A stretch of 64,000 nt of DNA from positions 1 through 64,000 of the forward strand of contig SHXX01000004.1 of assembly GCA_009693165.1 (NCBI GenBank), given 5' to 3'. This DNA is from Chloroflexota bacterium (GTDB lineage Bacteria > Chloroflexota > UBA11872 > UBA12225). The notes under the pieces are model-generated. The model did no database searches. It was not told where the DNA came from and saw only the letters and a list, made by a program, of their open reading frames with translations. Numbering within the stretch: the first letter of the stretch is position 1; each line of letters starts with the position of its first letter. Made by a program: the position numbers and the translations under genes. Below, piece after piece: positions 1 through 64,000 of this stretch.

Positions 1-108
1 GGGCAGACGGCCAATGAACGGGATGCGGGGCCCAAGCCAAAGGAAGAAGCCCACCAGTGCAAGGGCTAACCCGAGGAAGACCAACGTTCGCCCGCCCTCG
101 GGTGCCAT
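1..108 (-). CDS. DUF2905 family small membrane protein (5' part only)
   Basis: The ORF track omits this gene because it leaves the window. Reading the minus strand from the ATG at 108 gives 36 codons that run off the left edge. The visible residues contain one hydrophobic helix (about residues 9-25) followed by GPRIPFIGRLP. That matches the DUF2905 signature (a helix, then LGPRLPFLGRLPGD). Family members are about 70 residues long, so roughly half is visible. Function is unknown; these proteins often lie near ruvB or queA, which would be outside this window. The 490-nt region upstream of its start separates it from the divergent terC gene. Confidence 0.75.
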   Translation of the reverse strand, partial: MAPEGGRTLVFLGLALALVGFFLWLGPRIPFIGRLP

Positions 109-143
109 GAGGCCAGTGTAACTTGGTTATCGCAGCCGTACGG

Positions 144-208
144 CCCTGTCACGTTTGAGCAGGCTGCCGAACACCGGTTGAACCTAGAGACCCGGTAAGG
201 TGACAGGG
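144..208. other. Inverted repeat / possible structured RNA between DUF2905 and terC
   Basis: A perfect 9-bp inverted repeat, CCCTGTCAC (144-152) and GTGACAGGG (200-208), encloses about 47 nt. That interior holds a second small stem, ACCGG/CCGGT. I looked for the yybP-ykoY manganese riboswitch that often precedes terC-type genes and could not find its conserved GGGGAGUAG segment, so I do not name this element. It could be a leader of either divergent gene or a protein-binding site. Confidence 0.3.
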
Positions 209-598
209 TGGATCGTGGGACTACGCCGCTTTCGCTTGCCAACGATAGATTGTTCCCATGCGGTGACCCACTTGAGGGACGAAGCGCTCCCGAACATTGG
301 TCTGCCTGTTTCCGGCGCCGTACCCTTTTGGCGCGCGTGTGGTCAGTGTCTGGCGAAGGAAATTTTCGCCCCGACTCACCAAGGGATGACTGCCTCTCGG
401 GTTGACTGATCGGCCAAGGGTCGGGTTGTGACTGCGGTCCAATCCGGCGGTGCCGAAATGCGGTTCGGCTTGCTCGCTATTTGCTCGGACGCACTCTAGC
501 GAGTTGCCCCCTGCCCGGCTTCTAGCCCGGGTCCTCAGAAGTAATCCTGTGCCGCTGTACGTGGCCATCTACTGGTTGTGCGGCGTGAAAGGCCATCC
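209..598. other. Non-coding stretch upstream of terC
   Basis: About 390 nt carry no convincing gene. ORFs listed here on both strands have no recognisable protein features and look like shadows. Two weak hairpins are present: GCGCC/GGCGC around 315-336 and GGCGAA/TTCGCC around 352-370. I see no clear promoter with good -35 and -10 hexamers. The region presumably holds the terC promoter and 5' UTR. Confidence 0.35.
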
Positions 599-1600
599 AT
601 GGAAACGGAAACGATCGGAAACCCGCTACTTTGGGGCGGCTTCTTTGCATTTGTCTTGGCAATGCTTGCTGCCGACCTTGGGGTATTCAACCGAGGAGCT
701 CACACGGTATCCGTACGGAAGGCAGCCATTTGGAGCGGTGTGTGCCTCGGGTGTGCCCTTGCCTTCAACGGGATGGTGTGGTGGTGGTTCGGAAGCGAAC
801 GGGCGCTGGAGTTCTCTGCCGGATACGTTATCGAGGCGGCGCTGGCGGTTGACAACATCTTCGTCTTTGTCGTGATTTTCTCTGGGTTCGGTATCCCGGA
901 CCGTTATCAGCACCGGGTGCTCTTCTGGGGTGTCACCGGCGCCCTGGTCATGCGGGCGGTATTCATCCTCGTGGGTGGCGCCTTGCTCCAGCAATTCCAC
1001 TGGATGATGTATGTGTTCGGTGGCATTCTGGCGGTGACCGGCATCCGGCTGATGCGCGCTGGTGACCACGATTCTTCGCCGGCCGACAATCCGGTGATCC
1101 GCCTCATCACCAAGTACATGCCAGTCACTGACCGGCTTGCGGGTGAAGCCTTCACGATTGTCGAGAACGGGCGCCGCGTCGCAACACCCTTGCTGCTCGC
1201 CCTGGTCGCGGTCGAGGTGACCGACGTGATCTTTGCCGTCGATTCCATTCCTGCAATCTTCGCCGTGACGGATGACCCCTTCATTGTGTTCACTTCGAAC
1301 ATCTTCGCCATCCTTGGGCTGAGGTCCCTCTACTTCCTGCTGGCAGATGTCGTCACGCGATTTGGCTACCTCAAGCAGGGACTGGCGCTCGTGCTGATCC
1401 TTGTGGGTGCGAAGATGCTTGCGATGGACTTTTACAAGGTCCCGATCATCTTGTCGCTTGGTCTGATCATCTCCATCCTCGCTGGATCAATCGTCGCATC
1501 GCTGATCTGGGCCCCGGCCGTTAGGCCTAGGGCATCCACTTCCGGAGGAGGGGAGACGTTGACGCCGGCAAGCGCTGCCCGTCAAGTCACGACTGTCTAA
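599..1600 (+). CDS. terC: TerC family integral membrane protein (probable metal exporter)
   Basis: A 333-residue polytopic membrane protein of the TerC/Alx family, whose members export Mn2+ or confer tellurite resistance. The family's acidic intramembrane motifs are visible: EAALAVDNIFVF near residue 75 and EVTDVIFAVDSIPAIFAVT near residue 205, followed by SNIFAILGLRSLYF. I count about eight to nine hydrophobic segments. I chose the ATG at 599 over the GTG at 578 because GAAAGG lies about 7 nt upstream and family members start with METETIG-like sequences. The gene stands alone, with a long non-coding leader upstream and tRNA-His on the opposite strand downstream. The substrate is inferred from the family. 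Confidence 0.88.
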   Translation: METETIGNPLLWGGFFAFVLAMLAADLGVFNRGAHTVSVRKAAIWSGVCLGCALAFNGMVWWWFGSERALEFSAGYVIEAALAVDNIFVFVVIFSGFGIPDRYQHRVLFWGVTGALVMRAVFILVGGALLQQFHWMMYVFGGILAVTGIRLMRAGDHDSSPADNPVIRLITKYMPVTDRLAGEAFTIVENGRRVATPLLLALVAVEVTDVIFAVDSIPAIFAVTDDPFIVFTSNIFAILGLRSLYFLLADVVTRFGYLKQGLALVLILVGAKMLAMDFYKVPIILSLGLIISILAGSIVASLIWAPAVRPRASTSGGGETLTPASAARQVTTV

Positions 1601-1758
1601 CGGACAGGGCTTGACGAAACGGAACCTGCTCAGCGGCCTTGGAACCGCCGCGGGTCACGCAAGAACCGTGGCGGTCAGGCGCTCTAGTCACGCGCAACGC
1701 GCCCAAACCCTGGGACGCTAGTCGGGGTGGGTACCCGCTCGCATTCGGAGAGGGTGGG

Positions 1759-1831
1759 GGTGACCGAGGGGATTTGAACCCCCAACCGCTGGAGCCACAA
1801 TCCAGTGCTCTGCCATTGAGCTACGGCCACC
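1759..1831 (-). tRNA. tRNA-His (GUG)
   Basis: The minus strand folds as a full cloverleaf. The acceptor arms are GTGGCCG and CGGTCAC, the D arm is GCTC/GAGC, the anticodon arm is CTGGA-TTGTGGC-TCCAG with anticodon GTG, and the T arm is GGGGG-TTCAAAT-CCCCT. Histidine identity is supported by the discriminator C73 and by a genomically encoded G at -1 (position 1831) that can pair with it. CCA is not encoded. Confidence 0.96.
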
Positions 1832-1886
1832 GCAAGAACCTCGCGTGCGCCCATCTTTTGATGGTTACCCGAGAAGTTGCCCGCCA

Positions 1887-1917
1887 AGTGTAGCGTCAGG
1901 CGTGTCGGGCCGTCCAA
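1887..1917 (-). promoter_or_regulatory. Candidate promoter of tRNA-His
   Basis: On the minus strand, TTGGAC (1917-1912) and TACACT (1892-1887) are separated by 19 nt and lie about 55 nt upstream of the mature tRNA. The spacing is slightly long. The same GCTACACTTG segment occurs upstream of rpmI, which raises confidence in the -10 element. Confidence 0.4.
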
Positions 1918-2020
1918 CGTCCGTGTCTCCGACAGCGCGAAGTGGCACACTGGACAGCATCGGGTTGAGTGGACATTTCGTGTCTCGCGAGGGGTTGCCA
2001 TCAGGCCGGGGGGAGCTTGA

Positions 2021-3025
2021 ATGCGGGTTGTGGTGACCGGTGGTGCCGGGTACATCGGCAGTGTAGTTGTTGCGCGACTTGTCGGGTCCGGACACGCGGC
2101 AACGGTCGTTGACGACCTCTCAAAGGGCCATCGGGAAGCCGTCTCACAAGGCGCTTCGCTGGCAATTTGCGATCTTGGGGATCCGACGGCGCTGGGGCGC
2201 ATCTTCAAGCAGTTCGCGCCCGATGCCGTCGTCCATCTGGCAGCGCGAAGTCTGGTCGGCGAATCGATGACCATTCCGGGCACCTATTACCGGCAGAACG
2301 TTACGAATACCCTGAACGTCCTTGAGGCAATGGACGCGGTGGGCTGCAACTCGATCGTGTTTTCGTCGACGGCGGCGGTCTATGGTGAACCGGACCTTGA
2401 TGTGGGTGGAACGGGGATCGTTGAGGAATCACCGACCGTTCCGACCAACGTGTACGGGGAGACCAAGCTCGCTGCCGAACGCATGATCAGTTGGTACGCC
2501 GCGACACGTGGGTTCCGGACAATCGCGTTGCGCTACTTCAACGCATCGGGGGCGGATGGAGGGCTCGGTGAGGATCACCGACCGGAAGCGCACCTGATCC
2601 CGAATGTCCTCAGGGTAGCACTTGGGCAGGCATCGAACCTCGCGGTATTTGGTGGTGACCACCCGACGCCGGACGGTACTCCGATACGCGACTACGTTCA
2701 CGTGACCGATTTGGCAGTTGCCCATATTCGCGCCCTCGAAGTTCTCGACGCCGGAACGGTCACTCACGATACGCTCAACCTGGGTACCGGCAGTGGATTT
2801 TCGGTGGCCCAGATCGTGGAGACGGCGAGGCGCGTCACCGGTCACGCCATTCCCACGCTGACGACTGAACGCCGCGCCGGCGACCCACCAATCCTGGTTG
2901 CGAGTGGTGCGCGGGCGCGCACGGTGCTCGATTGGAACCCCTTGGAAAGCAGCATTGAAGCGATCATCGGTAGCGCATGGGAATGGCACAGGGCCCATCC
3001 TCACGGCTATTCAGGGTCACGCTAG
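2021..3025 (+). CDS. galE: UDP-glucose 4-epimerase (extended SDR)
   Basis: A 334-residue protein of usual GalE length that interconverts UDP-glucose and UDP-galactose in the cytoplasm, supplying sugar nucleotides for polysaccharide or glycoprotein synthesis. The N-terminus has the Rossmann NAD-binding motif GGAGYIG, followed by VDDLSKGH and HLAARSLVGES. The catalytic Y-x3-K is in YGETKLAAE near residue 146, and the RYFNASGAD motif follows. The C-terminal substrate part holds GDPPILVAS. The ATG at 2021 follows GGGGGGAG at good spacing. A rhomboid gene follows after 57 nt on the same strand. The family also includes 4-epimerases with other hexose substrates. Confidence 0.93.
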   Translation: MRVVVTGGAGYIGSVVVARLVGSGHAATVVDDLSKGHREAVSQGASLAICDLGDPTALGRIFKQFAPDAVVHLAARSLVGESMTIPGTYYRQNVTNTLNVLEAMDAVGCNSIVFSSTAAVYGEPDLDVGGTGIVEESPTVPTNVYGETKLAAERMISWYAATRGFRTIALRYFNASGADGGLGEDHRPEAHLIPNVLRVALGQASNLAVFGGDHPTPDGTPIRDYVHVTDLAVAHIRALEVLDAGTVTHDTLNLGTGSGFSVAQIVETARRVTGHAIPTLTTERRAGDPPILVASGARARTVLDWNPLESSIEAIIGSAWEWHRAHPHGYSGSR

Positions 3026-3082
3026 CGCTGAAGCGGATTCGGCGCGGTTCGCTCCCTCCATTGGCAAAAGCGATGACCGCGA

Positions 3083-3781
3083 ATGATCCCGCTGAGTGAC
3101 GAAAACCCGACCAGACGCATTCCAGCCGTCACGGTGACGCTCATCATTGCGTGTATTGCCGTGTTCGTCTACCAGTTTCAGCAGTCCATCAAGGGTGGTC
3201 CGTCATTCACCGCAAGCTGTGGGTTCATTCCGTACGAGTTCCTGACAGGCAAGGACCTCCCCCCGTTCTCGTGCGTGACGCCGGTCCAGGCAACCATCTT
3301 GACCTCGATGTTCATGCACGGTGGTTTCCTGCATCTTGGAGGGAACATGCTGTACTTGTGGATATTTGGGAATAACATCGAGGATACGCTCGGGTCCCGG
3401 CGGTTCACGGTCTTCTACGTAATGTGTGGTGTCGCGGCGGCGCTGACCCAGACGGCATTGACCCTGTTCACCGCACCGGAGGAGATCGGGATTCCGATGG
3501 TCGGGGCCAGTGGCGCGATTGCCGGCGTCCTCGGCGCGTACCTCGTCCGTTTCCCGACCGCGCGTGTCCGCACGCTTGTGACCCTTGGGTTCTTCTGGCG
3601 AACGATCCAGCTTCCAGCGTTCCTCGTGCTTGGAGGATGGTTCGTGCTGCAATTCTTCCAGGGCGTTGCGTCGCTAGGTGGCAGCGATACCGGCGGGGTC
3701 GCTGTCTGGGCCCACGTCGGAGGGTTCGTCGCCGGCCTCATGCTAATTACCCCACTTGTGCCCCGCAGGCAACCGGTGTAG
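3083..3781 (+). CDS. Rhomboid family intramembrane serine protease
   Basis: A 232-residue membrane protein with about six or seven hydrophobic helices. The diagnostic rhomboid features are present: GGFLHLGGNMLYLWIFG (the HxxxN segment) near residues 77-95, the catalytic serine in GASGAIAGVLGAYL near residue 145, and the catalytic histidine in HVGGFVAGL near residue 213. These enzymes cleave transmembrane substrates within the lipid bilayer. Its length and the 60-residue loop after helix 1 match the bacterial GlpG-like subfamily common in Chloroflexi and Actinobacteria. It lies directly downstream of galE. The substrate cannot be told from sequence. Confidence 0.93.
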   Translation: MIPLSDENPTRRIPAVTVTLIIACIAVFVYQFQQSIKGGPSFTASCGFIPYEFLTGKDLPPFSCVTPVQATILTSMFMHGGFLHLGGNMLYLWIFGNNIEDTLGSRRFTVFYVMCGVAAALTQTALTLFTAPEEIGIPMVGASGAIAGVLGAYLVRFPTARVRTLVTLGFFWRTIQLPAFLVLGGWFVLQFFQGVASLGGSDTGGVAVWAHVGGFVAGLMLITPLVPRRQPV

Positions 3782-3800
3782 GGAGGATGTGGGTGAGGGG

Positions 3801-3834
3801 GATATCGGTTCCGCCAACTCGATCCATCGATATC
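3801..3834. repeat. Inverted repeat between convergent genes
   Basis: GATATCG (3801-3807) and CGATATC (3828-3834) form a 7-bp inverted repeat between the convergent rhomboid and solute-binding protein genes. No U-run follows on either strand, so a terminator role is only a guess. Confidence 0.25.
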
Positions 3835-3889
3835 AATATAAATCCGCAAGTGAACTATGTTTTGTGTCCCGGCCAGAAATCTACCCTAC

Positions 3890-5281
3890 TCAATCCGGGT
3901 TCCCGCCGGCTTGGGTCACAGCAGCGCGGGCTGCATCCTGGGCTTCGGCGAGGACTTCCCGGGCGGGGCGCTGTTGATGGAGGACCGCCTTCAGGGCTGG
4001 GGCCATCACCCGGGAGATTTCGGGCCAGTACGACCCCTGGATGCAGGACACAAGATTTGTGGTCGCGTCGCGAAGCACCTGCCCGATTGGTTGGTCGTGG
4101 AACCACGCAATCCGGTCGCCAAGACGCGGTTCATCAAACAGGCGCCGGTTGACTGGCCACATTTGTCGCTTGTCAAAATCGTGCAAGACCGCTTGCGTGG
4201 TGTGGGCCCAGAGTGCGAACTCGGTGGCAATGTTTACGTCCGGGCTGTGCTTCATCACCCCAACGCCTGAGCCTCCGCTACACACTGATGGTGGCGCGTG
4301 CGACATGCCAGTCCAACGCGGCAACGCTTGCACCATCCACTTCCCGAAGGTATCCGGCGCATCCACCCGCATCTGCCCCGAAAGACGCGCCATCGGCCCG
4401 ATGTCACCCGCGACGCGCCCGCTGTTGAACGATGCCTTCGCGACCGCGCCAATCATGTCCCCGCCTTCCCGATTGCCACCGAGTCGATCATATGGAAGGA
4501 GGGTTGCCACATTGTGCTTGAACACGAGGTCTGCAAGGAAATCAAGCGTGCGGACGTTCGCTGGATGGTCAATCTGCAAGCGCCCGCCCGTTGTCACGTA
4601 TCCGCCTCCCGCCTGCGTCGACAGGGTGAGGTGCGTGCCCGCCGGGTCGGCGCGGACATAGAACAGGCCGTCGGGTGAGGCCGAGACCACCTTCTTGCCC
4701 GCGGCGATGACGTCGTCCCACACCGTAAGCGGCGTTCGGACGCCGGCGCCGTTCCAGATGTCGTGGCGGTATCCGAGCAATGCGACGTTCAATTCATTGC
4801 CAAGCGCGTAGAACCTGCCACCCTTCGACCATGGCTCGGAAAATGCCGGCCCGATAAAATCCCGGTCTGCGCCCTTGAGGCGGTCGTTGAACGCGACCAA
4901 CGGGATGTCAGGCAATCGCAGGATCCGACCGACGAACGACTGGTCGAGATCGACGAGGTCGGGAAAGCCACCCCCGGCGGCGATCGTGATCAGCAGTGTC
5001 TGGACGAGCCTTGATGGATCGGCCTGTTGGGTCCATCTGATCCGGAGTTCTGATCCCCGTGAGGCGTTGAAGTCGGTCAGGGCGGCATCAAGCCACTCAT
5101 ATCGACCTTCGACGGTGTACCAGGCTTGGAGGTCGGTGGTTGCCGGCTTTGCGGGGGCGGGCCCAAGTGGGAATGTGCCCGGTGAACAGGCCTCAAGGAG
5201 TGATCCGAGGGCTCCGACGGTGCCGATGGCGAGGGCGGTCCGCCTTGTGGGGAATGATCTCGGGGACTGCACGACGCACAT
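3890..5281 (-). CDS. Extracellular solute-binding lipoprotein (family 1, sugar ABC type)
   Basis: A 463-residue probable periplasmic or surface lipoprotein. The N-terminus has twin arginines (TRRTALAIG), a hydrophobic stretch and the lipobox LLEAC near residue 32, consistent with Tat or Sec export and lipidation. The body resembles family 1 solute-binding proteins of carbohydrate ABC transporters (WTQQADPSRLVQTLL, GGGFPDLVDLDQSFV, FYALGNELNVALLGYR). It is transcribed away from a second, complete binding-protein and permease operon and shares a 186-nt intergenic region with it. It has no permease or ATPase of its own here. It may be an alternative receptor for the same permeases, but that is inference. 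Confidence 0.8.
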   Translation of the reverse strand: MCVVQSPRSFPTRRTALAIGTVGALGSLLEACSPGTFPLGPAPAKPATTDLQAWYTVEGRYEWLDAALTDFNASRGSELRIRWTQQADPSRLVQTLLITIAAGGGFPDLVDLDQSFVGRILRLPDIPLVAFNDRLKGADRDFIGPAFSEPWSKGGRFYALGNELNVALLGYRHDIWNGAGVRTPLTVWDDVIAAGKKVVSASPDGLFYVRADPAGTHLTLSTQAGGGYVTTGGRLQIDHPANVRTLDFLADLVFKHNVATLLPYDRLGGNREGGDMIGAVAKASFNSGRVAGDIGPMARLSGQMRVDAPDTFGKWMVQALPRWTGMSHAPPSVCSGGSGVGVMKHSPDVNIATEFALWAHTTQAVLHDFDKRQMWPVNRRLFDEPRLGDRIAWFHDQPIGQVLRDATTNLVSCIQGSYWPEISRVMAPALKAVLHQQRPAREVLAEAQDAARAAVTQAGGNPD

Positions 5282-5321
5282 GGTGCCACGGCGTCATACC
5301 CGCCCATGGTGCTGGTCATGG

Positions 5322-5350
5322 TTGCGTGGTAAAGGCTCCGGGGCTATATT
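5322..5350 (+). promoter_or_regulatory. Promoter of the sugar ABC transporter operon
   Basis: TTGCGT (5322-5327) and TATATT (5345-5350) are separated by exactly 17 nt, a good sigma-70-type arrangement. The predicted start near 5357 leaves a leader of about 110 nt before the binding-protein ATG at 5468. This is the clearest promoter in the window. Confidence 0.6.
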
Positions 5351-5467
5351 GGAGTTCCGGGGGACCCACGCGGTGTGCGCGGGCTTCGGTTGCAAGCTCG
5401 TTGCGAATTCGCCGTACCGGTGCGTGTGACGCAGGTGGGTTCCCTAGCGGATAAGGAGAGCAGGATC

Positions 5468-6889
5468 ATGATCAACGGGGACTTGGAATTTGGTCGGCGC
5501 GCACCATCGCGCCGTGGGTTCCTTGCAATGGCGATGGCTGGACTTACGGGTGTGCTCACGGCTTGCGGGGGTGAGGAAGCGAAGCCCGCGGCTGAGGCTC
5601 CGAAGGCGCCAGCCGCCGGGGCCGCGGCACCTACCGCTGCCGCCGCCGCGACCAAGGCGCCAGCAGCTGCGCCGACGAGCGCTCCGGCACCCAAGCAAGT
5701 GGAAATCCGTACCAACTTCCGTCAGGGTGGTGATGCCGAGTGGCAGGCGCGCCTGATGCCGAAGTTCATGGAAAAGAACCCGAACATCAAGGTGGTTCTT
5801 GACACGCTTCCAGGGGAGCCCGAGTACTGGGCGAAGGTCGCGGCGCTGTTCGCAACCGGACAGGCGGGCGACTTCATCTGGGCAAGCAACGGCAACTTCC
5901 TCGGATATGCGGAGAACGGGATCCCGCGTGAGCTCGACTCGATCATCTCCAAGGACAAGTACGACCTCGGCGACTACACGAAGGTCGGGCTAGACAACAT
6001 GCGCTTCCAAGGCAAGTTGTTCGGCATGCCGTGGGGATCGCACTGCCAGAACTGCCTGGTGATGTACAACGAGGACCTCTTGAAGGAAGCCGGCGTCACG
6101 ATTGAGCAGGCAACTGCCAGCTACGACGCCCTCTATGAGGCAGCCAAGAAGGCGACAAAGGGTGCTGCCGGAAGCCGTACCCAGTTCGGGTTCCTGCCGG
6201 CCGGTGGACAGACGGCGCTGAGCTGCAACATGCGCGCATACGGTGGGGAAACCTACGACGCTGCCGGCAAGAAGCTGCTCATGAATGAGCCTGCAGCGAT
6301 GGAAGGTATCAAGTGGACCCAGAAGATGTGGAAGGACGCCGCCCCGGTCTTCGGGTCGGGGTTCAACAGTGACGAACTGTTCGCGACCGGGAAGATCGCG
6401 ATGGTCCAGGCCGGCTATGGGAACCACTTCGTGCCAGGTGAGAAGGCGATTGCCGGCAAATTCAAGTGGGGCATCACCCTGATGCCAAAGGGTCCGAAAG
6501 GCATCGTTGGCACCCAGTTCACGGTCAATGGCATCACGATCAACTCGGCGACCAAGCAGCCCGACGCGACCTGGGAGTACATGAAGTTCATGATGGACCC
6601 GGTCACCCAGGAGGAGATTGTCCTGAACAATGGCGGTCGGCCGGCAGCCCGCAAGGCCGTCCTCGACAATCCGAAGATCCTGTCGACGGTCACCTCGCAC
6701 AAGGCGATGCGACCGCTTTATGACACTGCCTTGGGTTGGCCTGCACCCGCGAATAGCCGCTGGCCTGAGTTCACCACCACGCTTGACCAAGTCATGCAAC
6801 CGATCTGGACGGGTGCGATCGAGCTTGAGCCGGGGATGAAGGCAGCCACTACCAAGTTGCAGGAGATCCTGGACAAGCCGAAGTCCTGA
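5468..6889 (+). CDS. Extracellular sugar-binding lipoprotein of ABC transporter
   Basis: A 473-residue family 1 solute-binding protein that captures a sugar or oligosaccharide outside the cell and delivers it to the downstream permeases. The N-terminus carries a Tat-like SRRGFLAMAMAG segment and the lipobox LTAC|G near residue 34. A low-complexity Ala/Pro/Thr linker of about 45 residues follows, then the binding domain. The ORF track starts at 5375, but AAGGAG at 5453-5458 lies 9 nt before the ATG at 5468, so I use that start. The gene is first in an operon with two permeases. The substrate cannot be read from the sequence. Confidence 0.9.
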   Translation: MINGDLEFGRRAPSRRGFLAMAMAGLTGVLTACGGEEAKPAAEAPKAPAAGAAAPTAAAAATKAPAAAPTSAPAPKQVEIRTNFRQGGDAEWQARLMPKFMEKNPNIKVVLDTLPGEPEYWAKVAALFATGQAGDFIWASNGNFLGYAENGIPRELDSIISKDKYDLGDYTKVGLDNMRFQGKLFGMPWGSHCQNCLVMYNEDLLKEAGVTIEQATASYDALYEAAKKATKGAAGSRTQFGFLPAGGQTALSCNMRAYGGETYDAAGKKLLMNEPAAMEGIKWTQKMWKDAAPVFGSGFNSDELFATGKIAMVQAGYGNHFVPGEKAIAGKFKWGITLMPKGPKGIVGTQFTVNGITINSATKQPDATWEYMKFMMDPVTQEEIVLNNGGRPAARKAVLDNPKILSTVTSHKAMRPLYDTALGWPAPANSRWPEFTTTLDQVMQPIWTGAIELEPGMKAATTKLQEILDKPKS

Positions 6890-6892
6890 GGT

Positions 6893-6905
6893 CGCCGCTT
6901 CGGCG
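6893..6905 (+). terminator. Small hairpin after the binding-protein gene
   Basis: CGCCG-CTT-CGGCG forms a 5-bp stem just after the binding-protein stop codon. No strong U-run follows. Such intercistronic hairpins often make the binding-protein message more abundant than the permease message, by partial termination or by blocking exonuclease. Confidence 0.35.
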
Positions 6906-7023
6906 GTTGCTTCATCACTGATCGGACGTGCCGTGTACCCAGTCAGGGTGCACGGCATCCGGGAGTCGGGCGCCTCCACGGCGAACCAGCCCAACACGTA
7001 CTTGGGGGAAACCTGCACACGCC

Positions 7024-7974
7024 ATGGTTGCCGTCGCAAGCACTTCGCCTGTTCGCGCCACCCCCGTGAAACGCCGTCGGTGGCGCGCGCGGGACTTCCA
7101 GGGTTGGCTCTGGGCTTCCCCATGGATCCTTGGGTTCGTCCTCTGGACCCTCGGGCCAATGCTGTGGTCCCTGTATCTGGCCTTCACCCGCTACAGCATC
7201 ATCCGTGCACCCATTTGGGTCGGCCTTGACAACTTTCAGCGTGCCTTCCAGGGTGGCGATAGCCTGTTCTGGCCGTCCATGGGGCGGACGTTTACCTGGG
7301 CCCTGGTCATGGTTCCCCTGAGCCTGATGGGGTCCCTGCTGACCGCCCTCATGCTGAACCAGGGATTGCGCGGCACCGCAATTCTCCGGACGCTATTTTT
7401 CATCCCCTCGCTCACGCCTGCGGTGGCATTGGCGGTGCTGTGGCGGTGGATCTACCAACCCGACTTTGGCGCGCTGAACTACCTTCTGCGAGAACTTGGT
7501 GTCTCGTCTCCGCCTGCTTGGCTAGCCGATGCGCGGTTTGCCATGCCGTCCCTGATGGTGATGACACTCTGGGGAGCCGTGGGTGGTGGGACCATGCTGA
7601 TCTTCCTGGCCGGGCTTCAGGGCATTCCGCAGGAACTCTACGAGGCGGCAGAAATTGACGGTGCAGGGCGTGCGGCGAGATTTCGCAATGTCACCCTGCC
7701 ACTTCTCACGCCGACAATCTTCTTCAATCTCATCATTGGTGTCATTGCGGCGCTGCGGACCTTCACCACCGCGTTTGTCGCCACCGGAGGTGGCCCGAAT
7801 TACGCGACGTGGTTCTATATCTTGCACTTGTATCAAACAGCATTCCAGAACTTTGAACTCGGATATGCGTCCGCTCTGGCATGGATCTTCTTCGTCATCG
7901 TGATTGGCCTGACACTAGCCAATCTCAGATTGTCGCGGCGCTGGGTCTACTACGAGGGCGAGGAGGCGATATGA
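7024..7974 (+). CDS. ABC sugar transporter permease, MalF/UgpA type
   Basis: A 316-residue inner-membrane permease with six predicted helices. The EAA motif that contacts the ATPase is visible near residue 215: QELYEAAEIDGAGRAARFRNVTLPLL. The final helix region LRLSRRWVYYEGEEAI is typical of MalF/UgpA proteins. The ORF track begins at 6928, but the 32 extra residues show no family similarity. The ATG at 7024 precedes the basic segment KRRRWRARDFQGWLWASPW that starts most such permeases; its ribosome site is weak. The stop overlaps the next permease's ATG (ATGA), indicating translational coupling. Confidence 0.88.
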   Translation: MVAVASTSPVRATPVKRRRWRARDFQGWLWASPWILGFVLWTLGPMLWSLYLAFTRYSIIRAPIWVGLDNFQRAFQGGDSLFWPSMGRTFTWALVMVPLSLMGSLLTALMLNQGLRGTAILRTLFFIPSLTPAVALAVLWRWIYQPDFGALNYLLRELGVSSPPAWLADARFAMPSLMVMTLWGAVGGGTMLIFLAGLQGIPQELYEAAEIDGAGRAARFRNVTLPLLTPTIFFNLIIGVIAALRTFTTAFVATGGGPNYATWFYILHLYQTAFQNFELGYASALAWIFFVIVIGLTLANLRLSRRWVYYEGEEAI

Positions 7975-8903
7975 CCGCCACCGGGGTTGAACCCAAGCCT
8001 CCCGAGCCGTCCGAGGCGCGCCAGTCATCGATGCCACTGGACCAGCGGATCCGTCGCGTGTTCCTGTATGCTGGGTCTATCCTGCTCGCGGTGATGTTTT
8101 CATCGCCGTTTGTCTTCTCGGTCGCAAGCAGCCTCAAGACGGTTGCAGAGATCCATTCATTTCCACCCACGCTCCTCCCCGCGGTGCCCCAGTGGGAGAA
8201 TTACGTCGCCGTCTTTTCACTCAAGGGTGTGCCGTTTGCCCAGTTTTACCTGAACTCGGCGTTGATCACATTCACCAGCATGTTCGGGACCATCACGACC
8301 GCTGCCGTGTCAGCCTACGGGTTTGCGCGGTTCAAGTGGCCCGGGCGCGACGCAATGTTCATGGTCTTGCTCAGCACGCTGGTCCTTCCGGAAGAAGTCG
8401 TGCTGATCCCGAAGTTCCTGATGTTCAACAATGTGCCAAAGGCACTGATTGGCAAGACCCTGATTGACACGTATTGGCCGTTGATCCTGCCATCCTGGTT
8501 CGGAGGCGGGGCGTTCAACGTCTTCCTTTTGCGCCAGTTCTTCATGCAGATCCCGCGCGACTTCGACGAGGCGGCGGTCCTTGATGGTGCGTCAAGTCGG
8601 CAGATCTTCTGGATGATCATGCTCCCGTTGTCACGTCCTGCGCTTGCAACGGTGGCCGTTTTCTCGTTCCTCGGTCAGTGGAACGACTTCATCCATCCCT
8701 TGATCTATCTGAACACCAGTGACAAGTTCCCCCTTAGTTTGGGGTTGAGGTACTTCCAACAGCAGCCGACAGATGCGATGGAACCCCGCGAACACCTGCT
8801 CATGGCGGCGTCGCTGCTGATGGTTGCGCCGGCGATCACGGTGTACCTGTTCGCACAGCGGTATTTCGTACGCGGGATCGTGATGAGCGGGATCAAGGGG
8901 TAG
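7971..8903 (+). CDS. ABC sugar transporter permease, MalG/UgpE type
   Basis: A 310-residue inner-membrane permease that pairs with the upstream MalF-like subunit. The EAA loop is clear near residue 200 (RDFDEAAVLDGASSRQIFWMIMLPLSRPAL), and the C-terminus RYFVRGIVMSGIKG is characteristic of the MalG/UgpE group. The start at 7971 overlaps the upstream stop by 4 nt and is preceded by GAGGAGG. The ORF track start at 7881 lies inside the previous gene and is rejected. No ATP-binding subunit gene follows; the next gene is convergent pheT. A shared MsmX-like ATPase encoded elsewhere is the likely partner, by inference from similar orphan operons. Confidence 0.9.
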   Translation: MTATGVEPKPPEPSEARQSSMPLDQRIRRVFLYAGSILLAVMFSSPFVFSVASSLKTVAEIHSFPPTLLPAVPQWENYVAVFSLKGVPFAQFYLNSALITFTSMFGTITTAAVSAYGFARFKWPGRDAMFMVLLSTLVLPEEVVLIPKFLMFNNVPKALIGKTLIDTYWPLILPSWFGGGAFNVFLLRQFFMQIPRDFDEAAVLDGASSRQIFWMIMLPLSRPALATVAVFSFLGQWNDFIHPLIYLNTSDKFPLSLGLRYFQQQPTDAMEPREHLLMAASLLMVAPAITVYLFAQRYFVRGIVMSGIKG

Positions 8904-8966
8904 TTCGGGGGGAACCGGTGGTCCTGTTTTTCCAGGGGCGCATCGGTCGCGCGAGTTCTGGGAGGT

Positions 8967-11495
8967 CTAGGCGTCGGGTCCGCGCAACCGTGCGCCAACC
9001 TGACGTTCTGCCTGGGCGATGATCTTTGCCCGCAGCGGAGTGACTTCCTCACCTGTGAGGGTGTGGTCTGGCGCGCGGAACGTCAGCGTGTAAGCGAGGC
9101 TTCTCGTTCCGACCGGGACGCGTTCCCCGGTATAGACGTCAAACATGTCCAATCGCTCCAGAAGCGGTGCTCCGGTGCGAAGGAGGCTCGACGTCAGCCG
9201 TTCGGCCGGAATTGCATCGGGCAGGATGAATGCCAGGTCCTCGATGACGGCTTGGAACCGTGGCAGCGGTGTTACGGGTACGACGTCACGCGCCTTCGCG
9301 ATCACGCGGTCAAGATCGAGCGACGCGAGAAGCACTCGCTCACCGATGCCATTGCCACTCGCGACGGCGCGATCGACCTCGCCGATGACACCGATCACAT
9401 CCTCTGGCCTGACGGGTTTCCGGCCCGCGGCTTCCGGCCGGTGGTCCAGGACAATCGCGGCGGTCCGATATGGATGGAATGCCGGATGAGCGAGTGCGAT
9501 ATAGCCGTGACCATTGATACCCAGTCGGCCTAGGATCGCCTCGACGGTCGCCTTGAGGTCGTGGAAACTGTTTTCGTGACGTTCACCAATCGCGTCTCCG
9601 GATCGATGTGCGCCCAAGCCGATTGTGACAATCCGTCGCTCTTCCGGCAGGTCGCCGGCTCGTGGGACGAAGATGCGCCCGACGTCGAACAAGTGAACAT
9701 CCCGGTCTGCGTGTCGGAGACCCGCGCGAACCGCGTCGAGCATCGACTGAAGTGACGACGTGCGCATCACTTCCTGGTCGCCCGAAGCCGGGTTGGATAT
9801 TCGAACTGGACCGACATTGGGATGCACTCTGGCATCAACCAGGTCAGCCAGGTCAGAAGACGCGGCGTGCGGAACCCGGCCGAGGCGTGCCACGCTTGTC
9901 CACGTATAGGGGACGATTTCCGCGTGTCCAGAACCGGCCAGGATGTCGCGGACCGCATCCTCCCAGAAGATTGATGGTGCCTGAGGCAGCTGGGGCAGTG
10001 CCCCCTCCATGATGGTTGACGGAACTTTCTCGTATCCGTCAATCCGGGCGACCTCCTCGACGAGGTCGGCTGCCTGTTCAATGTCCAGACGCCAGACGGG
10101 TGCCTCGACGGTGAAGACGGTGTCGGGTCCGTCCCCGTGCATCGAAAAAGCAAACCCCAGGCGTGTGAACACGCTTGCGACCGTCTCGGGCTGATACGTG
10201 ATCCCGAGAAGACGGGTGCATTCCGAGATTGGCATTCGGATTGGGTCGCGTGACGCATGACCGGGCCAGGCGTCGATCGCATCGCCAACCATGATTGCCC
10301 CCGCGAGGTCAACCATCAGGCGGGCAGCACGTAGCGCGGCGGGAAGCGCATGGTCCTGGGGAACGCCGCGTTCAAACCGGCGCGAAGCGTCGGTCGGGCG
10401 GGGAAGCAACGCGCGGGCAGTTCGCCGCACATTGGACTGTTTCCAGTTTGCTGCTTCCAGGAGGATTGAGGTGGACTGTTCGCTGATCTCAGTGAGCGCG
10501 CCGCCGATGATGCCGGCAAGGCTATAGGGGTGGCCGCCATGGTCCGGGTGACCAGCCACGACCACCATGTCAGGGTTCAGTGTCACCGCCTCACGTTCGG
10601 CAGCGAGGGTTTGGAGGATCTCGCCCGCCCGCGCCGCCCGCGCCACCAAGTGTCCTCTGGGTACGCGGTCGTAGTCGAATGCGTGCAGGGGCTGTCCCCA
10701 TTCGATCATCACGAAGTTCGTGATATCGACGACGTTGTTGATGGCCCGAATGCCGGCCGCTTGGAGACGCTCCTGCATCCAGGCGGGCGACGGGCCAATC
10801 TTGACATCTTTAAGGAGGACCGATACGAACCTTGGACAGAGGGCGGGGGCGTCGATTGTCACACCAAGTGGTTCGTCTGACCTTCGGGCGCGTGATGGTT
10901 GGATATCGCCATCAGGGAACCGTACCGTTTGACCGGTCAGGGCAGCGACCTCGCGTGCAACGCCGATCATCGACAGGCCGTCCGGCCTCCCCTTGAGGTC
11001 AAGTTCGATGACGGTGTCGCCGAGCGCTTCTGAAAGTGGAACACCAACCCGGGTTTCGGTCGGGAGGATGAGGATGCCCGAATGGTCATCGTTCAGGCCG
11101 AGTTCGAACCCGGACATCACCATGGCTTCGGATGGAATGCCCCGCATCACTGTTGGTTGGAGTGTTCGTTCAACCGGGGGCGAGACGTGAGAATCACGAT
11201 ATCGGGTTCCCACCAGTCCGACTGGCACGATGTCGCCCACGGCGATGTTCGTTGCACCCGTGACCACTTGGATGCGTCGATTGGCGCCGTAATAGGCGTC
11301 CACCAACTGCAGCCTGTCCGCATTCGGGTGACGCGAAAGACCATCGATCCGTGCCGTCCAGACGTGGTCCCACGCGACACCGACTGGATGGATCGCGTCG
11401 ACCTCAATGCCCGCCATCGTCAAGAGACGCCCGAGTTCTACGGCGGACACCGTCACATCGACGTAATCCTGCAGCCACTTCAATGAGACGCGCAT
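8967..11495 (-). CDS. pheT: Phenylalanine-tRNA ligase beta subunit
   Basis: An 842-residue protein, the larger subunit of the heterotetrameric enzyme that charges tRNA-Phe. The order of domains is the normal one: a short N-terminal segment (MRVSLKWLQDYVDV), the tRNA-binding EMAP-like OB domain (about 40-150, HPNADRLQLVDAYYG), B3/B4 editing region (RFVSVLLKDVKIGPSPAWMQERL, NNVVDITNFVMIEWGQPLHAFDYD), B5 domain, the catalytic-like core, and a C-terminal FDX-ACB anticodon domain ending YTLTFRAPDHTLTGEEV. Length is close to the usual 800. AGGAG lies 6 nt before the ATG. It follows pheS by 120 nt in a minus-strand operon. Confidence 0.96.
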   Translation of the reverse strand: MRVSLKWLQDYVDVTVSAVELGRLLTMAGIEVDAIHPVGVAWDHVWTARIDGLSRHPNADRLQLVDAYYGANRRIQVVTGATNIAVGDIVPVGLVGTRYRDSHVSPPVERTLQPTVMRGIPSEAMVMSGFELGLNDDHSGILILPTETRVGVPLSEALGDTVIELDLKGRPDGLSMIGVAREVAALTGQTVRFPDGDIQPSRARRSDEPLGVTIDAPALCPRFVSVLLKDVKIGPSPAWMQERLQAAGIRAINNVVDITNFVMIEWGQPLHAFDYDRVPRGHLVARAARAGEILQTLAAEREAVTLNPDMVVVAGHPDHGGHPYSLAGIIGGALTEISEQSTSILLEAANWKQSNVRRTARALLPRPTDASRRFERGVPQDHALPAALRAARLMVDLAGAIMVGDAIDAWPGHASRDPIRMPISECTRLLGITYQPETVASVFTRLGFAFSMHGDGPDTVFTVEAPVWRLDIEQAADLVEEVARIDGYEKVPSTIMEGALPQLPQAPSIFWEDAVRDILAGSGHAEIVPYTWTSVARLGRVPHAASSDLADLVDARVHPNVGPVRISNPASGDQEVMRTSSLQSMLDAVRAGLRHADRDVHLFDVGRIFVPRAGDLPEERRIVTIGLGAHRSGDAIGERHENSFHDLKATVEAILGRLGINGHGYIALAHPAFHPYRTAAIVLDHRPEAAGRKPVRPEDVIGVIGEVDRAVASGNGIGERVLLASLDLDRVIAKARDVVPVTPLPRFQAVIEDLAFILPDAIPAERLTSSLLRTGAPLLERLDMFDVYTGERVPVGTRSLAYTLTFRAPDHTLTGEEVTPLRAKIIAQAERQVGARLRGPDA

Positions 11496-11615
11496 GATGA
11501 TCTCCTGTGGTGGGCCTCAACGGTCCGCCGCGAACGAAAGATGAGTGCGTTCAAAAAATTGGGCCCAGACTGCCAACGGGCATCCGGACTAGGCCCTCGT
11601 GTCCTATCTGCATGT

Positions 11616-12665
11616 CTACGAAAACTGTCGAAGGAACCTGAGGTCATTGTCATAGAAGAGCCGGATGTCATCGATGCCGTATCTGAGCATCGCGAACCGC
11701 TCAAGGCCACATCCGAATGCCCACCCGGAATACACACTTGGATCGATCCCTACATTCGCAAGGACCTTGGGATGCACCATGCCTGCGCCCCCGAGTTCAA
11801 TCCATCCAGTGCGCTTGCATACCCGACATCCGCGGCCATTGCAGACGTGACATGTCATGTCCACTTCGGCGCCTGGTTCGACGAAAGGAAAGTATCCGCA
11901 TCGAAACCGGATTTCGCGGTCAGGGCCAAACAGGACGCGTGTAACCGCCGTCAAGGTGCCTCGCAAGTCGGCCATGGTCACATTCCGGTCAACACAGAGG
12001 CCTTCCACTTGGGTGAACATGGCCTCATGTGATGCGTCGGTCGCTTCATTCCGGTAGGTTCGACCAGGCGCAATGATCCGGATCGGAGGCTTGTGCGCGA
12101 GCATCGTGCGGATCTGCACCGGTGAGGTCTGCGTGCGAAGGAGCATTTCGCCACCGGTTCCCGATCCACCGTCGATATAGAAGCTATCCTGGATGTCTCG
12201 TGCCGGATGGTCGGGGGGAATGTTGAGCATCGTGAAGTTGTACTGGTCCCATTCAACTTCTGGACCCTCTACGGATGTGAAACCGAGACGTGCAAATGCG
12301 CCCTCGATTTCACGTCGGATCTTGGTCACGGGATGCAGCGATCCTCGCGGACGCGGGCTTGCGGGCAGCGTCACATCAAGCCGTTCGGCACCAAGTTCGA
12401 GGCGCCGCACCTCCTTCTGGATGGTCTCCAATCGGACTGCGAACGATGCCTCGAGTGATGCCTTGACCCGATTGGCCACCTGACCAGCCTTCGGGCGCTG
12501 GTCGGCGGTGAGGGTTCCGAGCCCTTTCAAGGTTTCTGCGAGTGATCCCCTTCTCCCAAGTACTAGAAGGCGCCACCGTTCGAGACTGTCGACATCCGAG
12601 GCACCGTCGAGGCTCCCGAGGGCGGTTTCTTCCAATGTCTCGAGTGCCCTGATGAGATCGCTCAT
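11616..12665 (-). CDS. pheS: Phenylalanine-tRNA ligase alpha subunit
   Basis: A 349-residue catalytic alpha subunit. The N-terminal coiled-coil tRNA-binding arm covers about residues 1-100. The class II core follows, with motif 2 in IRIIAPGRTYRNEATDASHEAMFTQVEG and motif 3 in WAFGCGLERFAMLRYGIDDIR. A CxxC-x4-CxxC insertion (CHVCNGRGCRVC) followed by GWIE is a probable zinc site of the kind seen in many bacterial PheS proteins. The start codon overlaps the stop of the upstream methyltransferase gene (ATGA), and AAGGAA lies 9 nt upstream, so the two are translationally coupled. Confidence 0.96.
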   Translation of the reverse strand: MSDLIRALETLEETALGSLDGASDVDSLERWRLLVLGRRGSLAETLKGLGTLTADQRPKAGQVANRVKASLEASFAVRLETIQKEVRRLELGAERLDVTLPASPRPRGSLHPVTKIRREIEGAFARLGFTSVEGPEVEWDQYNFTMLNIPPDHPARDIQDSFYIDGGSGTGGEMLLRTQTSPVQIRTMLAHKPPIRIIAPGRTYRNEATDASHEAMFTQVEGLCVDRNVTMADLRGTLTAVTRVLFGPDREIRFRCGYFPFVEPGAEVDMTCHVCNGRGCRVCKRTGWIELGGAGMVHPKVLANVGIDPSVYSGWAFGCGLERFAMLRYGIDDIRLFYDNDLRFLRQFS

Positions 12666-13552
12666 GCTCGTATTCCTTGGATTGCCCGCCTATCCGAAGC
12701 ACCCGCGTTCCGGTCCAATGCCCCCGGTTTGTGGCTTGAGGTTGTCCTTTGGCGCAAAGCCTCATAAAGGACCAAACTGCCGGCAACCGCGGCGTTCAAC
12801 GATTCTCCGGCCAGAAGCGGAATTCTGACAGCGTCAGTCGCGGTTCGGCGAGCGTCGTTTGATGGTCCTCGTGCTTCGTTCGAGACGATGATTGCAACCG
12901 GCCCGTCAAGGTCGGCGTCCCACAATGTGCCCGGGGCGTAAGCATCTGTCAGGCAGATGCGTGCTCCAACAGGGAGCAGCGCCGGAACCTCTTTCCACGC
13001 CACGTGGCTGCGGATTGGAACGAGGAAATGCGCCCCTGCACCTGCACGCACCACCTTGGGGCCCCACAAGTCCGCGGTGTCACCGGTTGCAATGACCCCC
13101 GCACCAACGCCCGCGGCCACTCGTATGAGCGTTCCCGCGTTACCTGGATCGGAAATGCCATCGAGTATGACCGTGATCGGCAACTCGGTGCCTTCGCCGC
13201 CAAGGAGTGTTCCGGGTTCGGGCAGGGGCATGACCGCGACAATCCCTTGAGGGTGGACCGTGTCGGTCAGGTAACTGACGATCGGTTCGGCGACCAATCG
13301 CACTGGCACACCCGCGGTTGACAAGCGACGCAGGAGCGCGCGAGGGGCGGCCGAATTCCTGCCGAAGCCTTCGGTGTGGAAGATGGCCAATGGCGTGACT
13401 AATGCGCAAGCGCCCTCGACATGGCGCCATCCTTCCACCAGGAAGGCTGCATTTTTCTTGCGTCCGGTTGCCTCGAGGAGCGAGTGTGCAAGCCGGACGT
13501 GAGGGTTCTCGCGACTGGCGATCGGCAGGTCGCGATCACGGACGGACGGCAT
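12662..13552 (-). CDS. TrmH/SpoU family RNA 2'-O-methyltransferase
   Basis: A 296-residue SPOUT-class methyltransferase that probably methylates a ribose in 23S rRNA or tRNA using S-adenosylmethionine. The N-terminal substrate-binding part (SRENPHVRLAHSLLEATGRKKNAAFLVEG) resembles RlmB/TsnR-type proteins. The catalytic knot shows the three SpoU motifs: ILDGISDPGNAGTLIRVAAGVGAG, IVSNEARGP, and RIPLLAGESLNAAVAGSLVLYEALRQ. It is the first gene of the pheS-pheT unit and overlaps pheS by 4 nt, an arrangement common in many bacteria. The exact target nucleotide cannot be assigned. Confidence 0.9.
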   Translation of the reverse strand: MPSVRDRDLPIASRENPHVRLAHSLLEATGRKKNAAFLVEGWRHVEGACALVTPLAIFHTEGFGRNSAAPRALLRRLSTAGVPVRLVAEPIVSYLTDTVHPQGIVAVMPLPEPGTLLGGEGTELPITVILDGISDPGNAGTLIRVAAGVGAGVIATGDTADLWGPKVVRAGAGAHFLVPIRSHVAWKEVPALLPVGARICLTDAYAPGTLWDADLDGPVAIIVSNEARGPSNDARRTATDAVRIPLLAGESLNAAVAGSLVLYEALRQRTTSSHKPGALDRNAGASDRRAIQGIRA

Positions 13553-13600
13553 GTGGCGTCTCTTTTCTGCTAAAAACGGTTCAATGAGACCGCCTCAAAC

Positions 13601-13626
13601 GACAGAAACGGAGCCTTACGGCTCCG
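13601..13626 (-). terminator. Intrinsic-type terminator after rplT
   Basis: On the minus strand CGGAGCC-GTAA-GGCTCCG (13626-13609) forms a 7-bp GC-rich stem followed by TTTCTGTC. It lies 30 nt beyond the rplT stop and probably separates rpmI-rplT transcription from the methyltransferase-pheS-pheT unit. Confidence 0.6.
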
Positions 13627-13657
13627 CTTCGTCACGATCCGATGCTATCGGCCAGTC

Positions 13658-14011
13658 TCAGGCCGCGGCGCGGGCGAGGTGGACAATCTGGGTGAACGCT
13701 GCTGCATCCCGCACGGCGAGATCTGCAAGCATCTTCCGGTCAATAGCGATCTCGGCCACTGTCAGATGATGGATTAACTGGCTATAGGACAGACCATTCA
13801 ACCGTGCCGCCGCATTGATCCGCATGATCCAGAGCCGACGCATGTCACGCTTGCGGTGACGTCGGTCACGGTAGGCATACGCCAACGCATGCATGACTGC
13901 TTCATGTGCTGCCTTGTATAACTTGCTCCGACCAAGGAAATACCCCTTGGCAAGCTTCAGTATCTTCTTATGCCGACGTCGCCTAGTGACGCCCCGCTTG
14001 ATCCGTGCCAT
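13658..14011 (-). CDS. rplT: 50S ribosomal protein L20
   Basis: A 117-residue protein of standard L20 length, needed for early assembly of the large subunit and bound to 23S rRNA. The highly basic N-terminal tail [20 protein letters not shown] and the [22 protein letters not shown] segment are diagnostic. The globular C-terminal half ([25 protein letters not shown]) is also conserved. AGGAAA precedes the ATG. It follows rpmI by 78 nt. In many bacteria L20 represses this operon by binding its leader; I see no clear copy of that leader, and infC is not upstream. Confidence 0.97.
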
Positions 14012-14089
14012 CGCGCGTTTCCTACCTGGTGCAGGTCATGATGACGAGGCTACGCATGCTGCTGCCATCGCCAATCACCCTGATTTGCC

Positions 14090-14293
14090 TTAACGGAGAC
14101 CGTATGGAAGCATGATCTTCACGGCCTTGGCCACAGAAGCAGGCACATCGAAGAAGTCGGCATACGAACGCTTCGTACGCGAACTCTTTGCGAGACGCTT
14201 CTTGTTGCCCCAACCCTTGGGACGCATGACCTTGCCGGTACCGGTGATCTTGAACCGTTTCGCCGCGCTCTTGCGCGTCTTTAACTTGGGCAC
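14090..14293 (-). CDS. rpmI: 50S ribosomal protein L35
   Basis: A 67-residue large-subunit protein. PKLKTRKSAAKRFKITGTGK is the characteristic L35 N-terminus, and the middle RPKGWGNKKRLAKSSRTKR is also typical. The ORF track starts at 14305, but family proteins start at M-P-K. The GTG at 14293 gives exactly that and has GGAG 6 nt upstream, so I take GTG as the start. It is the first gene of an rpmI-rplT pair. infC, the usual upstream partner, is absent; a divergent ribokinase gene lies there instead. Confidence 0.94.
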   Translation of the reverse strand: MPKLKTRKSAAKRFKITGTGKVMRPKGWGNKKRLAKSSRTKRSYADFFDVPASVAKAVKIMLPYGLR

Positions 14294-14323
14294 AGTTTGC
14301 TCCACGCTCTCCCGAGACAGTCA

Positions 14324-14332
14324 AGTGTAGCA
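14324..14332 (-). promoter_or_regulatory. Extended -10 promoter of rpmI-rplT
   Basis: On the minus strand TGCTACACT (TG-n-TACACT) is an extended -10 element whose predicted start lies about 24 nt before the GTG start of rpmI. No good -35 hexamer is visible at 17 nt, as is usual for extended -10 promoters. The GCTACACTTG core is shared with the tRNA-His upstream region. Confidence 0.4.
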
Positions 14333-14473
14333 ACGATGCTCCTGGTTGGGCGAACTCGTGTTGGTGTGATGGCCGAATGCGGCATTGCGGACGGCGATTG
14401 CGGTGGTCCGCGGGGCGTCGTACGCTGACGGTGAGGCCGGTATCAGGGCTAGAGAACTGGTTGGAGGTTAGGC

Positions 14474-15400
14474 ATGGCGTCACTGCTTGGCGGTTCGGTA
14501 GTCGTGGTCGGCTCGTGCAACATGGACATGGTCACCAGGGCGCCACGTTTCCCATCTGCGGGCGAACACCTGATTGCCAGCAGCTTTGGCGCCTACCTCG
14601 GTGGAAAGGGCGCTAACCAGGCTGTTGCGGCGGCTCGTGCCGGAGCCGACGTCGCGATGATCGGACGAGTCGGATCCGATGCCTTTGGAACGCAGATGGT
14701 CTCGGCCTTGGCGGAAGCGGGTATCGCGGTCGATGCGGTTGCCATTGACGAAGAGGCTCCGACCGGAAATGCATCCATCTGGCTCGACGCATCCGGCGAG
14801 AACCGGATCCTGATCTTTCCCGGCGCAAACGGGCGTCTCTCGCCGTCGGATATCCGGATGCAACGCAGCAGGATCGGGGCTGCATCAGTGCTCCTCGCCC
14901 AACTGGAGGTTCCGATTGACACGATTGCCGAAGCCTGTAGGGCTGCAAGGGGTGCGGGGGTACGCGTGGTCCTGAACGCGGCGCCTGCTTCTCCATTGCC
15001 TGCGGACCTCTGGTCACTGATTGACGTGCTTGTCGTCAACCAGACTGAAGCGGTGACACTCGGAGGCGACATCGATGCCGTCCGGTCGTCGCGAGTGCTG
15101 ATCTCCAAGGGGGTAGGCACGGTTGTCGTGACCCTAGGCGGGGCAGGATGCATCGTGATGTCGGATGTCAATTCCGGCCTCGTAACAATCCGGTCATTCC
15201 CAGTCGTTTCGGTGGTGGATACCACGGGCGCGGGCGATGCGTTTTGCGGTGCGCTCGCGGCAAGCCTTGCGTCGGGCACCAGCGTCGCCGAGGCTGCACG
15301 GGTCGGTAACGCGGCAGGATCTCTCGCGGTAGAGGTGCTCGGCGCACTCCCGTCCATGCCTACAAGCGGTCAGATCCAGGCGCGTCTCGAAGGCCGCTGA
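14474..15400 (+). CDS. rbsK: Ribokinase (PfkB family sugar kinase)
   Basis: A 308-residue cytoplasmic kinase that phosphorylates ribose, or a related sugar, at the 5-position with ATP. PfkB signatures are clear: GSCNMDMVTRAPRFPSAGE near the N-terminus, the sugar-binding GGKGANQAVAAARAGADV near residue 40, SKGVGTVVVTLGGAGC near 215, and the anion-hole and catalytic base motif DTTGAGDAFCGALAASL near 247. AGGTTAGGC lies before the ATG. The gene stands alone, divergent from rpmI and convergent with the PEP-utilising gene. Ribokinase is the best match, but other PfkB sugar kinases are close relatives. Confidence 0.88.
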   Translation: MASLLGGSVVVVGSCNMDMVTRAPRFPSAGEHLIASSFGAYLGGKGANQAVAAARAGADVAMIGRVGSDAFGTQMVSALAEAGIAVDAVAIDEEAPTGNASIWLDASGENRILIFPGANGRLSPSDIRMQRSRIGAASVLLAQLEVPIDTIAEACRAARGAGVRVVLNAAPASPLPADLWSLIDVLVVNQTEAVTLGGDIDAVRSSRVLISKGVGTVVVTLGGAGCIVMSDVNSGLVTIRSFPVVSVVDTTGAGDAFCGALAASLASGTSVAEAARVGNAAGSLAVEVLGALPSMPTSGQIQARLEGR

Positions 15401-15484
15401 ACCCGTTTGAGTGGTCAAACGTGCCAACTTCCTCGGGGCTTTGAAGCCGAAAAAACTTGCCAACGGTCTTGGCGGTTGAGACGG

Positions 15485-17968
15485 TCATTCTGGCCCGGGC
15501 AATACCCATCCGTTCGTGCCGTCCACCGTGACAATCTGGCCCTCGTGGAGTCGAGCGGTCGCGTGCCGTGTCTGGATCACGCCGGGCACCCGGAACTCCC
15601 TGCAGATGAGCATGGCATGTTGGAACAGGGCTCCTTCATCCAGGATGACCGCGGTTGCCAACGGAAAGATCGGTGCCCAGAGAGCCCCGGCATTCCGGGC
15701 TACGAGGACGTCTCCTGGTTCGACCATCGGAACCGTTGCCTTGGGCGGGACCAGACGCACCCTTCCCGTCGCCGTACCGCGGGAACCGGGCTGGCCCACC
15801 ATGAGCACGTTGGCGGGGGCGGGCAGGCTACTGACCTGACCGGATCCGGTCGGTGTTGCAGTCGTTGTCGGTTCTGGAGGCACCCCGAGCCATTCAGGCA
15901 CATCAAGGCGTGAAGCCCAGTCGTGAATGGCCTTTCTGCCAGCGACCAGTTCAGTTGCCGTAATTTGATTCGATCCGGAGTGGCAAAGGAAGGCCTCGAT
16001 TTCGTGCCGATGCAACCAGACGACGTCGTCCAGGGACGCAATCACACCCATCGAGGCGAGCCTGGCACCGCATGCAGATCGGCACCGCCATAGAAGCGCA
16101 CTTGCAGCCGCATCCACGTGGTAGTTGTGGTTCTCGTAGGCCTGCACCTCGCGCCGGGCAGCATCTACAAGCAAGTCGAACCGGGATGCAGATTCGGCGT
16201 CTGGAATGCATGCACGCACCGATGCGGTCAGCGTGTCCCGAGCTTCGACGGCTTGGTTTTTTCGCAGTGGGATCGACTGGAGATCCTGGGGAACGTACCT
16301 GCGTATGAGTTCGAACACCAGTTCTGGACGGTCACGCCAACCCGGCTGACAGTAATCCCCGACGGTGAAGGCACCGGCATCCGCCCTGAGACTGTGAGTA
16401 GTCAGGAGCTCCTCAAGTCGGGATTTGAAGCGGTCGACGATGTGGCGGGTCTCCGGAGTCGTGTTCCTACCCGGATCATCCGGTGTAGACAGGACCAGCT
16501 CGGCAAGGCCGGGGCGTTCTTGGAGCATCGCCGCGAGTTCGGTGATCGCGTCAATCGCCTGGGTGGTCTTGGTGGGCACATGCGAAAGCATGACTTCTAT
16601 ATGCTCTGACTGGTCGGAGGTCGCGTGGGCGATGAGATGCCGGGACAGTTGCTCCCGGAAGGTATTCTGCTGAAACCTGACAGATCGGAGCACGAAGGAA
16701 TGGAGTGTCCAAAGCCGTTCATGCCATGTGAACACCGATTTCAGGTACTCGGACAACTCCTCGTTTGAGAGGGACTGGGTCTTTATTGCCTCGATGCGAC
16801 AGTTTCCGGAGTCAATCTCAGGGAAAAGCACTGCGTCCCAATACGTCCGACCCGTTGCCTGTATCGCTTCCAGTGCCCGGTCAAACGTTGTCCGGTGACC
16901 GTCGCGGACCGATTCCGGCACATCTGACTCCGTGGCCGTCGAAAAGCGGTAGCCGTTGAGATGGATCATTCGACGCGGTGGCGGACTTCCGAGGATGCTC
17001 GCCGAATTGCGGGCGGACCGCAGGAACGATTCGCGTTCGCTGGCCTCCATCGGCCGCAGGGGCGGGTCACCTGCCCGTCCCTCTCTTCGCCAATGCAAGG
17101 TGGACGCATCTTCGTCGGGCCATGCAAACGGAAACGTTGAAGTTGAGCGCCGAGGTGGTTCATTCTTGGACACACCCGTCTTGACGGGCGAGTCGTCGGG
17201 AACTGGTGCTTGTGACGGAAGGGCGGTAATCGGCCTGGCCTGAAGCAACCAGCACACGCCGTCGCCGATTGCCCACTCAACATCAGCAAACTGGCCGATT
17301 GCCGATTCGGCTTGTACCGCGAGTCGGGAGATGTTCACGATCTCGGAAGGGGTTATGGTGTACCCGGTCGGCGTGGTCTGTCCCGGTTCGTGGCGCACAA
17401 TGTGAAACGTTGCGCGATCAACCCACCATCGGTCGCAGACTGAAGTGCCATCGACGACCGCAGTCCCGAGTCCCGGTGCGCTGTTCAGTACAACGGCCGA
17501 CGTATCTCCGGAAATCGGGTCGGCAGTGAATGCGACACCTGCGACGTCCGATGCCACCATGATCTGCACGAGGACCGCCATGCGAGGTTCGTCGTTGTCC
17601 GACGGGTCTCGTGGTGTCACGCGATTACGGTATGAACTGATGCCTTCGTTCGACAAAGACCGAATGCAATCCTCGACCTTGTCGAGAACGTCGGCGATCC
17701 CGCGCACATTCAAGAACGTCGAGTATTGGCCTGCAAAGGAGGCCACGGTCCCGTCCTCAAGCGAGCCAGATGACCGAACGGCTACCACCACGTCGCGCTG
17801 TCCCGCGCGCCGGCCGAGTTCACCGTAGGCGGTCTCGATTGAGTGTCGCGCTTGCGGTGAGAGCCGCGAATGCCGCCCCTCTCCGCCCGATGCGAACATG
17901 CCTGGAAGGACAACGAAGCCTGGGGGAACGGGCAACCCGTTCGCCACGAGGCGGGCCAGCCAATGCAC
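15485..17968 (-). CDS. PEP-utilising ATP-grasp enzyme, rifampicin phosphotransferase-like
   Basis: 827 residues from the listed GTG. An N-terminal ATP-grasp (PEP synthase type) domain covers about residues 1-265, with VAVRSSGSLEDGTVASFAGQ and WLLQARPITALP. A helical middle region (about 270-720) resembles the substrate domain of rifampicin phosphotransferases. A C-terminal swivelling phospho-histidine domain follows (GSRGTATGRVRLV ... EPGDVLVARNAGALWAPIFPLA). The usual GGxTSH reads EGALFQH here; the histidine is kept. The true start is probably upstream: the frame stays open to 18109, and in-frame REVGGKVHWLARL completes the family's VGGK motif. No ATG, GTG or TTG lies there; an ATC at 18061 has GGGAGG 5 nt before it. 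The substrate is unknown. Confidence 0.75.
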   Translation of the reverse strand: MHWLARLVANGLPVPPGFVVLPGMFASGGEGRHSRLSPQARHSIETAYGELGRRAGQRDVVVAVRSSGSLEDGTVASFAGQYSTFLNVRGIADVLDKVEDCIRSLSNEGISSYRNRVTPRDPSDNDEPRMAVLVQIMVASDVAGVAFTADPISGDTSAVVLNSAPGLGTAVVDGTSVCDRWWVDRATFHIVRHEPGQTTPTGYTITPSEIVNISRLAVQAESAIGQFADVEWAIGDGVCWLLQARPITALPSQAPVPDDSPVKTGVSKNEPPRRSTSTFPFAWPDEDASTLHWRREGRAGDPPLRPMEASERESFLRSARNSASILGSPPPRRMIHLNGYRFSTATESDVPESVRDGHRTTFDRALEAIQATGRTYWDAVLFPEIDSGNCRIEAIKTQSLSNEELSEYLKSVFTWHERLWTLHSFVLRSVRFQQNTFREQLSRHLIAHATSDQSEHIEVMLSHVPTKTTQAIDAITELAAMLQERPGLAELVLSTPDDPGRNTTPETRHIVDRFKSRLEELLTTHSLRADAGAFTVGDYCQPGWRDRPELVFELIRRYVPQDLQSIPLRKNQAVEARDTLTASVRACIPDAESASRFDLLVDAARREVQAYENHNYHVDAAASALLWRCRSACGARLASMGVIASLDDVVWLHRHEIEAFLCHSGSNQITATELVAGRKAIHDWASRLDVPEWLGVPPEPTTTATPTGSGQVSSLPAPANVLMVGQPGSRGTATGRVRLVPPKATVPMVEPGDVLVARNAGALWAPIFPLATAVILDEGALFQHAMLICREFRVPGVIQTRHATARLHEGQIVTVDGTNGWVLPGPE

Positions 17969-18293
17969 TTTCCCGCCTACCTCGCGTGTCGGAAGGGTGA
18001 GGACAGACGGATCTTCGAGGAAGAGGACGGGTGGGGTAGTCTGGTTGCGTGCGTCGATGATCGCGACCTCCCGGAAAGCTTGTGTGAGTCTGACCGGAAG
18101 GTAACCAAATCATTAACGACTGGCCAACCGAATGTAGGCGACGGCCGATTGGCCATCGACGCAAGCCACATTGATGACCTACCTGCGGACTGGGTAGCAG
18201 GTTCATCTAGGTCCCATCGTGGTTGGAGACCCGCAATCTGGCACCAAAGTTCGACGCCAGATACCGCAGTGTCAACCGAACCAGTGGCAAAGT

Positions 18294-18328
18294 CCGAGGT
18301 GCCTCAGTTGGTCAACGAGGCACCTCGG
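18294..18328 (-). terminator. Strong hairpin downstream of thrS
   Basis: A perfect 12-bp stem, CCGAGGTGCCTC (18294-18305) with GAGGCACCTCGG (18317-18328) and an 11-nt loop, lies 23 nt beyond the thrS stop. On the minus strand it is followed by ACTTTGCC, so the U-tract is weak. It probably ends or protects the thrS message. Confidence 0.5.
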
Positions 18329-18350
18329 TTCGCCTGAGAAAAGCGGTGGA

Positions 18351-20177
18351 TCAGGCCTTGGCGTCGACCTCGTCAACGATGCGGGTGACAACGTCTGCCA
18401 GGGCAATGGCACCAAGGTTGTCGCCACTCCTCAGGCGAACCGATGCCGTGCCGGCCTCTGCTTCCCGATCACCAACAACGAGCATGTACGGGATCTTTCG
18501 CAACTGCGCATCCCGGATCTTTGCGTTCACCCGCTCCGAACGCACGTCACTTGATGCCCGGACACCTCGGTCCGTAAGGGCCCGTTCGACGCTCTCCGCA
18601 TAGTCGTTGTGACGGTCTGCGACTGGCAACACGATTGCCTGTGTGGGCGCTAGCCACGTCGGGAATGCTCCGCCGTAGTTCTCAATCAGAACGCCAATGA
18701 AGCGTTCGAGCGAACCCAGGAGCGCGCGGTGGACCATGAATGGACGGTGATGCGCCCCATCCTCACCAATGTAGGAAAGGTCGAAGCGTTCGGGCAAGTT
18801 GAAGTCAACCTGGATGGTGGTGCACTGCCACCTCCGTCCAAGTGCGTCAACAAGCTTCAGGTCAATCTTGGGGCCATAGAAGACGGCCTCACCCTCCGCT
18901 CGAACGTATTGCAGATGATGTGCCTTGAGGGCGCGTTCGAGAACGGCTTCAGCCTGGATCCAACGCTCGTCATCGCCGAGGTACTTGCTAGTGTTTGCGG
19001 GGTCACGGACGGCGAGTTCAATATGATAATCATGGAATCCAAAGGTCTTCCAGAGTTTCAAGCCCAGGTCCAGCACACCATTCACCTCGGCATCCAATTG
19101 GTCCGGACGGCAGAAGATATGGGAGTCGTCCTGAGTAAACCCTCGCGTCCGGAGGAGCCCGTGCAGGGTTCCCGCAGGTTCGTACCGGTAGACGGTCCCG
19201 AGCTCGTTGTACCTGATAGGCAGTTCACGATACGACCGTGTGCGCCGATTGAATACTTGCAGATGGAATGGGCAATTCATTGGTTTGAGCATGAATTGCT
19301 GTTCATCCATCACGATCGGCGCGTACATGTTCTCGCGATAAAATGACAGATGTCCCGAGGTATTCCACAAGTCGGTCAGTCCGATAGCCGGCGAGTACAC
19401 GTACTGGTACCCCGCGGTGCGATGTTCCACTTTCCAGAAATCCTCGACAACGGACCGAAGCAGGGCACCATCCTCACCCCAGATGGGGAGACCGGCACCG
19501 ATTTGATCGCTGAACTGGAAAAGGCCGAGGTCTATCCCCAAACGTCGGTGGTCCCGCTTCCGGGCCTCTTCCTGGCGCCAGAGGTATGCGTCCAGGTCCG
19601 CCTGTGTCGGCCACGCGGTGCCATATATGCGCTGCAGTTGGGGTCGGTGTTCATCGCCGCGCCAATATGCGCCAGCAACACGCAGCAACTTGATCACACC
19701 GATATCACCGGTCCTGGCGACGTGTGGACCCGCGCAGAGATCCTCGAATCCCCCCTGTCGGAACAAGCTGACTTCGGAGCCAGCTAATGCAGCCGCATCC
19801 GAACTTTCAGCCAGCGTGTCACGGGCGCCCAAAACGACGTCTGACGTGAGCGCTTCGATGAGTTCCACCTTGAAGGACTGGCTTTGGTCCCGAAAGTGGC
19901 TCAGTGCCGCTTCTCGTCCGAGTGTCCGGCGACCAAACGGCTCGTTCCGGGCAATGATCTCCACCATGCGCGCCTCGATGGCGATGAGGTCATCAGGGGT
20001 AAGCGTCCGGGGTAGATCGAAGTCGTAGTAGAAGCCGTCCTCGATCGCCGGACCGATGCCCAGGCGTGCTCCGGGAAAGAGTTCTAGAACTGCTTCGGCC
20101 ATCACGTGCGCTGCTGAGTGACGTCGGGTCGAAATCTCGACGGCAGTCTGATCATGGGTATGTGGCGTCGTTGCCAT
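18351..20177 (-). CDS. thrS: Threonine-tRNA ligase lacking the TGS domain
   Basis: A 608-residue class II synthetase. The protein begins almost directly with the editing-type SAD domain (RRHSAAHVMAEAVLELFPGARLGIGPAIEDGFYYDFD; second part LCAGPHVARTGDIGVIKLL). The catalytic core (about 210-490) and C-terminal anticodon domain (WLAPTQAIVLPVADRHNDYAESV) follow. The N-terminal TGS domain of E. coli ThrRS (about 60 residues) is absent. Motif 2 is visible in RYNELGTVYRYEPAGTLHGLLRTRGFTQDDSHIFC. I use the ATG at 20177 rather than the GTG at 20234, because the homologous region starts there; its ribosome site (GGAG only 2 nt away) is poor. A Thr T-box leader lies upstream. Confidence 0.94.
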   Translation of the reverse strand: MATTPHTHDQTAVEISTRRHSAAHVMAEAVLELFPGARLGIGPAIEDGFYYDFDLPRTLTPDDLIAIEARMVEIIARNEPFGRRTLGREAALSHFRDQSQSFKVELIEALTSDVVLGARDTLAESSDAAALAGSEVSLFRQGGFEDLCAGPHVARTGDIGVIKLLRVAGAYWRGDEHRPQLQRIYGTAWPTQADLDAYLWRQEEARKRDHRRLGIDLGLFQFSDQIGAGLPIWGEDGALLRSVVEDFWKVEHRTAGYQYVYSPAIGLTDLWNTSGHLSFYRENMYAPIVMDEQQFMLKPMNCPFHLQVFNRRTRSYRELPIRYNELGTVYRYEPAGTLHGLLRTRGFTQDDSHIFCRPDQLDAEVNGVLDLGLKLWKTFGFHDYHIELAVRDPANTSKYLGDDERWIQAEAVLERALKAHHLQYVRAEGEAVFYGPKIDLKLVDALGRRWQCTTIQVDFNLPERFDLSYIGEDGAHHRPFMVHRALLGSLERFIGVLIENYGGAFPTWLAPTQAIVLPVADRHNDYAESVERALTDRGVRASSDVRSERVNAKIRDAQLRKIPYMLVVGDREAEAGTASVRLRSGDNLGAIALADVVTRIVDEVDAKA

Positions 20178-20297
20178 TGCTTGCTCCAACCACACCGGTC
20201 TTGGCGTGGAACCTTCAACTGGATGCCGGAGCACTGAAGCAAACGTCGCTTCGGGAGGCCGGCAGGGTCACTGCCCCAGGACGCGCACGACCTTGAT

Positions 20298-20590
20298 CGG
20301 TTCCCCGCGTTTCGCAGGTAACGAGAGCATCGGCGAACGCGTGGTTCCACCCGGGTTTGGTGGCACCGGCCTTGTTCCGACGGCCCGGAGCCAATCTGGC
20401 CAAGACGACGCAATGGCGTTGCCACCCTCGTTCGCCAAGTAACCGTGGCGTCGCGGTTCGCGCTTTAGCGGGCGGATTGACCTGCCCGGTTCTTGCGAAG
20501 GCTCAGGGGTGGTATCCACGCTTCGGGGTCGGGCACTTGCACCATGGTGGCCCGTCTCTGCGATCGCCGAGAACGCGTGAATGTGTTCCC
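20298..20590 (-). ncRNA. T-box riboswitch leader (Thr, ACC specifier) of thrS
   Basis: Read on the minus strand, the leader has the ordered parts of a T-box. These are GCAGAGA at the 5' side of stem I, the distal GGTGCAAG motif, then GATACC followed by ACCCCTGAGC, which places an ACC threonine specifier at 20513-20511 followed by a purine. Downstream is a T-box core GGGTGGAACC (20352-20343). A further AGGGTGGCAACGCC segment at 20428-20415 also resembles the T-box consensus. A hairpin (CGTTACCTGCG / CGCGGGGAACCG, 20323-20298) follows but has no U-run. Uncharged tRNA-Thr is expected to raise thrS expression. Boundaries are approximate. Confidence 0.85.
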
Positions 20591-20642
20591 ATCAAGGCAT
20601 CCGTATAAGGTTATCTGGAGATGGTACCAGTGGTGGCATGCT

Positions 20643-21443
20643 TCACTCGGTCGTGGGGGCATCTCTCCCCGTAGCCCAGGCGTCGAGAACCTCCTGGGTT
20701 GACCCTCGCACGATGCTCCGCGATTTGCGCTTGTCGCGGTTTGAGTCGATGACGGTGTCGTAATTCGTGTGGAGATGCCTGACGTGTGCGATGACCGCCA
20801 GGCGGACGGCTTCGTCCTCGAGATCCTTCGCATCGGCAGTGCGTCCCACGCGTCCGCTGTACTTTTCGCATGCATGAGCGGCGATATCGGTTGCTTCCGC
20901 CCGTGGACACCCTGGATAGAGCAGGAGGACGGCGGCGCGGAACTTCGCGTGGTACTCACGATCCTCAATTACTCGCCGCTGCGCCGCACGCTGGCGCGCA
21001 ACGATGCGTTTGGCGCTATCAGCCTCGCACTGCGCTTTGGCTGACACTAGTGCCCAGGGTTCCACAAGTGTGCCGCGACGTTCCCATCGCTTGGACCGTG
21101 GCGACCATCCGATCAGGACGCCCACGCGGCTTGATTGTGACTGGGCACGGCGTGTCAGTGCGACATCGCCTGACGGCACCACAGTGAGGTTGGCAAGATC
21201 CCCGCACAGGAGGCAGATCGGATTGCCTCGGTCGTCTTGCGTTACGAGCGTGTCTTCGGCAAGTCTTGTTGCGCACCGTCCGCAGGATCCAGACGCGCCG
21301 GATTTGGCAACCGCCGGAATGCCAGGTAGGTGTTCTGCGGGTGGTCGAGACGGTGTTGAAGAACCGCGTCCCACCGGCCGGCTCCGAGGCGATGGCCGGG
21401 GTGTCCGACCGTCGCTCACAGGTGTCGATCGTTGCGTACGCAT
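20643..21443 (-). CDS. DUF2293 domain protein with an N-terminal zinc-ribbon-like segment
   Basis: About 266 residues from the ATG at 21443. The C-terminal third carries the DUF2293 pattern: LYPGCPRAEATDIAAHACEKYSGRVGRT, then AVRLAVIAHVRHLHTNYDTVI. Near residue 54 a CxxC pair (CGRC) and a second one (CLLC) about 22 residues later suggest a small zinc ribbon. The first 50 residues are Arg/Ser/Pro-rich and probably disordered. The ORF track begins at 21689, but that part overlaps tyrA, so I chose the first later ATG; the start is uncertain. Function is unknown. The zinc ribbon and basic character suggest nucleic-acid binding, by inference only. Confidence 0.7.
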   Translation of the reverse strand: MRTQRSTPVSDGRTPRPSPRSRPVGRGSSTPSRPPAEHLPGIPAVAKSGASGSCGRCATRLAEDTLVTQDDRGNPICLLCGDLANLTVVPSGDVALTRRAQSQSSRVGVLIGWSPRSKRWERRGTLVEPWALVSAKAQCEADSAKRIVARQRAAQRRVIEDREYHAKFRAAVLLLYPGCPRAEATDIAAHACEKYSGRVGRTADAKDLEDEAVRLAVIAHVRHLHTNYDTVIDSNRDKRKSRSIVRGSTQEVLDAWATGRDAPTTE

Positions 21444-21561
21444 GTCGTCCGATCTGGAACGGGTCTGCCCGAGGAATGATCCAAAAAACCGGTTACAGAC
21501 GCCGGTTCCAGTTCCGGATCCATCGCGATTAGAGCTGTGATGTTCCCGCGCTGGTGGTTGA

Positions 21562-22464
21562 TCACTTCGCGTTCGGAAGCCACCCATCCCGGTCGTGCTT
21601 GATGCGGCGGAACGTTTGGCCGAGAACGTCGAGTTCTCTGGTGCCAAGGGCCGTTGCCGGGTTGGGCAGTTCACGGACCTGTCTTGCAAGGTCGGCCAGA
21701 ACAGCTGATACCTCTTCGAGGCCCTTCGCGATGTTGTCGCGGTTTGTCACGCAGATGTCCCTGTGCATCGTGGCGTCGCCGCTGGCAAGTCGAGTGATGT
21801 CGCGCAAACCGGTTGCCGCGACTGGGGCCCAGTCCGCAAATCGGGCGTTCCCGAAGACCGCGTCAGACAGCGCGGTTGAGACCATGAACGGCACATGGCT
21901 TACTTTCGCTACCGCCATGTCGTGCTCATCGGCCTTCATGGTGATTACCTTCGACCCGGCATCAGTGGCCAAGCGGACAACGCGATCTACGGACGCCGCA
22001 CTCGCACTGATTGACGGAACCACGACCCATACGCGATTGCGGAAGAGGGCAGTATCGGCGTGCTCGAGGCCGGCGGTCTCTCGCCCGGCCATCGGGTGAC
22101 CTCCGACCCACTCCACGTTTGGGGGCAGAATGTCCCGCGCCCACTCCTCGACCGACGCCTTCGTGGACGCTACGTCAGTGACCACGGTCCCCGTTGACAA
22201 GTGGGGGGCAATGTCACGGATTAGTTGCCTTATGGCCAAGACAGGCGGTGCGAGGACTACAACGTCCGCATTGGCAACCGCCTCGGCGAGGGTGTCGGGT
22301 GCCGTGTCGACCAATCCTCTGGCGCGGGCAGCGTCGCGCGTTGCGCTGCGAGGCCCCCATCCGACGACGAAGTGACCGGCCTGTTTCCACGCCGCGGCCG
22401 CTGACGCACCGATCAGGCCAAGGCCGATTACCGATACGCGGAGGCGGATGGATTGCGAAGACAT
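21562..22464 (-). CDS. tyrA: Prephenate dehydrogenase
   Basis: A 300-residue NAD(P)-dependent dehydrogenase that converts prephenate to 4-hydroxyphenylpyruvate for tyrosine synthesis. The N-terminal Rossmann motif is VIGLGLIGASAAAAWKQAG. The TyrA signatures VTDVASTKASVEEWA and VEWVGGHPMAGRETAGLEHAD follow, with the catalytic histidine in GGHPMAG. The helical C-terminal dimer domain contains RDITRLASGDATMHRDICVTNRDNI. There is no ACT domain, so feedback control by tyrosine is not evident. I use the ATG at 22464 because the Rossmann fold begins 10 residues later; the extra 41 residues of the ORF track look non-coding. Arogenate specificity cannot be excluded. Confidence 0.92.
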   Translation of the reverse strand: MSSQSIRLRVSVIGLGLIGASAAAAWKQAGHFVVGWGPRSATRDAARARGLVDTAPDTLAEAVANADVVVLAPPVLAIRQLIRDIAPHLSTGTVVTDVASTKASVEEWARDILPPNVEWVGGHPMAGRETAGLEHADTALFRNRVWVVVPSISASAASVDRVVRLATDAGSKVITMKADEHDMAVAKVSHVPFMVSTALSDAVFGNARFADWAPVAATGLRDITRLASGDATMHRDICVTNRDNIAKGLEEVSAVLADLARQVRELPNPATALGTRELDVLGQTFRRIKHDRDGWLPNAK

Positions 22465-22531
22465 CAGATCAGTTTCGTGAACATCAGCAAGCGAAGCAGC
22501 ACAGCTCAGAGGTTGCCCACTGCCACCGTTA

Positions 22532-22867
22532 CTAGGCGTACTCGACGTGGTTGCCTGACTTGCGCCACACGTCGACGCCACCCTCAAGGTTGTAGAGGGT
22601 CTTCATCCCGACCGCCGCCGCCATTTCGCACGCAATCGCGCTTCGAACGCCTGCCTTGCAATAGAACAAGATGCTGTCGCCATCAAGGTGGGTGGTGGGG
22701 TTTGCAAGGAAGGTATTCAGTGGCACAAGCCGCGACCCGGCAATCTTGCCATCCTGGGCGATTTCCCGTGCCTCACGGACGTCAATGATGTGAACGCCTT
22801 CGGCCATAAGTTGCTTCGCGCGAGCAACATCCACACGAACAAACGGTTCACTTCCGCCACCTGGCAT
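22532..22867 (-). CDS. Single-domain rhodanese-like protein
   Basis: A 111-residue protein containing one rhodanese domain. The order is normal: VDVARAKQLMAEGVHIIDVREAREIAQDGKIAGSRLVPL, then the active-site loop FYCKAGVRSAIACEMAA with the persulfide-forming cysteine near residue 69, and the C-terminal LYNLEGGVDVWRKSG. Such proteins transfer sulfur or act as sulfide carriers in the cytoplasm. The loop CKAGVRS has the length typical of sulfur-specific rhodaneses rather than arsenate reductases or phosphatases. It is upstream of tyrA on the same strand with a 67-nt gap and divergent from endonuclease IV. Its physiological partner cannot be seen. Confidence 0.92.
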   Translation of the reverse strand: MPGGGSEPFVRVDVARAKQLMAEGVHIIDVREAREIAQDGKIAGSRLVPLNTFLANPTTHLDGDSILFYCKAGVRSAIACEMAAAVGMKTLYNLEGGVDVWRKSGNHVEYA

Positions 22868-22949
22868 GGCCCGTCTCCCTAGCTCACTCGTTCAGTATTC
22901 GTGGGTTCGGGGGATGAAACCGGTCCCGAACCCGAGGTGAGTGTACGCA

Positions 22950-23846
22950 ATGCAGGCAACTATTGGCGGGGGACCGCGCCTCGGCGCGCACCTTAACGGT
23001 GGCATAAGCGGAGCGATTGACAGTGCGCGTCGCATTGGACTAGGGGTCGATGGTGCCCCCGGCGGTCCGATTCAGGTGTGGTCGCACAATCCAACGTCAT
23101 GGCGGGCAAGTCGACCAAAGGACACGGTCATCTCGAAATTTCGCCAGGGGTGTATCGACCTTGATCTGGCGCCAGTCGTCACTCATGGGATTTATCTGAT
23201 GAACTTTGCTTCGCCGGATGACGCCCTTCATGAGAAATCCATCAATGCACTCGTTGACCACCTTGAAGTCGGCGCAATCATCGGCGCTACGGCAGTGGTT
23301 ATCCATCCTGGGTCCGGCGTGACGCTTGGCGTTGATGAGGCCGTGTCCCGATGTGCGCTGGCACTGCGGGACGCACTCGAACGCACTGATTCACTAGAGG
23401 GTCGACCACTGATTGCGCTTGAGACGTGTGCCGGTGCTGGAAAGACGATCGGCCGGACTTTCGCCGAACTTGCCGCAATCATCACCCAAGCCGGTACACA
23501 CCCATCCCTCGCACTCTGTCTGGACACCGCGCATTTGTTTGGCAGCGGCTATGACCTCGCCTCTGAAGATGGGCTCATCGCGACGATTGCGGACCTGGAC
23601 CGGCACCTGGCAACTACCAGAATCGTCGCGATCCACGCGAACGATTCCAAGGTGCCACTTGGGTCCCAGAAAGACCGCCATGAGAACATCGGAATGGGGG
23701 AGATTGGTGAGGCTGCTTTTGCACGAATGCTTGCCCATCCCCGACTGCGAGACATTCCGTGGATCATGGAAGTGCCGGGAATGAGTGGCGAGGGACCAGA
23801 TGCCGAGAACCTGGCGGTCCTTCGCCGGTTGGCTGCGCTTGCCTAG
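22950..23846 (+). CDS. nfo: Endonuclease IV (AP endonuclease)
   Basis: A 298-residue TIM-barrel DNA-repair enzyme that cuts the backbone 5' of abasic sites using three zinc ions. Metal ligands are recognisable: HPGSG (near 112), LETCAGAGKTIG with its glutamate, LCLDTAHLFGSGYDL, HANDSKVPLGSQKDRHENIGMGEIG, and the terminal MEVPGMSGEGP. The ATG at 22950 is preferred to the GTG at 22941 because GAGGTGAG ends about 8 nt upstream, and GARLGAHL-like sequences usually follow closely after the start. The gene is monocistronic, between a divergent rhodanese and a convergent flavin reductase. Confidence 0.94.
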   Translation: MQATIGGGPRLGAHLNGGISGAIDSARRIGLGVDGAPGGPIQVWSHNPTSWRASRPKDTVISKFRQGCIDLDLAPVVTHGIYLMNFASPDDALHEKSINALVDHLEVGAIIGATAVVIHPGSGVTLGVDEAVSRCALALRDALERTDSLEGRPLIALETCAGAGKTIGRTFAELAAIITQAGTHPSLALCLDTAHLFGSGYDLASEDGLIATIADLDRHLATTRIVAIHANDSKVPLGSQKDRHENIGMGEIGEAAFARMLAHPRLRDIPWIMEVPGMSGEGPDAENLAVLRRLAALA

Positions 23847-23870
23847 TCGGTTTCAATGACCGATGCTCTG

Positions 23871-24374
23871 TCAATCCGTAGCGAGGCGATGCGTCGCGCG
23901 GGAAAAATAGAGAAGCGGGTTGGGGGATGACGCAAGATCGGTGCCACACTCGACAACTTCACCGATCAGGATCACGTGTGTCGTCCCGCCGGGGTGTTTT
24001 GCGACCACCCGGCAATCGAGCCACGCGAGGCTGTTTCGAATCAGTGGCGAGCCTGTTTTGCCTGGTTCTACGCGCTCGCCCGAAGCGGCGAACTTGTCCT
24101 CTATTGATCCCTCCATGCCAGCAAAGACCCTGAAGGTCCGTTGCTGATCCTGCGTGAGGACGTTCACGCTAAACGCGCCTGAAGCCTCGATGGCACCGAG
24201 TGACCTGGACCGCTGATCGACACAGACCAGGATGGTTGGCGGATCGGCCGAGACTGACGTAAACGAACTCGCCACGAGGCCCACGTAGCGGCCATCGTGT
24301 CCCGCGCCAACGACTGTCACACCGGTCGCCCACCGGCTCATCACCTCGCGGAATGCCTGCTTCACGTCGGACAT
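23871..24374 (-). CDS. Flavin reductase domain protein (FMN-binding)
   Basis: A 167-residue protein of the flavin reductase-like (split-barrel) family. The pattern REVMSRWATGVTVVGAG, GLVASSFTSVSADPPTILVCVDQRSRSL, and GAFSVNVLTQDQQ is characteristic, and the terminal HVILIGEVVECG matches the second conserved half. Such proteins reduce FMN or FAD with NAD(P)H to supply a monooxygenase, or serve as flavoprotein oxidoreductases. No monooxygenase gene is adjacent. It is divergent from nadA, with 198 nt between the start codons that contain a Rex-type palindrome, so both genes could respond to the NADH/NAD+ ratio. Confidence 0.88.
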   Translation of the reverse strand: MSDVKQAFREVMSRWATGVTVVGAGHDGRYVGLVASSFTSVSADPPTILVCVDQRSRSLGAIEASGAFSVNVLTQDQQRTFRVFAGMEGSIEDKFAASGERVEPGKTGSPLIRNSLAWLDCRVVAKHPGGTTHVILIGEVVECGTDLASSPNPLLYFSRATHRLATD

Positions 24375-24474
24375 GTGGCGCCTTCTCTATTGAAGAAATT
24401 TCACGGTATCGAGGTGACCGCACGTTCGCACGATACCCCAACGGGCCTCCTTCAGTCAGTCCGGTCGTCAAACT

Positions 24475-24506
24475 TTGATACATCGAGCCCGCACGCCTGC
24501 TAACAT
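24475..24506 (+). promoter_or_regulatory. Candidate nadA promoter
   Basis: TTGATA (24475-24480) and an extended -10 TG-C-TAACAT (24501-24506 for the hexamer) lie upstream of nadA. Spacing is 20 nt, which is long, so recognition may rest mostly on the extended -10. The predicted start near 24513 lies just before the palindrome at 24521. Confidence 0.35.
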
Positions 24507-24520
24507 AGAGGATACAGTAC

Positions 24521-24540
24521 TTTGTGAAAATTTTCACAAA
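24521..24540. promoter_or_regulatory. Rex-type operator upstream of nadA
   Basis: TTTGTGAAAATTTTCACAAA is a perfect 20-bp palindrome. It contains TTGTGAA-n4-TTCACAA, an exact match to the known binding consensus of the redox repressor Rex. It lies 33 nt upstream of the nadA ATG and just after the predicted transcription start, a position suited to repression. Rex binds DNA when NAD+ is high relative to NADH. Confidence 0.75.
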
Positions 24541-24572
24541 ATCAAAGGCTACTCAGAAGGACGCCTACGCGA

Positions 24573-25835
24573 ATGTCAGCGGACCCCGTCACCGTCGCCA
24601 TCCCAACTGGTGTGCTCGTTGCCGGCTCTCCCAAGGGGGGGTCAAGCCCGATTGTCGCCGCCGGCGACGAGGCGTGTGGCTACGAATACAGCTATGCCGA
24701 CCTTTTCACGGAACGTCTCCGGGCAGCTGGTCAAGCAATTTCGACAGTGCAAGCGCCACTTCCCCCTGAATACATCCATATGTCACCCGAAGAACTTGAC
24801 ACCCGCATCTATCGCGCGAAATCAGTTCTGGGTGACCGCTTATTCATACTCGGTCATCACTACCAACGCGATGAGATCATCAAGTTTGCCGACGCCCGGG
24901 GTGACAGCTTCAAGTTGTCCCAACTGGCGGCGGCGAGGCCCACGGCTTCACACCTTGTGTTTTGCGGCGTGCATTTCATGGCGGAGAGTGCCGACATCCT
25001 CTCGGGTGCGAACCAGCAGGTCATCCTGCCAAACCTGTCGGCGGGGTGCTCGATGGCGGACATGGCTTCCACTGACGACGTATTGGCGTGTTGGGACCAA
25101 CTGACGTCGGAACTTGGCGACGACCACGGGATCATTCCCGTGACATACATGAACTCGGCGGCTGCCCTCAAGGCGTTCTGCGGACACCATGGTGGGATTG
25201 TGTGCACGAGTTCCAACGCTCGCTCGGTGCTGAACTGGGCGTTCGAGCGTGGGCGTCGTGTGCTTTTCTTCCCTGATCAGCATCTTGGCCGGAACACGGC
25301 GCTTGCAATGGGCATCCCCATTGAGGAAATGGCTTTATGGACGCCTGGCGCCTACCTCGGAGGTCAGAAACCTGAGGCACTGGAACGTTCTCGGGTCATC
25401 CTTTGGCGAGGCCACTGCTCAGTTCATGGTCGCTTCCGTCCCGAGCAGATCACAGCTGCGCGCTCATCAGACCCGGACGTCAAGATCATTGTTCATCCCG
25501 AATGCCCACGGGAGGTTGTGGACCGTGCCGATCACGTTGGCTCGACGGAATACATCATCAAGGTGGTTACGGAGGCTCCCAATGGGACGTCATGGGCAGT
25601 CGGCACGGAAATTCACCTGGTGAACCGGCTTCAGTCCGAATTGCCGGGCAAGCGCGTCGTCTGCCTGGACCCTGTGGTGTGCCCCTGTAGCACCATGTAC
25701 CGCGTCCACCCGGCGTATCTTGCCTGGGCGCTCGACAACCTTGTTTCAGGCAATGTGGTCAATCGAGTTCAAGTCGACGAGACGGTCGCCCAATGGGCCC
25801 GGATTGCGCTTGACAGAATGCTCGCAGTGCCCTGA
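24573..25835 (+). CDS. nadA: Quinolinate synthase
   Basis: A 420-residue [4Fe-4S] enzyme that condenses iminoaspartate with dihydroxyacetone phosphate to form quinolinate, the precursor of NAD. Signature segments include LFILGHHYQRDEIIKFADARGDSFKLSQLAA, FCGVHFMAESADIL with a cluster cysteine, NLSAGCSMADM, YMNSAAALKAFCGHHGGIVCTSSNA, HPECPREVVDRADHVGSTEYI, and the terminal VVCPCSTMYR with another ligand cysteine. The first 60 residues form an extension beyond the minimal ~300-residue enzyme, as in the longer NadA subgroup. GAAGGA precedes the ATG. nadB and nadC are not adjacent. A Rex-type operator precedes it. Confidence 0.95.
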   Translation: MSADPVTVAIPTGVLVAGSPKGGSSPIVAAGDEACGYEYSYADLFTERLRAAGQAISTVQAPLPPEYIHMSPEELDTRIYRAKSVLGDRLFILGHHYQRDEIIKFADARGDSFKLSQLAAARPTASHLVFCGVHFMAESADILSGANQQVILPNLSAGCSMADMASTDDVLACWDQLTSELGDDHGIIPVTYMNSAAALKAFCGHHGGIVCTSSNARSVLNWAFERGRRVLFFPDQHLGRNTALAMGIPIEEMALWTPGAYLGGQKPEALERSRVILWRGHCSVHGRFRPEQITAARSSDPDVKIIVHPECPREVVDRADHVGSTEYIIKVVTEAPNGTSWAVGTEIHLVNRLQSELPGKRVVCLDPVVCPCSTMYRVHPAYLAWALDNLVSGNVVNRVQVDETVAQWARIALDRMLAVP

Positions 25836-25912
25836 CCGCGCCCGGCGTACGTTCAGGGAGATGGGTACGCGTCACGACCGGTACCGGCGTGTGCCTCGAC
25901 TCCTGACGACAA

Positions 25913-27193
25913 TCACGCTGACTTTTCAGTAAGCACCGGCGGGGATTCTGAACGGAATTCCAACTCGGGCTCCTGAAGACCAGCAATTGTGTCCGCGGTG
26001 ACCGTAATCCGCTTGATGTCTCCCCGTGACGGGACCTCATACATCACATCAAGCAGAACTTCCTCGATGATCGTGCGAAGTCCTCTGGCACCGGTACGCT
26101 GCTTGAGTGCCAGATCCGCGGCACCCTCGAGAGCTTCCGGTGTGAAAATAAGGTCAACCTTGTCGATTGAGAAGAACTTCTGATACTGCTTGATAATGGC
26201 GTTCTTCGGTTCCGTGAGGATGCGGATCAAATCGGCATGTACGAGCGACTTGAGCGAGACGGACACTGGCAACCGACCCACGAACTCCGGGATTAACCCG
26301 AACTTGAGGAGGTCATCCGTCATGATGTGGCGGAACAGCGAACCCTCGCCAGTATCGGCATTCTGAGCCTGGGAGGACTTGAAACCGATTGCGCGCGACG
26401 ATCCGACGCGCGAACCGATTATCCGGTCCAACCCTTCGAATGCACCACCGCAGATGAACAGGATGTTCTGGGTGTTTATCTGAATGAAGTCCTGATGCGG
26501 ATGCTTCCTTCCGCCTTGGGGCGGGACATTGGCCACCGTACCTTCGATGATCTTCAGTAGCGCCTGTTGCACACCTTCACCCGAAACATCTCGCGTGATG
26601 GAAGGGTTGTCTGACTTGCGAGCAATCTTGTCGATCTCGTCGATGTAGACAATCCCGCGTTCCGCACGCGCGACATCGAAGTCGGCGGCCTGGATTAGCC
26701 GGAGAAGAATGTTTTCAACGTCTTCACCAACGTAGCCGGCCTCTGTGAGGGCGGTAGCGTCGGCAATGCAGAACGGAACATCGAGGATGCGGGCTAGCGT
26801 CTGGGCCATCAACGTCTTGCCAGACCCAGTGGGTCCGACAAGCAGGATGTTGCTCTTCTGCAACTCAACATCGTCAAGTTGCACGTTCGCACCAATGCGC
26901 TTGTAATGGTTGTAGACCGCGACGGACAATACCTTTTTGGCCCGGTCCTGTCCGATCACGTACTGATTGAGAAGTTCATAAATCCGCTTGGGAGTGGGCA
27001 CCCTTGACGCTGCAGCCCCCGCCTTTGCTTCAGGGTGAGCGGACTCTTCCTCAATGATCTCGCGACAGAGTTCGATGCACTCGTCGCAAATGTAGACACC
27101 ACCGGGACCGGCAATGAGACGACGAACCTGTTCCTGCGTTTTACCGCAGAATGAGCAACGGTATTGCAGTCGACCGTTCCGTTGGCTCGCCAT
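25913..27193 (-). CDS. clpX: ATP-dependent Clp protease ATP-binding subunit ClpX
   Basis: A 426-residue AAA+ unfoldase that recognises substrates and feeds them to ClpP. The N-terminal zinc-binding domain has the four cysteines [19 protein letters not shown] ... CDECIELC. The AAA+ core shows Walker A GPTGSGKT (near residue 125), Walker [10 protein letters not shown] (near 187), the pore loop [15 protein letters not shown], the [10 protein letters not shown] segment in the form [14 protein letters not shown], and the ClpP-binding IGF loop as AIGFKS near residue 272. It is the last gene of tig-clpP-clpX, 189 nt after clpP. Confidence 0.97.
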
Positions 27194-27382
27194 TCCCGAT
27201 CCTTATGTTCCTCATTCTTGCCGACCCCGCCACGCGTTCCGACCGGGGATAGTGCGGTTCAAAATGCCCGGTTCCGTCCTGGCCAATGTCTTGGATGTGT
27301 GCAACGGACCTGCCACGCACCACCAGAATCATTGACCCTCAGAACACTCCGGAGGCCATGATATTCGGTCTCGAACCGACCG

Positions 27383-28024
27383 TCAGGCGGCTGATGTTTC
27401 GTCCGCCGCCTTCGGAAGCTCAACCGCGTTGCTCGCAATCACGCCATCAATGATCCCGTATTGCACAGCCTGATCAGCGGTCATGAAGTAGTCACGGTCT
27501 GTATCGCGCTGAATGCGTTCCAAAGGCTGGCCGGTGTGAACGGACAGGATGTCATTGAGGCGGCTGCGGAGGCGCAAGATCTCGCGTGCCTCGATCTCGA
27601 TATCGCTCGCCTGGCCACCGCGGCTGCCCTGCGCCCAAGGCTGATGCATGTGAATGGTGGAGTTGGGTAGCGAGTAACGCATTCCCTTCGTCCCGCCAGC
27701 AAGGAGCACAGTGCCAAAGCTCATCGCCATGCCGTAACACATCGTTGAGATCTTGCACTTGCCAGAACTCGTGATGTATTGCATCGTATCGTAAATCGCC
27801 AAGCCGGCATAGATGCTGCCTCCTGGCGAATTGATGTATATCTGAATGTCTTTGTCGGCATCCTCGGACTTGAGAAGGAGCAATTGCGCGACCAGTAGGT
27901 TGGCAATCTGCTCGTCGATTGGCGTCCCGACGAAGACGATGCGATCCCGGAGCAACCGTGAATAGATGTCCATGCCGCGCTCGCCGCGCGGCGTGGTCTC
28001 GATCACGTAAGGAATGATGGCCAT
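27383..28024 (-). CDS. clpP: ATP-dependent Clp protease proteolytic subunit
   Basis: A 213-residue serine peptidase that assembles into the double heptameric ClpP chamber. The catalytic serine lies in [20 protein letters not shown], the histidine in [20 protein letters not shown], and the aspartate in the later [18 protein letters not shown] segment. Processing near the N-terminus is typical of the family. I use the ATG at 28024 (MAIIPYVIE) because AGGAGA lies about 10 nt upstream and the homologous region starts there; the track start at 28045 adds seven residues. The gene lies between tig and clpX, the standard order. Confidence 0.96.
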
Positions 28025-28111
28025 GAACGCTTGTCTCCTACACACCCGTTGCTCTCATGCCTAAAGCCACGTTCAAAACGCAACCCCTGATGACATGTGG
28101 GAAACAGTGTT

Positions 28112-29506
28112 CTATTCCGAGGGTGTCTCTTCAGCTTCCGAAAGGCCTTGACCGTCCCTGAGTTCGGAACTAGTCAGGGTCGTCGGAACGGGATACCCAC
28201 CTACATAACCTACCAGTTTCTCTATCGCCTTGTGACGCAGGATGCTCGTGCTGATGCGTCGGCGCGAATCGGCACTGTTGAGCTCTTTGCGGACACGTGA
28301 ACCGTCGGTTGGATAACTCGCGACGGTTTCGGTTACTTCCCGGTCGATTTCGCTCGTGTCAACCACAAGGCCTTCCCGTTCGACGATTGAATCAAGCAGG
28401 GTTCGGGCCTTGATCTGTCGCTCGGCCGCCTCATGCAGCTGCGCGTGCCAGCTTTCCTGAGTCTGTCCCGTCAACTGAAGATACCGTTCGACAGTCATGC
28501 GACGTCTGGCAAACGACTCGCGCTCTTCATCTTCGAGATAGTGGGCCTCGAGTTCGATGAGCCGTGCGGGGATCTCGAACGTGGCACCGGCGATTGCTGC
28601 ATCGACAACCTTGTTTTCGGTCCGGCTCCGTGCGTTCCGGATTGACTCAACGGTGAGGCGGGCACGGATATCCGTAAGGAGGTCCTCGAGTGTCTCGAAC
28701 TGGCCCTCACTCACCGACTTCACGAACTCGTCGTCAACGACCGGGAGGGCTTGATGCCGCAACTCGTGGATCGTGACGGTGAACAGTGCCTCACGGGGTG
28801 CGACCTCGGTCTCCCCATCCTCACCAGTTCGAGGCACGGCGGGCCAGATCACGGCAAACTTCCGCGTGTCCCCGACGGCCATGCCATCGACACCGGAGTC
28901 GAAGCCGGGCGGGAAACCGTTCTTGCCAATGATGATTTCGCTGCCCTTGCGCTCGGTGCGACGGTTCTCAGAGGTGGGATCGTTCTCAAGATCCATCACG
29001 ATGTCCGCGATGACCATGTCATCAGCCCCGACGGTTCCATCCTTTGATTCCCACGTTGCGCGGCTCTCGCGCAATTGGGAAATCACCCGTTCCACCGCTT
29101 CGTCGGAGATGTCGATGACCTCAGGTTCGATCTGGACATTCGAGTACTCGCCAAGGGTGACTTCGGGCCGAAGTGCAACGGTTGCAGTGAAGACCAACGG
29201 CTCGCCGGGGTCTGCCTGGACCAGGGAAAGCTTGGGCCTCTCAATGGGAGAAAGTCCGAGTTCTTCAATCGCCTTGTCGTAGCTTTCCGGAATGAGGCGG
29301 TTAACCGCCTCCTCGTTCACGGCAGATTCACCGACTTGACGCCGAACGAGGTTTCGAGGCGCCTTGCCCCGCCGAAAGCCAGGAACGGATGTCCGTCCAG
29401 CAATCCTCGTCAGTGCCTTGTCCACCGCCGTGGTGAAATCTTCCGGAGGCAACTCGACGGTGAGCGTTGCGACTCCGGGTTCGGGCTTCTCAGTCGTGAC
29501 TTTCAC
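28112..29506 (-). CDS. tig: Trigger factor
   Basis: A 464-residue ribosome-associated chaperone that protects nascent chains at the exit tunnel. The N-terminal ribosome-binding domain carries the signature VPGFRRGKAPRNLVRRQVGESAVNEEAVNRLIPE (near residues 39-72), a close match to the GFRKGKxP motif. The central PPIase (FKBP-like) domain covers about 160-250 (DDMVIADIVMDL ... GFDSGVDGMAVGDTRKFAVIWP). A long helical C-terminal arm domain follows. Length is near the usual 430-450. It begins the tig-clpP-clpX cluster, with 87 nt between tig and the clpP ATG. Confidence 0.95.
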   Translation of the reverse strand: MKVTTEKPEPGVATLTVELPPEDFTTAVDKALTRIAGRTSVPGFRRGKAPRNLVRRQVGESAVNEEAVNRLIPESYDKAIEELGLSPIERPKLSLVQADPGEPLVFTATVALRPEVTLGEYSNVQIEPEVIDISDEAVERVISQLRESRATWESKDGTVGADDMVIADIVMDLENDPTSENRRTERKGSEIIIGKNGFPPGFDSGVDGMAVGDTRKFAVIWPAVPRTGEDGETEVAPREALFTVTIHELRHQALPVVDDEFVKSVSEGQFETLEDLLTDIRARLTVESIRNARSRTENKVVDAAIAGATFEIPARLIELEAHYLEDEERESFARRRMTVERYLQLTGQTQESWHAQLHEAAERQIKARTLLDSIVEREGLVVDTSEIDREVTETVASYPTDGSRVRKELNSADSRRRISTSILRHKAIEKLVGYVGGYPVPTTLTSSELRDGQGLSEAEETPSE

Positions 29507-29546
29507 AAGACTCTCTAACCCCGTTCATGCGTCATGGGCACCGAGA

Positions 29547-29555
29547 AGTCTAGCA
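29547..29555 (-). promoter_or_regulatory. Candidate extended -10 of tig
   Basis: On the minus strand TGCTAGACT (TG-n-TAGACT) lies about 40 nt upstream of the tig ATG. It resembles the TGCTACACT element of rpmI. No good -35 hexamer is visible. A TGCCCTG/CAGGGCA inverted repeat at 29561-29587 lies just upstream of it. Confidence 0.3.
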
Positions 29556-29706
29556 CAGGGTGCCCTGCCCATCTGGAGGACAGGGCAGTACGACCAGGCG
29601 GGACATGTCGCCGTGGTATGTTGAGTTATTGGCAGCGGGGGTAACATCGGGCGTGACAGTTCGAGTCCTTGCGCTTCTGCCTTGCGAATGAGGAGGGTGG
29701 GCATAC

Positions 29707-30447
29707 ATGGCATTTCTTAAACCGGCCGTGGCCGCGCGCGTGAAACAGCGCTTCGATGAAGAACTCGTCGGCGATGTTCGGCTCTTGACCTTCATTCAGC
29801 CGACGACGGGACTTTTCGTCCCCGGCCGTGCGGAAACCGACAACGGACGCCAGACGGAGGCTTTGCTGCGCGAGGTTGCGGAACTTTCAGACCGTATCCA
29901 TGTCGAGGTTGTGAACCCACGTGAAGACCCGGCTCGTGCATCCTTGCACGGTGTCGAACGCTTTCCGGCGATCGTCGTTCAGTCAGGGGAGACCGAAGGA
30001 GCGACCGGTTCTCAAGCGGCCGAGGAACGTGGGCGCGTCAGGTTTTTCGGACTGCCTTCCGGCTACGAATTCATGACCTTGCTTGACACCGTAGTGAATG
30101 CTTCCCGGCAGGAGACGCGTCTGTCCCCGGCGTCAGTTGGTCTTCTTGACGCGATTATCGAACCGGTCCATCTCCAGGTGTTCGTGACGCCTACCTGACC
30201 TCATTGCCCCGGGGTGGCCAGTTTGGCGCACCAGATCGCAATGGCGAATACCAATGTGCGCGCGGACGTGATCAGTGCGAACGAGTTTCCGTCGTACTCT
30301 GCCCAGTTCGCGGTTCAAGCGGTCCCGAAAACCGTGGTGAACAAGGGTGGTGAAATCCTCGGGGCGAGACCGGAAGGCCGGTTTGTTTCCGAGGTGCTGC
30401 TCTCCCTGGGTATTGAACCCAACACTCCACCAATGGAACCCCAGTAA
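29707..30447 (+). CDS. Probable selenoprotein: two-domain glutaredoxin-like oxidoreductase with UPHC active site
   Basis: The ORF track splits this into 29707-30198 and 30214-30447. Both lie in one frame, separated only by a TGA at 30196-30198. Reading TGA as selenocysteine gives 246 residues with continuous homology across the junction: VFVTPT-U-PHCPGVASLAHQIA, where relatives have TPTCPYCPGAV. The family is the double-thioredoxin-fold protein disulfide oxidoreductase/glutaredoxin-like type. Sec would be residue 164, partnered with Cys167. Conserved parts include FFGLPSGYEFMTLLDTVV, the FPAIVV cis-proline in domain 1, and NEFPSYSAQFAVQAVPKTVVNKGGEILGA in domain 2. Domain 1 has lost its CxxC. 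A nonsense mutation is the alternative. The gene is divergent from tig. Confidence 0.78.
30196..30232 (+). promoter_or_regulatory. Candidate bacterial SECIS element
   Basis: Directly after the UGA (30196-30198) is a hairpin formed by GGTG+GCCA (30213-30220) with TGGC+CACC (30224-30227 and 30229-30232). It has a single bulged G at 30228 and a three-base apical loop GTT. The loop starts 22 nt after the UGA. A stem-loop at this distance with G first in the apical loop fits the known bacterial SECIS pattern recognised by SelB. Confidence 0.6.
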
Positions 30448-30495
30448 GGCCGCACCCTGCGCAAACGAGGGTCTCGTTGCTCACCTGTCAGTGCA

Positions 30496-30530
30496 CTGGG
30501 CGGAGATGGCGATACGCCGTCTCCGCCCAG
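30496..30530. terminator. Long hairpin between convergent genes
   Basis: CTGGGCGGAGA (30496-30506) pairs perfectly with TCTCCGCCCAG (30520-30530). An inner GGCG-ATA-CGCC extends the stem. It lies between the selenoprotein-like gene and convergent cimA and could stop transcription from both sides, although neither strand shows a U-run. Confidence 0.5.
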
Positions 30531-30536
30531 GCCGTA

Positions 30537-32120
30537 TCACTCGCTTGCTAATCGTGTAAGGCCAAACTCGAGCGAGTCTGCCAATGCAAACCAGCTGGCC
30601 TCAATGATGTTGGTTGACGAACCTACCGTTGTCCAGGTCGCTCCGTCGTCAGCGGAATCGATGGTGACGCGGGTCTGGGCGGCGGTTCCAGATCCTTCGT
30701 CGATCACACGGACCTTGTAATCAGTGAGACGGATCGACTCCACATGGGGATAGCGACCGACAAGTGCCTTCCGCATCGCTTGGTCAAGTGCGTTGACGGG
30801 GCCGTTACCCTCTCCGGCGGTATGTATCACCACACCGTCAATCCGGAGTTTCACCATTGCCTCCGCGAGCATGTCGCGCCCATCCCGGGACTCGACCATC
30901 GCGAGGAAGTCGACGAGCTCGAAAGGGGCGCGGTAATCGTCGTGGGTGCGCCGTGCCATTAGTTCGAATGATGCTTCCGCCCCCTCGAACTGAAACCCCT
31001 TCCGCTCGAGTTCCTTGACTTGGGCGACAACCTTCCTTGCGCGGTCGGGTGAGGAGATGTCCACGCCAAGTGCCTCGGCCCGCGTAACCACCGCGGCCTT
31101 CCCGGAAAGTTCGGATATCAGGATCCGGCTTACGTTGCCTACGGCATCTGGCGCAATGTGCTGGTAACTCATGGGGTCCTTGCGCATTGCATCCGCGTGA
31201 TAGCCAGCCTTGTGCGCAAATGCACTTGCGCCGACGAAGGCCGCGTGGGGATCCGGGTTCAGATTGCACACCGCAGCTACGAACCGCGCCGTTTCGGTCA
31301 GGCTCGCAAGTTGCTCATCGGTAATGCAATCGATCCCAAGTTTCAGCTTGAGCGTAGGAATGATCGCGCACAGGTTGGCGTTGCCACACCTCTCGCCGTA
31401 CCCATTGATTGTGCCCTGCACATGCGTAGCGCCGACGCCAAAGGCGGCAATTGCTCCGGCGACGGCGAGTTCACAGTCGTTATGGGTGTGAATCCCGATC
31501 GCTATTTCGGGTCCGAATGAACCCCGAACCTGCCTTACAATCCGCTCGATATCAGCCGGTAAGGTTCCGCCATTGGTGTCGCAAAGCACAAGCGCCTCGG
31601 CTCCGGCCGAAGCTGCAGCCTCAAGGCACGCGATTGCGTATGGTTCATCGTGCTTCCATCCGTCGAAGAAGTGTTCGGCGTCATAGAACACCCGTTTCCC
31701 TTTCTCGCGCAGGAAACCCACCGAGTCCCTGATCATCGCCAGGTTCTCATCAAGGGACACCCCGAGGACATCGCGGACTTGCACGGCATTGTTCTTGCAG
31801 ACGATGGTCACGACCGAAGTGCCTGCATCCGCGAGGACGCGAAGATTTGGATCGTCCTCAGCCCGGTTGCCCTTGTAGCGGCTCGACCCGAACGCAACAA
31901 TGGTTGCGTGCTTCCAGGTCATTTCCCTTGCACGGACGAAGAACTCCTTGTCGCGTGGGTTAGACCCAGGGTATCCGCCTTCGATGTAGGCAACACCAAG
32001 GCGGTCGAGGCGCTGGGCAATCTTTAGCTTGTCGTCGAGCGAAAGGTTCAGGCCCTCGCGTTGGACACCGTCACGCAGTGTCGTGTCATAGAGATCGATC
32101 AGCCGGCGTGGTTCGGACAT
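30537..32120 (-). CDS. cimA: (R)-citramalate synthase
   Basis: A 527-residue enzyme that condenses pyruvate with acetyl-CoA to citramalate, starting the threonine-independent route to isoleucine. It has the HMG-CoA-lyase-like TIM barrel (LYDTTLRDGVQREGLNLSLDDKLKIA; IEGGYPGSNPRDKEFF; VLCDTNGGTLP; GIHTHNDCELAVA) and a C-terminal LeuA-type allosteric domain (about 380-527, VVIHTAGEGNGPVNALDQAMRKAL). The GGYPGSNPRDKEFF segment separates the TIGR00977 citramalate synthases from LeuA, which is also present in this operon. GAGGG precedes the ATG at 32120; the track start at 32168 adds unsupported residues. It is the last gene of the ilv-leu operon. Confidence 0.9.
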   Translation of the reverse strand: MSEPRRLIDLYDTTLRDGVQREGLNLSLDDKLKIAQRLDRLGVAYIEGGYPGSNPRDKEFFVRAREMTWKHATIVAFGSSRYKGNRAEDDPNLRVLADAGTSVVTIVCKNNAVQVRDVLGVSLDENLAMIRDSVGFLREKGKRVFYDAEHFFDGWKHDEPYAIACLEAAASAGAEALVLCDTNGGTLPADIERIVRQVRGSFGPEIAIGIHTHNDCELAVAGAIAAFGVGATHVQGTINGYGERCGNANLCAIIPTLKLKLGIDCITDEQLASLTETARFVAAVCNLNPDPHAAFVGASAFAHKAGYHADAMRKDPMSYQHIAPDAVGNVSRILISELSGKAAVVTRAEALGVDISSPDRARKVVAQVKELERKGFQFEGAEASFELMARRTHDDYRAPFELVDFLAMVESRDGRDMLAEAMVKLRIDGVVIHTAGEGNGPVNALDQAMRKALVGRYPHVESIRLTDYKVRVIDEGSGTAAQTRVTIDSADDGATWTTVGSSTNIIEASWFALADSLEFGLTRLASE

Positions 32121-32300
32121 GTTGAGCCCTCGATGCTTCGGGTTTGCACCCGTCCTGATCCGGGCCATTCCCGACGAGGCGGCGAATTCGGTCCCGGACG
32201 TCTACGTCAATAGCGTTCGCACGCCAGATCCCGTCGACAAGGGTGTCCACGGTGCGAAGTGCAGATTGCCGACGCGTGGCGGGAACGGGTTTTTCGCTGC
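32121..32300. other. Spacer between leuB and cimA
   Basis: This 180-nt spacer is the longest internal gap of the ilv-leu operon. I see no gene in it. A GTGGC/GCCAC pairing around 32275-32312 spans the leuB stop, but no U-run follows. A separate promoter for cimA may lie here, but no convincing hexamers are visible. Confidence 0.35.
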
Positions 32301-33479
32301 CTACGCCACGGTCGGCGCAGTAATTCGTGCCTTCTGTGTTGATGACGCCGCCCGGGCTATCTCGGCCGCAATCAACTCGCCCATCCGGTCGGTAACAACA
32401 ATCTCGGTGCCGGGACCCGCAATGTCTGATGTTCGGAACCCAGCTTCAAGGATAGTTTCAACGGCGTGCTCGATTGCGTCGGCCACCGCTGGCAATGCAA
32501 GGGAATACCGAAGCATGAGGGCCGCCGACAGGATTGCTGCGATCGGATTGGCCCGCCCGGTGCCAACAACCTCAGGTGTGTACAGCGCTGTTCCGTGGAT
32601 TGGTTCGTACAGGCCTTGAACTCCACCCAAGGAATTCCTTTGGGATCCAAGCGAAGCGGAGGGAAGCATGCCCATCGAACCTGCGAGGACCGACGCCTCA
32701 TCGGTGAGGATGTCACCAAACATGTTCTCAGTTACCACGACATCGAATGACGCGGGCCTCCGAATGAGGTACATTGCAGCGGAATCCACAAGGATGTGCT
32801 CAAGGGTGACATCCGGATAATCGACCGCGACCCGGTTCGCGATTTCCCGCCAAAACCGACCAGTGGTAAGGACATTCGCCTTGTCCACCGACGTCACTTT
32901 CTTGCGACGGAGCCGTGCCAGGTCAAAACTCGTACGAAGTACCCTCTCGATTTCCTGCTCGCTATACGCAAGCGTATCGACCGCGCGCCACCCCGTCGGG
33001 CTTTGCCACCGGCGGCTTGGCTTCCCGAAGTAGAGCCCGCCGGTCAACTCGCGTACGACGATCATGTCGGTTCCGCGGACGATGTCTTCCTTGAGAACCG
33101 AGTGACTGAGAAGCGAAGGGGAAAGCTTGACCGGCCGGAGGTTTGCGTACAGGTCAAGCGCCTTGCGCAGGCCTAGGATCCCTTGCTCAGGTCTGACCTT
33201 GGCAAGGGGGTTATCCCACTTTGGGCCCCCAACAGCGCCGAAATACACCGCATCGGCACGGGACGCGAGGTGCAGTGTCGCATCGGGAAGTGCCGATCCA
33301 GTCGCATCGATGGCCGCACCGCCGATCAGCGCGTGATCTGCCGAGAAATTCCATCCGTACGCCTCGGCTGCCGTTTGAAGCACACGGAGACCGACTTCAA
33401 CCACTTCAGTGCCGATGCCATCTCCGGCGAGGACCGCAATGTGTGGCACGTGGCCGGAGGCCGAGGTTGGTGCACCCAT
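32301..33479 (-). CDS. leuB: 3-isopropylmalate dehydrogenase
   Basis: A 392-residue NAD-dependent dehydrogenase that oxidises and decarboxylates 3-isopropylmalate to 2-oxoisocaproate in leucine synthesis; it can also act on methylmalate in the citramalate route. Signatures include VLAGDGIGTEVVEVGLRVL at the N-terminus, the substrate loop ILGLRKALDLYANLRPVK, IVRELTGGLYFG, and the NAD-binding EPIHGTA with the YTPEVVGTGRANPIAAILSAALMLRYSL segment. GAGGAG lies before the ATG at 33479. The track start at 33632 overlaps leuD and is rejected. The tail after residue 365 is somewhat longer than usual. Confidence 0.94.
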   Translation of the reverse strand: MGAPTSASGHVPHIAVLAGDGIGTEVVEVGLRVLQTAAEAYGWNFSADHALIGGAAIDATGSALPDATLHLASRADAVYFGAVGGPKWDNPLAKVRPEQGILGLRKALDLYANLRPVKLSPSLLSHSVLKEDIVRGTDMIVVRELTGGLYFGKPSRRWQSPTGWRAVDTLAYSEQEIERVLRTSFDLARLRRKKVTSVDKANVLTTGRFWREIANRVAVDYPDVTLEHILVDSAAMYLIRRPASFDVVVTENMFGDILTDEASVLAGSMGMLPSASLGSQRNSLGGVQGLYEPIHGTALYTPEVVGTGRANPIAAILSAALMLRYSLALPAVADAIEHAVETILEAGFRTSDIAGPGTEIVVTDRMGELIAAEIARAASSTQKARITAPTVA

Positions 33480-33517
33480 GGTCAATGAACTCCTCGCCGA
33501 AGGGAAGATGGTCCGTG

Positions 33518-34135
33518 TCAGGCCAGGACAGGTGTCGTGGGAAGATTGGCATCGCGGCTGCGCTCGAACCGGGTGATGTCGGGCTCGTGTTGCATCGTCA
33601 AACCAATGTCGTCGAGTCCCCTGATCAGGCAATCCTTGCGAAAGGAATCGACACCGAACGAGGCAATCACGCCTTCCTGATCTGAAACAAGCTGGTTTTC
33701 AAGGTCAATTGTCAAAGCGTATCCCGGACGTTCCTTCGCACGAGCTAGCAATTCTTCAATCACGGGTTCCGGAAGCACAACCGGCAACATCCCGTTCTTG
33801 AAACAATTGTTGAAGAAGATGTCAGCAAAGCTTGGGGCGAGCACTGCCCGGATGCCCATGTCCTCTAGTGCCCAGGGAGCATGTTCCCGGGACGAGCCAC
33901 AGCCGAAATTCCGCCCCGCAACGAGGATGGAGGCACCCTGATATTCCGGTTGGTTGAGTTCAAAGTCCGGGTTAAGGGACCCGTCATCCTTGTACCGCCA
34001 ATCGAAAAAACAGAACGGACCGAAGCCGGTGCGTTCAATGCGCTTCAGGAACTGCTTGGGAATGATCTGGTCAGTATCGACGTTCACCCGGTCGAGTGGC
34101 GCCGCCACTCCGGACAATGTGGTGAAAGGCTGCAT
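33518..34135 (-). CDS. leuD: 3-isopropylmalate dehydratase small subunit
   Basis: A 205-residue small subunit of isopropylmalate isomerase, which pairs with LeuC. The N-terminus [31 protein letters not shown] and the substrate-contact motif [14 protein letters not shown] (near residue 75) are diagnostic. The rest ([25 protein letters not shown]) is fully conserved. AAGGAAA lies 9 nt before the ATG at 34135; the track start at 34219 overlaps leuC and is not supported. The gene follows leuC by 37 nt. The same heterodimer may handle citramalate in the cimA route. Confidence 0.95.
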
Positions 34136-34172
34136 GAGCACGTTTTCCTTGTGTTCCCGGCGAAGCGTTTGG

Positions 34173-35588
34173 TCAGGCGGTTGGCGCCCAAGTGCGGATG
34201 TCGACAAAGTGCCCGGCAATGGCCGCCGCGGCGGCCATTTGCGGGCTTACCAGATGGGTGCGGCCACCCTTGCCCTGTCGTCCTTCGAAGTTCCGGTTAC
34301 TTGTTGACGCGCACCGCTCACCCGGCTTCAGGATGTCAGGGTTCATCCCCAGACACATGCTGCATCCGGCTGTACGCCAATCGAACCCGGCGGCGATGAA
34401 GATTTCGTGGAGGCCTTCCGCTTCCGCCTGAACCTTCACTTGCATGGAACCGGGCACGACCATCGCGTAGACGCGTGGATTGACTTTCCTGCCTCGGATC
34501 ACTTGAGCTGCGGCTCGGAGGTCCTCGATGCGTCCGTTGGTGCAGGACCCAAGGAAAACCCGATCGATCGGAATGTCCGCAATAAGCGTTCCGGGTGTCA
34601 ATCCCATGTACTCAAGCGCCCGTTCGGTTGCCCGCCGCTCACCTTCGTCATGGGCGGAACTGGGGTCGGGCACGCGGCCGGAGATTGGCGCAACCATTCC
34701 CGGGTTCGTGCCCCACGTCACGAACGGGGTGAGGTCAGGGCCGTTGAAGACCTCGACACGGTCGTACGTCGCACCTTCGTCGGTAGGGAGGCGTCGCCAC
34801 TCGCCAACCGCCCGCTCGAAATCCTTGCCAGTCGGCGCATGTGGCCGTCCTGCGACGTAGTCAAACGTCTTCTGATCGGGTGCGATCATCCCGGCGCGCG
34901 CACCGGCTTCAATCGACATGTTACAAACCGTCATCCGGCCTTCCATTGAGAGGTCTCGGATTGCCTGACCGGTGTACTCAATGACGTACCCGGTCCCACC
35001 CGCGGTGCCGATCCGCCCGATCACCCCGAGGATGATGTCCTTCGCTGTCACGCCCGCAGGCAGGTGACCGTCAATGCGCACTTCCATCGTTCTGGGCCGC
35101 GCCTGCTGAAGGGTTTGCGTCGCCAGTACGTGCTCGACTTCAGACGTGCCGATCCCAAAGGCAAGGGCGCCAAACGCGCCGTGGGTTGACGTATGGCTGT
35201 CCCCGCACACGATAGTCATTCCGGGTTGGGTGAGGCCAAGTTCCGGCCCGATGACGTGGACGATGCCTTGCTTGTCAGAATCCAGGTCGTAAAGTGGCAC
35301 ACTGAACTCTTTGCAGTTCGACGCAAGAGCGTCCATCTGCTTTTTGGAGATCTCATCGGTTACCGGCAGATTTCGCGCCCATGTGGGAACGTTGTGATCC
35401 ATCGTTGCAACCGTGAGATCGGGTCGGCGGACCTTGCGTCCGGTCAACCTGAGCCCTTCGAATGCCTGCGGTGAGGTGACCTCGTGAACGAGGTGGAGGT
35501 CAATGTACAGAAGCGCAGGTTCGCCCGCAGCCTCCCGGACCAGGTGTGCCTCCCAGATTTTCTCGAACAGGGTCTTGGGGTCCGTCAT
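34173..35588 (-). CDS. leuC: 3-isopropylmalate dehydratase large subunit
   Basis: A 471-residue aconitase-family [4Fe-4S] subunit that isomerises 2- to 3-isopropylmalate. The N-terminus is [17 protein letters not shown], typical of LeuC. Active-site segments include [31 protein letters not shown] and the cluster ligands in [14 protein letters not shown] and [13 protein letters not shown] choose the ATG at 35588 by homology. The ATG at 35630, which overlaps the leuA stop as ATGA, would add 14 residues and would couple translation to leuA; neither site has a strong ribosome-binding sequence. Confidence 0.95.
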
Positions 35589-35626
35589 GATGGTCGCATC
35601 TTCTCGTTCGTCAATACGGGCACTGA

Positions 35627-37225
35627 TCATGCGTGAGCCGGAGCTGCCTCTGGTTCATTCATGGTGATGGGAGTGGAAGGTGAGGCGCGCCGTCCACGGC
35701 CAGCTGCCCGGTCATGTTGCGCCGCAACCACCTTGTTTATTGCGTTCACGTAAGCCCGGGCAGATGCGACGATGATATCGGTGCTTGCCCCACGACCGAC
35801 AAACGTGCCTTCATCGGGAGACTCAATCTTGATTGACACCTCACCGACGGCGTCAGTCCCTGCCGTTGCCGAGTGCACGGTGAACTCCACCAGCTTTACC
35901 GGCAAGTTGACCAGTCGTTCGATTGCATTGCACGTGGCTTCGACCGGGCCGCTTCCGGTGGCTGCATCCTGCACGAGCTCTCCGCCGGGAAGCATGAGGC
36001 AGATGGTGGCCGTCGGGATTGACGGTTCGCCGCAACTTACCTGGACACGCTCGAGCCGGTACGTTTCCGGCGCCACCAGGACCTGATCTGCAACGACGGC
36101 TTCAACGTCGCCATCGGTCACGTCCTTCTTCTTGTCGGCGATTTCCTTGAACGCCTTGAAGGCGCGCATGAACTCATCGTCACTCAAGGTGTAACCGAGG
36201 GCTTTCAGTCGGTCGCGGAACGCGTTGCGCCCCGAATGCTTGGATATCACGATCCGAGAATCTGTCCGCCCGATGCTGTCGGGGGTCATGATCTCGTAGG
36301 TGATGCGATCCTTGAGCATGCCATCTTGATGCAGGCCTGATGCGTGCGCGAATGCGTTGCCGCCGACGACCGACTTATTGAGCTGCACTGGGAAGCCCAT
36401 GTATGAGGCAACCATGCGGCTCGTACGCCAGATCTGTTCGGTCTTCACGCCCGTCTCGCAGTCGAAGAAGTCGGCGCGGGTCTTCAATCCCATAACGATT
36501 TCCTCGAGCGCCGCGTTTCCCGCGCGCTCGCCGACACCGTTGATCGTGCATTCGACCCACTCGACACCCTCCTTGACGGCGGCGAGTGACAAGGCAGTTG
36601 CCAGTCCGAGGTCGTTGTGGCAGTGAACAGACACGGCGGCGTTGCCGATGTTCGGTACTCGGTTCATCACATAGCGAACGAGGTCAGCGAACTCGGCAGG
36701 TTGCATGTAGCCAACACTGTCCGGGATGTTGATCACTGTTGCGCCGGCAGCGATTGTCGCTTCGAATACGCGGCAAAGGTAGTCGCGGTCGGACCGGGCG
36801 GCATCCATGGCCGAAAACTCGACTTCTGGCAGGAACGAGCGCCCAAGTTTGACCGCTGCGACTGCCATCTCAAGGGCTTGTTCCCGCGAAATTCTCAGTT
36901 GGTAATTCAGGTGAATATCGCTTGTGGACAGCACGGTGTGAAGGCGCGGTGCGACAGCCTTCATGAGCGCACGCGCAGTTGTCTCAATGTTCGGGAGTTT
37001 TGCATCCGACAGCGCCGCGACTTGGCAGTCGCGCACAAGCTCACACACTGTTTCGACAGCACGGAAGTCGCCGGGCGATGTGGCCGGGAACCCGGCCTCG
37101 ATGCAGTCGACACCAAGGCGTTCTAGCTGTCGGGCAATCTCGATCTTCTCGTCGAAGGTAAGTGCGCCGCCAGCGGCTTGTTCCCCGTCGCGGAGGGTGG
37201 TGTCGAAGATCCGAATGCGGCGCAT
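35627..37225 (-). CDS. leuA: 2-isopropylmalate synthase
   Basis: A 532-residue enzyme for the first committed step of leucine synthesis, condensing 2-oxoisovalerate with acetyl-CoA. The TIM barrel begins [24 protein letters not shown] and contains [40 protein letters not shown] and [12 protein letters not shown] with metal and catalytic residues. The C-terminal regulatory domain (about 390-510) probably binds leucine. GGGAG lies 7 nt before the ATG at 37225, so the earlier track start at 37264 is rejected. The stop codon overlaps a possible leuC start. Compared with cimA in the same operon, it lacks the GGYPGSNP motif. Confidence 0.95.
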
Positions 37226-37330
37226 GATGTCGCTCCCTGGAGAATTTCCCGACCACTTCGCCAAGCGGTGATTGCGATAGCCGATTTGGATCGCTGACGT
37301 CCGCTCGGTGATGGTTCTCGCGTGTTAGTG

Positions 37331-38326
37331 CTACTTCGAGTTCAACCAGCTCATCTTGGAGCGGAGTTCGCGACCGACCGTCTCGATCGGATGCTCTGCC
37401 TCGTGCCGCCGCGTGGCAAGGAATGACGGACGCCCGGCCTGGTTTTCAAGGATCCAGTTGCGGGCAAAGGTCCCATCCTGAATTTCCTCGAGGATCTTCT
37501 TCATCTCCGCACGCACTGCCGGGGTGACGATGCGGGGACCTGTGACGTAATCGCCGTACTCAGCCGTATCAGACACGGAATAGCGCATGTACGTCAGGCC
37601 GCCTTGGTAGAAAAGGTCAACGATCAGCTTCAACTCGTGCATCGTCTCGAAATACGCCAGTTCGGGCTGATAGCCGGCCTCGACCAGCGTTTCGAACGAT
37701 GCCTTTACCAATGCGCTGACACCACCGCACAACACGGTCTGCTCACCAAAGAGGTCGGTCTCGGTTTCCTCAAGGAATGTGGTCTCCAGCACTCCGGCTC
37801 GCGTCCCGCCAATTCCCTTCGCGTATGCGAGGGCGTTTTCACGGGCATGCCCGGACGCATCCTGATGGACGGCAAAGAGACATGGAACCCCGGAACCCTC
37901 GACGAAGACCTCACGGACACGGTGACCCGGGCTCTTGGGTGCCACCATGATCACGTCGACGTCTTTCGGGGCAACGATCTGGTTGAAATGGACGTTGAAC
38001 CCATGCGCAAACATCAGGGTCTGCCCTGCACGAAGATGCGGCTGGACCTCGTGGAGGTAGACATCCCGCTGGATCTGATCCGGCACGGTGAACATGATGA
38101 AGTCGGACGAGGTCGTTGCCTCAGCAACCGACTTCACCACCAGGCCAGCGGCGGATGCCTTGGCCCGCGACGGAGAACCCTCGTACAGGCCGACGATGAC
38201 CGCAACGCCGCTCTCGTGGAGGTTGAGTGCGTGGGCGTGGCCCTGGCTGCCGAAGCCGAGAACCGCAACGGTCTTGCCCCTAAGTCGGCCGAGGTCGGCA
38301 TCGGCGTCGTAGTACATGGTTGCCAT
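37331..38326 (-). CDS. ilvC: Ketol-acid reductoisomerase
   Basis: A 331-residue class I enzyme that converts acetolactate or acetohydroxybutyrate to the dihydroxy acids of the valine/leucine and isoleucine pathways. The N-terminal Rossmann motif is [17 protein letters not shown], followed by [11 protein letters not shown], whose serine and arginine side chains are consistent with NADPH use. The knotted C-terminal domain carries the Mg2+ ligands in [26 protein letters not shown] and [18 protein letters not shown]. Length is standard. The gene follows ilvN by 95 nt in the T-box operon. Confidence 0.97.
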
Positions 38327-38421
38327 TGGTATGTCCTTCCTCTTCCAGGGACTTTCCGGAAGTCCTGTGTGTTCCGGGGACCAAAGTGTGCCCGTTGGCG
38401 AATTGCTTCGGGGCCAACAGG

Positions 38422-38949
38422 CTACCCGGCGGCTTCTAGCATTCGTGCTTCTGAACCGCGTGCGGTGATTTGCGCACCGCGAACCATGCTGATCATGCCG
38501 GTCCGTACCATCTCCTTGATCCCGTACGGTCGCAACATGCCCAGAAGACTGTCTATCTTGTCGTCAGTCCCAGTCACCTCGACGATCACGGCGTCAGTTG
38601 CGACATCAACCACCCGGCCGCGGAAGACGTCCGCAAGGTTGCTGATTTCCAGACGGTTGGATGCTGACGCGCAGTGGACCTTGATCAGGGCAAGCTCACG
38701 GTCAACCGTACGGTCCTCCGAAACATCACTGACGCGGATCACATCGATCAATTTGTAAAGCTGCTTGATCACCTGTTCCACCTGTGTCGTTGCACCGTCG
38801 ACGACGATGGTCATCCGACTGATCTTGTCTGTCTCGGTATGACCAACGGTCAGGCTCTCGATGTTGAACCCACGTCGGGAAAACAGGTTTGCCACCCGTT
38901 GCAAGACTCCAGGTTGGTTCTCGACGAGTGCGACGAGCGTGTGCTTCAT
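38422..38949 (-). CDS. ilvN: Acetolactate synthase small (regulatory) subunit
   Basis: A 175-residue regulatory subunit that activates IlvB and mediates feedback inhibition by valine. The N-terminal ACT domain is clear ([36 protein letters not shown]), followed by the second ACT-like domain that binds IlvB (ELALIKVHC ... [42 protein letters not shown]). The length matches the large-type IlvN/IlvH. It follows ilvB by 42 nt in the same transcript, so both subunits are made together under T-box control. Confidence 0.96.
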
Positions 38950-38991
38950 GGCATTCGTTCCGTTCTTCTCGATCTCGGCTCTCGTACGCGG

Positions 38992-40728
38992 CTAGACCCC
39001 ACCCTGATCGCTTCCAGCCGCCACGGCAACCTGCTGCATCTTTGGGGCGAGATCCTCTGCACTCTCGATGGTCTCCTGCAACGACGCGCCAGGAGGCACC
39101 ATCGGAAAGACGTTTTCCTCGGCATCAACCACGAACTCGATCATCGCCGGACCCTCAACCGCCCGCGCCCATTCGAACGCAGCGCGCACTCCGTCGACGT
39201 GCGCGACCCGAATGGTTGGGATGCTGTACGCCTCGCCAAGTTTGACAAAGTCCGGGTTCCACATCTTTACGCCCGAATACCGTCGGTCGTAGAAGAGTTG
39301 CTGCCATTGGCGAACCATCCCCAGGTAACCGTTGTTGAATAATGCGATCTTGACGGGGAGTTTTTCCTCGACGAGGACGGAGAGTTCCTCGAGAGTCATC
39401 TGGAAACCTCCGTCCCCGGTCACGCACCAGACCTCTTCTTCCGGCTTTCCAAGTTGGACCCCGATCGCGGCCGGCAACGCGTACCCCATCGGCCCGAGCC
39501 CACCGCTCGTGATGTGGGTGTTCGGGCGCTCAAAGAAGTAGTGTTGAGCGGCCCACATTTGCGCTTGTCCGACATCGGTAACAAGCACCGCCTTGCCCTC
39601 GGTTGCGTGGTAGAGCTCCCGCACGATCCAAGGGGAAGACATGGTTTCCGCCTTCGCGGGCAGGGCCAATGACGGATGTTCGATCCGCCACTGCGAAAGG
39701 GTCTGCATCCACTCGGGATGGTGACCCGGTTTGACCTCCTCAAGAAGGGCCTCAAGGACGTTCTTGGCGTCTCCCACGATCGGAACGGCAGTCCGGACAT
39801 TTTTGCCAAGTTCTGCCGGATCAATGTCGATGTGAATGATCTGAGCGTGCGGTGCAAAGGCATTCAGGCGCCCGGTGACCCGGTCATCCATTCGCATCCC
39901 GACGGCAATCAGGCAATCAGTGTGCGAGATGGCCATGTTGGCGTAGTACATCCCATGCATGCCGGGCCAACCGAGATAGAGGGGATGCGTTTCCGGGAAC
40001 CCGGAAATGCCGAGCAGGGTCGTGAGGACCGGGACCTGCGTCTTCTCGGCGAATGCGCGCAGTTCCGAGTATGCCCCCGACAAGATGATCCCGTGTCCGG
40101 CGATGATCAGTGGCTTCTTGGCCTGCTCAATCATCCGCGCCGCTTGGCGGACCTGCTTGGAATGGCCCTGCAGTTTCGGTTTGAACCCGGGCAGGTTTAC
40201 CTTGGTCGGATACTCGTAAATGGCGGTGTTGGTGGTCACGTCCTTCGGAATGTCTATCAGCACTGGACCGGGGCGTCCGGTCCGGGCAATATGAAATGCC
40301 TCCTTGATGACCCTCGCCAGGTCCTTGACGTCCATCACCAGGTAGTTGTGCTTGGTGATAGGCATCGTGATCCCAGTCGTATCGGTTTCCTGGAAGGCGT
40401 CCTTGCCGATCATGTAGGTAGGAACCTGACCGGTGATTGCCACCATTGGCACCGAGTCCATCATCGCCGTCGCGATGCCAGTGACCAGGTTCGTTGCACC
40501 CGGCCCAGAGGTCCCAAGGCAGACACCAACGTTGCCGGTGATCCGAGCATAGCCGTCAGCCATGTGGGACGCGCCCTGTTCGTGACGGCACAAGATATGT
40601 CGGAACGGATACTGAAATAGCGTGTCGTACAGAGGGATGATCGCACCACCGGGCATTCCGAAAATAGTGTCGACACCCTCCTTGATGAGGCTTTCGCAAA
40701 GGATCTGCGCTCCGGTGAGACGCTGCAT
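38992..40728 (-). CDS. ilvB: Acetolactate synthase large (catalytic) subunit
   Basis: A 578-residue thiamine diphosphate enzyme that makes acetolactate or acetohydroxybutyrate. It starts MQRLTGAQILCESLIKEGVDTIFGMPGG, with the catalytic glutamate soon after in HEQGASHMADGYARITG. FAD- and ThDP-binding parts follow, including GDGGFQMTLEELSVLVEEKLPVKIALFNN near residue 425-455. GGAGG lies 5 nt before the ATG at 40728 and decides this start. The track ORF beginning at 40842 runs back into the T-box leader and is not real; the ATG at 40740 has no ribosome site. It is the first gene of the operon. Confidence 0.96.
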   Translation of the reverse strand: MQRLTGAQILCESLIKEGVDTIFGMPGGAIIPLYDTLFQYPFRHILCRHEQGASHMADGYARITGNVGVCLGTSGPGATNLVTGIATAMMDSVPMVAITGQVPTYMIGKDAFQETDTTGITMPITKHNYLVMDVKDLARVIKEAFHIARTGRPGPVLIDIPKDVTTNTAIYEYPTKVNLPGFKPKLQGHSKQVRQAARMIEQAKKPLIIAGHGIILSGAYSELRAFAEKTQVPVLTTLLGISGFPETHPLYLGWPGMHGMYYANMAISHTDCLIAVGMRMDDRVTGRLNAFAPHAQIIHIDIDPAELGKNVRTAVPIVGDAKNVLEALLEEVKPGHHPEWMQTLSQWRIEHPSLALPAKAETMSSPWIVRELYHATEGKAVLVTDVGQAQMWAAQHYFFERPNTHITSGGLGPMGYALPAAIGVQLGKPEEEVWCVTGDGGFQMTLEELSVLVEEKLPVKIALFNNGYLGMVRQWQQLFYDRRYSGVKMWNPDFVKLGEAYSIPTIRVAHVDGVRAAFEWARAVEGPAMIEFVVDAEENVFPMVPPGASLQETIESAEDLAPKMQQVAVAAGSDQGGV

Positions 40729-40789
40729 GACGGCCTCCATGGCGTGAGCTCGGTTCCATCCGCCGGTGATCGGGAGCCTCGACGGACAC

Positions 40790-40822
40790 AAAAAAACGGC
40801 TTCGTCCTGAGGACGAGAGCCG
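40790..40822 (-). terminator. T-box attenuator terminator of the ilv-leu operon
   Basis: On the minus strand, the stem CGGCT/AGCCG continued by TCGTCC/GGACGA (40822-40797) is followed by seven U residues (40796-40790). This is a textbook intrinsic terminator. It lies just after the T-box core, as expected for transcription attenuation when leucyl-tRNA is charged. Confidence 0.85.
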
Positions 40823-41128
40823 ATCCCGTGGTACCACCTCAATTGACACGCCTACCCCATGGAAACCCTTCGTTCACACGGCCCGAGGCAGATGGAAATG
40901 AAGGTCGTCCACGGACACTTCATAAAATCTGCCTGAGCATTCACGCCAGAAACAACCAATGAAAAGCATGTCCACTTGACCCCGCTCTATCGGTTGGGAT
41001 CCGGTGACGACTAGGCAGCCACGCTGCTTTGATCGTCACGGCTCAGGGGCGAGTTCGCATTGGCCTGGTCCACCGACTCACACCACCCGTCGGTTCTCTG
41101 AGCGACCGCGACACGGCTACTACTCCCC
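40823..41128 (-). ncRNA. T-box riboswitch leader (Leu, CUC specifier) of the ilv-leu operon
   Basis: The minus-strand leader contains, in order, TCAGAGA at the 5' side of stem I, the distal GGTGTGAG motif, GCGAACTC followed by GCCCCTGAGC, and a T-box core GAGGTGGTACCACGGG (40840-40825). Aligned with the thrS leader through the shared CCCCTGAGC segment, the specifier is CTC at 41053-41051 (leucine), followed by a purine. Uncharged tRNA-Leu would stabilise the antiterminator and turn on the operon. The 5' boundary is approximate. Confidence 0.9.
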
Positions 41129-41155
41129 GTCATAGCGACGGTATTCGGTTTTCAA
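41129..41155 (-). promoter_or_regulatory. Candidate ilv-leu operon promoter
   Basis: TTGAAA (41155-41150) and TATGAC (41134-41129) lie on the minus strand just upstream of the T-box leader. The 15-nt spacing is short, so the assignment is tentative. The position fits a transcript beginning near 41122, immediately before stem I. Confidence 0.35.
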
Positions 41156-41265
41156 TGGCTAGAAATGCGTAACGCGACCAACGAATCGCTCGCCTGTCCA
41201 TTCACCATAGCAAGGACCCGGGGAGGCGTCAAGGTGTTGACGTCGACATCGAAGTGGCGGCCGGG

Positions 41266-44200
41266 TCACCTGAACTCGACCCGGTAGAGATGCACGGTCG
41301 AATCCTCATCTGATGCGTTCAGCTGGTTGATTTCTAGCCGCACCCGTACGACATCCTGTGCTGGTGCGTCCAGATTGATCTCCACAACCGAGTTTCCTCC
41401 GTCTGGTACGCCTTCACCCGATTTTCTGACCTCTGCCGATCCGTCTCTTGGGAAAACCTGCGCCGTTACTCGCCACAGGCTCGCACCTACTGTCAGGCGG
41501 ATTGTCCGTACTGGTCGAGGGTTTCCAAAGGCAACGTCAAGCACAGCTGGGTTTGGGCCTGCGAGTCTCGCCAGTGCACCTGGGCTAATGGCAAACACAG
41601 GCGCAATCGCCCCGTCGTCCAGGTTTGTATAGCCGACTATGGCGCGCTGCCCGTCAATCGCGACAGTGACGAAGCTCAGTTTTCTCCTCGCCTCACGTTC
41701 GGCGGCGAGCATTGCGCGAACGTCAGGGGCTTCGCGTAGCCGGACCATGAGAAACCCCGGAGTTCCGTCCGGGTGCAGCACCTTCGCAGTCACCTGGTCA
41801 GAAATAATGCGGGGTCTTCCGGTCGCTCCACCGGGGTTTGCGATGTACGCGTCAAGGGCTTCCAGTTGCGCCGGCGACATCACCGCCCATAGGTCCGGGC
41901 CCCATGGTTCTTGTCCGTGGATCAGCGTGTCGAGGCTGCCGAGGAAGACGCGACCTGTGGCGCGGTTCTCCTTACTTACGAAGAAGTTGATGAAGTGATG
42001 CCCGCCCCAATTCCAGTCGGTCGTCACCATCACGCGTGACCCAGGGAATGATTCCAGCTGGTCATTCACCATCTTGAACACATACTGGCTCCCCCACTGG
42101 ATGCCGTACCCGCCATAGTCCTGCCGTCTCGTGGACTGTGTTGTGAGCGCTTCCTGGAGGACCATGTATGACCCGGTTGTTGCCACGGCGATGACCATCA
42201 AGGCACCTACGAGACGTGTGCGCCGTAGCGCCCGCGGAAAAATATCCAAGCCAACGACAGCGAGGATCGTCACCGGGACTACGACCCCAAGCGATCTGGT
42301 GGGTGCGAAGCGCGCGACGATGGCTGGCGATAGGGTCACCGCAAGGATGGCGCAGATCTGCCAGCGGTAGGCGCGAAACCTCGGCAGGGCGAGGCATGCG
42401 ATCCCGGCAATGATGAATGGCGCAAGCCACAGGGGAAGAAGGGGCATCGTCCCCGGGTAGTAGTTGTGGTAGCCAGTGACATCAACATACTTTGTTCTCT
42501 CCATCCCTGAGAACCAGACTCGGGGATCGAGTGCGATCAGGAATGAGCGCACCATCAGAAGCCCTACATCGATGATTGCGGGTGCGTTCGATGCCCAATA
42601 GGGATGAGCGGAATTGGTCCGAGATGCGAAGTAGCCTGGGTTCTTGGTCAAAAAGATCAGAAGCGGCAGAAGCGCGACGATTGCACCTATGGAAGGATTT
42701 CTCCACCGGCCCAGGTGGCGACGATGATATCCAAAATCAATCACAATAAAACTGATAATACTTGCGAAAATAATAATATGAGCGATAGAATTGGAGTAGA
42801 ATGTCAGTGCGCCGAACAGTACGATTATCCAGGCAAATCTTGGATGTTCGTAGCGGTACACGAAGTACGCGCAGATGAAGCACGCGTAAAAGGCCACCCA
42901 GGTCGCACTGTCGTACGCTGACCGGGACAGGTGAAACCACATCGGAAGGGCGGCGACGACAAGTGGCGCGAGCCACCAAGCACGATTCCTCAGCGCGATT
43001 TTTAGAGTAAGGGCAATGGCTATCGGTGTTGGGGCCGACAGCAATACTGCAGTTGCCCTCGCAACCGTGACCGATACCCCGAACAGTGATGATGTGACGA
43101 GGTGCATATACACACCCACATCCGGGTTCCAGTTCGGGTACGGAAAGAAGATCGGGAACAGAATACCGAAGCCGTCGCGGAAACGAGCGTCGAGGAGATC
43201 CCGCGAAAGTGCGACTATCCCGGCTTCGTCGCCGTCAAAGGCGATTGGGTACACATCAATTCGCCAAAGGCGAGTTACGGCATAGACCACCATTCCGAAC
43301 CAGAACCCGGCCCAAGCAAGGCGAGGCCCACCGATGGGTGAGCTTTGGATCATGGAATCGACGCGGGCGATCGCTGCGACAAAGGGACGTAGGACAAGAA
43401 TCAACTCTGGATCCGAGGCCGAGACCACTCCATCTGTCGGCTCATTCTGAGCGAAATCAAGAAGATTCGAGTCCGCGTGCTGAGGTGCTAGATCTGTCCT
43501 AGACGATGAACCCCACCCGATTGCAACGTCAACGGCGACGTCGGATTCAGGATGACCATCCAGGCCAGGCGCGTCGAGCGTGGCCGGCCTTCTGCCGATG
43601 TATGAAGCGAACGACGCCGGCGGATTGTTGGACTTGGGGGTCGAACCCGCGAAAACGTGGACCTTGATGAGCGCGTGGGCACGCCAGGCCGGCGGTTGAG
43701 CGACCTCTGATCCTTCGTCGATGCGAAAAAAGATTGACAACGTCCACACGTTGTCTTCACCGTCGCGATCTCGCGAAACTATCCAGCCAGTGTCGTGAAT
43801 GACAGCGACGTGATGAATGTGAGACGTCTTGGAACGTCTTTCCCCTGAACGGGATGACCACCCGTGAGCGCCCCCTTCACCATCGTGCACGAACGCGACC
43901 GGTGTGGGGTCCAAGGCATCAACCGTCGTCGTCACCATCGATACTTTGGCGTCATCAACGGCACCAATTCGCCAATCCCGTATGAGACGAAATGCCTCCT
44001 GAGTGCTCCCCTCGATTGACCAGTGAATCGATTCGGCGGGAGGTGGTTCAAGATTGACTTGAAAGCAGAAATGGGACCTGATGGTCCGCTGCACACGCAA
44101 TTGATTGGTTGCTGACGGCCGAAGATTTGCATTGAGCGTCCCACCGATCCTGACGCGCGGGACGGGCGTGTTTCGGCTTTCTGCTGCCTGTCGTGTCGAG

Positions 44201-44424
44201 GTACTCGCTTGGTGGTCTCGGGAAACTTCCCACTGCCCAAATGGACCATCAACGGCTATGGTGTCCCAAGTCGGGCCCGAACTTTTCCCCGCGGGCACCA
44301 GGTCTTCGGGACCAGCGTTGACATCAAGTCGGCAAACAGGCCCCCCCCAAGCGTGCGTGACACCAGACAACGCACTACCCTCAAGTTGGTTCCCGTCATA
44401 TCGGTCAGGGTCGGAATTGCTCAT
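41266..44424 (-). CDS. Large membrane protein with GT39/83-like core and soluble flanking domains
   Basis: 1,052 residues. The first 365 residues are hydrophilic and match no family I recognise. A polytopic region follows (about 368-800) that begins GFWFGMVVYAVTRLWRIDVYPIAFDGDEAGIVALSRDLL. The acidic DGDEA just after the first helix corresponds to the catalytic-loop motif of lipid-phosphosugar-dependent glycosyltransferases (PMT/ArnT type). The last ~250 residues are soluble and end in a beta-rich segment resembling discoidin-like carbohydrate-binding folds. The gene overlaps its upstream paralogue by 4 nt (ATGA). It probably transfers a sugar from a polyprenyl carrier outside the membrane; acceptor and sugar are unknown. 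Confidence 0.7.
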   Translation of the reverse strand: MSNSDPDRYDGNQLEGSALSGVTHAWGGPVCRLDVNAGPEDLVPAGKSSGPTWDTIAVDGPFGQWEVSRDHQASTSTRQAAESRNTPVPRVRIGGTLNANLRPSATNQLRVQRTIRSHFCFQVNLEPPPAESIHWSIEGSTQEAFRLIRDWRIGAVDDAKVSMVTTTVDALDPTPVAFVHDGEGGAHGWSSRSGERRSKTSHIHHVAVIHDTGWIVSRDRDGEDNVWTLSIFFRIDEGSEVAQPPAWRAHALIKVHVFAGSTPKSNNPPASFASYIGRRPATLDAPGLDGHPESDVAVDVAIGWGSSSRTDLAPQHADSNLLDFAQNEPTDGVVSASDPELILVLRPFVAAIARVDSMIQSSPIGGPRLAWAGFWFGMVVYAVTRLWRIDVYPIAFDGDEAGIVALSRDLLDARFRDGFGILFPIFFPYPNWNPDVGVYMHLVTSSLFGVSVTVARATAVLLSAPTPIAIALTLKIALRNRAWWLAPLVVAALPMWFHLSRSAYDSATWVAFYACFICAYFVYRYEHPRFAWIIVLFGALTFYSNSIAHIIIFASIISFIVIDFGYHRRHLGRWRNPSIGAIVALLPLLIFLTKNPGYFASRTNSAHPYWASNAPAIIDVGLLMVRSFLIALDPRVWFSGMERTKYVDVTGYHNYYPGTMPLLPLWLAPFIIAGIACLALPRFRAYRWQICAILAVTLSPAIVARFAPTRSLGVVVPVTILAVVGLDIFPRALRRTRLVGALMVIAVATTGSYMVLQEALTTQSTRRQDYGGYGIQWGSQYVFKMVNDQLESFPGSRVMVTTDWNWGGHHFINFFVSKENRATGRVFLGSLDTLIHGQEPWGPDLWAVMSPAQLEALDAYIANPGGATGRPRIISDQVTAKVLHPDGTPGFLMVRLREAPDVRAMLAAEREARRKLSFVTVAIDGQRAIVGYTNLDDGAIAPVFAISPGALARLAGPNPAVLDVAFGNPRPVRTIRLTVGASLWRVTAQVFPRDGSAEVRKSGEGVPDGGNSVVEINLDAPAQDVVRVRLEINQLNASDEDSTVHLYRVEFR

Positions 44425-47400
44425 GAAACAATGACGTCACGCAAGTGCACGATGGATTCCTGGCCGGCTCCCCGCTGCAGAATCTCGAGACGAACCGCGG
44501 CGATTTTGCCGGGATTGAGGTCGAACTCGATCGTGGGATCGACCCGGCTCTCCACGGTCTTGAGATAAACGGTTTCGGCTCCCATGTCAGAGTACGTCTT
44601 GACGACTAGATCCCAGTTACCTGCCGAGAGCACAATTGTGAGGCGGCTCGTATCCTTGGGTTGCGGATATGCGAACTCGAGAATTGCAGGATTTCCACCG
44701 TTGAACCGCCCAAGGGTCCTCGTATCGCCGTCAAAGATATCCCCAAGTGCTCCCGCGTCGATGAGGGTGTGGCGAACTTCAAGACGCTGGCCCTTCACGA
44801 CCACCTGCCCGTTGCGCAATGCAATTCGGGCGGCCCGCTCTTCCTGGACTATGCGGTCAAAGTCTGCGGAATACGCAAGCCGAACGAACGAGAAGGCTTC
44901 ACTACCATCCGGGTAATGCATCGTCGAATCGGTCAGGATTTGCCCAAACCGTCGTGAGGTCCGCGCCAGCTGAACCTCGTCCGCCGTCATCACGAAGACC
45001 ATGTGTTCGTCAAGTGGTCGCCTTGCGCCGAGGAAATCGCGGACGTTTGCCATGAGCACGCGGCCCTCGGATTGCAAGGAAGGCACGAAGAATGGCAGAT
45101 ACAGGTCCGTGCCATTTGCCCAGGTCGATGAGATGAGGAACTTGTCCTGGGGTGTCTTTCGTGCACGCGTGACGACTTCCCGGAATACCTGGACCGCGCC
45201 CCATTGTTGACCATAGAGACCGTAGTCGGTCAACCATGTCGGCCCATTTGAAAATGAATCGACCATCATGCTTGCCGAGAGAACGGCACCCACTCCGAAA
45301 AGGGCCAACGCATGCCAACCAGGTCGGGCCAATCCGGCGATCAACCCGGGTGCAGTCAAGAATTGGACCCATTGATTTAGATTCCGCAGGCACCCAATAC
45401 GTCCTGCCGCGAAATCAGAAGACGGAAACGCAATGAACCATTCAAGTCCCACAACCGCAAGCAGCGTCGCGGGCACAATCACCGCGAGGACGCGGGTAAT
45501 GCCGACGTCGGTCAGGCTTGCACCGATTGGCGCCGTGATCAGTGCGATGAGGAGGACCCGGTACACGGGTACCTGAATTCGAGCTACCGAAACGAAAATC
45601 CCGATCACGATGAACGGGGCGAAAAGTTGTGGGAGGTGGGTGTACCCGATCATGAGGTGTCGACCGAGGTCCAGCTGGGTTGGCCGGAACCAATAAGACG
45701 GAGCGAGCCCCCCCCAATAGTGGAGTGCAAACTGACGGACCTTTTCTGCCAGTGGGATATCCAGGACCAAGTAGGACGACACTCGCCAAAGTTGGTCTCC
45801 AGTGGCATCTGGAGCTGCCCGCTGGAACATAATGTAGGGAACCAGGCAAACGACGCCTACCGCGAGGAACGGGACCAGCTGGCGCCGTTTCGTCCAGTGG
45901 TAAGGCAGGTCGGTGACCGCAAGAAACACACCGGCAAGTCCAATGATCAGTTGACCGTTCGTGTACGTGTAAAAAGTGAATGCAGTGGCTAGAGCCGCGC
46001 CATAACCGGCACCCGGATGGCCCTCGCGGTACTTGACGTAACACAAAAGGAAGACCGCGAACCCAGAGACTGCGTAGACCGTCTCAAACGTGGTTCGACT
46101 ATGCAGGAACCAGGAAGGGACGATAGTGAACCAGAGTGGAACTGCCCACCACGTTCTTGCGCGAATTCCATCCCGGGCGAGTAGCGTGGCTGCCCCGACC
46201 CCAAAGATTGAAAACACGGCGGCGGTACCTCGCGCAGTCTCAACCGACGTACCGAAAAGTGATGTTGAAACGATGTGGAAGTACACCGGAAGCAAAGGCG
46301 CCCATGATCCTCCATTAGAGAAGTAAAGCGGGAAAAGAACATTCAACTCATTACGGAATCCGGAAGCGATGAGGCGCTGTCCCGCAACGATCTGATACGC
46401 CTCATCCCCGTGGAAGTAGATTGGAAACCCTGAGAGGTTTATGAGACGGCTCGTGGCGTAAATAACCATCGCTGCAACTGCTGCGACCGTCGCCAGAGTG
46501 ACCCTTGTTCCGCGAACTCGGTTGAACAACGATTGGGGTGACAACGATTGCTTTTCGGCCGAGGGTTGGGAACTAACCCGACCCTCGAAAGCGCCTTCAT
46601 CAATCCGAGGCGCATGTGTGGAAACTTCCGTATCGTCAAGCGGAGTTTGTGGCGCCGAGCGATCTCCGGCCTGGCCTGGCCGTGATGTGGAATCGGCTTG
46701 ATTGATTTCTACGTAGTTGTTGGGATCTAATGGGTTTCCTGCGTTACCAATGAGCGAGATTTGTGAAACGATGGCCCATTCATACGTAGTTGAGCCGTGG
46801 CTGTCCTCTTGGCCTGCCTCCTCGGTTAGCAAATAAACCGAAGTCGTTGTTCCGGTGCCGTCCTGTTGACCGCGCGTCATCGCGAGCGCTAGTCGCCCTA
46901 CCTGGATTGCTGTCGCCCGCCTCGAAGTGACTGATATTCCGTGGGCGTTGGGGTTACCGGTAACGAAGGTCAGCCCAATGGAAACAAGAGCATCCTGCCC
47001 GTACGCGACGCTGATGGTCTCCCCACCATCTATTGCGACGTGAAGGGTGGGATGTCGGTCGGACCACGCTTGCGAGATGGAGTTCCAGTCGCGCCGTTTG
47101 CCAGCCTCTTCATAGGCACGGACGTGAAGAACTGGTGCATTTTCGGAACCGATTGATGCCACCTGAGCCTTGTGTTCAAGCGCAGGTCCCACCGAAAAGT
47201 CGGTCAAGATATTGGGTGCTTCGTCAGGATCAACTCGGACCTGTGCGAGCGGTTCCCAGGACGCTCCGACGCAAATGACGGCAAACAGTTCGATACGCCC
47301 GCGTGCGTCCTTGCCAATGACCCACCCGAAGTCGCCATTCTGCACGACGATTGGAATGGCCCCTGTTGCATCAAACGGGATGGTGGTGGAAAACGGGGTC

Positions 47401-47525
47401 GATGTCTCCAGTGCCTCGTTGGCGCCCGGATGCTTCACGATGACCGATGCGCCGGGCCAATCGGTCGAGAGGTCGACGCCTCCGCCTTGTCTGTGGCCCG
47501 AATGCTCCTGAAGCCCTTGTGTCAT
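44421..47525 (-). CDS. Paralogous large GT39/83-like membrane protein
   Basis: 1,034 residues with the same three-part plan as the downstream gene. An N-terminal soluble region covers about 1-340, is rich in beta-type sequence and has no recognised family. A polytopic core follows and starts VAAMVIYATSRLINLSGFPIYFHGDEAYQIVAGQRLI, with HGDEA near residue 372 as the putative catalytic acidic motif. A soluble C-terminus ends in a discoidin-like beta segment (IEFDLNPGKIAAVRLEILQRGAGQESIVHLRDVIVS). The stop overlaps the next start, so the pair is co-translated. The N-terminal domains of the two proteins share little obvious sequence. Confidence 0.7.
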   Translation of the reverse strand: MTQGLQEHSGHRQGGGVDLSTDWPGASVIVKHPGANEALETSTPFSTTIPFDATGAIPIVVQNGDFGWVIGKDARGRIELFAVICVGASWEPLAQVRVDPDEAPNILTDFSVGPALEHKAQVASIGSENAPVLHVRAYEEAGKRRDWNSISQAWSDRHPTLHVAIDGGETISVAYGQDALVSIGLTFVTGNPNAHGISVTSRRATAIQVGRLALAMTRGQQDGTGTTTSVYLLTEEAGQEDSHGSTTYEWAIVSQISLIGNAGNPLDPNNYVEINQADSTSRPGQAGDRSAPQTPLDDTEVSTHAPRIDEGAFEGRVSSQPSAEKQSLSPQSLFNRVRGTRVTLATVAAVAAMVIYATSRLINLSGFPIYFHGDEAYQIVAGQRLIASGFRNELNVLFPLYFSNGGSWAPLLPVYFHIVSTSLFGTSVETARGTAAVFSIFGVGAATLLARDGIRARTWWAVPLWFTIVPSWFLHSRTTFETVYAVSGFAVFLLCYVKYREGHPGAGYGAALATAFTFYTYTNGQLIIGLAGVFLAVTDLPYHWTKRRQLVPFLAVGVVCLVPYIMFQRAAPDATGDQLWRVSSYLVLDIPLAEKVRQFALHYWGGLAPSYWFRPTQLDLGRHLMIGYTHLPQLFAPFIVIGIFVSVARIQVPVYRVLLIALITAPIGASLTDVGITRVLAVIVPATLLAVVGLEWFIAFPSSDFAAGRIGCLRNLNQWVQFLTAPGLIAGLARPGWHALALFGVGAVLSASMMVDSFSNGPTWLTDYGLYGQQWGAVQVFREVVTRARKTPQDKFLISSTWANGTDLYLPFFVPSLQSEGRVLMANVRDFLGARRPLDEHMVFVMTADEVQLARTSRRFGQILTDSTMHYPDGSEAFSFVRLAYSADFDRIVQEERAARIALRNGQVVVKGQRLEVRHTLIDAGALGDIFDGDTRTLGRFNGGNPAILEFAYPQPKDTSRLTIVLSAGNWDLVVKTYSDMGAETVYLKTVESRVDPTIEFDLNPGKIAAVRLEILQRGAGQESIVHLRDVIVS

Positions 47526-47687
47526 TTCCTCAACAGTGTCCCAAAATGACCGATGACCTGCACCGAGAAGTGATTGGCGTTACTCCCCGCCCGTTCAGGG
47601 TCTTGAGACGTGCCGTAGTACTTGTGACGGGGCGTGACTTTTTTTTAACGCTGGACGATACCGTCAAGGGCAAAAGCTTCGGGTTCG

Positions 47688-48461
47688 ATGAACAGTGACC
47701 GTAGTGCGCCACCGGGTTCAGGTACAGGCAATGATTCGTCACGCCCCCTGTTAACCGTTGGGATGCCTGCGTACAACGAAGCCACCCAGATCGCCTTTTC
47801 GGTGAGTGCAGTCCGAGTTGCACTGGAGGCGCTTGGGGTTGCATGGGAACTTGTTGTCGTCGATGACGGAAGTTCGGATGGGACTGACCGTGAATTGGCT
47901 GCAGCCACTATTGGCGATGATCGCATCCGGGTGATCCGCCTTCCCCGAAATCGAGGGGTCGGATCTGCGATTGCGACAGCCATCGGGTCTGCCTCCGGTG
48001 AATGGTTCATGGTGATCCCCGCGGATCTTGCGATGGATCTTCGAGACGTCCGACGTTACCTCGACGCTGTCCGGCCGGGTGTTGCTGCCGTCGCCGGATA
48101 TACCGCGACCCGCGGCGACTACTCACCGTGGCGTGAATTCATATCACTGGTGAACCAGTGGGCTGTTCGCCACCTTGTTGGAATAGGTGTGCGAAATCCA
48201 AACTACATCCACATGTACCGCCGTGATGCCGTGTGCCGGGATACCCTGACGTGCACGGGGAGCCCGGCCCTCTTTGCGGAACTCTTGGGCCTCTGCACAC
48301 GGATTGGCAACGTTGTCGAGATTCCCGTCCGTTATGTGCCGCGAACGAATGGTCGTGCGACCGGTGCACATTGGCTGAGCATTCTCAGCACGGCGCGTGA
48401 CCTTGTTCGCCTTGCGCTGTTGCGACGATTCGGATCGGAGGAGCGACGCGCTCCAAACTAG
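47688..48461 (+). CDS. Family 2 glycosyltransferase (DPM1/polyprenyl-phosphate type)
   Basis: A 257-residue GT-A fold transferase. The N-terminus is [22 protein letters not shown], followed by [17 protein letters not shown], and the metal-binding aspartate region appears as [17 protein letters not shown] near residue 110. There are no C-terminal membrane helices. Enzymes of this type load a sugar onto polyprenyl phosphate on the cytoplasmic face, making the donor used by the GT39/83-like proteins nearby; that link is inferred from the neighbourhood. It is divergent from the tandem giants, with a 162-nt gap. Its stop overlaps the stop of the convergent acyltransferase gene by 4 nt. Confidence 0.85.
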
Positions 48462-49102
48462 TCATCAGTGTCCAGAAGCGGTTCATCGTCAGGTGAGAGC
48501 ATCCGGATGATGCGGGCGGGGTTTCCCGCGACCACGGCGAACGCGGGTACGTCTTGCGTGACAACCGCGCCCGCTGCAACCACTGACCGCGCGCCTACTT
48601 CGACAGCAGGCAGAAGGACGGCGCCGCCGCCGATCCGGGCCCCCGCCCTGAGAATTGGCCCGACGAGGCGTTGCCCGGCTCCCTCACGTCGCCATAGCAT
48701 GCGTCGGTCATTCGTCGTGACGACGCCGGGACCAATGAACACGTCATCCTCCACAACCATGAGTGCGGTGACATACGCACGGGTTTCGATGAGGACCCGG
48801 TTGCCAACGGTTGTTCCAAACTCAACCACCGCTCCGGTTCCGACCACGCTCTGTGATCCGACCGTTGCATTTTCCCTGATCATGACATGATGACCGGTCT
48901 GCACACGGTTACCCAGGACCACACCGCTATAGACAATGGTTCCGGATCTAAGATGGCATCCCGTGCCGATGGTGACCGGCCGACGCTCGCCCGATCGTGT
49001 CGGGTGACAAATTTCTACACCGGGCTCAATGAGCGTGCCCGCGCCAACGATTAGGAGACCGGCGGCAACAAGTTCATCGGGGGCCAAATGAGTGCCAACC
49101 AC
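48458..49102 (-). CDS. Left-handed beta-helix (hexapeptide repeat) acyltransferase
   Basis: About 214 residues made largely of hexapeptide repeats: [42 protein letters not shown] and onward to [44 protein letters not shown]. The family acetylates or otherwise acylates nucleotide sugars and exopolysaccharide sugars (WbbJ/PglD type). The loop around [14 protein letters not shown] probably lies near the active site. The track ORF starts at 49216, but its first 38 residues look non-coding. The GTG at 49102 has GAAAGG 9 nt upstream and is a better start. Confidence 0.82.
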
Positions 49103-49370
49103 GGCCGTAGACCTTTCCGGACAGCGGAAAAATTGAATGCGTGCCGGTGCGCAAGTGCCAGTGTGCCACGGAATTCGCCTGCGCGACGCGGTACCCTTCC
49201 AATCAAATCCTTCCACTGGGTGCGACCATCAAGAGCGGTGGCACCCTCATCTGGTTATGAGACGCCGTGGCTGAGAATGTCCAACGTACCCTGGGGCTCC
49301 GAATGACTTGGAAGACTGCATTCGCTCCGGTGCAAGGTGAGACTTGTCAGGTACTTGGTAGCCGACTGAC
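49103..49370. other. Divergent intergenic region
   Basis: This 268-nt region lies between the acyltransferase gene (leftward) and the 783-residue membrane protein gene (rightward). ORFs listed here show no family features. No clear promoter hexamers or strong hairpins are visible. Confidence 0.35.
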
Positions 49371-51722
49371 ATGACTGGCTCTGGCCCATTGACGACACGA
49401 CGGGAGGTTGGCCGGGGACGCGGACTCTCGCGTCATTCGTCCTTCAGGCGACTGCTAGGAAACCGTAGCCAAACCCTTGGTACTGCGTGCGTTCTGATTG
49501 GATTTGCTTCCGTACTCTACTTTCAGAGCCAGGCAGATCCGGCAATCTTGGGTAATGGCCTCACGACAATCGCCGGTCTCCTTTTTGGTTGCGCCATGTT
49601 TCTGGCAGGGCTTGCCGTGGCTGGTGATCGGATACCTGCAAATTGGGTGCATGGCGAGACCCAGGCACCGGCTTTGAGGCCTCAAACCACTCCGAAGACC
49701 GTAGGAGAGCTTGCAGCGCGATCTCTTGGAGCGCGGAACCCGTCCGCTCACTTTGCGCCCCGAAAGGTTTCCCAAAGACTGGCCGCTGTTGCAGCGGCGC
49801 TCGGTGCGGCCACATTCGTTCTTAGTGGGGGCAACAAGTTCACCTCAATCAATGTAACGGTTTGGGTTGCTTCCGTCCTGACTTTCCTTTGGGCCTGTTG
49901 GGAGAGAGATCGGAAGGTGACCGTATTTGAGCGGATTTCTGCTGGTCTTGCCCACCTTTCACTCGAACGCTGGCAGTCTGATCGTCGTACGGGGACCTCG
50001 TCGGAAGGGCATCAGGGCGGCGGATGGAAGCAACCGGAAGGAATCCGCTTGACACCGACGGCACTCCTTGTGATTGCGCTTCTGGTTACGGGCGCGCTCA
50101 TCCTTTCATGGCGTGTGGCCGAAGTGCCTCGGGAGATGACCAGCGATCACGCCGAGAAACTTCTAGATGTGCAAGATGTACTTGACGGCCAGTACCGAAT
50201 TTTCTTTCCGAGGAATACCGGCCGTGAGGCGATGCAGTTTTATCTCATCGCACTGATGGCCCCCCTTGCTGGAGTGAGTTACCTGACCATGAAGCTCGGG
50301 ACGGTACTCATTGGCTTCTTCACACTGCCGTTCACTTTCCTTTTTGTTCGGACAGTGAGTGGTACCGGTGTTGCCCTACTCGCACTGTCGCTCGAGGTGG
50401 CAATGCGATGGCTGCTGCAAGTGTCGCGGGTCGGACTGCGTTTCCCGTTCCCGCCGGCATTCGGAGCGGCCATTGCCTACTTCCTCTTCAACGCGTTGCG
50501 TGATCGGCGGCGGAATGACTTCCTTCTACTGGGACTAGTAATCGGCATTGCGCAGCACACGTATACCGCACTCCGGTTGGTCCCGATTGGCGTCGCAGTA
50601 TCGTTGGCAATTGCCTACGTGATTGACCGCCGTCGTCCGGGCCGGGCCGGGCACGCGTCGAGGCTTCTTGCTGACACCGTTCTGATGGTTGCAACCGCGT
50701 TCCTAGTCTTCATGCCCTTGGCGAGGTACGCCGCGGAGGAACCCCAAATGTTCCTTTTCCGTGGAATGTCGAGGCTTGCGTCAGACCAGGTGAACGCTGT
50801 ACCACCGAATGCAGTGTTGGTGTTTCTTCAGAATATCGTAAACGCACTACTATTTTTCAACTGGAGAGGTGATGCGGTATGGGTCAATACCATTCCTGGT
50901 CTACCGATACTCGACACCGTGAGCGGTGGGCTGTTCGTCCTTGGCGCTGCGTACAGTTTGTACTCGCTGATCCGGCATCGAGATGTTCGTCAACTGCACG
51001 TAGGTATCTACCTCTTTATTTCACTGCTCCCGTCAACCATGAGCATCGCCTATCCTGGTGAGAACCCAAGCACAGTGCGGATGGGGGCGGCGATACCGAT
51101 TGTGGTGCTCTTGATGGCGACTGCCCTCCATGCGGTGCTGACAAGGCTTGCGCTTTGGCTGGGCGTTGGAGCGCAGCGGCGCGCAATGCTCGCGGGTCCG
51201 CAGGTCACCATCGGATCGCTTCTGAAGCATCGGAAGGCGAAGTCAGATATTAGTATTGGCTCTTTACTAATTTTCGTTTTCGCGATTGCGGTGATCGGCT
51301 CGATCTGGAAGACCAACCTTGACGCGTATTTCACGACATATCCCGCCCAACACACCCTGTCGAGCCAGCATGCAAGCCGTTTTGGTGACGTCATCAAGGG
51401 ATTTGTGGCATTTGGCGGTCTGCAGGACGACGCGTTCATCCTGCCGGGGCCTTACTGGGTCGACTGGCGCCTTGTCGCGATTGAGGCTGGGGACATAAAG
51501 TGGCATCCCATCATCGAGAACGTTGCCGCTGCGCGCACCCACGATGGCCGACCGGGCAAGCGCCTGTACATCGTTCATCCGGACGACCGGACCTCCCTCG
51601 ACCAGTTGAGGCAGTGGTATCCGCGATCCACGGTGACCGTGGCTTCCTTTCCGGAAACGATGGGGCAGCCGTTGTTCTTCACCGTCGAGGTCCCACCAGG
51701 GTCCGTATCGGTGGCACGCTAA
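49371..51722 (+). CDS. Polytopic GT39/83-like membrane glycosyltransferase
   Basis: 783 residues. Two hydrophobic helices appear near the N-terminus (about 40-85), a third pair near 125-165, and the main membrane block runs from about 225 to 660. After the first helix of that block comes REMTSDHAEKLLDVQDVLDGQYRIFFPRNTGREAMQFY, whose acidic DHAEK matches the position of the catalytic DE/DH motif of PMT/ArnT-type transferases. A short soluble C-terminus (about 120 residues) follows. The ribosome site before the ATG is weak. It starts a rightward run of envelope genes. The sugar and acceptor are unknown. Confidence 0.75.
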   Translation: MTGSGPLTTRREVGRGRGLSRHSSFRRLLGNRSQTLGTACVLIGFASVLYFQSQADPAILGNGLTTIAGLLFGCAMFLAGLAVAGDRIPANWVHGETQAPALRPQTTPKTVGELAARSLGARNPSAHFAPRKVSQRLAAVAAALGAATFVLSGGNKFTSINVTVWVASVLTFLWACWERDRKVTVFERISAGLAHLSLERWQSDRRTGTSSEGHQGGGWKQPEGIRLTPTALLVIALLVTGALILSWRVAEVPREMTSDHAEKLLDVQDVLDGQYRIFFPRNTGREAMQFYLIALMAPLAGVSYLTMKLGTVLIGFFTLPFTFLFVRTVSGTGVALLALSLEVAMRWLLQVSRVGLRFPFPPAFGAAIAYFLFNALRDRRRNDFLLLGLVIGIAQHTYTALRLVPIGVAVSLAIAYVIDRRRPGRAGHASRLLADTVLMVATAFLVFMPLARYAAEEPQMFLFRGMSRLASDQVNAVPPNAVLVFLQNIVNALLFFNWRGDAVWVNTIPGLPILDTVSGGLFVLGAAYSLYSLIRHRDVRQLHVGIYLFISLLPSTMSIAYPGENPSTVRMGAAIPIVVLLMATALHAVLTRLALWLGVGAQRRAMLAGPQVTIGSLLKHRKAKSDISIGSLLIFVFAIAVIGSIWKTNLDAYFTTYPAQHTLSSQHASRFGDVIKGFVAFGGLQDDAFILPGPYWVDWRLVAIEAGDIKWHPIIENVAAARTHDGRPGKRLYIVHPDDRTSLDQLRQWYPRSTVTVASFPETMGQPLFFTVEVPPGSVSVAR

Positions 51723-51726
51723 TGAC

Positions 51727-52830
51727 ATGCGGCGCATCCTCGTGCGTACGGCGTCGAAACCGGTCAGAATGTGTTCTCCGGACCAAAGCTTCGCGGGCAC
51801 GGTCCCAACAATGACGGTGGCGGAACCGAAAACGCGATCATCTGGGAGCTACAAGCCAACGCTCATTGGGATTGGGATTAGTCTCGGGTGCATCGGGATC
51901 CTTGCCGGTACTGTTGATGTTCACCAGACCATCAAGGCACTTCGCGACGTAGACCCCTATCCGCTGTTCGTGTCGGTGGTGTTGACGGCAATCACAGTTG
52001 CGTGCCGGGCGTTGCGCTGGCAAGCCTTGCTTAGACCGGAATCACGTTCCGGGTTCTGGTCTGCGGTCGAGGCGACGCTGATTGGCTACTTGTTCATTGC
52101 GGTCCTACCAGGCAGAGTTGGCGAAATCACACGGGCGGCAGTCCTGGGCCGTACTGAAAACGTCCCGACTGGGCGTGCAGTCGGAACGATCATAATCGAG
52201 AAGATATTTGATATTGCTGCCCTCCTGATCATGTTGGGGGTTCTCTCGCTCATCATTCCGCTCCCCGTGTGGGCACGAACCGCTGGCCTAAGCGTGACCG
52301 CTGTCTTTGCAGTCCTGACTGTTGGGTTTCTCGTAGCGACGTCGGTGAGACAAAGACTTGTGGGCTGGATCCAGGCACGACTGGATCCTCTGCCGGTCCT
52401 CCGGCGTTGCCGTCCCTCGCGGCTTGCAAACGAGCTGTTACGGGCCGCGAATAGTCTTTCATCAGGCAATCTACTTGCAGTTCAGGTTGCAGCGAGTACC
52501 GTCCTCTGGCTGCTTGCAATTTGTCAGGTCTACCTTGGGACCCTTGCTTTCCACCTGAACACTGGTTGGGATGCCGCGACGTTTGTGCTCGTCGCCACAA
52601 ACTTGGGCATGACCATTCCTTCAGCGCCAGCTTCGCTCGGGGTGTATCACGGCATCACCGTACTTGCGCTTGACGTTTTCAATGTGACCGCGCCGACTGC
52701 TCTCGGTCTCGCGGTTGGAATGCATGCCCTCGGGTTCGGCACACTGAGCCTTGCGGGCGCATTGTGTCTTGTCCGGGGTCTCTTGCTCGGACGCTTCGCG
52801 ATTGTCGACCTGTGGAAGTGGAGAGCCTGA
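51727..52830 (+). CDS. YbhN/UPF0104 family membrane protein (LPG synthetase TM-like)
   Basis: Up to 367 residues with about eight membrane helices. The pattern LRALRWQALLRPE-like (CRALRWQALLRPESRSG), then LFIAVLPGRVGEITRAAVLGRTENVPTGRAVGTIIIEKIFDIAAL, is the signature of the lysylphosphatidylglycerol synthetase TM/YbhN family. Its archaeal and bacterial members occur in glycan clusters and are often called flippase-like. The first ~45 residues are polar; starts at 51727, 51769 or 51811 are all possible and none has a strong ribosome site. It directly follows the GT-like gene (4 nt). A role in lipid-linked sugar transport is inferred. Confidence 0.82.
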   Translation: MRRILVRTASKPVRMCSPDQSFAGTVPTMTVAEPKTRSSGSYKPTLIGIGISLGCIGILAGTVDVHQTIKALRDVDPYPLFVSVVLTAITVACRALRWQALLRPESRSGFWSAVEATLIGYLFIAVLPGRVGEITRAAVLGRTENVPTGRAVGTIIIEKIFDIAALLIMLGVLSLIIPLPVWARTAGLSVTAVFAVLTVGFLVATSVRQRLVGWIQARLDPLPVLRRCRPSRLANELLRAANSLSSGNLLAVQVAASTVLWLLAICQVYLGTLAFHLNTGWDAATFVLVATNLGMTIPSAPASLGVYHGITVLALDVFNVTAPTALGLAVGMHALGFGTLSLAGALCLVRGLLLGRFAIVDLWKWRA

Positions 52831-52895
52831 CGTGGTGATCATTTTGTTGACACGTCGCTCGCCAGAGTTCGGTGGCACCTTGAGGGGGCTTCCGC

Positions 52896-53792
52896 ATGGG
52901 AACTGATCGAGCTTTACCCTCTCCCCCCGAGTTGTTGCGGATTGGTGCCGACGGTCAGGTGTTCGCCACCGCAAGCCTTCTCGCCCGCGCTCCTGCGATC
53001 GCACGCCAGCACCTCTCGACGCTTCCCGTACACCGCGCAATCATCCGCGTGGTCGAATGCCTGATGGTTGGGGCTGAACCGCTTGTTGGTCCTGTACTGG
53101 ATGTTGGGTGCGGTGACGGGCACTTTGCTGGTGCCTGTCTAGTGCCTTCATATGGAGCTCGGATCGATGTGGGGATTGACCCGGCGGTTGCGTCCGTTCG
53201 CGAGGCGCACGAAGCCGGTGTGTATCGAATGGCTCTTGCGTGTGGTGGCCAGGCTCTGCCATTTGCAGATGGATCATTCCCAACGGTCGTGAGCAATTGC
53301 GTTCTCGAACACATTCCGCCACTTGAGGAAACCCTGAGGGAAATCCACCGAGTTCTCGCACCGGCTGGCAAGTTGATAATCACCGTTCCGAGTGATCAGT
53401 TCGCCGGCTCGCTTTTTTGGTCCCGGACTCTGTCCCGTTTCGGATTTCCTTCCGCTGGGTCTGCCTACGGCAGATGGTTCAACCGAATCTCCCTTCATTT
53501 CCACACGTACGATCGTGATGGATGGCAGGCACGGCTTCATGCTGCCGGCTTCAAGGTCGAAAAATGGACCTCCTATCTGCTTCCGGATGTGATGGCCCTG
53601 TTTGACCTAAGCCATTATTACGGGGTTCCGACATTGGTGACGAAGAGACTGACTGGAAGGTGGATCCTTTGGCCAGGTAAATGGCGTTACCTACCGTGGG
53701 AACGTGCGCTGGAGAATGCGCTGGCGTCATGGGCACGGCAGATTGCCGTCCCGAATGGCTCCTACTTCTTCTTTGTCGCGAGGAAGGCATAA
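52896..53792 (+). CDS. SAM-dependent methyltransferase (class I, type 11)
   Basis: A 298-residue cytoplasmic methyltransferase. The SAM-binding motif I is VLDVGCGDGHFAGACL near residue 67. Motif II is around VGIDPAVASVREAHEAG, and the later motifs are LPFADGSFPTVVSNCVLEHIPPLEETLREIHRVLAPAGKLIITVP. GAGGGGG lies 7 nt before the ATG. The C-terminal 120 residues are richer in aromatic residues and resemble those of methyltransferases in polysaccharide clusters. Its 3' end carries the ribosome-binding site of the next gene, so the two are co-expressed. The substrate may be a sugar or lipid; this is not determined. Confidence 0.88.
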   Translation: MGTDRALPSPPELLRIGADGQVFATASLLARAPAIARQHLSTLPVHRAIIRVVECLMVGAEPLVGPVLDVGCGDGHFAGACLVPSYGARIDVGIDPAVASVREAHEAGVYRMALACGGQALPFADGSFPTVVSNCVLEHIPPLEETLREIHRVLAPAGKLIITVPSDQFAGSLFWSRTLSRFGFPSAGSAYGRWFNRISLHFHTYDRDGWQARLHAAGFKVEKWTSYLLPDVMALFDLSHYYGVPTLVTKRLTGRWILWPGKWRYLPWERALENALASWARQIAVPNGSYFFFVARKA

Positions 53793-53793
53793 C

Positions 53794-56700
53794 GTGGCCA
53801 GTGCACCGACTGATGAGCCTGGACCGGTTCGGCCTCCAAACCCCGGAGCGGAAACCGCGGCCCGTGAAGCGGATCCATCAACGGGCGATTACGGGTCGGT
53901 GGCTGATGCATTTGCGGTTCCGGAAGAGACGCACAGCTTTCCGGTTGCGATCCGAAGCACATTCAACTCGCAACGGTCTCGACATCTTGAAAATTGGGTT
54001 TTCGCGCTCATCATCGCCTTGGCTGCAGTCCTCCGATTCACTGGTGTGAACTGGGACAATGGAAGTCAGCTGCATCCGGATGAGCGCTTCCTTTTCATGG
54101 TCGAAGGCGCACTTCGTCCAGGGTTTGTCGCAACTGGTGCGAACGGCTCCACTGTCCAGACAAGGTCTGCACCAATCTGGGAGTACTACTTTGACACAGC
54201 GCGGTCGGGTCTCAACCCGCACAACGTGGGCTATGGCTTCTTTGTCTACGGAACATTTCCGTTACTTGCGACGAAATGGATTCTGACCCTTTTCCAATCC
54301 AGCGGATTTGACCGGATCCATCTGATTGGGCGGTCCCTTTCAGCACTCTCCGACACCGGTTCCGTTGCACTTGTGGCGATTATTGCCCGCAGGATGTTCG
54401 GACCTCGGGTCGGCCTGCTCGCTGCTGCGCTACTCGCGGTGTGTGTACTTCATATTCAACAAGCACACTTCTTTGTTTTTGACAGTTTTCTGGTGACGCT
54501 CGTCCTGGCATGTTTCTGGTCTTGCCTAAACATCGTTGCATTCGCCCGTTGGCGCGACTTCGCGATTACTGGCCTTCTGCTCGGTCTGACCTTCGCTACC
54601 AAACTCTCGATGGTGGTGTTCATGCCGGTGATTGCGTTCGCTGGTCTGATCCATCTCTGGGAGGTTCACCGGGCAAAGCATCATCGTGGCCTGGATTACC
54701 TTGGTGACGAGAAGGAATCGCCTACTGTCGCCGCAGTGCTGGAAGAATGGTGGGAGGATGGATCTCTTACCGCAATCATCGCTGGAGGGATTCTCACAGC
54801 GCTTGTCGCGATCCTCGTTTTTCGGATCGCCCAACCGTACGCGTTCGCAGGTCCAAGCCCGTTTGACCTTCGCCTGAACCCAAAGTGGTTAGACAACATC
54901 GACTACCAGGCGAAGTCTCAGGATGGGTCAGTCGATCTGCCTCCCAGTATCCAGTGGGCCGAGACATCGAAGGTCTTCTTTCCACTACGACACATGGTGA
55001 ACTGGGGACTCGGATTGCCATTGGGTGTCGCGGTTTGGGCAAGCTTTTTCGGCGCCTGCTGGCTTGCAGCATCTCGGCAGCGATGGCAGCACGCGCTTGT
55101 TGCTTTCTGGGCCGGTCTTTGCTTCCTCTACTTCTCGTCTGTCCTGAACAAGACGATGCGGTACCTGCTTCCGTCATACCCCTTCTTCGTGATCCTCGGC
55201 GCCTGGGGCCTGGTGTCGATGTTCGACGCACTCAAGAATGGTAGAGATCGGGTACGTAATGGGATGCCGTTCCAATCGAATGATATTCCGGAGGCGGTGA
55301 GGTTGAGGCTTTCCACGCTCAACCTGACGGCAATTTCACCAATCGCCCCACTCGTCGGCTCACTTGCCGTACTTGGCGTGTTGGTCTATTCCTCAGGATG
55401 GTCCTTTGCGTTTACTCGCATCTACGCAAGCCCAGTAAGTCGCGGTCAGGCCTCAATGTGGATTTACCGCAACGTGCCTCCGCCCGCAGTCATCGCGAAT
55501 GAACACTGGGATGACCCGTTGCCTCTTCCAATCCCAGGGTTCGACCACGGAAAGTACGCGGGGCCCCAGTTGCCTCTCTACGACCCAGACGAGCCGAAGA
55601 AGATCGACACAATCATACAGATGCTGTCGCAATCTTCCTACATGAATATCACGAGCAATCGCTTGTACGGGTCAATTCCCCGGATGCCTGAACGGTACCC
55701 CATGACAAGCGAATATTATCGGAGGCTGTTCGCTGGTGACCTTGGTTTTTCGCTTGTCGCCACCATTCCGAGCTACCCGTCAATTGGCTCGTGGGTGATA
55801 AACGACGATACCGCCGAGGAAGCATTCACCGTTTACGACCATCCTAAGGTTCTCATCTTCCGGAAGGATCCAGATTTTTCAGCGGCCCGCGTGAGACAGA
55901 TCCTGACCTCAGTCTCCCTCGACCACGTCCAGAACATTCCCCCCATCATGGCTGGACGCCCGAACCTTCAATTGAACGCGACGTCACGTGAGGCTGTCAC
56001 GGAGGGTGGGACCTGGAGCGACAGTTTTTCCTTGGATAGCGGGTCCGCACTGGTTGCGCCGGTTCTCTGGTACTTCACGCTTTCAATATTGGGACTGATC
56101 GCGGCACCGTTGGTTTGGTCTGCCCTTCCTTCGCTTCCTGACCGCGGGTACGGGTTGTCGCGCCCCATCGGTCTCTTGGCAGTGAGTTGGGTGGGATGGC
56201 TATTCGCGTCCGCTGATTTGCTCCCCTGGACCCGACTTTCACTTGTTGCAGCGAGTGCGGCGTGTGTGGTGCCGGTCATCCCGGTACTCAGGCGCAGCGG
56301 TCGTGAATGGGTGTTTTGGGTGCGAGAGAATTGGCGGACGATTGTCACCATTGAGGTGTTCACACTTGGCGCGTTTGCCGTTTTCTGCTTGATCAGGTCG
56401 GTGAACCCTGATCTCTGGCACCCCGCGCGTGGCGGTGAGAAGCCGATGGAGTTTGCGTATCTGAACGCCGTCATCAAGACGGCTTCATTCCCGCCTTACG
56501 ATCCTTGGTTTGCGGGCGGTTACCTCAACTACTACTACTTTGGATACGTGCTTATCGGGGCACTCGCGAAGTTAGCCGGCGTCGCTCCGTCTGTCAGTTT
56601 CAACATTGGCGTCGCAACGGTATATGCCATGACTGTAGGTGCGACCTTTGGGGTCGCTTCAAACCTCACGATTCTCGGATGGAAGACGGCGGTCGGGCAA

Positions 56701-58617
56701 GGTGGGGTCGTGAGACGATACCGGCCGATGCTGTATGGAGGGATTGCGGGGGTGGTATTTCTCGCCATTGTTGGAAACCTTGACGCATTTGGGCAGCTTG
56801 TCGATCGTCTCGCCCGGTCGGCGAGTGCTGCCGGGAGTGTGCCGGTGTCGGGATTGCCTGCATTGGTAGGCGGTGTGCCGGCGGTCCTTCTCGGGGGTGG
56901 GTCGCTGGAAGGGTTCGATTTCTGGCGTTCCTCACGGGTGATCCCGAACAACACCATCAATGAGTTTCCGTTCTGGACGTTCCTTTTTTCCGACCTTCAC
57001 GCGCACATGATCAGCATTCCCTATCAGGTTGTTTCGGCCGGGGTGATGCTCGGAATAGCGACGCACACTGTGCCGATATCTGGTTCTGGGCGGATGACTG
57101 CCTTTGATCGCCTCCTTGGCGTGATTACGATCCGGAACTTGGTTGTCGGGGCAGGGTTGGGATGGGTCGTCGGTGCCCTGAACGTCATCAACAGTTGGGA
57201 GTATCCAACCCACCTACTCCTGGCGGTGATTGCACTTGGAATTGCGAGGGTCGCAAGACGTGGATCTGCCACCGCGACAGACGTCGTTCATGTCATGGTG
57301 AGTTCGCTCGTCATGTTCGTCACTTCAACACTCTGGTACCGGCCCTTTTGGTCGAACTACCTGACTGTGTATAGCTCGGTAAGTTTGTGGACGACAGATA
57401 AATCGACGTTAGTCGACTACTTGATCATTCACGGAGCAATGGTCTTTCAATTGCTTACGTTCGTGGCACTCGTGGGATGGCCGGTCTGGCGGTCGACCGG
57501 GTGGGGTCGATACATCGCGGTGCGTCTACGAAACCTCGACGCATGGGAGCGGGTTTCGCGTCACGAGCGTGCTCTGCTTCCGTCAAGTGCCTTGTTGGGT
57601 ACTTGGTATGTCGCGTTAAGTGCAATATTCGTTTTGGTAATTGCTACCCTCGCCATTGCAAGGTCATCCCTGATCGCGTTCCTTATCACAATGGTGTTGA
57701 TCATGGTGCTAGTAGCGTGGGAGCAACGTCGTCAACCCGCACTCGCTTTCGCGGCCACCCTTGGGGCAACGGGAGCGGCCATAGGTATATTTGTCGAGTA
57801 CTTCGCACTGTCCGGTGACATTGGGCGAATGAACACCGTCTTCAAGTTCTACCTGCAGGTGTGGGTGCTCTGGTCATTGGTTTCGGGTGCGACGCTAGTT
57901 TGGGCGTTTGCGCGAGTGTTTGATCGCAAAAGGCTGAAGCCAATCGGGCTATTGCACTGGGGATGGGTGTCCGTCACCTCAGCACTCATGCTTGCCGTTC
58001 TGGCGTACCCGCTTGGAGCCGTGCCCGCACGGGTTGCGGATCGGTTTGCCCCGTTGCCCCCGACACTTGACGGAATGGCGTACATGAAGTCGGCGACCGT
58101 GCAGGATGCAAGCAGTGAAGTCACGCCCGCGAACCCTGGTGGCGCGACACTGAGGGCATTTGCCGACTACCTCGCGATCAGGTGGATGCTTGAGAATATC
58201 CAAGGCACCCCGGTGGTCCTTGAGGCATCCGTGCCTGAGTACCGATGGGGTTCGAGGGTCTCGAAGTACACCGGACTGCCGGCAGTCCTTGGGTGGCGGT
58301 GGCACCAAGCCCAGCAGCGAGGACCATACGCGCCTCAGGTAGACGGACGTTTGCGGGATGTCCAATCGATGTTCAACACCACGAGTACCGACGTGGCACA
58401 GGTGCTCCTTTCGAGGTACCACGTGCGGTACGTGTACGTCGGAGATCTGGAACGCGCTTACTACGCGTCGGCTGGAATCGCCAAGTTTGCGTCGGCGCCT
58501 GCACTTTTCCGATCCGTCTATGATGCGGACGGGGTGACCATTTACGAGTTCCTTCCCGAGGCTGGACGTCAGGGTCGGACACAGGCGCTGCCTTTGGAAG
58601 GCCCATTGGTCCAGTGA
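53794..58617 (+). CDS. Giant fusion: GT39-like N-half plus DUF2298 (Chlor_Arch_YYY) C-half
   Basis: 1,607 residues from the GTG at 53794, which has GAGGAAGG about 6-7 nt upstream; the track ATG at 53704 lies inside the methyltransferase gene. The N-half (about 60-750) has PMT-like helices with LHPDERFLFMVEGALRPG as the acidic loop. The C-half (about 780-1600) is a DUF2298 protein: YLNYYYFGYVLIGALAKL, NEFPFWTFLFSDLHAHMISIPYQV and GRMNTVFKFYLQVWVLWSL are its hallmarks. I estimate more than 25 membrane segments. The fusion suggests that the two activities work as one machine, probably envelope or S-layer glycosylation, by inference. Confidence 0.82.
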   Translation: MASAPTDEPGPVRPPNPGAETAAREADPSTGDYGSVADAFAVPEETHSFPVAIRSTFNSQRSRHLENWVFALIIALAAVLRFTGVNWDNGSQLHPDERFLFMVEGALRPGFVATGANGSTVQTRSAPIWEYYFDTARSGLNPHNVGYGFFVYGTFPLLATKWILTLFQSSGFDRIHLIGRSLSALSDTGSVALVAIIARRMFGPRVGLLAAALLAVCVLHIQQAHFFVFDSFLVTLVLACFWSCLNIVAFARWRDFAITGLLLGLTFATKLSMVVFMPVIAFAGLIHLWEVHRAKHHRGLDYLGDEKESPTVAAVLEEWWEDGSLTAIIAGGILTALVAILVFRIAQPYAFAGPSPFDLRLNPKWLDNIDYQAKSQDGSVDLPPSIQWAETSKVFFPLRHMVNWGLGLPLGVAVWASFFGACWLAASRQRWQHALVAFWAGLCFLYFSSVLNKTMRYLLPSYPFFVILGAWGLVSMFDALKNGRDRVRNGMPFQSNDIPEAVRLRLSTLNLTAISPIAPLVGSLAVLGVLVYSSGWSFAFTRIYASPVSRGQASMWIYRNVPPPAVIANEHWDDPLPLPIPGFDHGKYAGPQLPLYDPDEPKKIDTIIQMLSQSSYMNITSNRLYGSIPRMPERYPMTSEYYRRLFAGDLGFSLVATIPSYPSIGSWVINDDTAEEAFTVYDHPKVLIFRKDPDFSAARVRQILTSVSLDHVQNIPPIMAGRPNLQLNATSREAVTEGGTWSDSFSLDSGSALVAPVLWYFTLSILGLIAAPLVWSALPSLPDRGYGLSRPIGLLAVSWVGWLFASADLLPWTRLSLVAASAACVVPVIPVLRRSGREWVFWVRENWRTIVTIEVFTLGAFAVFCLIRSVNPDLWHPARGGEKPMEFAYLNAVIKTASFPPYDPWFAGGYLNYYYFGYVLIGALAKLAGVAPSVSFNIGVATVYAMTVGATFGVASNLTILGWKTAVGQGGVVRRYRPMLYGGIAGVVFLAIVGNLDAFGQLVDRLARSASAAGSVPVSGLPALVGGVPAVLLGGGSLEGFDFWRSSRVIPNNTINEFPFWTFLFSDLHAHMISIPYQVVSAGVMLGIATHTVPISGSGRMTAFDRLLGVITIRNLVVGAGLGWVVGALNVINSWEYPTHLLLAVIALGIARVARRGSATATDVVHVMVSSLVMFVTSTLWYRPFWSNYLTVYSSVSLWTTDKSTLVDYLIIHGAMVFQLLTFVALVGWPVWRSTGWGRYIAVRLRNLDAWERVSRHERALLPSSALLGTWYVALSAIFVLVIATLAIARSSLIAFLITMVLIMVLVAWEQRRQPALAFAATLGATGAAIGIFVEYFALSGDIGRMNTVFKFYLQVWVLWSLVSGATLVWAFARVFDRKRLKPIGLLHWGWVSVTSALMLAVLAYPLGAVPARVADRFAPLPPTLDGMAYMKSATVQDASSEVTPANPGGATLRAFADYLAIRWMLENIQGTPVVLEASVPEYRWGSRVSKYTGLPAVLGWRWHQAQQRGPYAPQVDGRLRDVQSMFNTTSTDVAQVLLSRYHVRYVYVGDLERAYYASAGIAKFASAPALFRSVYDADGVTIYEFLPEAGRQGRTQALPLEGPLVQ

Positions 58618-58717
58618 TGATGCGTGAAAGACGCGCACGGTGGCTGACCGGGATAATTGTCATACCCGTGGGTGGATCAGGCCGCCTGCAGGATCCGAAT
58701 TTCAGGAGCGTTAGGGC

Positions 58718-61700
58718 GTGTCAATGAAGCGGTCGTCTGATCGAAGTGCAGCCGATGCAACGCTTGAACCTGACGAGGTGCCATTGACTGGTGAACCCGC
58801 ATTGTTGGAACAGTCATCCAAGGCTGCGGCGCCGGAGGTGGTTCCTGCCGAGGATGTTGTGCGTCAGCCTGAGCGTGGACGCTGGGACATGCGCCGACGC
58901 GCCTCGCGGACTACGCGGGCTGACGGCGATGATGTCGCTCAACCCGCACGGCGACAAGAGTTGTCAGAGGGTGCGGTTTCGGCTTCTGGGGGTTCAGTCG
59001 TCATCGCGGATGACGATCCGTCTGTAGGTCCGAACCTGTTGGAGTGGTTGCGGCAACCGTGGCTGTATGGATTGAACTACGGTCAGGCACTTCTCGTACT
59101 CATACTTGTGATCACGACACTCATCTCCCGGTTCTACCACGTTGGTGACCGGGCCATGCATCATGACGAGAGCATGCACGCGAAGTTCGCTTGGGACACG
59201 TTTCGCGGACAGGTCTACAAGTACAACCCTCTGCTTCACGGTCCATTCCAGTTCCTGAGTGTCGCAACGAGTTTCTGGATTTTTGGGGCAACGGAAGCGA
59301 CGGCGCGGGCAGTTCCGGCAGCTTTCGGGGTTGGACTGGTGGCGATCTCGTTCCTGTGGCGTCGATGGCTTGGGACGACGGGCTGGATCATCGCGCTAGC
59401 GATGCTCGCGTTTTCCCCTTCGTTCATCTACTTTGCAAGGATGCTTCGTGAGGATTCGTACACGGCGACGTGGACCCTGCTTGCGATGACCGGATTTGTC
59501 GGGTTCATTCTCCATCGGAGACGTGCCTGGCACTACACCTTTTGCGTCGGGCTTTCATTCGCGTATGCCACGAAGGAAAGCACGTTCATCACCTTCTTTC
59601 TCCTCGGGACCTTCATGATTTTGTCGGCAATCTGGGAACACGGGACTGTTCCGATGCGCAGGATTGTCCAGGTTGCCGCGGTGGGCGCACTGGTTGGTGG
59701 GTTCCTTTCGGCAGTTGTGGGCATCTACAAGAAAGAGCTGTTCGAAATTGGTGGTGGGTTCATCGGTCTTGTCCTCGGAGCATTCGCGGGGATGGTGTAT
59801 GACCGCCTGCGCCCAGCTGAATTCGATGAACGCCATGCACGTGAACGCGGTGCAAGCGGCACCTTCACAGGTGCCTGGTTTCAACTTTGGCGTGACCGGG
59901 AGGGGTTCTGGGGCCTCGGAACCTTTTCGGGTGGCATTGTCATCTTCTTTTTGATCTTCATCGTGCTTTTCACAAGTTTGTTCACGAACTTTGGGGGTAT
60001 TCGTGAAGGACTCATTGGGGGCATCAGGTATTGGCTAGAACAACATGGTGTCCAGCGCGGAAACCAGCCTTGGTACTACTACATTCTTATTCTCAGCGCG
60101 TATGAGACATTGCCATTTATCTTTTTTATAGCAGGGACGGTTGAATACTTGCGCCGTCCGACGTGGGTAACCAGCTTTCTACTCTGGTGGGGCTGGGGTG
60201 CGCTGACAATTTACAGTTGGGCTGGTGAGAAGATGCCGTGGCTCGTGATCCACATCGCGACGCCGATGGTCTTTGTCGCCGCCCGGTTCATTGGCGACGT
60301 CTGGCGTGATCCTGCGTCCGATCCATGGAAGCTTCGGATCACGACCGGTGTCGGGGTCCTGCTTTCGTTCTGGTGCATCCATACGGGTTGGCCGGTCAAC
60401 TTTGAGCGCCCTGACACGCCGCGCGATCTCCTGGTGTACACGCAGACGGCCCCGGACGTGAAGAAGGTCATGGCCGACATCGAGCGAATCAGTCTTGAGC
60501 AGACCGCCAACAGCCGGGATATCGGCGTGACCGTGCAGTCCGGAACTTGGTGGCCGTTCTCGTGGTACCTGCGTGACTACAAGAATGTGGACTATCCCGC
60601 GCAGCTGACGGCTCCGGCGACCAAGCCGATTGTGCTCATCGCGCTTGAGGACGACGAAAAGAACGCCCCCTTCCTCAACGGTTACACGAAGACAAAATAC
60701 AAGATGAGGTGGTGGTATCCGGAAGACTACCGGAACATCACTTTGCAATCGTTCCGGAATGTGATCACGAATGCCGAGACCCGATCGGTCCTGTGGCAGT
60801 GGCTGATATACCGTGAGCCGACCCAGCCACTTGGCTCATACGATTTCTACGTGTACCTGAAAGACGGGATCTCCACGGGGACCCCGCAGGTTGGCGGTGC
60901 GCCAGTAGCCCCGAGCGCCCCGCGGATCAATCCCGAGGCCTATGCCGGGAAGTCAGTCCCGGTCCAGGTTGTTTCGGAGTTCGGCACCACTGGCAAGGCG
61001 AACGGTCAGTACACGTTGCCGAGAGGGATAGCTTCCGCAGGATCGAACGCCTTCTTCATTGCTGATACCGGGAACCACCGCATCCAGAAGGTTGATCGTG
61101 CAGGCAAGGTGTTGCTTGCATGGGGGACCGAGGGGTCTGGCGACGGCCAGTTCAAGGAGCCGATGGGCGTCGCGATTGATCGTGACGGTAATGTGTTCGT
61201 TGCGGACACGTGGAACCACCGCATCCAGAAATTCGATCCGAATGGCAAGTTCCTTCTGAAGTGGTCCGGCCAGAACGGCGGGTTCTGGGGACCGCGTGGC
61301 ATGGTCGTGGACCAGCAGGGGAATGTGTACGTCACGGACACCGGGAACAAGCGCATTCAGAAGTTCGATGGAACTGGCAAGTTCATTGCCCAATTCGGTC
61401 AGGGCGGTGGCGGTCCGGGTCAGCTGAATGAGCCAATCGGCATCGCCCTCGATGCACTCGGGAATATGTATGTGGCGGACACCAATAATCGCCGCATCCA
61501 GAAGCTCGACCAAAGCGGGAAATATCTTGCGGAGTTCCCAATTCAGGGTTGGCAATCGGGTCCACGCACCGAGCCGTACGTAGCAGTGGATATTCAGGGC
61601 TACGTGTTCGTGACTGATCCTCCCAACAACCGTATCGTGAAGTTCAGCCCGTCTGGGGAGGCCCTTTCAATCGTCGGCACGGTGGGGAAGGCCGGTGGGC

Positions 61701-61795
61701 AGTTCGACCTACCCTTGGGGATTGTCTCGGACGGGTCTACGTTGCTTATTGTCGACTCTGGAAACGGTCGCATTCAGGCAATCACGGCCCCCTAG
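58718..61795 (+). CDS. Agl23-like (TIGR03663) membrane protein with C-terminal NHL-repeat propeller
   Basis: 1,025 residues. The first ~110 are polar. The membrane domain (about 115-570) has VGDRAMHHDESMHAKFAWDTF with the DES acidic motif, KYNPLLHGPFQFLSVATSFWIFG, and RMLREDSYTATWTLLAMTGFVGF, typical of TIGR03663 proteins such as archaeal Agl23. The last ~270 residues contain about six NHL repeats (for example VFVADTWNHRIQKFDPNGKFLLKW), forming a beta-propeller probably exposed outside. The GTG at 58718 has GGAG 9 nt upstream; an ATG two codons later is the alternative. It follows the giant fusion by 100 nt on the same strand. Confidence 0.85.
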   Translation: MSMKRSSDRSAADATLEPDEVPLTGEPALLEQSSKAAAPEVVPAEDVVRQPERGRWDMRRRASRTTRADGDDVAQPARRQELSEGAVSASGGSVVIADDDPSVGPNLLEWLRQPWLYGLNYGQALLVLILVITTLISRFYHVGDRAMHHDESMHAKFAWDTFRGQVYKYNPLLHGPFQFLSVATSFWIFGATEATARAVPAAFGVGLVAISFLWRRWLGTTGWIIALAMLAFSPSFIYFARMLREDSYTATWTLLAMTGFVGFILHRRRAWHYTFCVGLSFAYATKESTFITFFLLGTFMILSAIWEHGTVPMRRIVQVAAVGALVGGFLSAVVGIYKKELFEIGGGFIGLVLGAFAGMVYDRLRPAEFDERHARERGASGTFTGAWFQLWRDREGFWGLGTFSGGIVIFFLIFIVLFTSLFTNFGGIREGLIGGIRYWLEQHGVQRGNQPWYYYILILSAYETLPFIFFIAGTVEYLRRPTWVTSFLLWWGWGALTIYSWAGEKMPWLVIHIATPMVFVAARFIGDVWRDPASDPWKLRITTGVGVLLSFWCIHTGWPVNFERPDTPRDLLVYTQTAPDVKKVMADIERISLEQTANSRDIGVTVQSGTWWPFSWYLRDYKNVDYPAQLTAPATKPIVLIALEDDEKNAPFLNGYTKTKYKMRWWYPEDYRNITLQSFRNVITNAETRSVLWQWLIYREPTQPLGSYDFYVYLKDGISTGTPQVGGAPVAPSAPRINPEAYAGKSVPVQVVSEFGTTGKANGQYTLPRGIASAGSNAFFIADTGNHRIQKVDRAGKVLLAWGTEGSGDGQFKEPMGVAIDRDGNVFVADTWNHRIQKFDPNGKFLLKWSGQNGGFWGPRGMVVDQQGNVYVTDTGNKRIQKFDGTGKFIAQFGQGGGGPGQLNEPIGIALDALGNMYVADTNNRRIQKLDQSGKYLAEFPIQGWQSGPRTEPYVAVDIQGYVFVTDPPNNRIVKFSPSGEALSIVGTVGKAGGQFDLPLGIVSDGSTLLIVDSGNGRIQAITAP

Positions 61796-61858
61796 CGAAG
61801 GGATCCCGGTTGCAATGCGAACCCAAGGGGGGCTGCTTGTAACCCTCTCGGTTTTCTC

Positions 61859-61889
61859 GTAGCGGTGCCTTCCCTAGGGCACCTGCTAC
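61859..61889. other. Hairpin between NHL protein and DUF2298 genes
   Basis: GTAGC+GGTGCC (61859-61869) pairs with GGCACC+GCTAC (61878-61889, one bulged T), giving 11 base pairs with an 8-nt loop. No U-run follows, so it may be an RNA-processing or stabilising hairpin rather than a terminator. Confidence 0.4.
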
Positions 61890-61912
61890 GTGAGGGAAAT
61901 GGGGCTTACCTA

Positions 61913-64000
61913 ATGATCGTGGCGATTTGGTGGTGGCTTGTTGTGCAGGTCATATCCATTGCCACGCTTCCCGCCAGTTTCAGGTTTTTCCATCCGTTTG
62001 CGGATCGCGGGTATGCACTGAACAAGACCGTCGCCCTCGTGGCATTTGGTTTCGTCTCGTGGTGGCTCGGCGTAACGGGCCTCCTTGAAAACCAGGCATC
62101 GACAAGCTTGATTGTCATTGTCGCTCTTGGCGCAGGGAGTTGGTGGAGTGCGGGCAATCTCCGCCGTGATTTGCAGGTATTCATGGCGCGACGCCAGGGC
62201 CTACTCCTGCTTCAGGAAGCCATCTTTGCGATCGCGTTTGTTGGGTTTCTGCTGATCCGTTCGCACGCGGCTGATATTGCCGGGACTGAGAAGTTCATGG
62301 ACTTCGCATTCCTGAATTCGGTGGCCAGATCAGCCTATTTCCCACCGATTGACCCTTGGCTCTCGCCTGCATCTGGAATGCCGAACCCGACCGTCAATTA
62401 CTACTACTTTGGGTACCTCGTCCACGGCTTGTTGATCCAACTGGCCGGTGTGCTTCCGGGAGAGGGGTTCAATCTGGCATTGGCCACCGTTTTCGCGTTG
62501 GCTGCAGTTGGCATCTTCAGCGTCGGCTACACACCCACCCGTGATATTGCAGGCGGGTGGTCGCGGTCAAACCTAATCGTTCGCACAAGGACTGAACTCC
62601 CGCGGGGAGGGTGGGCCCTGGATGCGGCCTGGCCATACGTGGTCGCAGGCTTGGGATCGGTGTTCATGGTCCTCATTGGGGGCAACTTGTGGACAGTCTT
62701 GAGACGCATCGACGGCAGTGGCATGTGGCAGAAGGATTTCTGGGGCGGGATTGGATGGAATGCAACCCGGGTCCTTGTCATCAGGGATGGTGACCGGGAC
62801 ATCGACTACACAATCAACGAGTTCCCGGCCTTCAGTTTCCTTCTTGGCGACTTGCATCCACACGTGATGGCTTTGCCATTTACCGTACTCGCGGTTGGCA
62901 TCGCATACAGGTGGCTGGTCCATCCACCGGTGTTGTTTCGGTGGGCCACAGGCGTCTCCGTGGCTGGTCGAGGAGTGCCTTCAAGGTCTGGATTAGGCGT
63001 CCCGGGGGCGGGGGCCGGACCCGAAATGCCGCCGTGGCGGCAGGCATTCGCGCGGCTCAATCCGATATGGGAAGTCTTGCCCGTCGCGGCGCTTGTTGCG
63101 GTTCTCTACTTTGCAAACAGTTGGGACTTCCCGGCGTACTTCCTGCTCATTTGCGCCGCGGGCATTGTCGGGGCCTGGCCCCGTCATGCCGACGCGGACG
63201 AAACTGGTCCCGGCACATCGCCTTTCAGGATCATTTTCCGAACCATGTGCGTTGTTACAGGCACTGCGGTCTTGTCAGGCTTGCTGGTCTTCCCGTTCCT
63301 CGCGTCATTCACTCCACCGGTTGTCTCAGGCCCGGGTGAGATGCCGATTGGGTTCGTCTCACAACGAAGTCTGCTGTCGCAGTTCATTCAATTCTGGGGA
63401 TTGCAGATTGCGTGGGTAGTGCCGCCACTCTGGATTGTTGGCAAGAATATTGCCGGTTCCGTCCGCCAAGGGATCCGGTCGTACGCGGTACCCATCGGCA
63501 GTGCAGTGCTTGTCGGCCTGATCGCGGTGCTTGAGTTACGTGGAGCTGGCACCTACGCGTTGGCCGTGACGCTCGCGGGTCTCTCGATCTACGGCGCACT
63601 TCAGGCAGTGTTCCCGGCTGCCCCTAGGTCGGGGGGCGGTGACAATCAATCCACAACTCAGGGAGATGTCGTTCCAGAGGCCTTGCGAGGTGGGCGCGGC
63701 CTCGGGTTCGCACTGGCCATTCTCGGGACGGCATTTGCTCTGCTTGCGGTCTGCGAGGTCTTCTACATCCGTGACTTCTACGGTGGCTCGCTCCGTCGAA
63801 TGAACACCGTGTTCAAGCTCTACTATCAATCGTGGCTCATGATCGGCGTGGCCGGCGGGCCGCTTGCGTACTGGGTCATTCGTCAGACCAGTGAATCGGC
63901 AGGTGAGGTTGCCCGCGCCGGGTCCTACTTGCTCTGGCGGCTTGTTGTTCCGGCGATGATGGCTTTTGGGATCGTAATCATCGGTGGCATGCTGGTGTAT
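61913..64000 (+). CDS. DUF2298 (Chlor_Arch_YYY) membrane protein, 3' end outside window
   Basis: This frame is absent from the ORF track because no stop occurs before the window ends; 696 codons are open. The start ATG has GGGG 8 nt upstream. The family hallmarks are present: NSVARSAYFPPIDPWLSPASG, NYYYFGYLVHGLLIQL, NEFPAFSFLLGDLHPHVMALP and RMNTVFKLYYQSWLMIGVAGG. Many hydrophobic helices occur throughout. It corresponds to the C-half of the 1,607-residue fusion two genes upstream, but here the DUF2298 part starts at the N-terminus without the GT-like half. Biochemical function is not known. Confidence 0.9.
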   Translation, partial: MIVAIWWWLVVQVISIATLPASFRFFHPFADRGYALNKTVALVAFGFVSWWLGVTGLLENQASTSLIVIVALGAGSWWSAGNLRRDLQVFMARRQGLLLLQEAIFAIAFVGFLLIRSHAADIAGTEKFMDFAFLNSVARSAYFPPIDPWLSPASGMPNPTVNYYYFGYLVHGLLIQLAGVLPGEGFNLALATVFALAAVGIFSVGYTPTRDIAGGWSRSNLIVRTRTELPRGGWALDAAWPYVVAGLGSVFMVLIGGNLWTVLRRIDGSGMWQKDFWGGIGWNATRVLVIRDGDRDIDYTINEFPAFSFLLGDLHPHVMALPFTVLAVGIAYRWLVHPPVLFRWATGVSVAGRGVPSRSGLGVPGAGAGPEMPPWRQAFARLNPIWEVLPVAALVAVLYFANSWDFPAYFLLICAAGIVGAWPRHADADETGPGTSPFRIIFRTMCVVTGTAVLSGLLVFPFLASFTPPVVSGPGEMPIGFVSQRSLLSQFIQFWGLQIAWVVPPLWIVGKNIAGSVRQGIRSYAVPIGSAVLVGLIAVLELRGAGTYALAVTLAGLSIYGALQAVFPAAPRSGGGDNQSTTQGDVVPEALRGGRGLGFALAILGTAFALLAVCEVFYIRDFYGGSLRRMNTVFKLYYQSWLMIGVAGGPLAYWVIRQTSESAGEVARAGSYLLWRLVVPAMMAFGIVIIGGMLVY

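Follow-up and report, generated by a model that had tools for sequence, protein, structure and literature searches.

A predicted Rex operator before the quinolinate synthase gene nadA in an uncultured order of Chloroflexota

Results

A perfect Rex-type palindrome before nadA

A 20-bp palindrome just upstream of nadA is, with a probability that we put at about 0.9, an operator from which the regulator Rex would repress nadA, and from which Rex would be released when NADH/NAD+ is high. This reading is supported by the conservation of the palindrome at nadA throughout the order, and by the occurrence of the same motif before respiratory genes.

The palindrome, TTTGTGAAAATTTTCACAAA, occupies positions 24521..24540 (no strand assigned) of the window, by which we mean the whole 64-kb stretch of DNA analysed here, and it ranks second by length among the perfect palindromes of that window. 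Its core, at 24522-24539, reads TTGTGAA-AATT-TTCACAA, which has no mismatches against the Rex consensus TTGTGAANNNNTTCACAA quoted, in the form TTGTGAA-N4-TTCACAA, in PMC6391272 and PMC5355995. Under a first-order Markov model of the window, a perfect core of this form is expected 2e-4 times in 64 kb and 0.007 times in the 2.22-Mb assembly. The assembly contains exactly one, the site at nadA, and no match to the reversed control pattern. The perfect Rex-type palindrome described in the initial annotation is thus confirmed, and it is the sole perfect site of the assembly.

The gene that follows, nadA (24573..25835, + strand), is an open reading frame encoding a quinolinate synthase of 420 aa that matches TIGR00550 and NF006884, the former scoring 315 bits (cut-off 263). 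It is apparently monocistronic, and clpX converges on it from the other side. The gap from the end of the palindrome to the nadA ATG is 33 bp, and within it we read a likely Shine-Dalgarno sequence, AGAAGGA (24555..24561, + strand); AAGGACGCCTAC, in the same region, is retained in four congeners.

It is important to know where the palindrome lies relative to the promoter, which the initial annotation had placed upstream of it. A scan with the two-hexamer sigma-70 consensus detected no nadA promoter, so that the promoter we predict rests on the comparison of relatives. That comparison supports the proposed location: at each of the nine nadA loci of the order, an extended -10 element of the form TGnTAnnnT, here TGCTAACAT (24498..24506, + strand), precedes the operator by 15-16 bp. 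If transcription starts some 7 bases past this element, the operator would span about +8 to +26 relative to the nadA transcription start. A site downstream of the predicted extended -10 is in a position suited to repression.

Conservation across the order

The comparison within the order comprises nine genomes with this nadA, drawn from five genera and two families, whose NadA proteins are as little as 67% identical. In every one of the nine, a perfect core precedes nadA at a distance of 19-36 bp from its likely start, which bears out the conservation upstream of nadA that the initial annotation proposed to look for. The 7-base arms are invariant in all nine sites, and the flanks and the N4 centre vary. 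Among four congeners 61% of the intergenic columns are invariant; across genera, the flanks of the site are not recognisably alike. Two members of the family that have no match to nadA (G002 and G003) likewise lack the perfect site.

Outside the order the association is not seen in one further family of the class, f5, which has Rex and a NadA that is 56-59% identical, and no site at nadA; the link between Rex and nadA is therefore a trait of the order rather than of the class. The closest named relatives of this NadA are mostly Chloroflexi MAGs, with up to 65% identity, and among 80 named nadA relatives a one-mismatch site occurs nearby in two, both acidobacterial. These acidobacterial one-mismatch Rex-type palindromes lie near the nadA start (two at L089:3800 and 3905, one at L096:3201). 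We also observe that the NadA proteins of families f3 and f4 are quite different (about 35% identity) from those of f1, f2 and f5, a divergence that points to nadA having been replaced within the class.

The initial annotation had raised the possibility that a divergent flavin reductase gene shares control by the palindrome. This neighbour of nadA (23871..24374, - strand; PF01613, 3e-44) is found beside nadA in genera g1, g2 and g5, and it is divergent from it in g1, in G005 (54% identity) and in G001 (45%). The stretches around nadA of G004 (genus g4) and of family f2 yielded no such gene. Because the operator stays before nadA where the flavin reductase is not nearby, the operator follows nadA, and shared control gains no support from the comparison; joint control of the flavin reductase is possible in the other genera.

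The same motif before respiratory genes

The initial annotation had also proposed to look for the motif at ndh, cydAB or adhE-type genes; we find it before the respiratory genes petB, nuoA, coxBA and atpB. The assembly of the window has two sites with one mismatch, at petB and at a plastocyanin-like gene, and two with two mismatches. The site at petB, which encodes cytochrome b of the bc complex, is TTGTGAAGAACTTCACGA; its form, TTGTGAA-N4-TTCACGA, is also present in three congeners and in G002, a genome of another genus. At nuoA, which is followed by nuoB, the site TTGTGACGGACTGCACAA (L005:1501-1518, equal to G000:C97:32543-32560) has two mismatches and lies about 104 bp before the gene, between nuoA and a divergent gene; in two congeners the corresponding position carries a one-mismatch form. 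In the sister family f2 the sole perfect sites besides that of nadA precede coxBA and atpB, and in a genome of another family (G029) a perfect site precedes nuoA, with rex adjoining. Several sites of this candidate regulon have a -10-like hexamer immediately upstream. Rex sites at the nuo and atp operons have been footprinted in Streptomyces (PMC5355995).

Taken together, these sites probably belong to one Rex regulon in the order, which would join NAD synthesis to complex I, the bc complex, the terminal oxidase and ATP synthase, and in which the operator of nadA is the strictest.

A number of further occurrences were noted. The nuoA site also faces the divergent gene, which encodes a class-V aminotransferase resembling cysteine desulfurase. 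Given that NadA is an iron-sulphur enzyme, joint control of this gene from the nuoA site would be of interest. The one-mismatch site just upstream of the gene for the plastocyanin-like lipoprotein (G000:C107:64693-64710; L182:2994-3011) is contained in a longer inverted repeat, CGCCGGACTTTGTGA-AGACTA-TCACAAAGTCCGGCG, and may be an operator or a hairpin. Genomes of genus g8 (L196-L207) have about one perfect TTGTGAA-N4-TTCACAA each; one such site (L215:4470-4487) lies between a gene for a MarR-type regulator and a fabZ-like gene. Since the g8 sites may belong to the MarR-type regulator, we left them out of the evidence for Rex. The one-mismatch sites of G001, G004 and G005 were not assigned to the regulon, as most of them fall within predicted ORFs or close to genes whose function is unrelated or unknown. 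Many contigs of the window's assembly also carry a repeated element with TTGTGCAGCCCTTCCCTA, in at least 10 copies.

The rex gene

Looking for a rex gene in the genome had been suggested as a check on the Rex reading. The window's own assembly, which is 82% complete, yielded none. Among relatives, all three congeners have rex (PF06971), as do 7 of the 9 genomes in the family and 38 of the 41 in the class. The 13-kb stretch around rex in the congener G007 is matched in G008 (91-97%), in G006 (75-80%) and, in pieces, in G002, and this whole neighbourhood has no match in the window's assembly. Since that assembly is incomplete, and at 2.2 Mb smaller than those of its congeners (3.3-3.5 Mb), the likeliest reading is that the rex region was simply not assembled; a true loss of rex is possible. 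A second genome, G004 (77% complete), has the nadA site and, as assembled, yielded no rex.

Where it occurs in relatives, the protein has the domains PF06971 and PF02629, and the Rex of a congener matches the NCBIfam Rex models. The Rex of G001 resembles that of Thermus (3ikt/3ikv) over the recognition helix and the residues after it, TAAQVRRDLAYFGSFGKRGVGY against TAFQVRKDLSYFGSYGTRGVGY, with 17 of 22 residues identical. No operator with two or fewer mismatches was seen at the seven rex loci of the family, so that autoregulation of rex is not evident.

Alternative readers of the palindrome

The palindrome contains TGTGA-N6-TCACA, and a regulator of the CRP/FNR type that reads this element had therefore to be weighed. 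The core fits exactly, each congener has one CRP-type protein (helix ATRESVNK), and some of the one-mismatch sites are of a looser form, TTGTGA-N6-TCACAA, lying no more than a few kb from CRP-type genes (in G001 and G005). However, the inner A and T, which the CRP core leaves unspecified, are kept in all nine nadA sites. The site is downstream of the predicted -10 in the nine loci rather than at or upstream of the -35, whence a CRP/FNR-type protein would activate; an activator does not work from such a position, though repression is possible. As with rex, no CRP-type helix-turn-helix turned up in the assembly of the window. The motif before petB, nuoA, coxBA and atpB also speaks against a CRP-type reader, since nuo, cox, atp and petB genes form the repertoire of Rex. 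We consider this alternative improbable. A dedicated regulator of NAD synthesis is less credible still. The gene nadA is a usual target of regulators of the NrtR, NiaR and NadQ types, yet the motif precedes respiratory genes, which the regulators of NAD synthesis are not known to control. MsNrtR is described in PMC6800001.

The palindrome might instead act as RNA, as a hairpin in the nadA leader that serves as an attenuator, a stabiliser or part of a riboswitch. It would be transcribed, and it is able to fold back on itself (-11.5 kcal/mol, z -1.73). Of 8 aligned sites, 6 have T-A or C-G as the pair flanking the core, a pattern equally expected of a palindromic operator, and only 3 keep the second outer pair. 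The invariant 7-base arms offer no compensatory change among the nine sequences, the leader has no match in Rfam, and the same sequence is met again upstream of unrelated genes, which argues against a hairpin. We regard an RNA function as very unlikely, and retain the reading of the palindrome as a Rex operator.

Discussion

The action of Rex at this site can be pictured as follows. When NAD+ is dominant, Rex bound just past the extended -10 would block RNA polymerase at nadA. When respiration is limited and NADH/NAD+ rises, NADH would release Rex, which would lift repression from nadA and at the same time from part of the respiratory chain: petB of the bc complex and nuoA of NADH dehydrogenase, joined in sister lineages by coxBA and atpB. 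In this scheme we infer both the binding of Rex to the nadA site and the existence of rex in the organism's own genome, and the direction in which NADH acts is taken from the established biology of Rex elsewhere. A feedback loop on NAD through Rex and nadA, as the initial annotation envisaged, is plausible but indirect, because Rex would respond to the ratio of NADH to NAD+ and not to the size of the NAD pool.

Control of NAD synthesis by Rex is already known, and what is new here, and well supported by the genome comparison, is its instance in the present order. NAD synthesis is among the conserved targets of Rex (PMC6391272). In Clostridium acetobutylicum the nadA operon was predicted as a Rex target (PMC3828012), and it is reported to have Rex sites and to be upregulated in a rex mutant (PMC5050335). 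As with nadABC of that species, the promoter of the gene that opens de novo NAD synthesis has a Rex-type site here; unlike nadABC, nadA apparently stands alone, in an uncultured, probably Chloroflexota order, as part of what would be a respiratory Rex regulon. The resemblance to the Rex regulon of Streptomyces (nuoA-N, atp, cydAB, rex-hem) lies in the operator consensus and in the nuo and atp targets, whereas petB, coxBA and nadA are additions, and the rex loci we examined have no autoregulatory site. Our literature searches for Rex in Chloroflexi returned nothing useful.

The general picture of Rex is unchanged by these results. They extend the control of NAD synthesis by Rex from the clostridia to an uncultured, probably respiring order, and, if the proposed regulon is true, a rise in NADH/NAD+ would enlarge both the electron sink and the supply of NAD. 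For organisms known from metagenomes only, this would be a compact and testable regulon.
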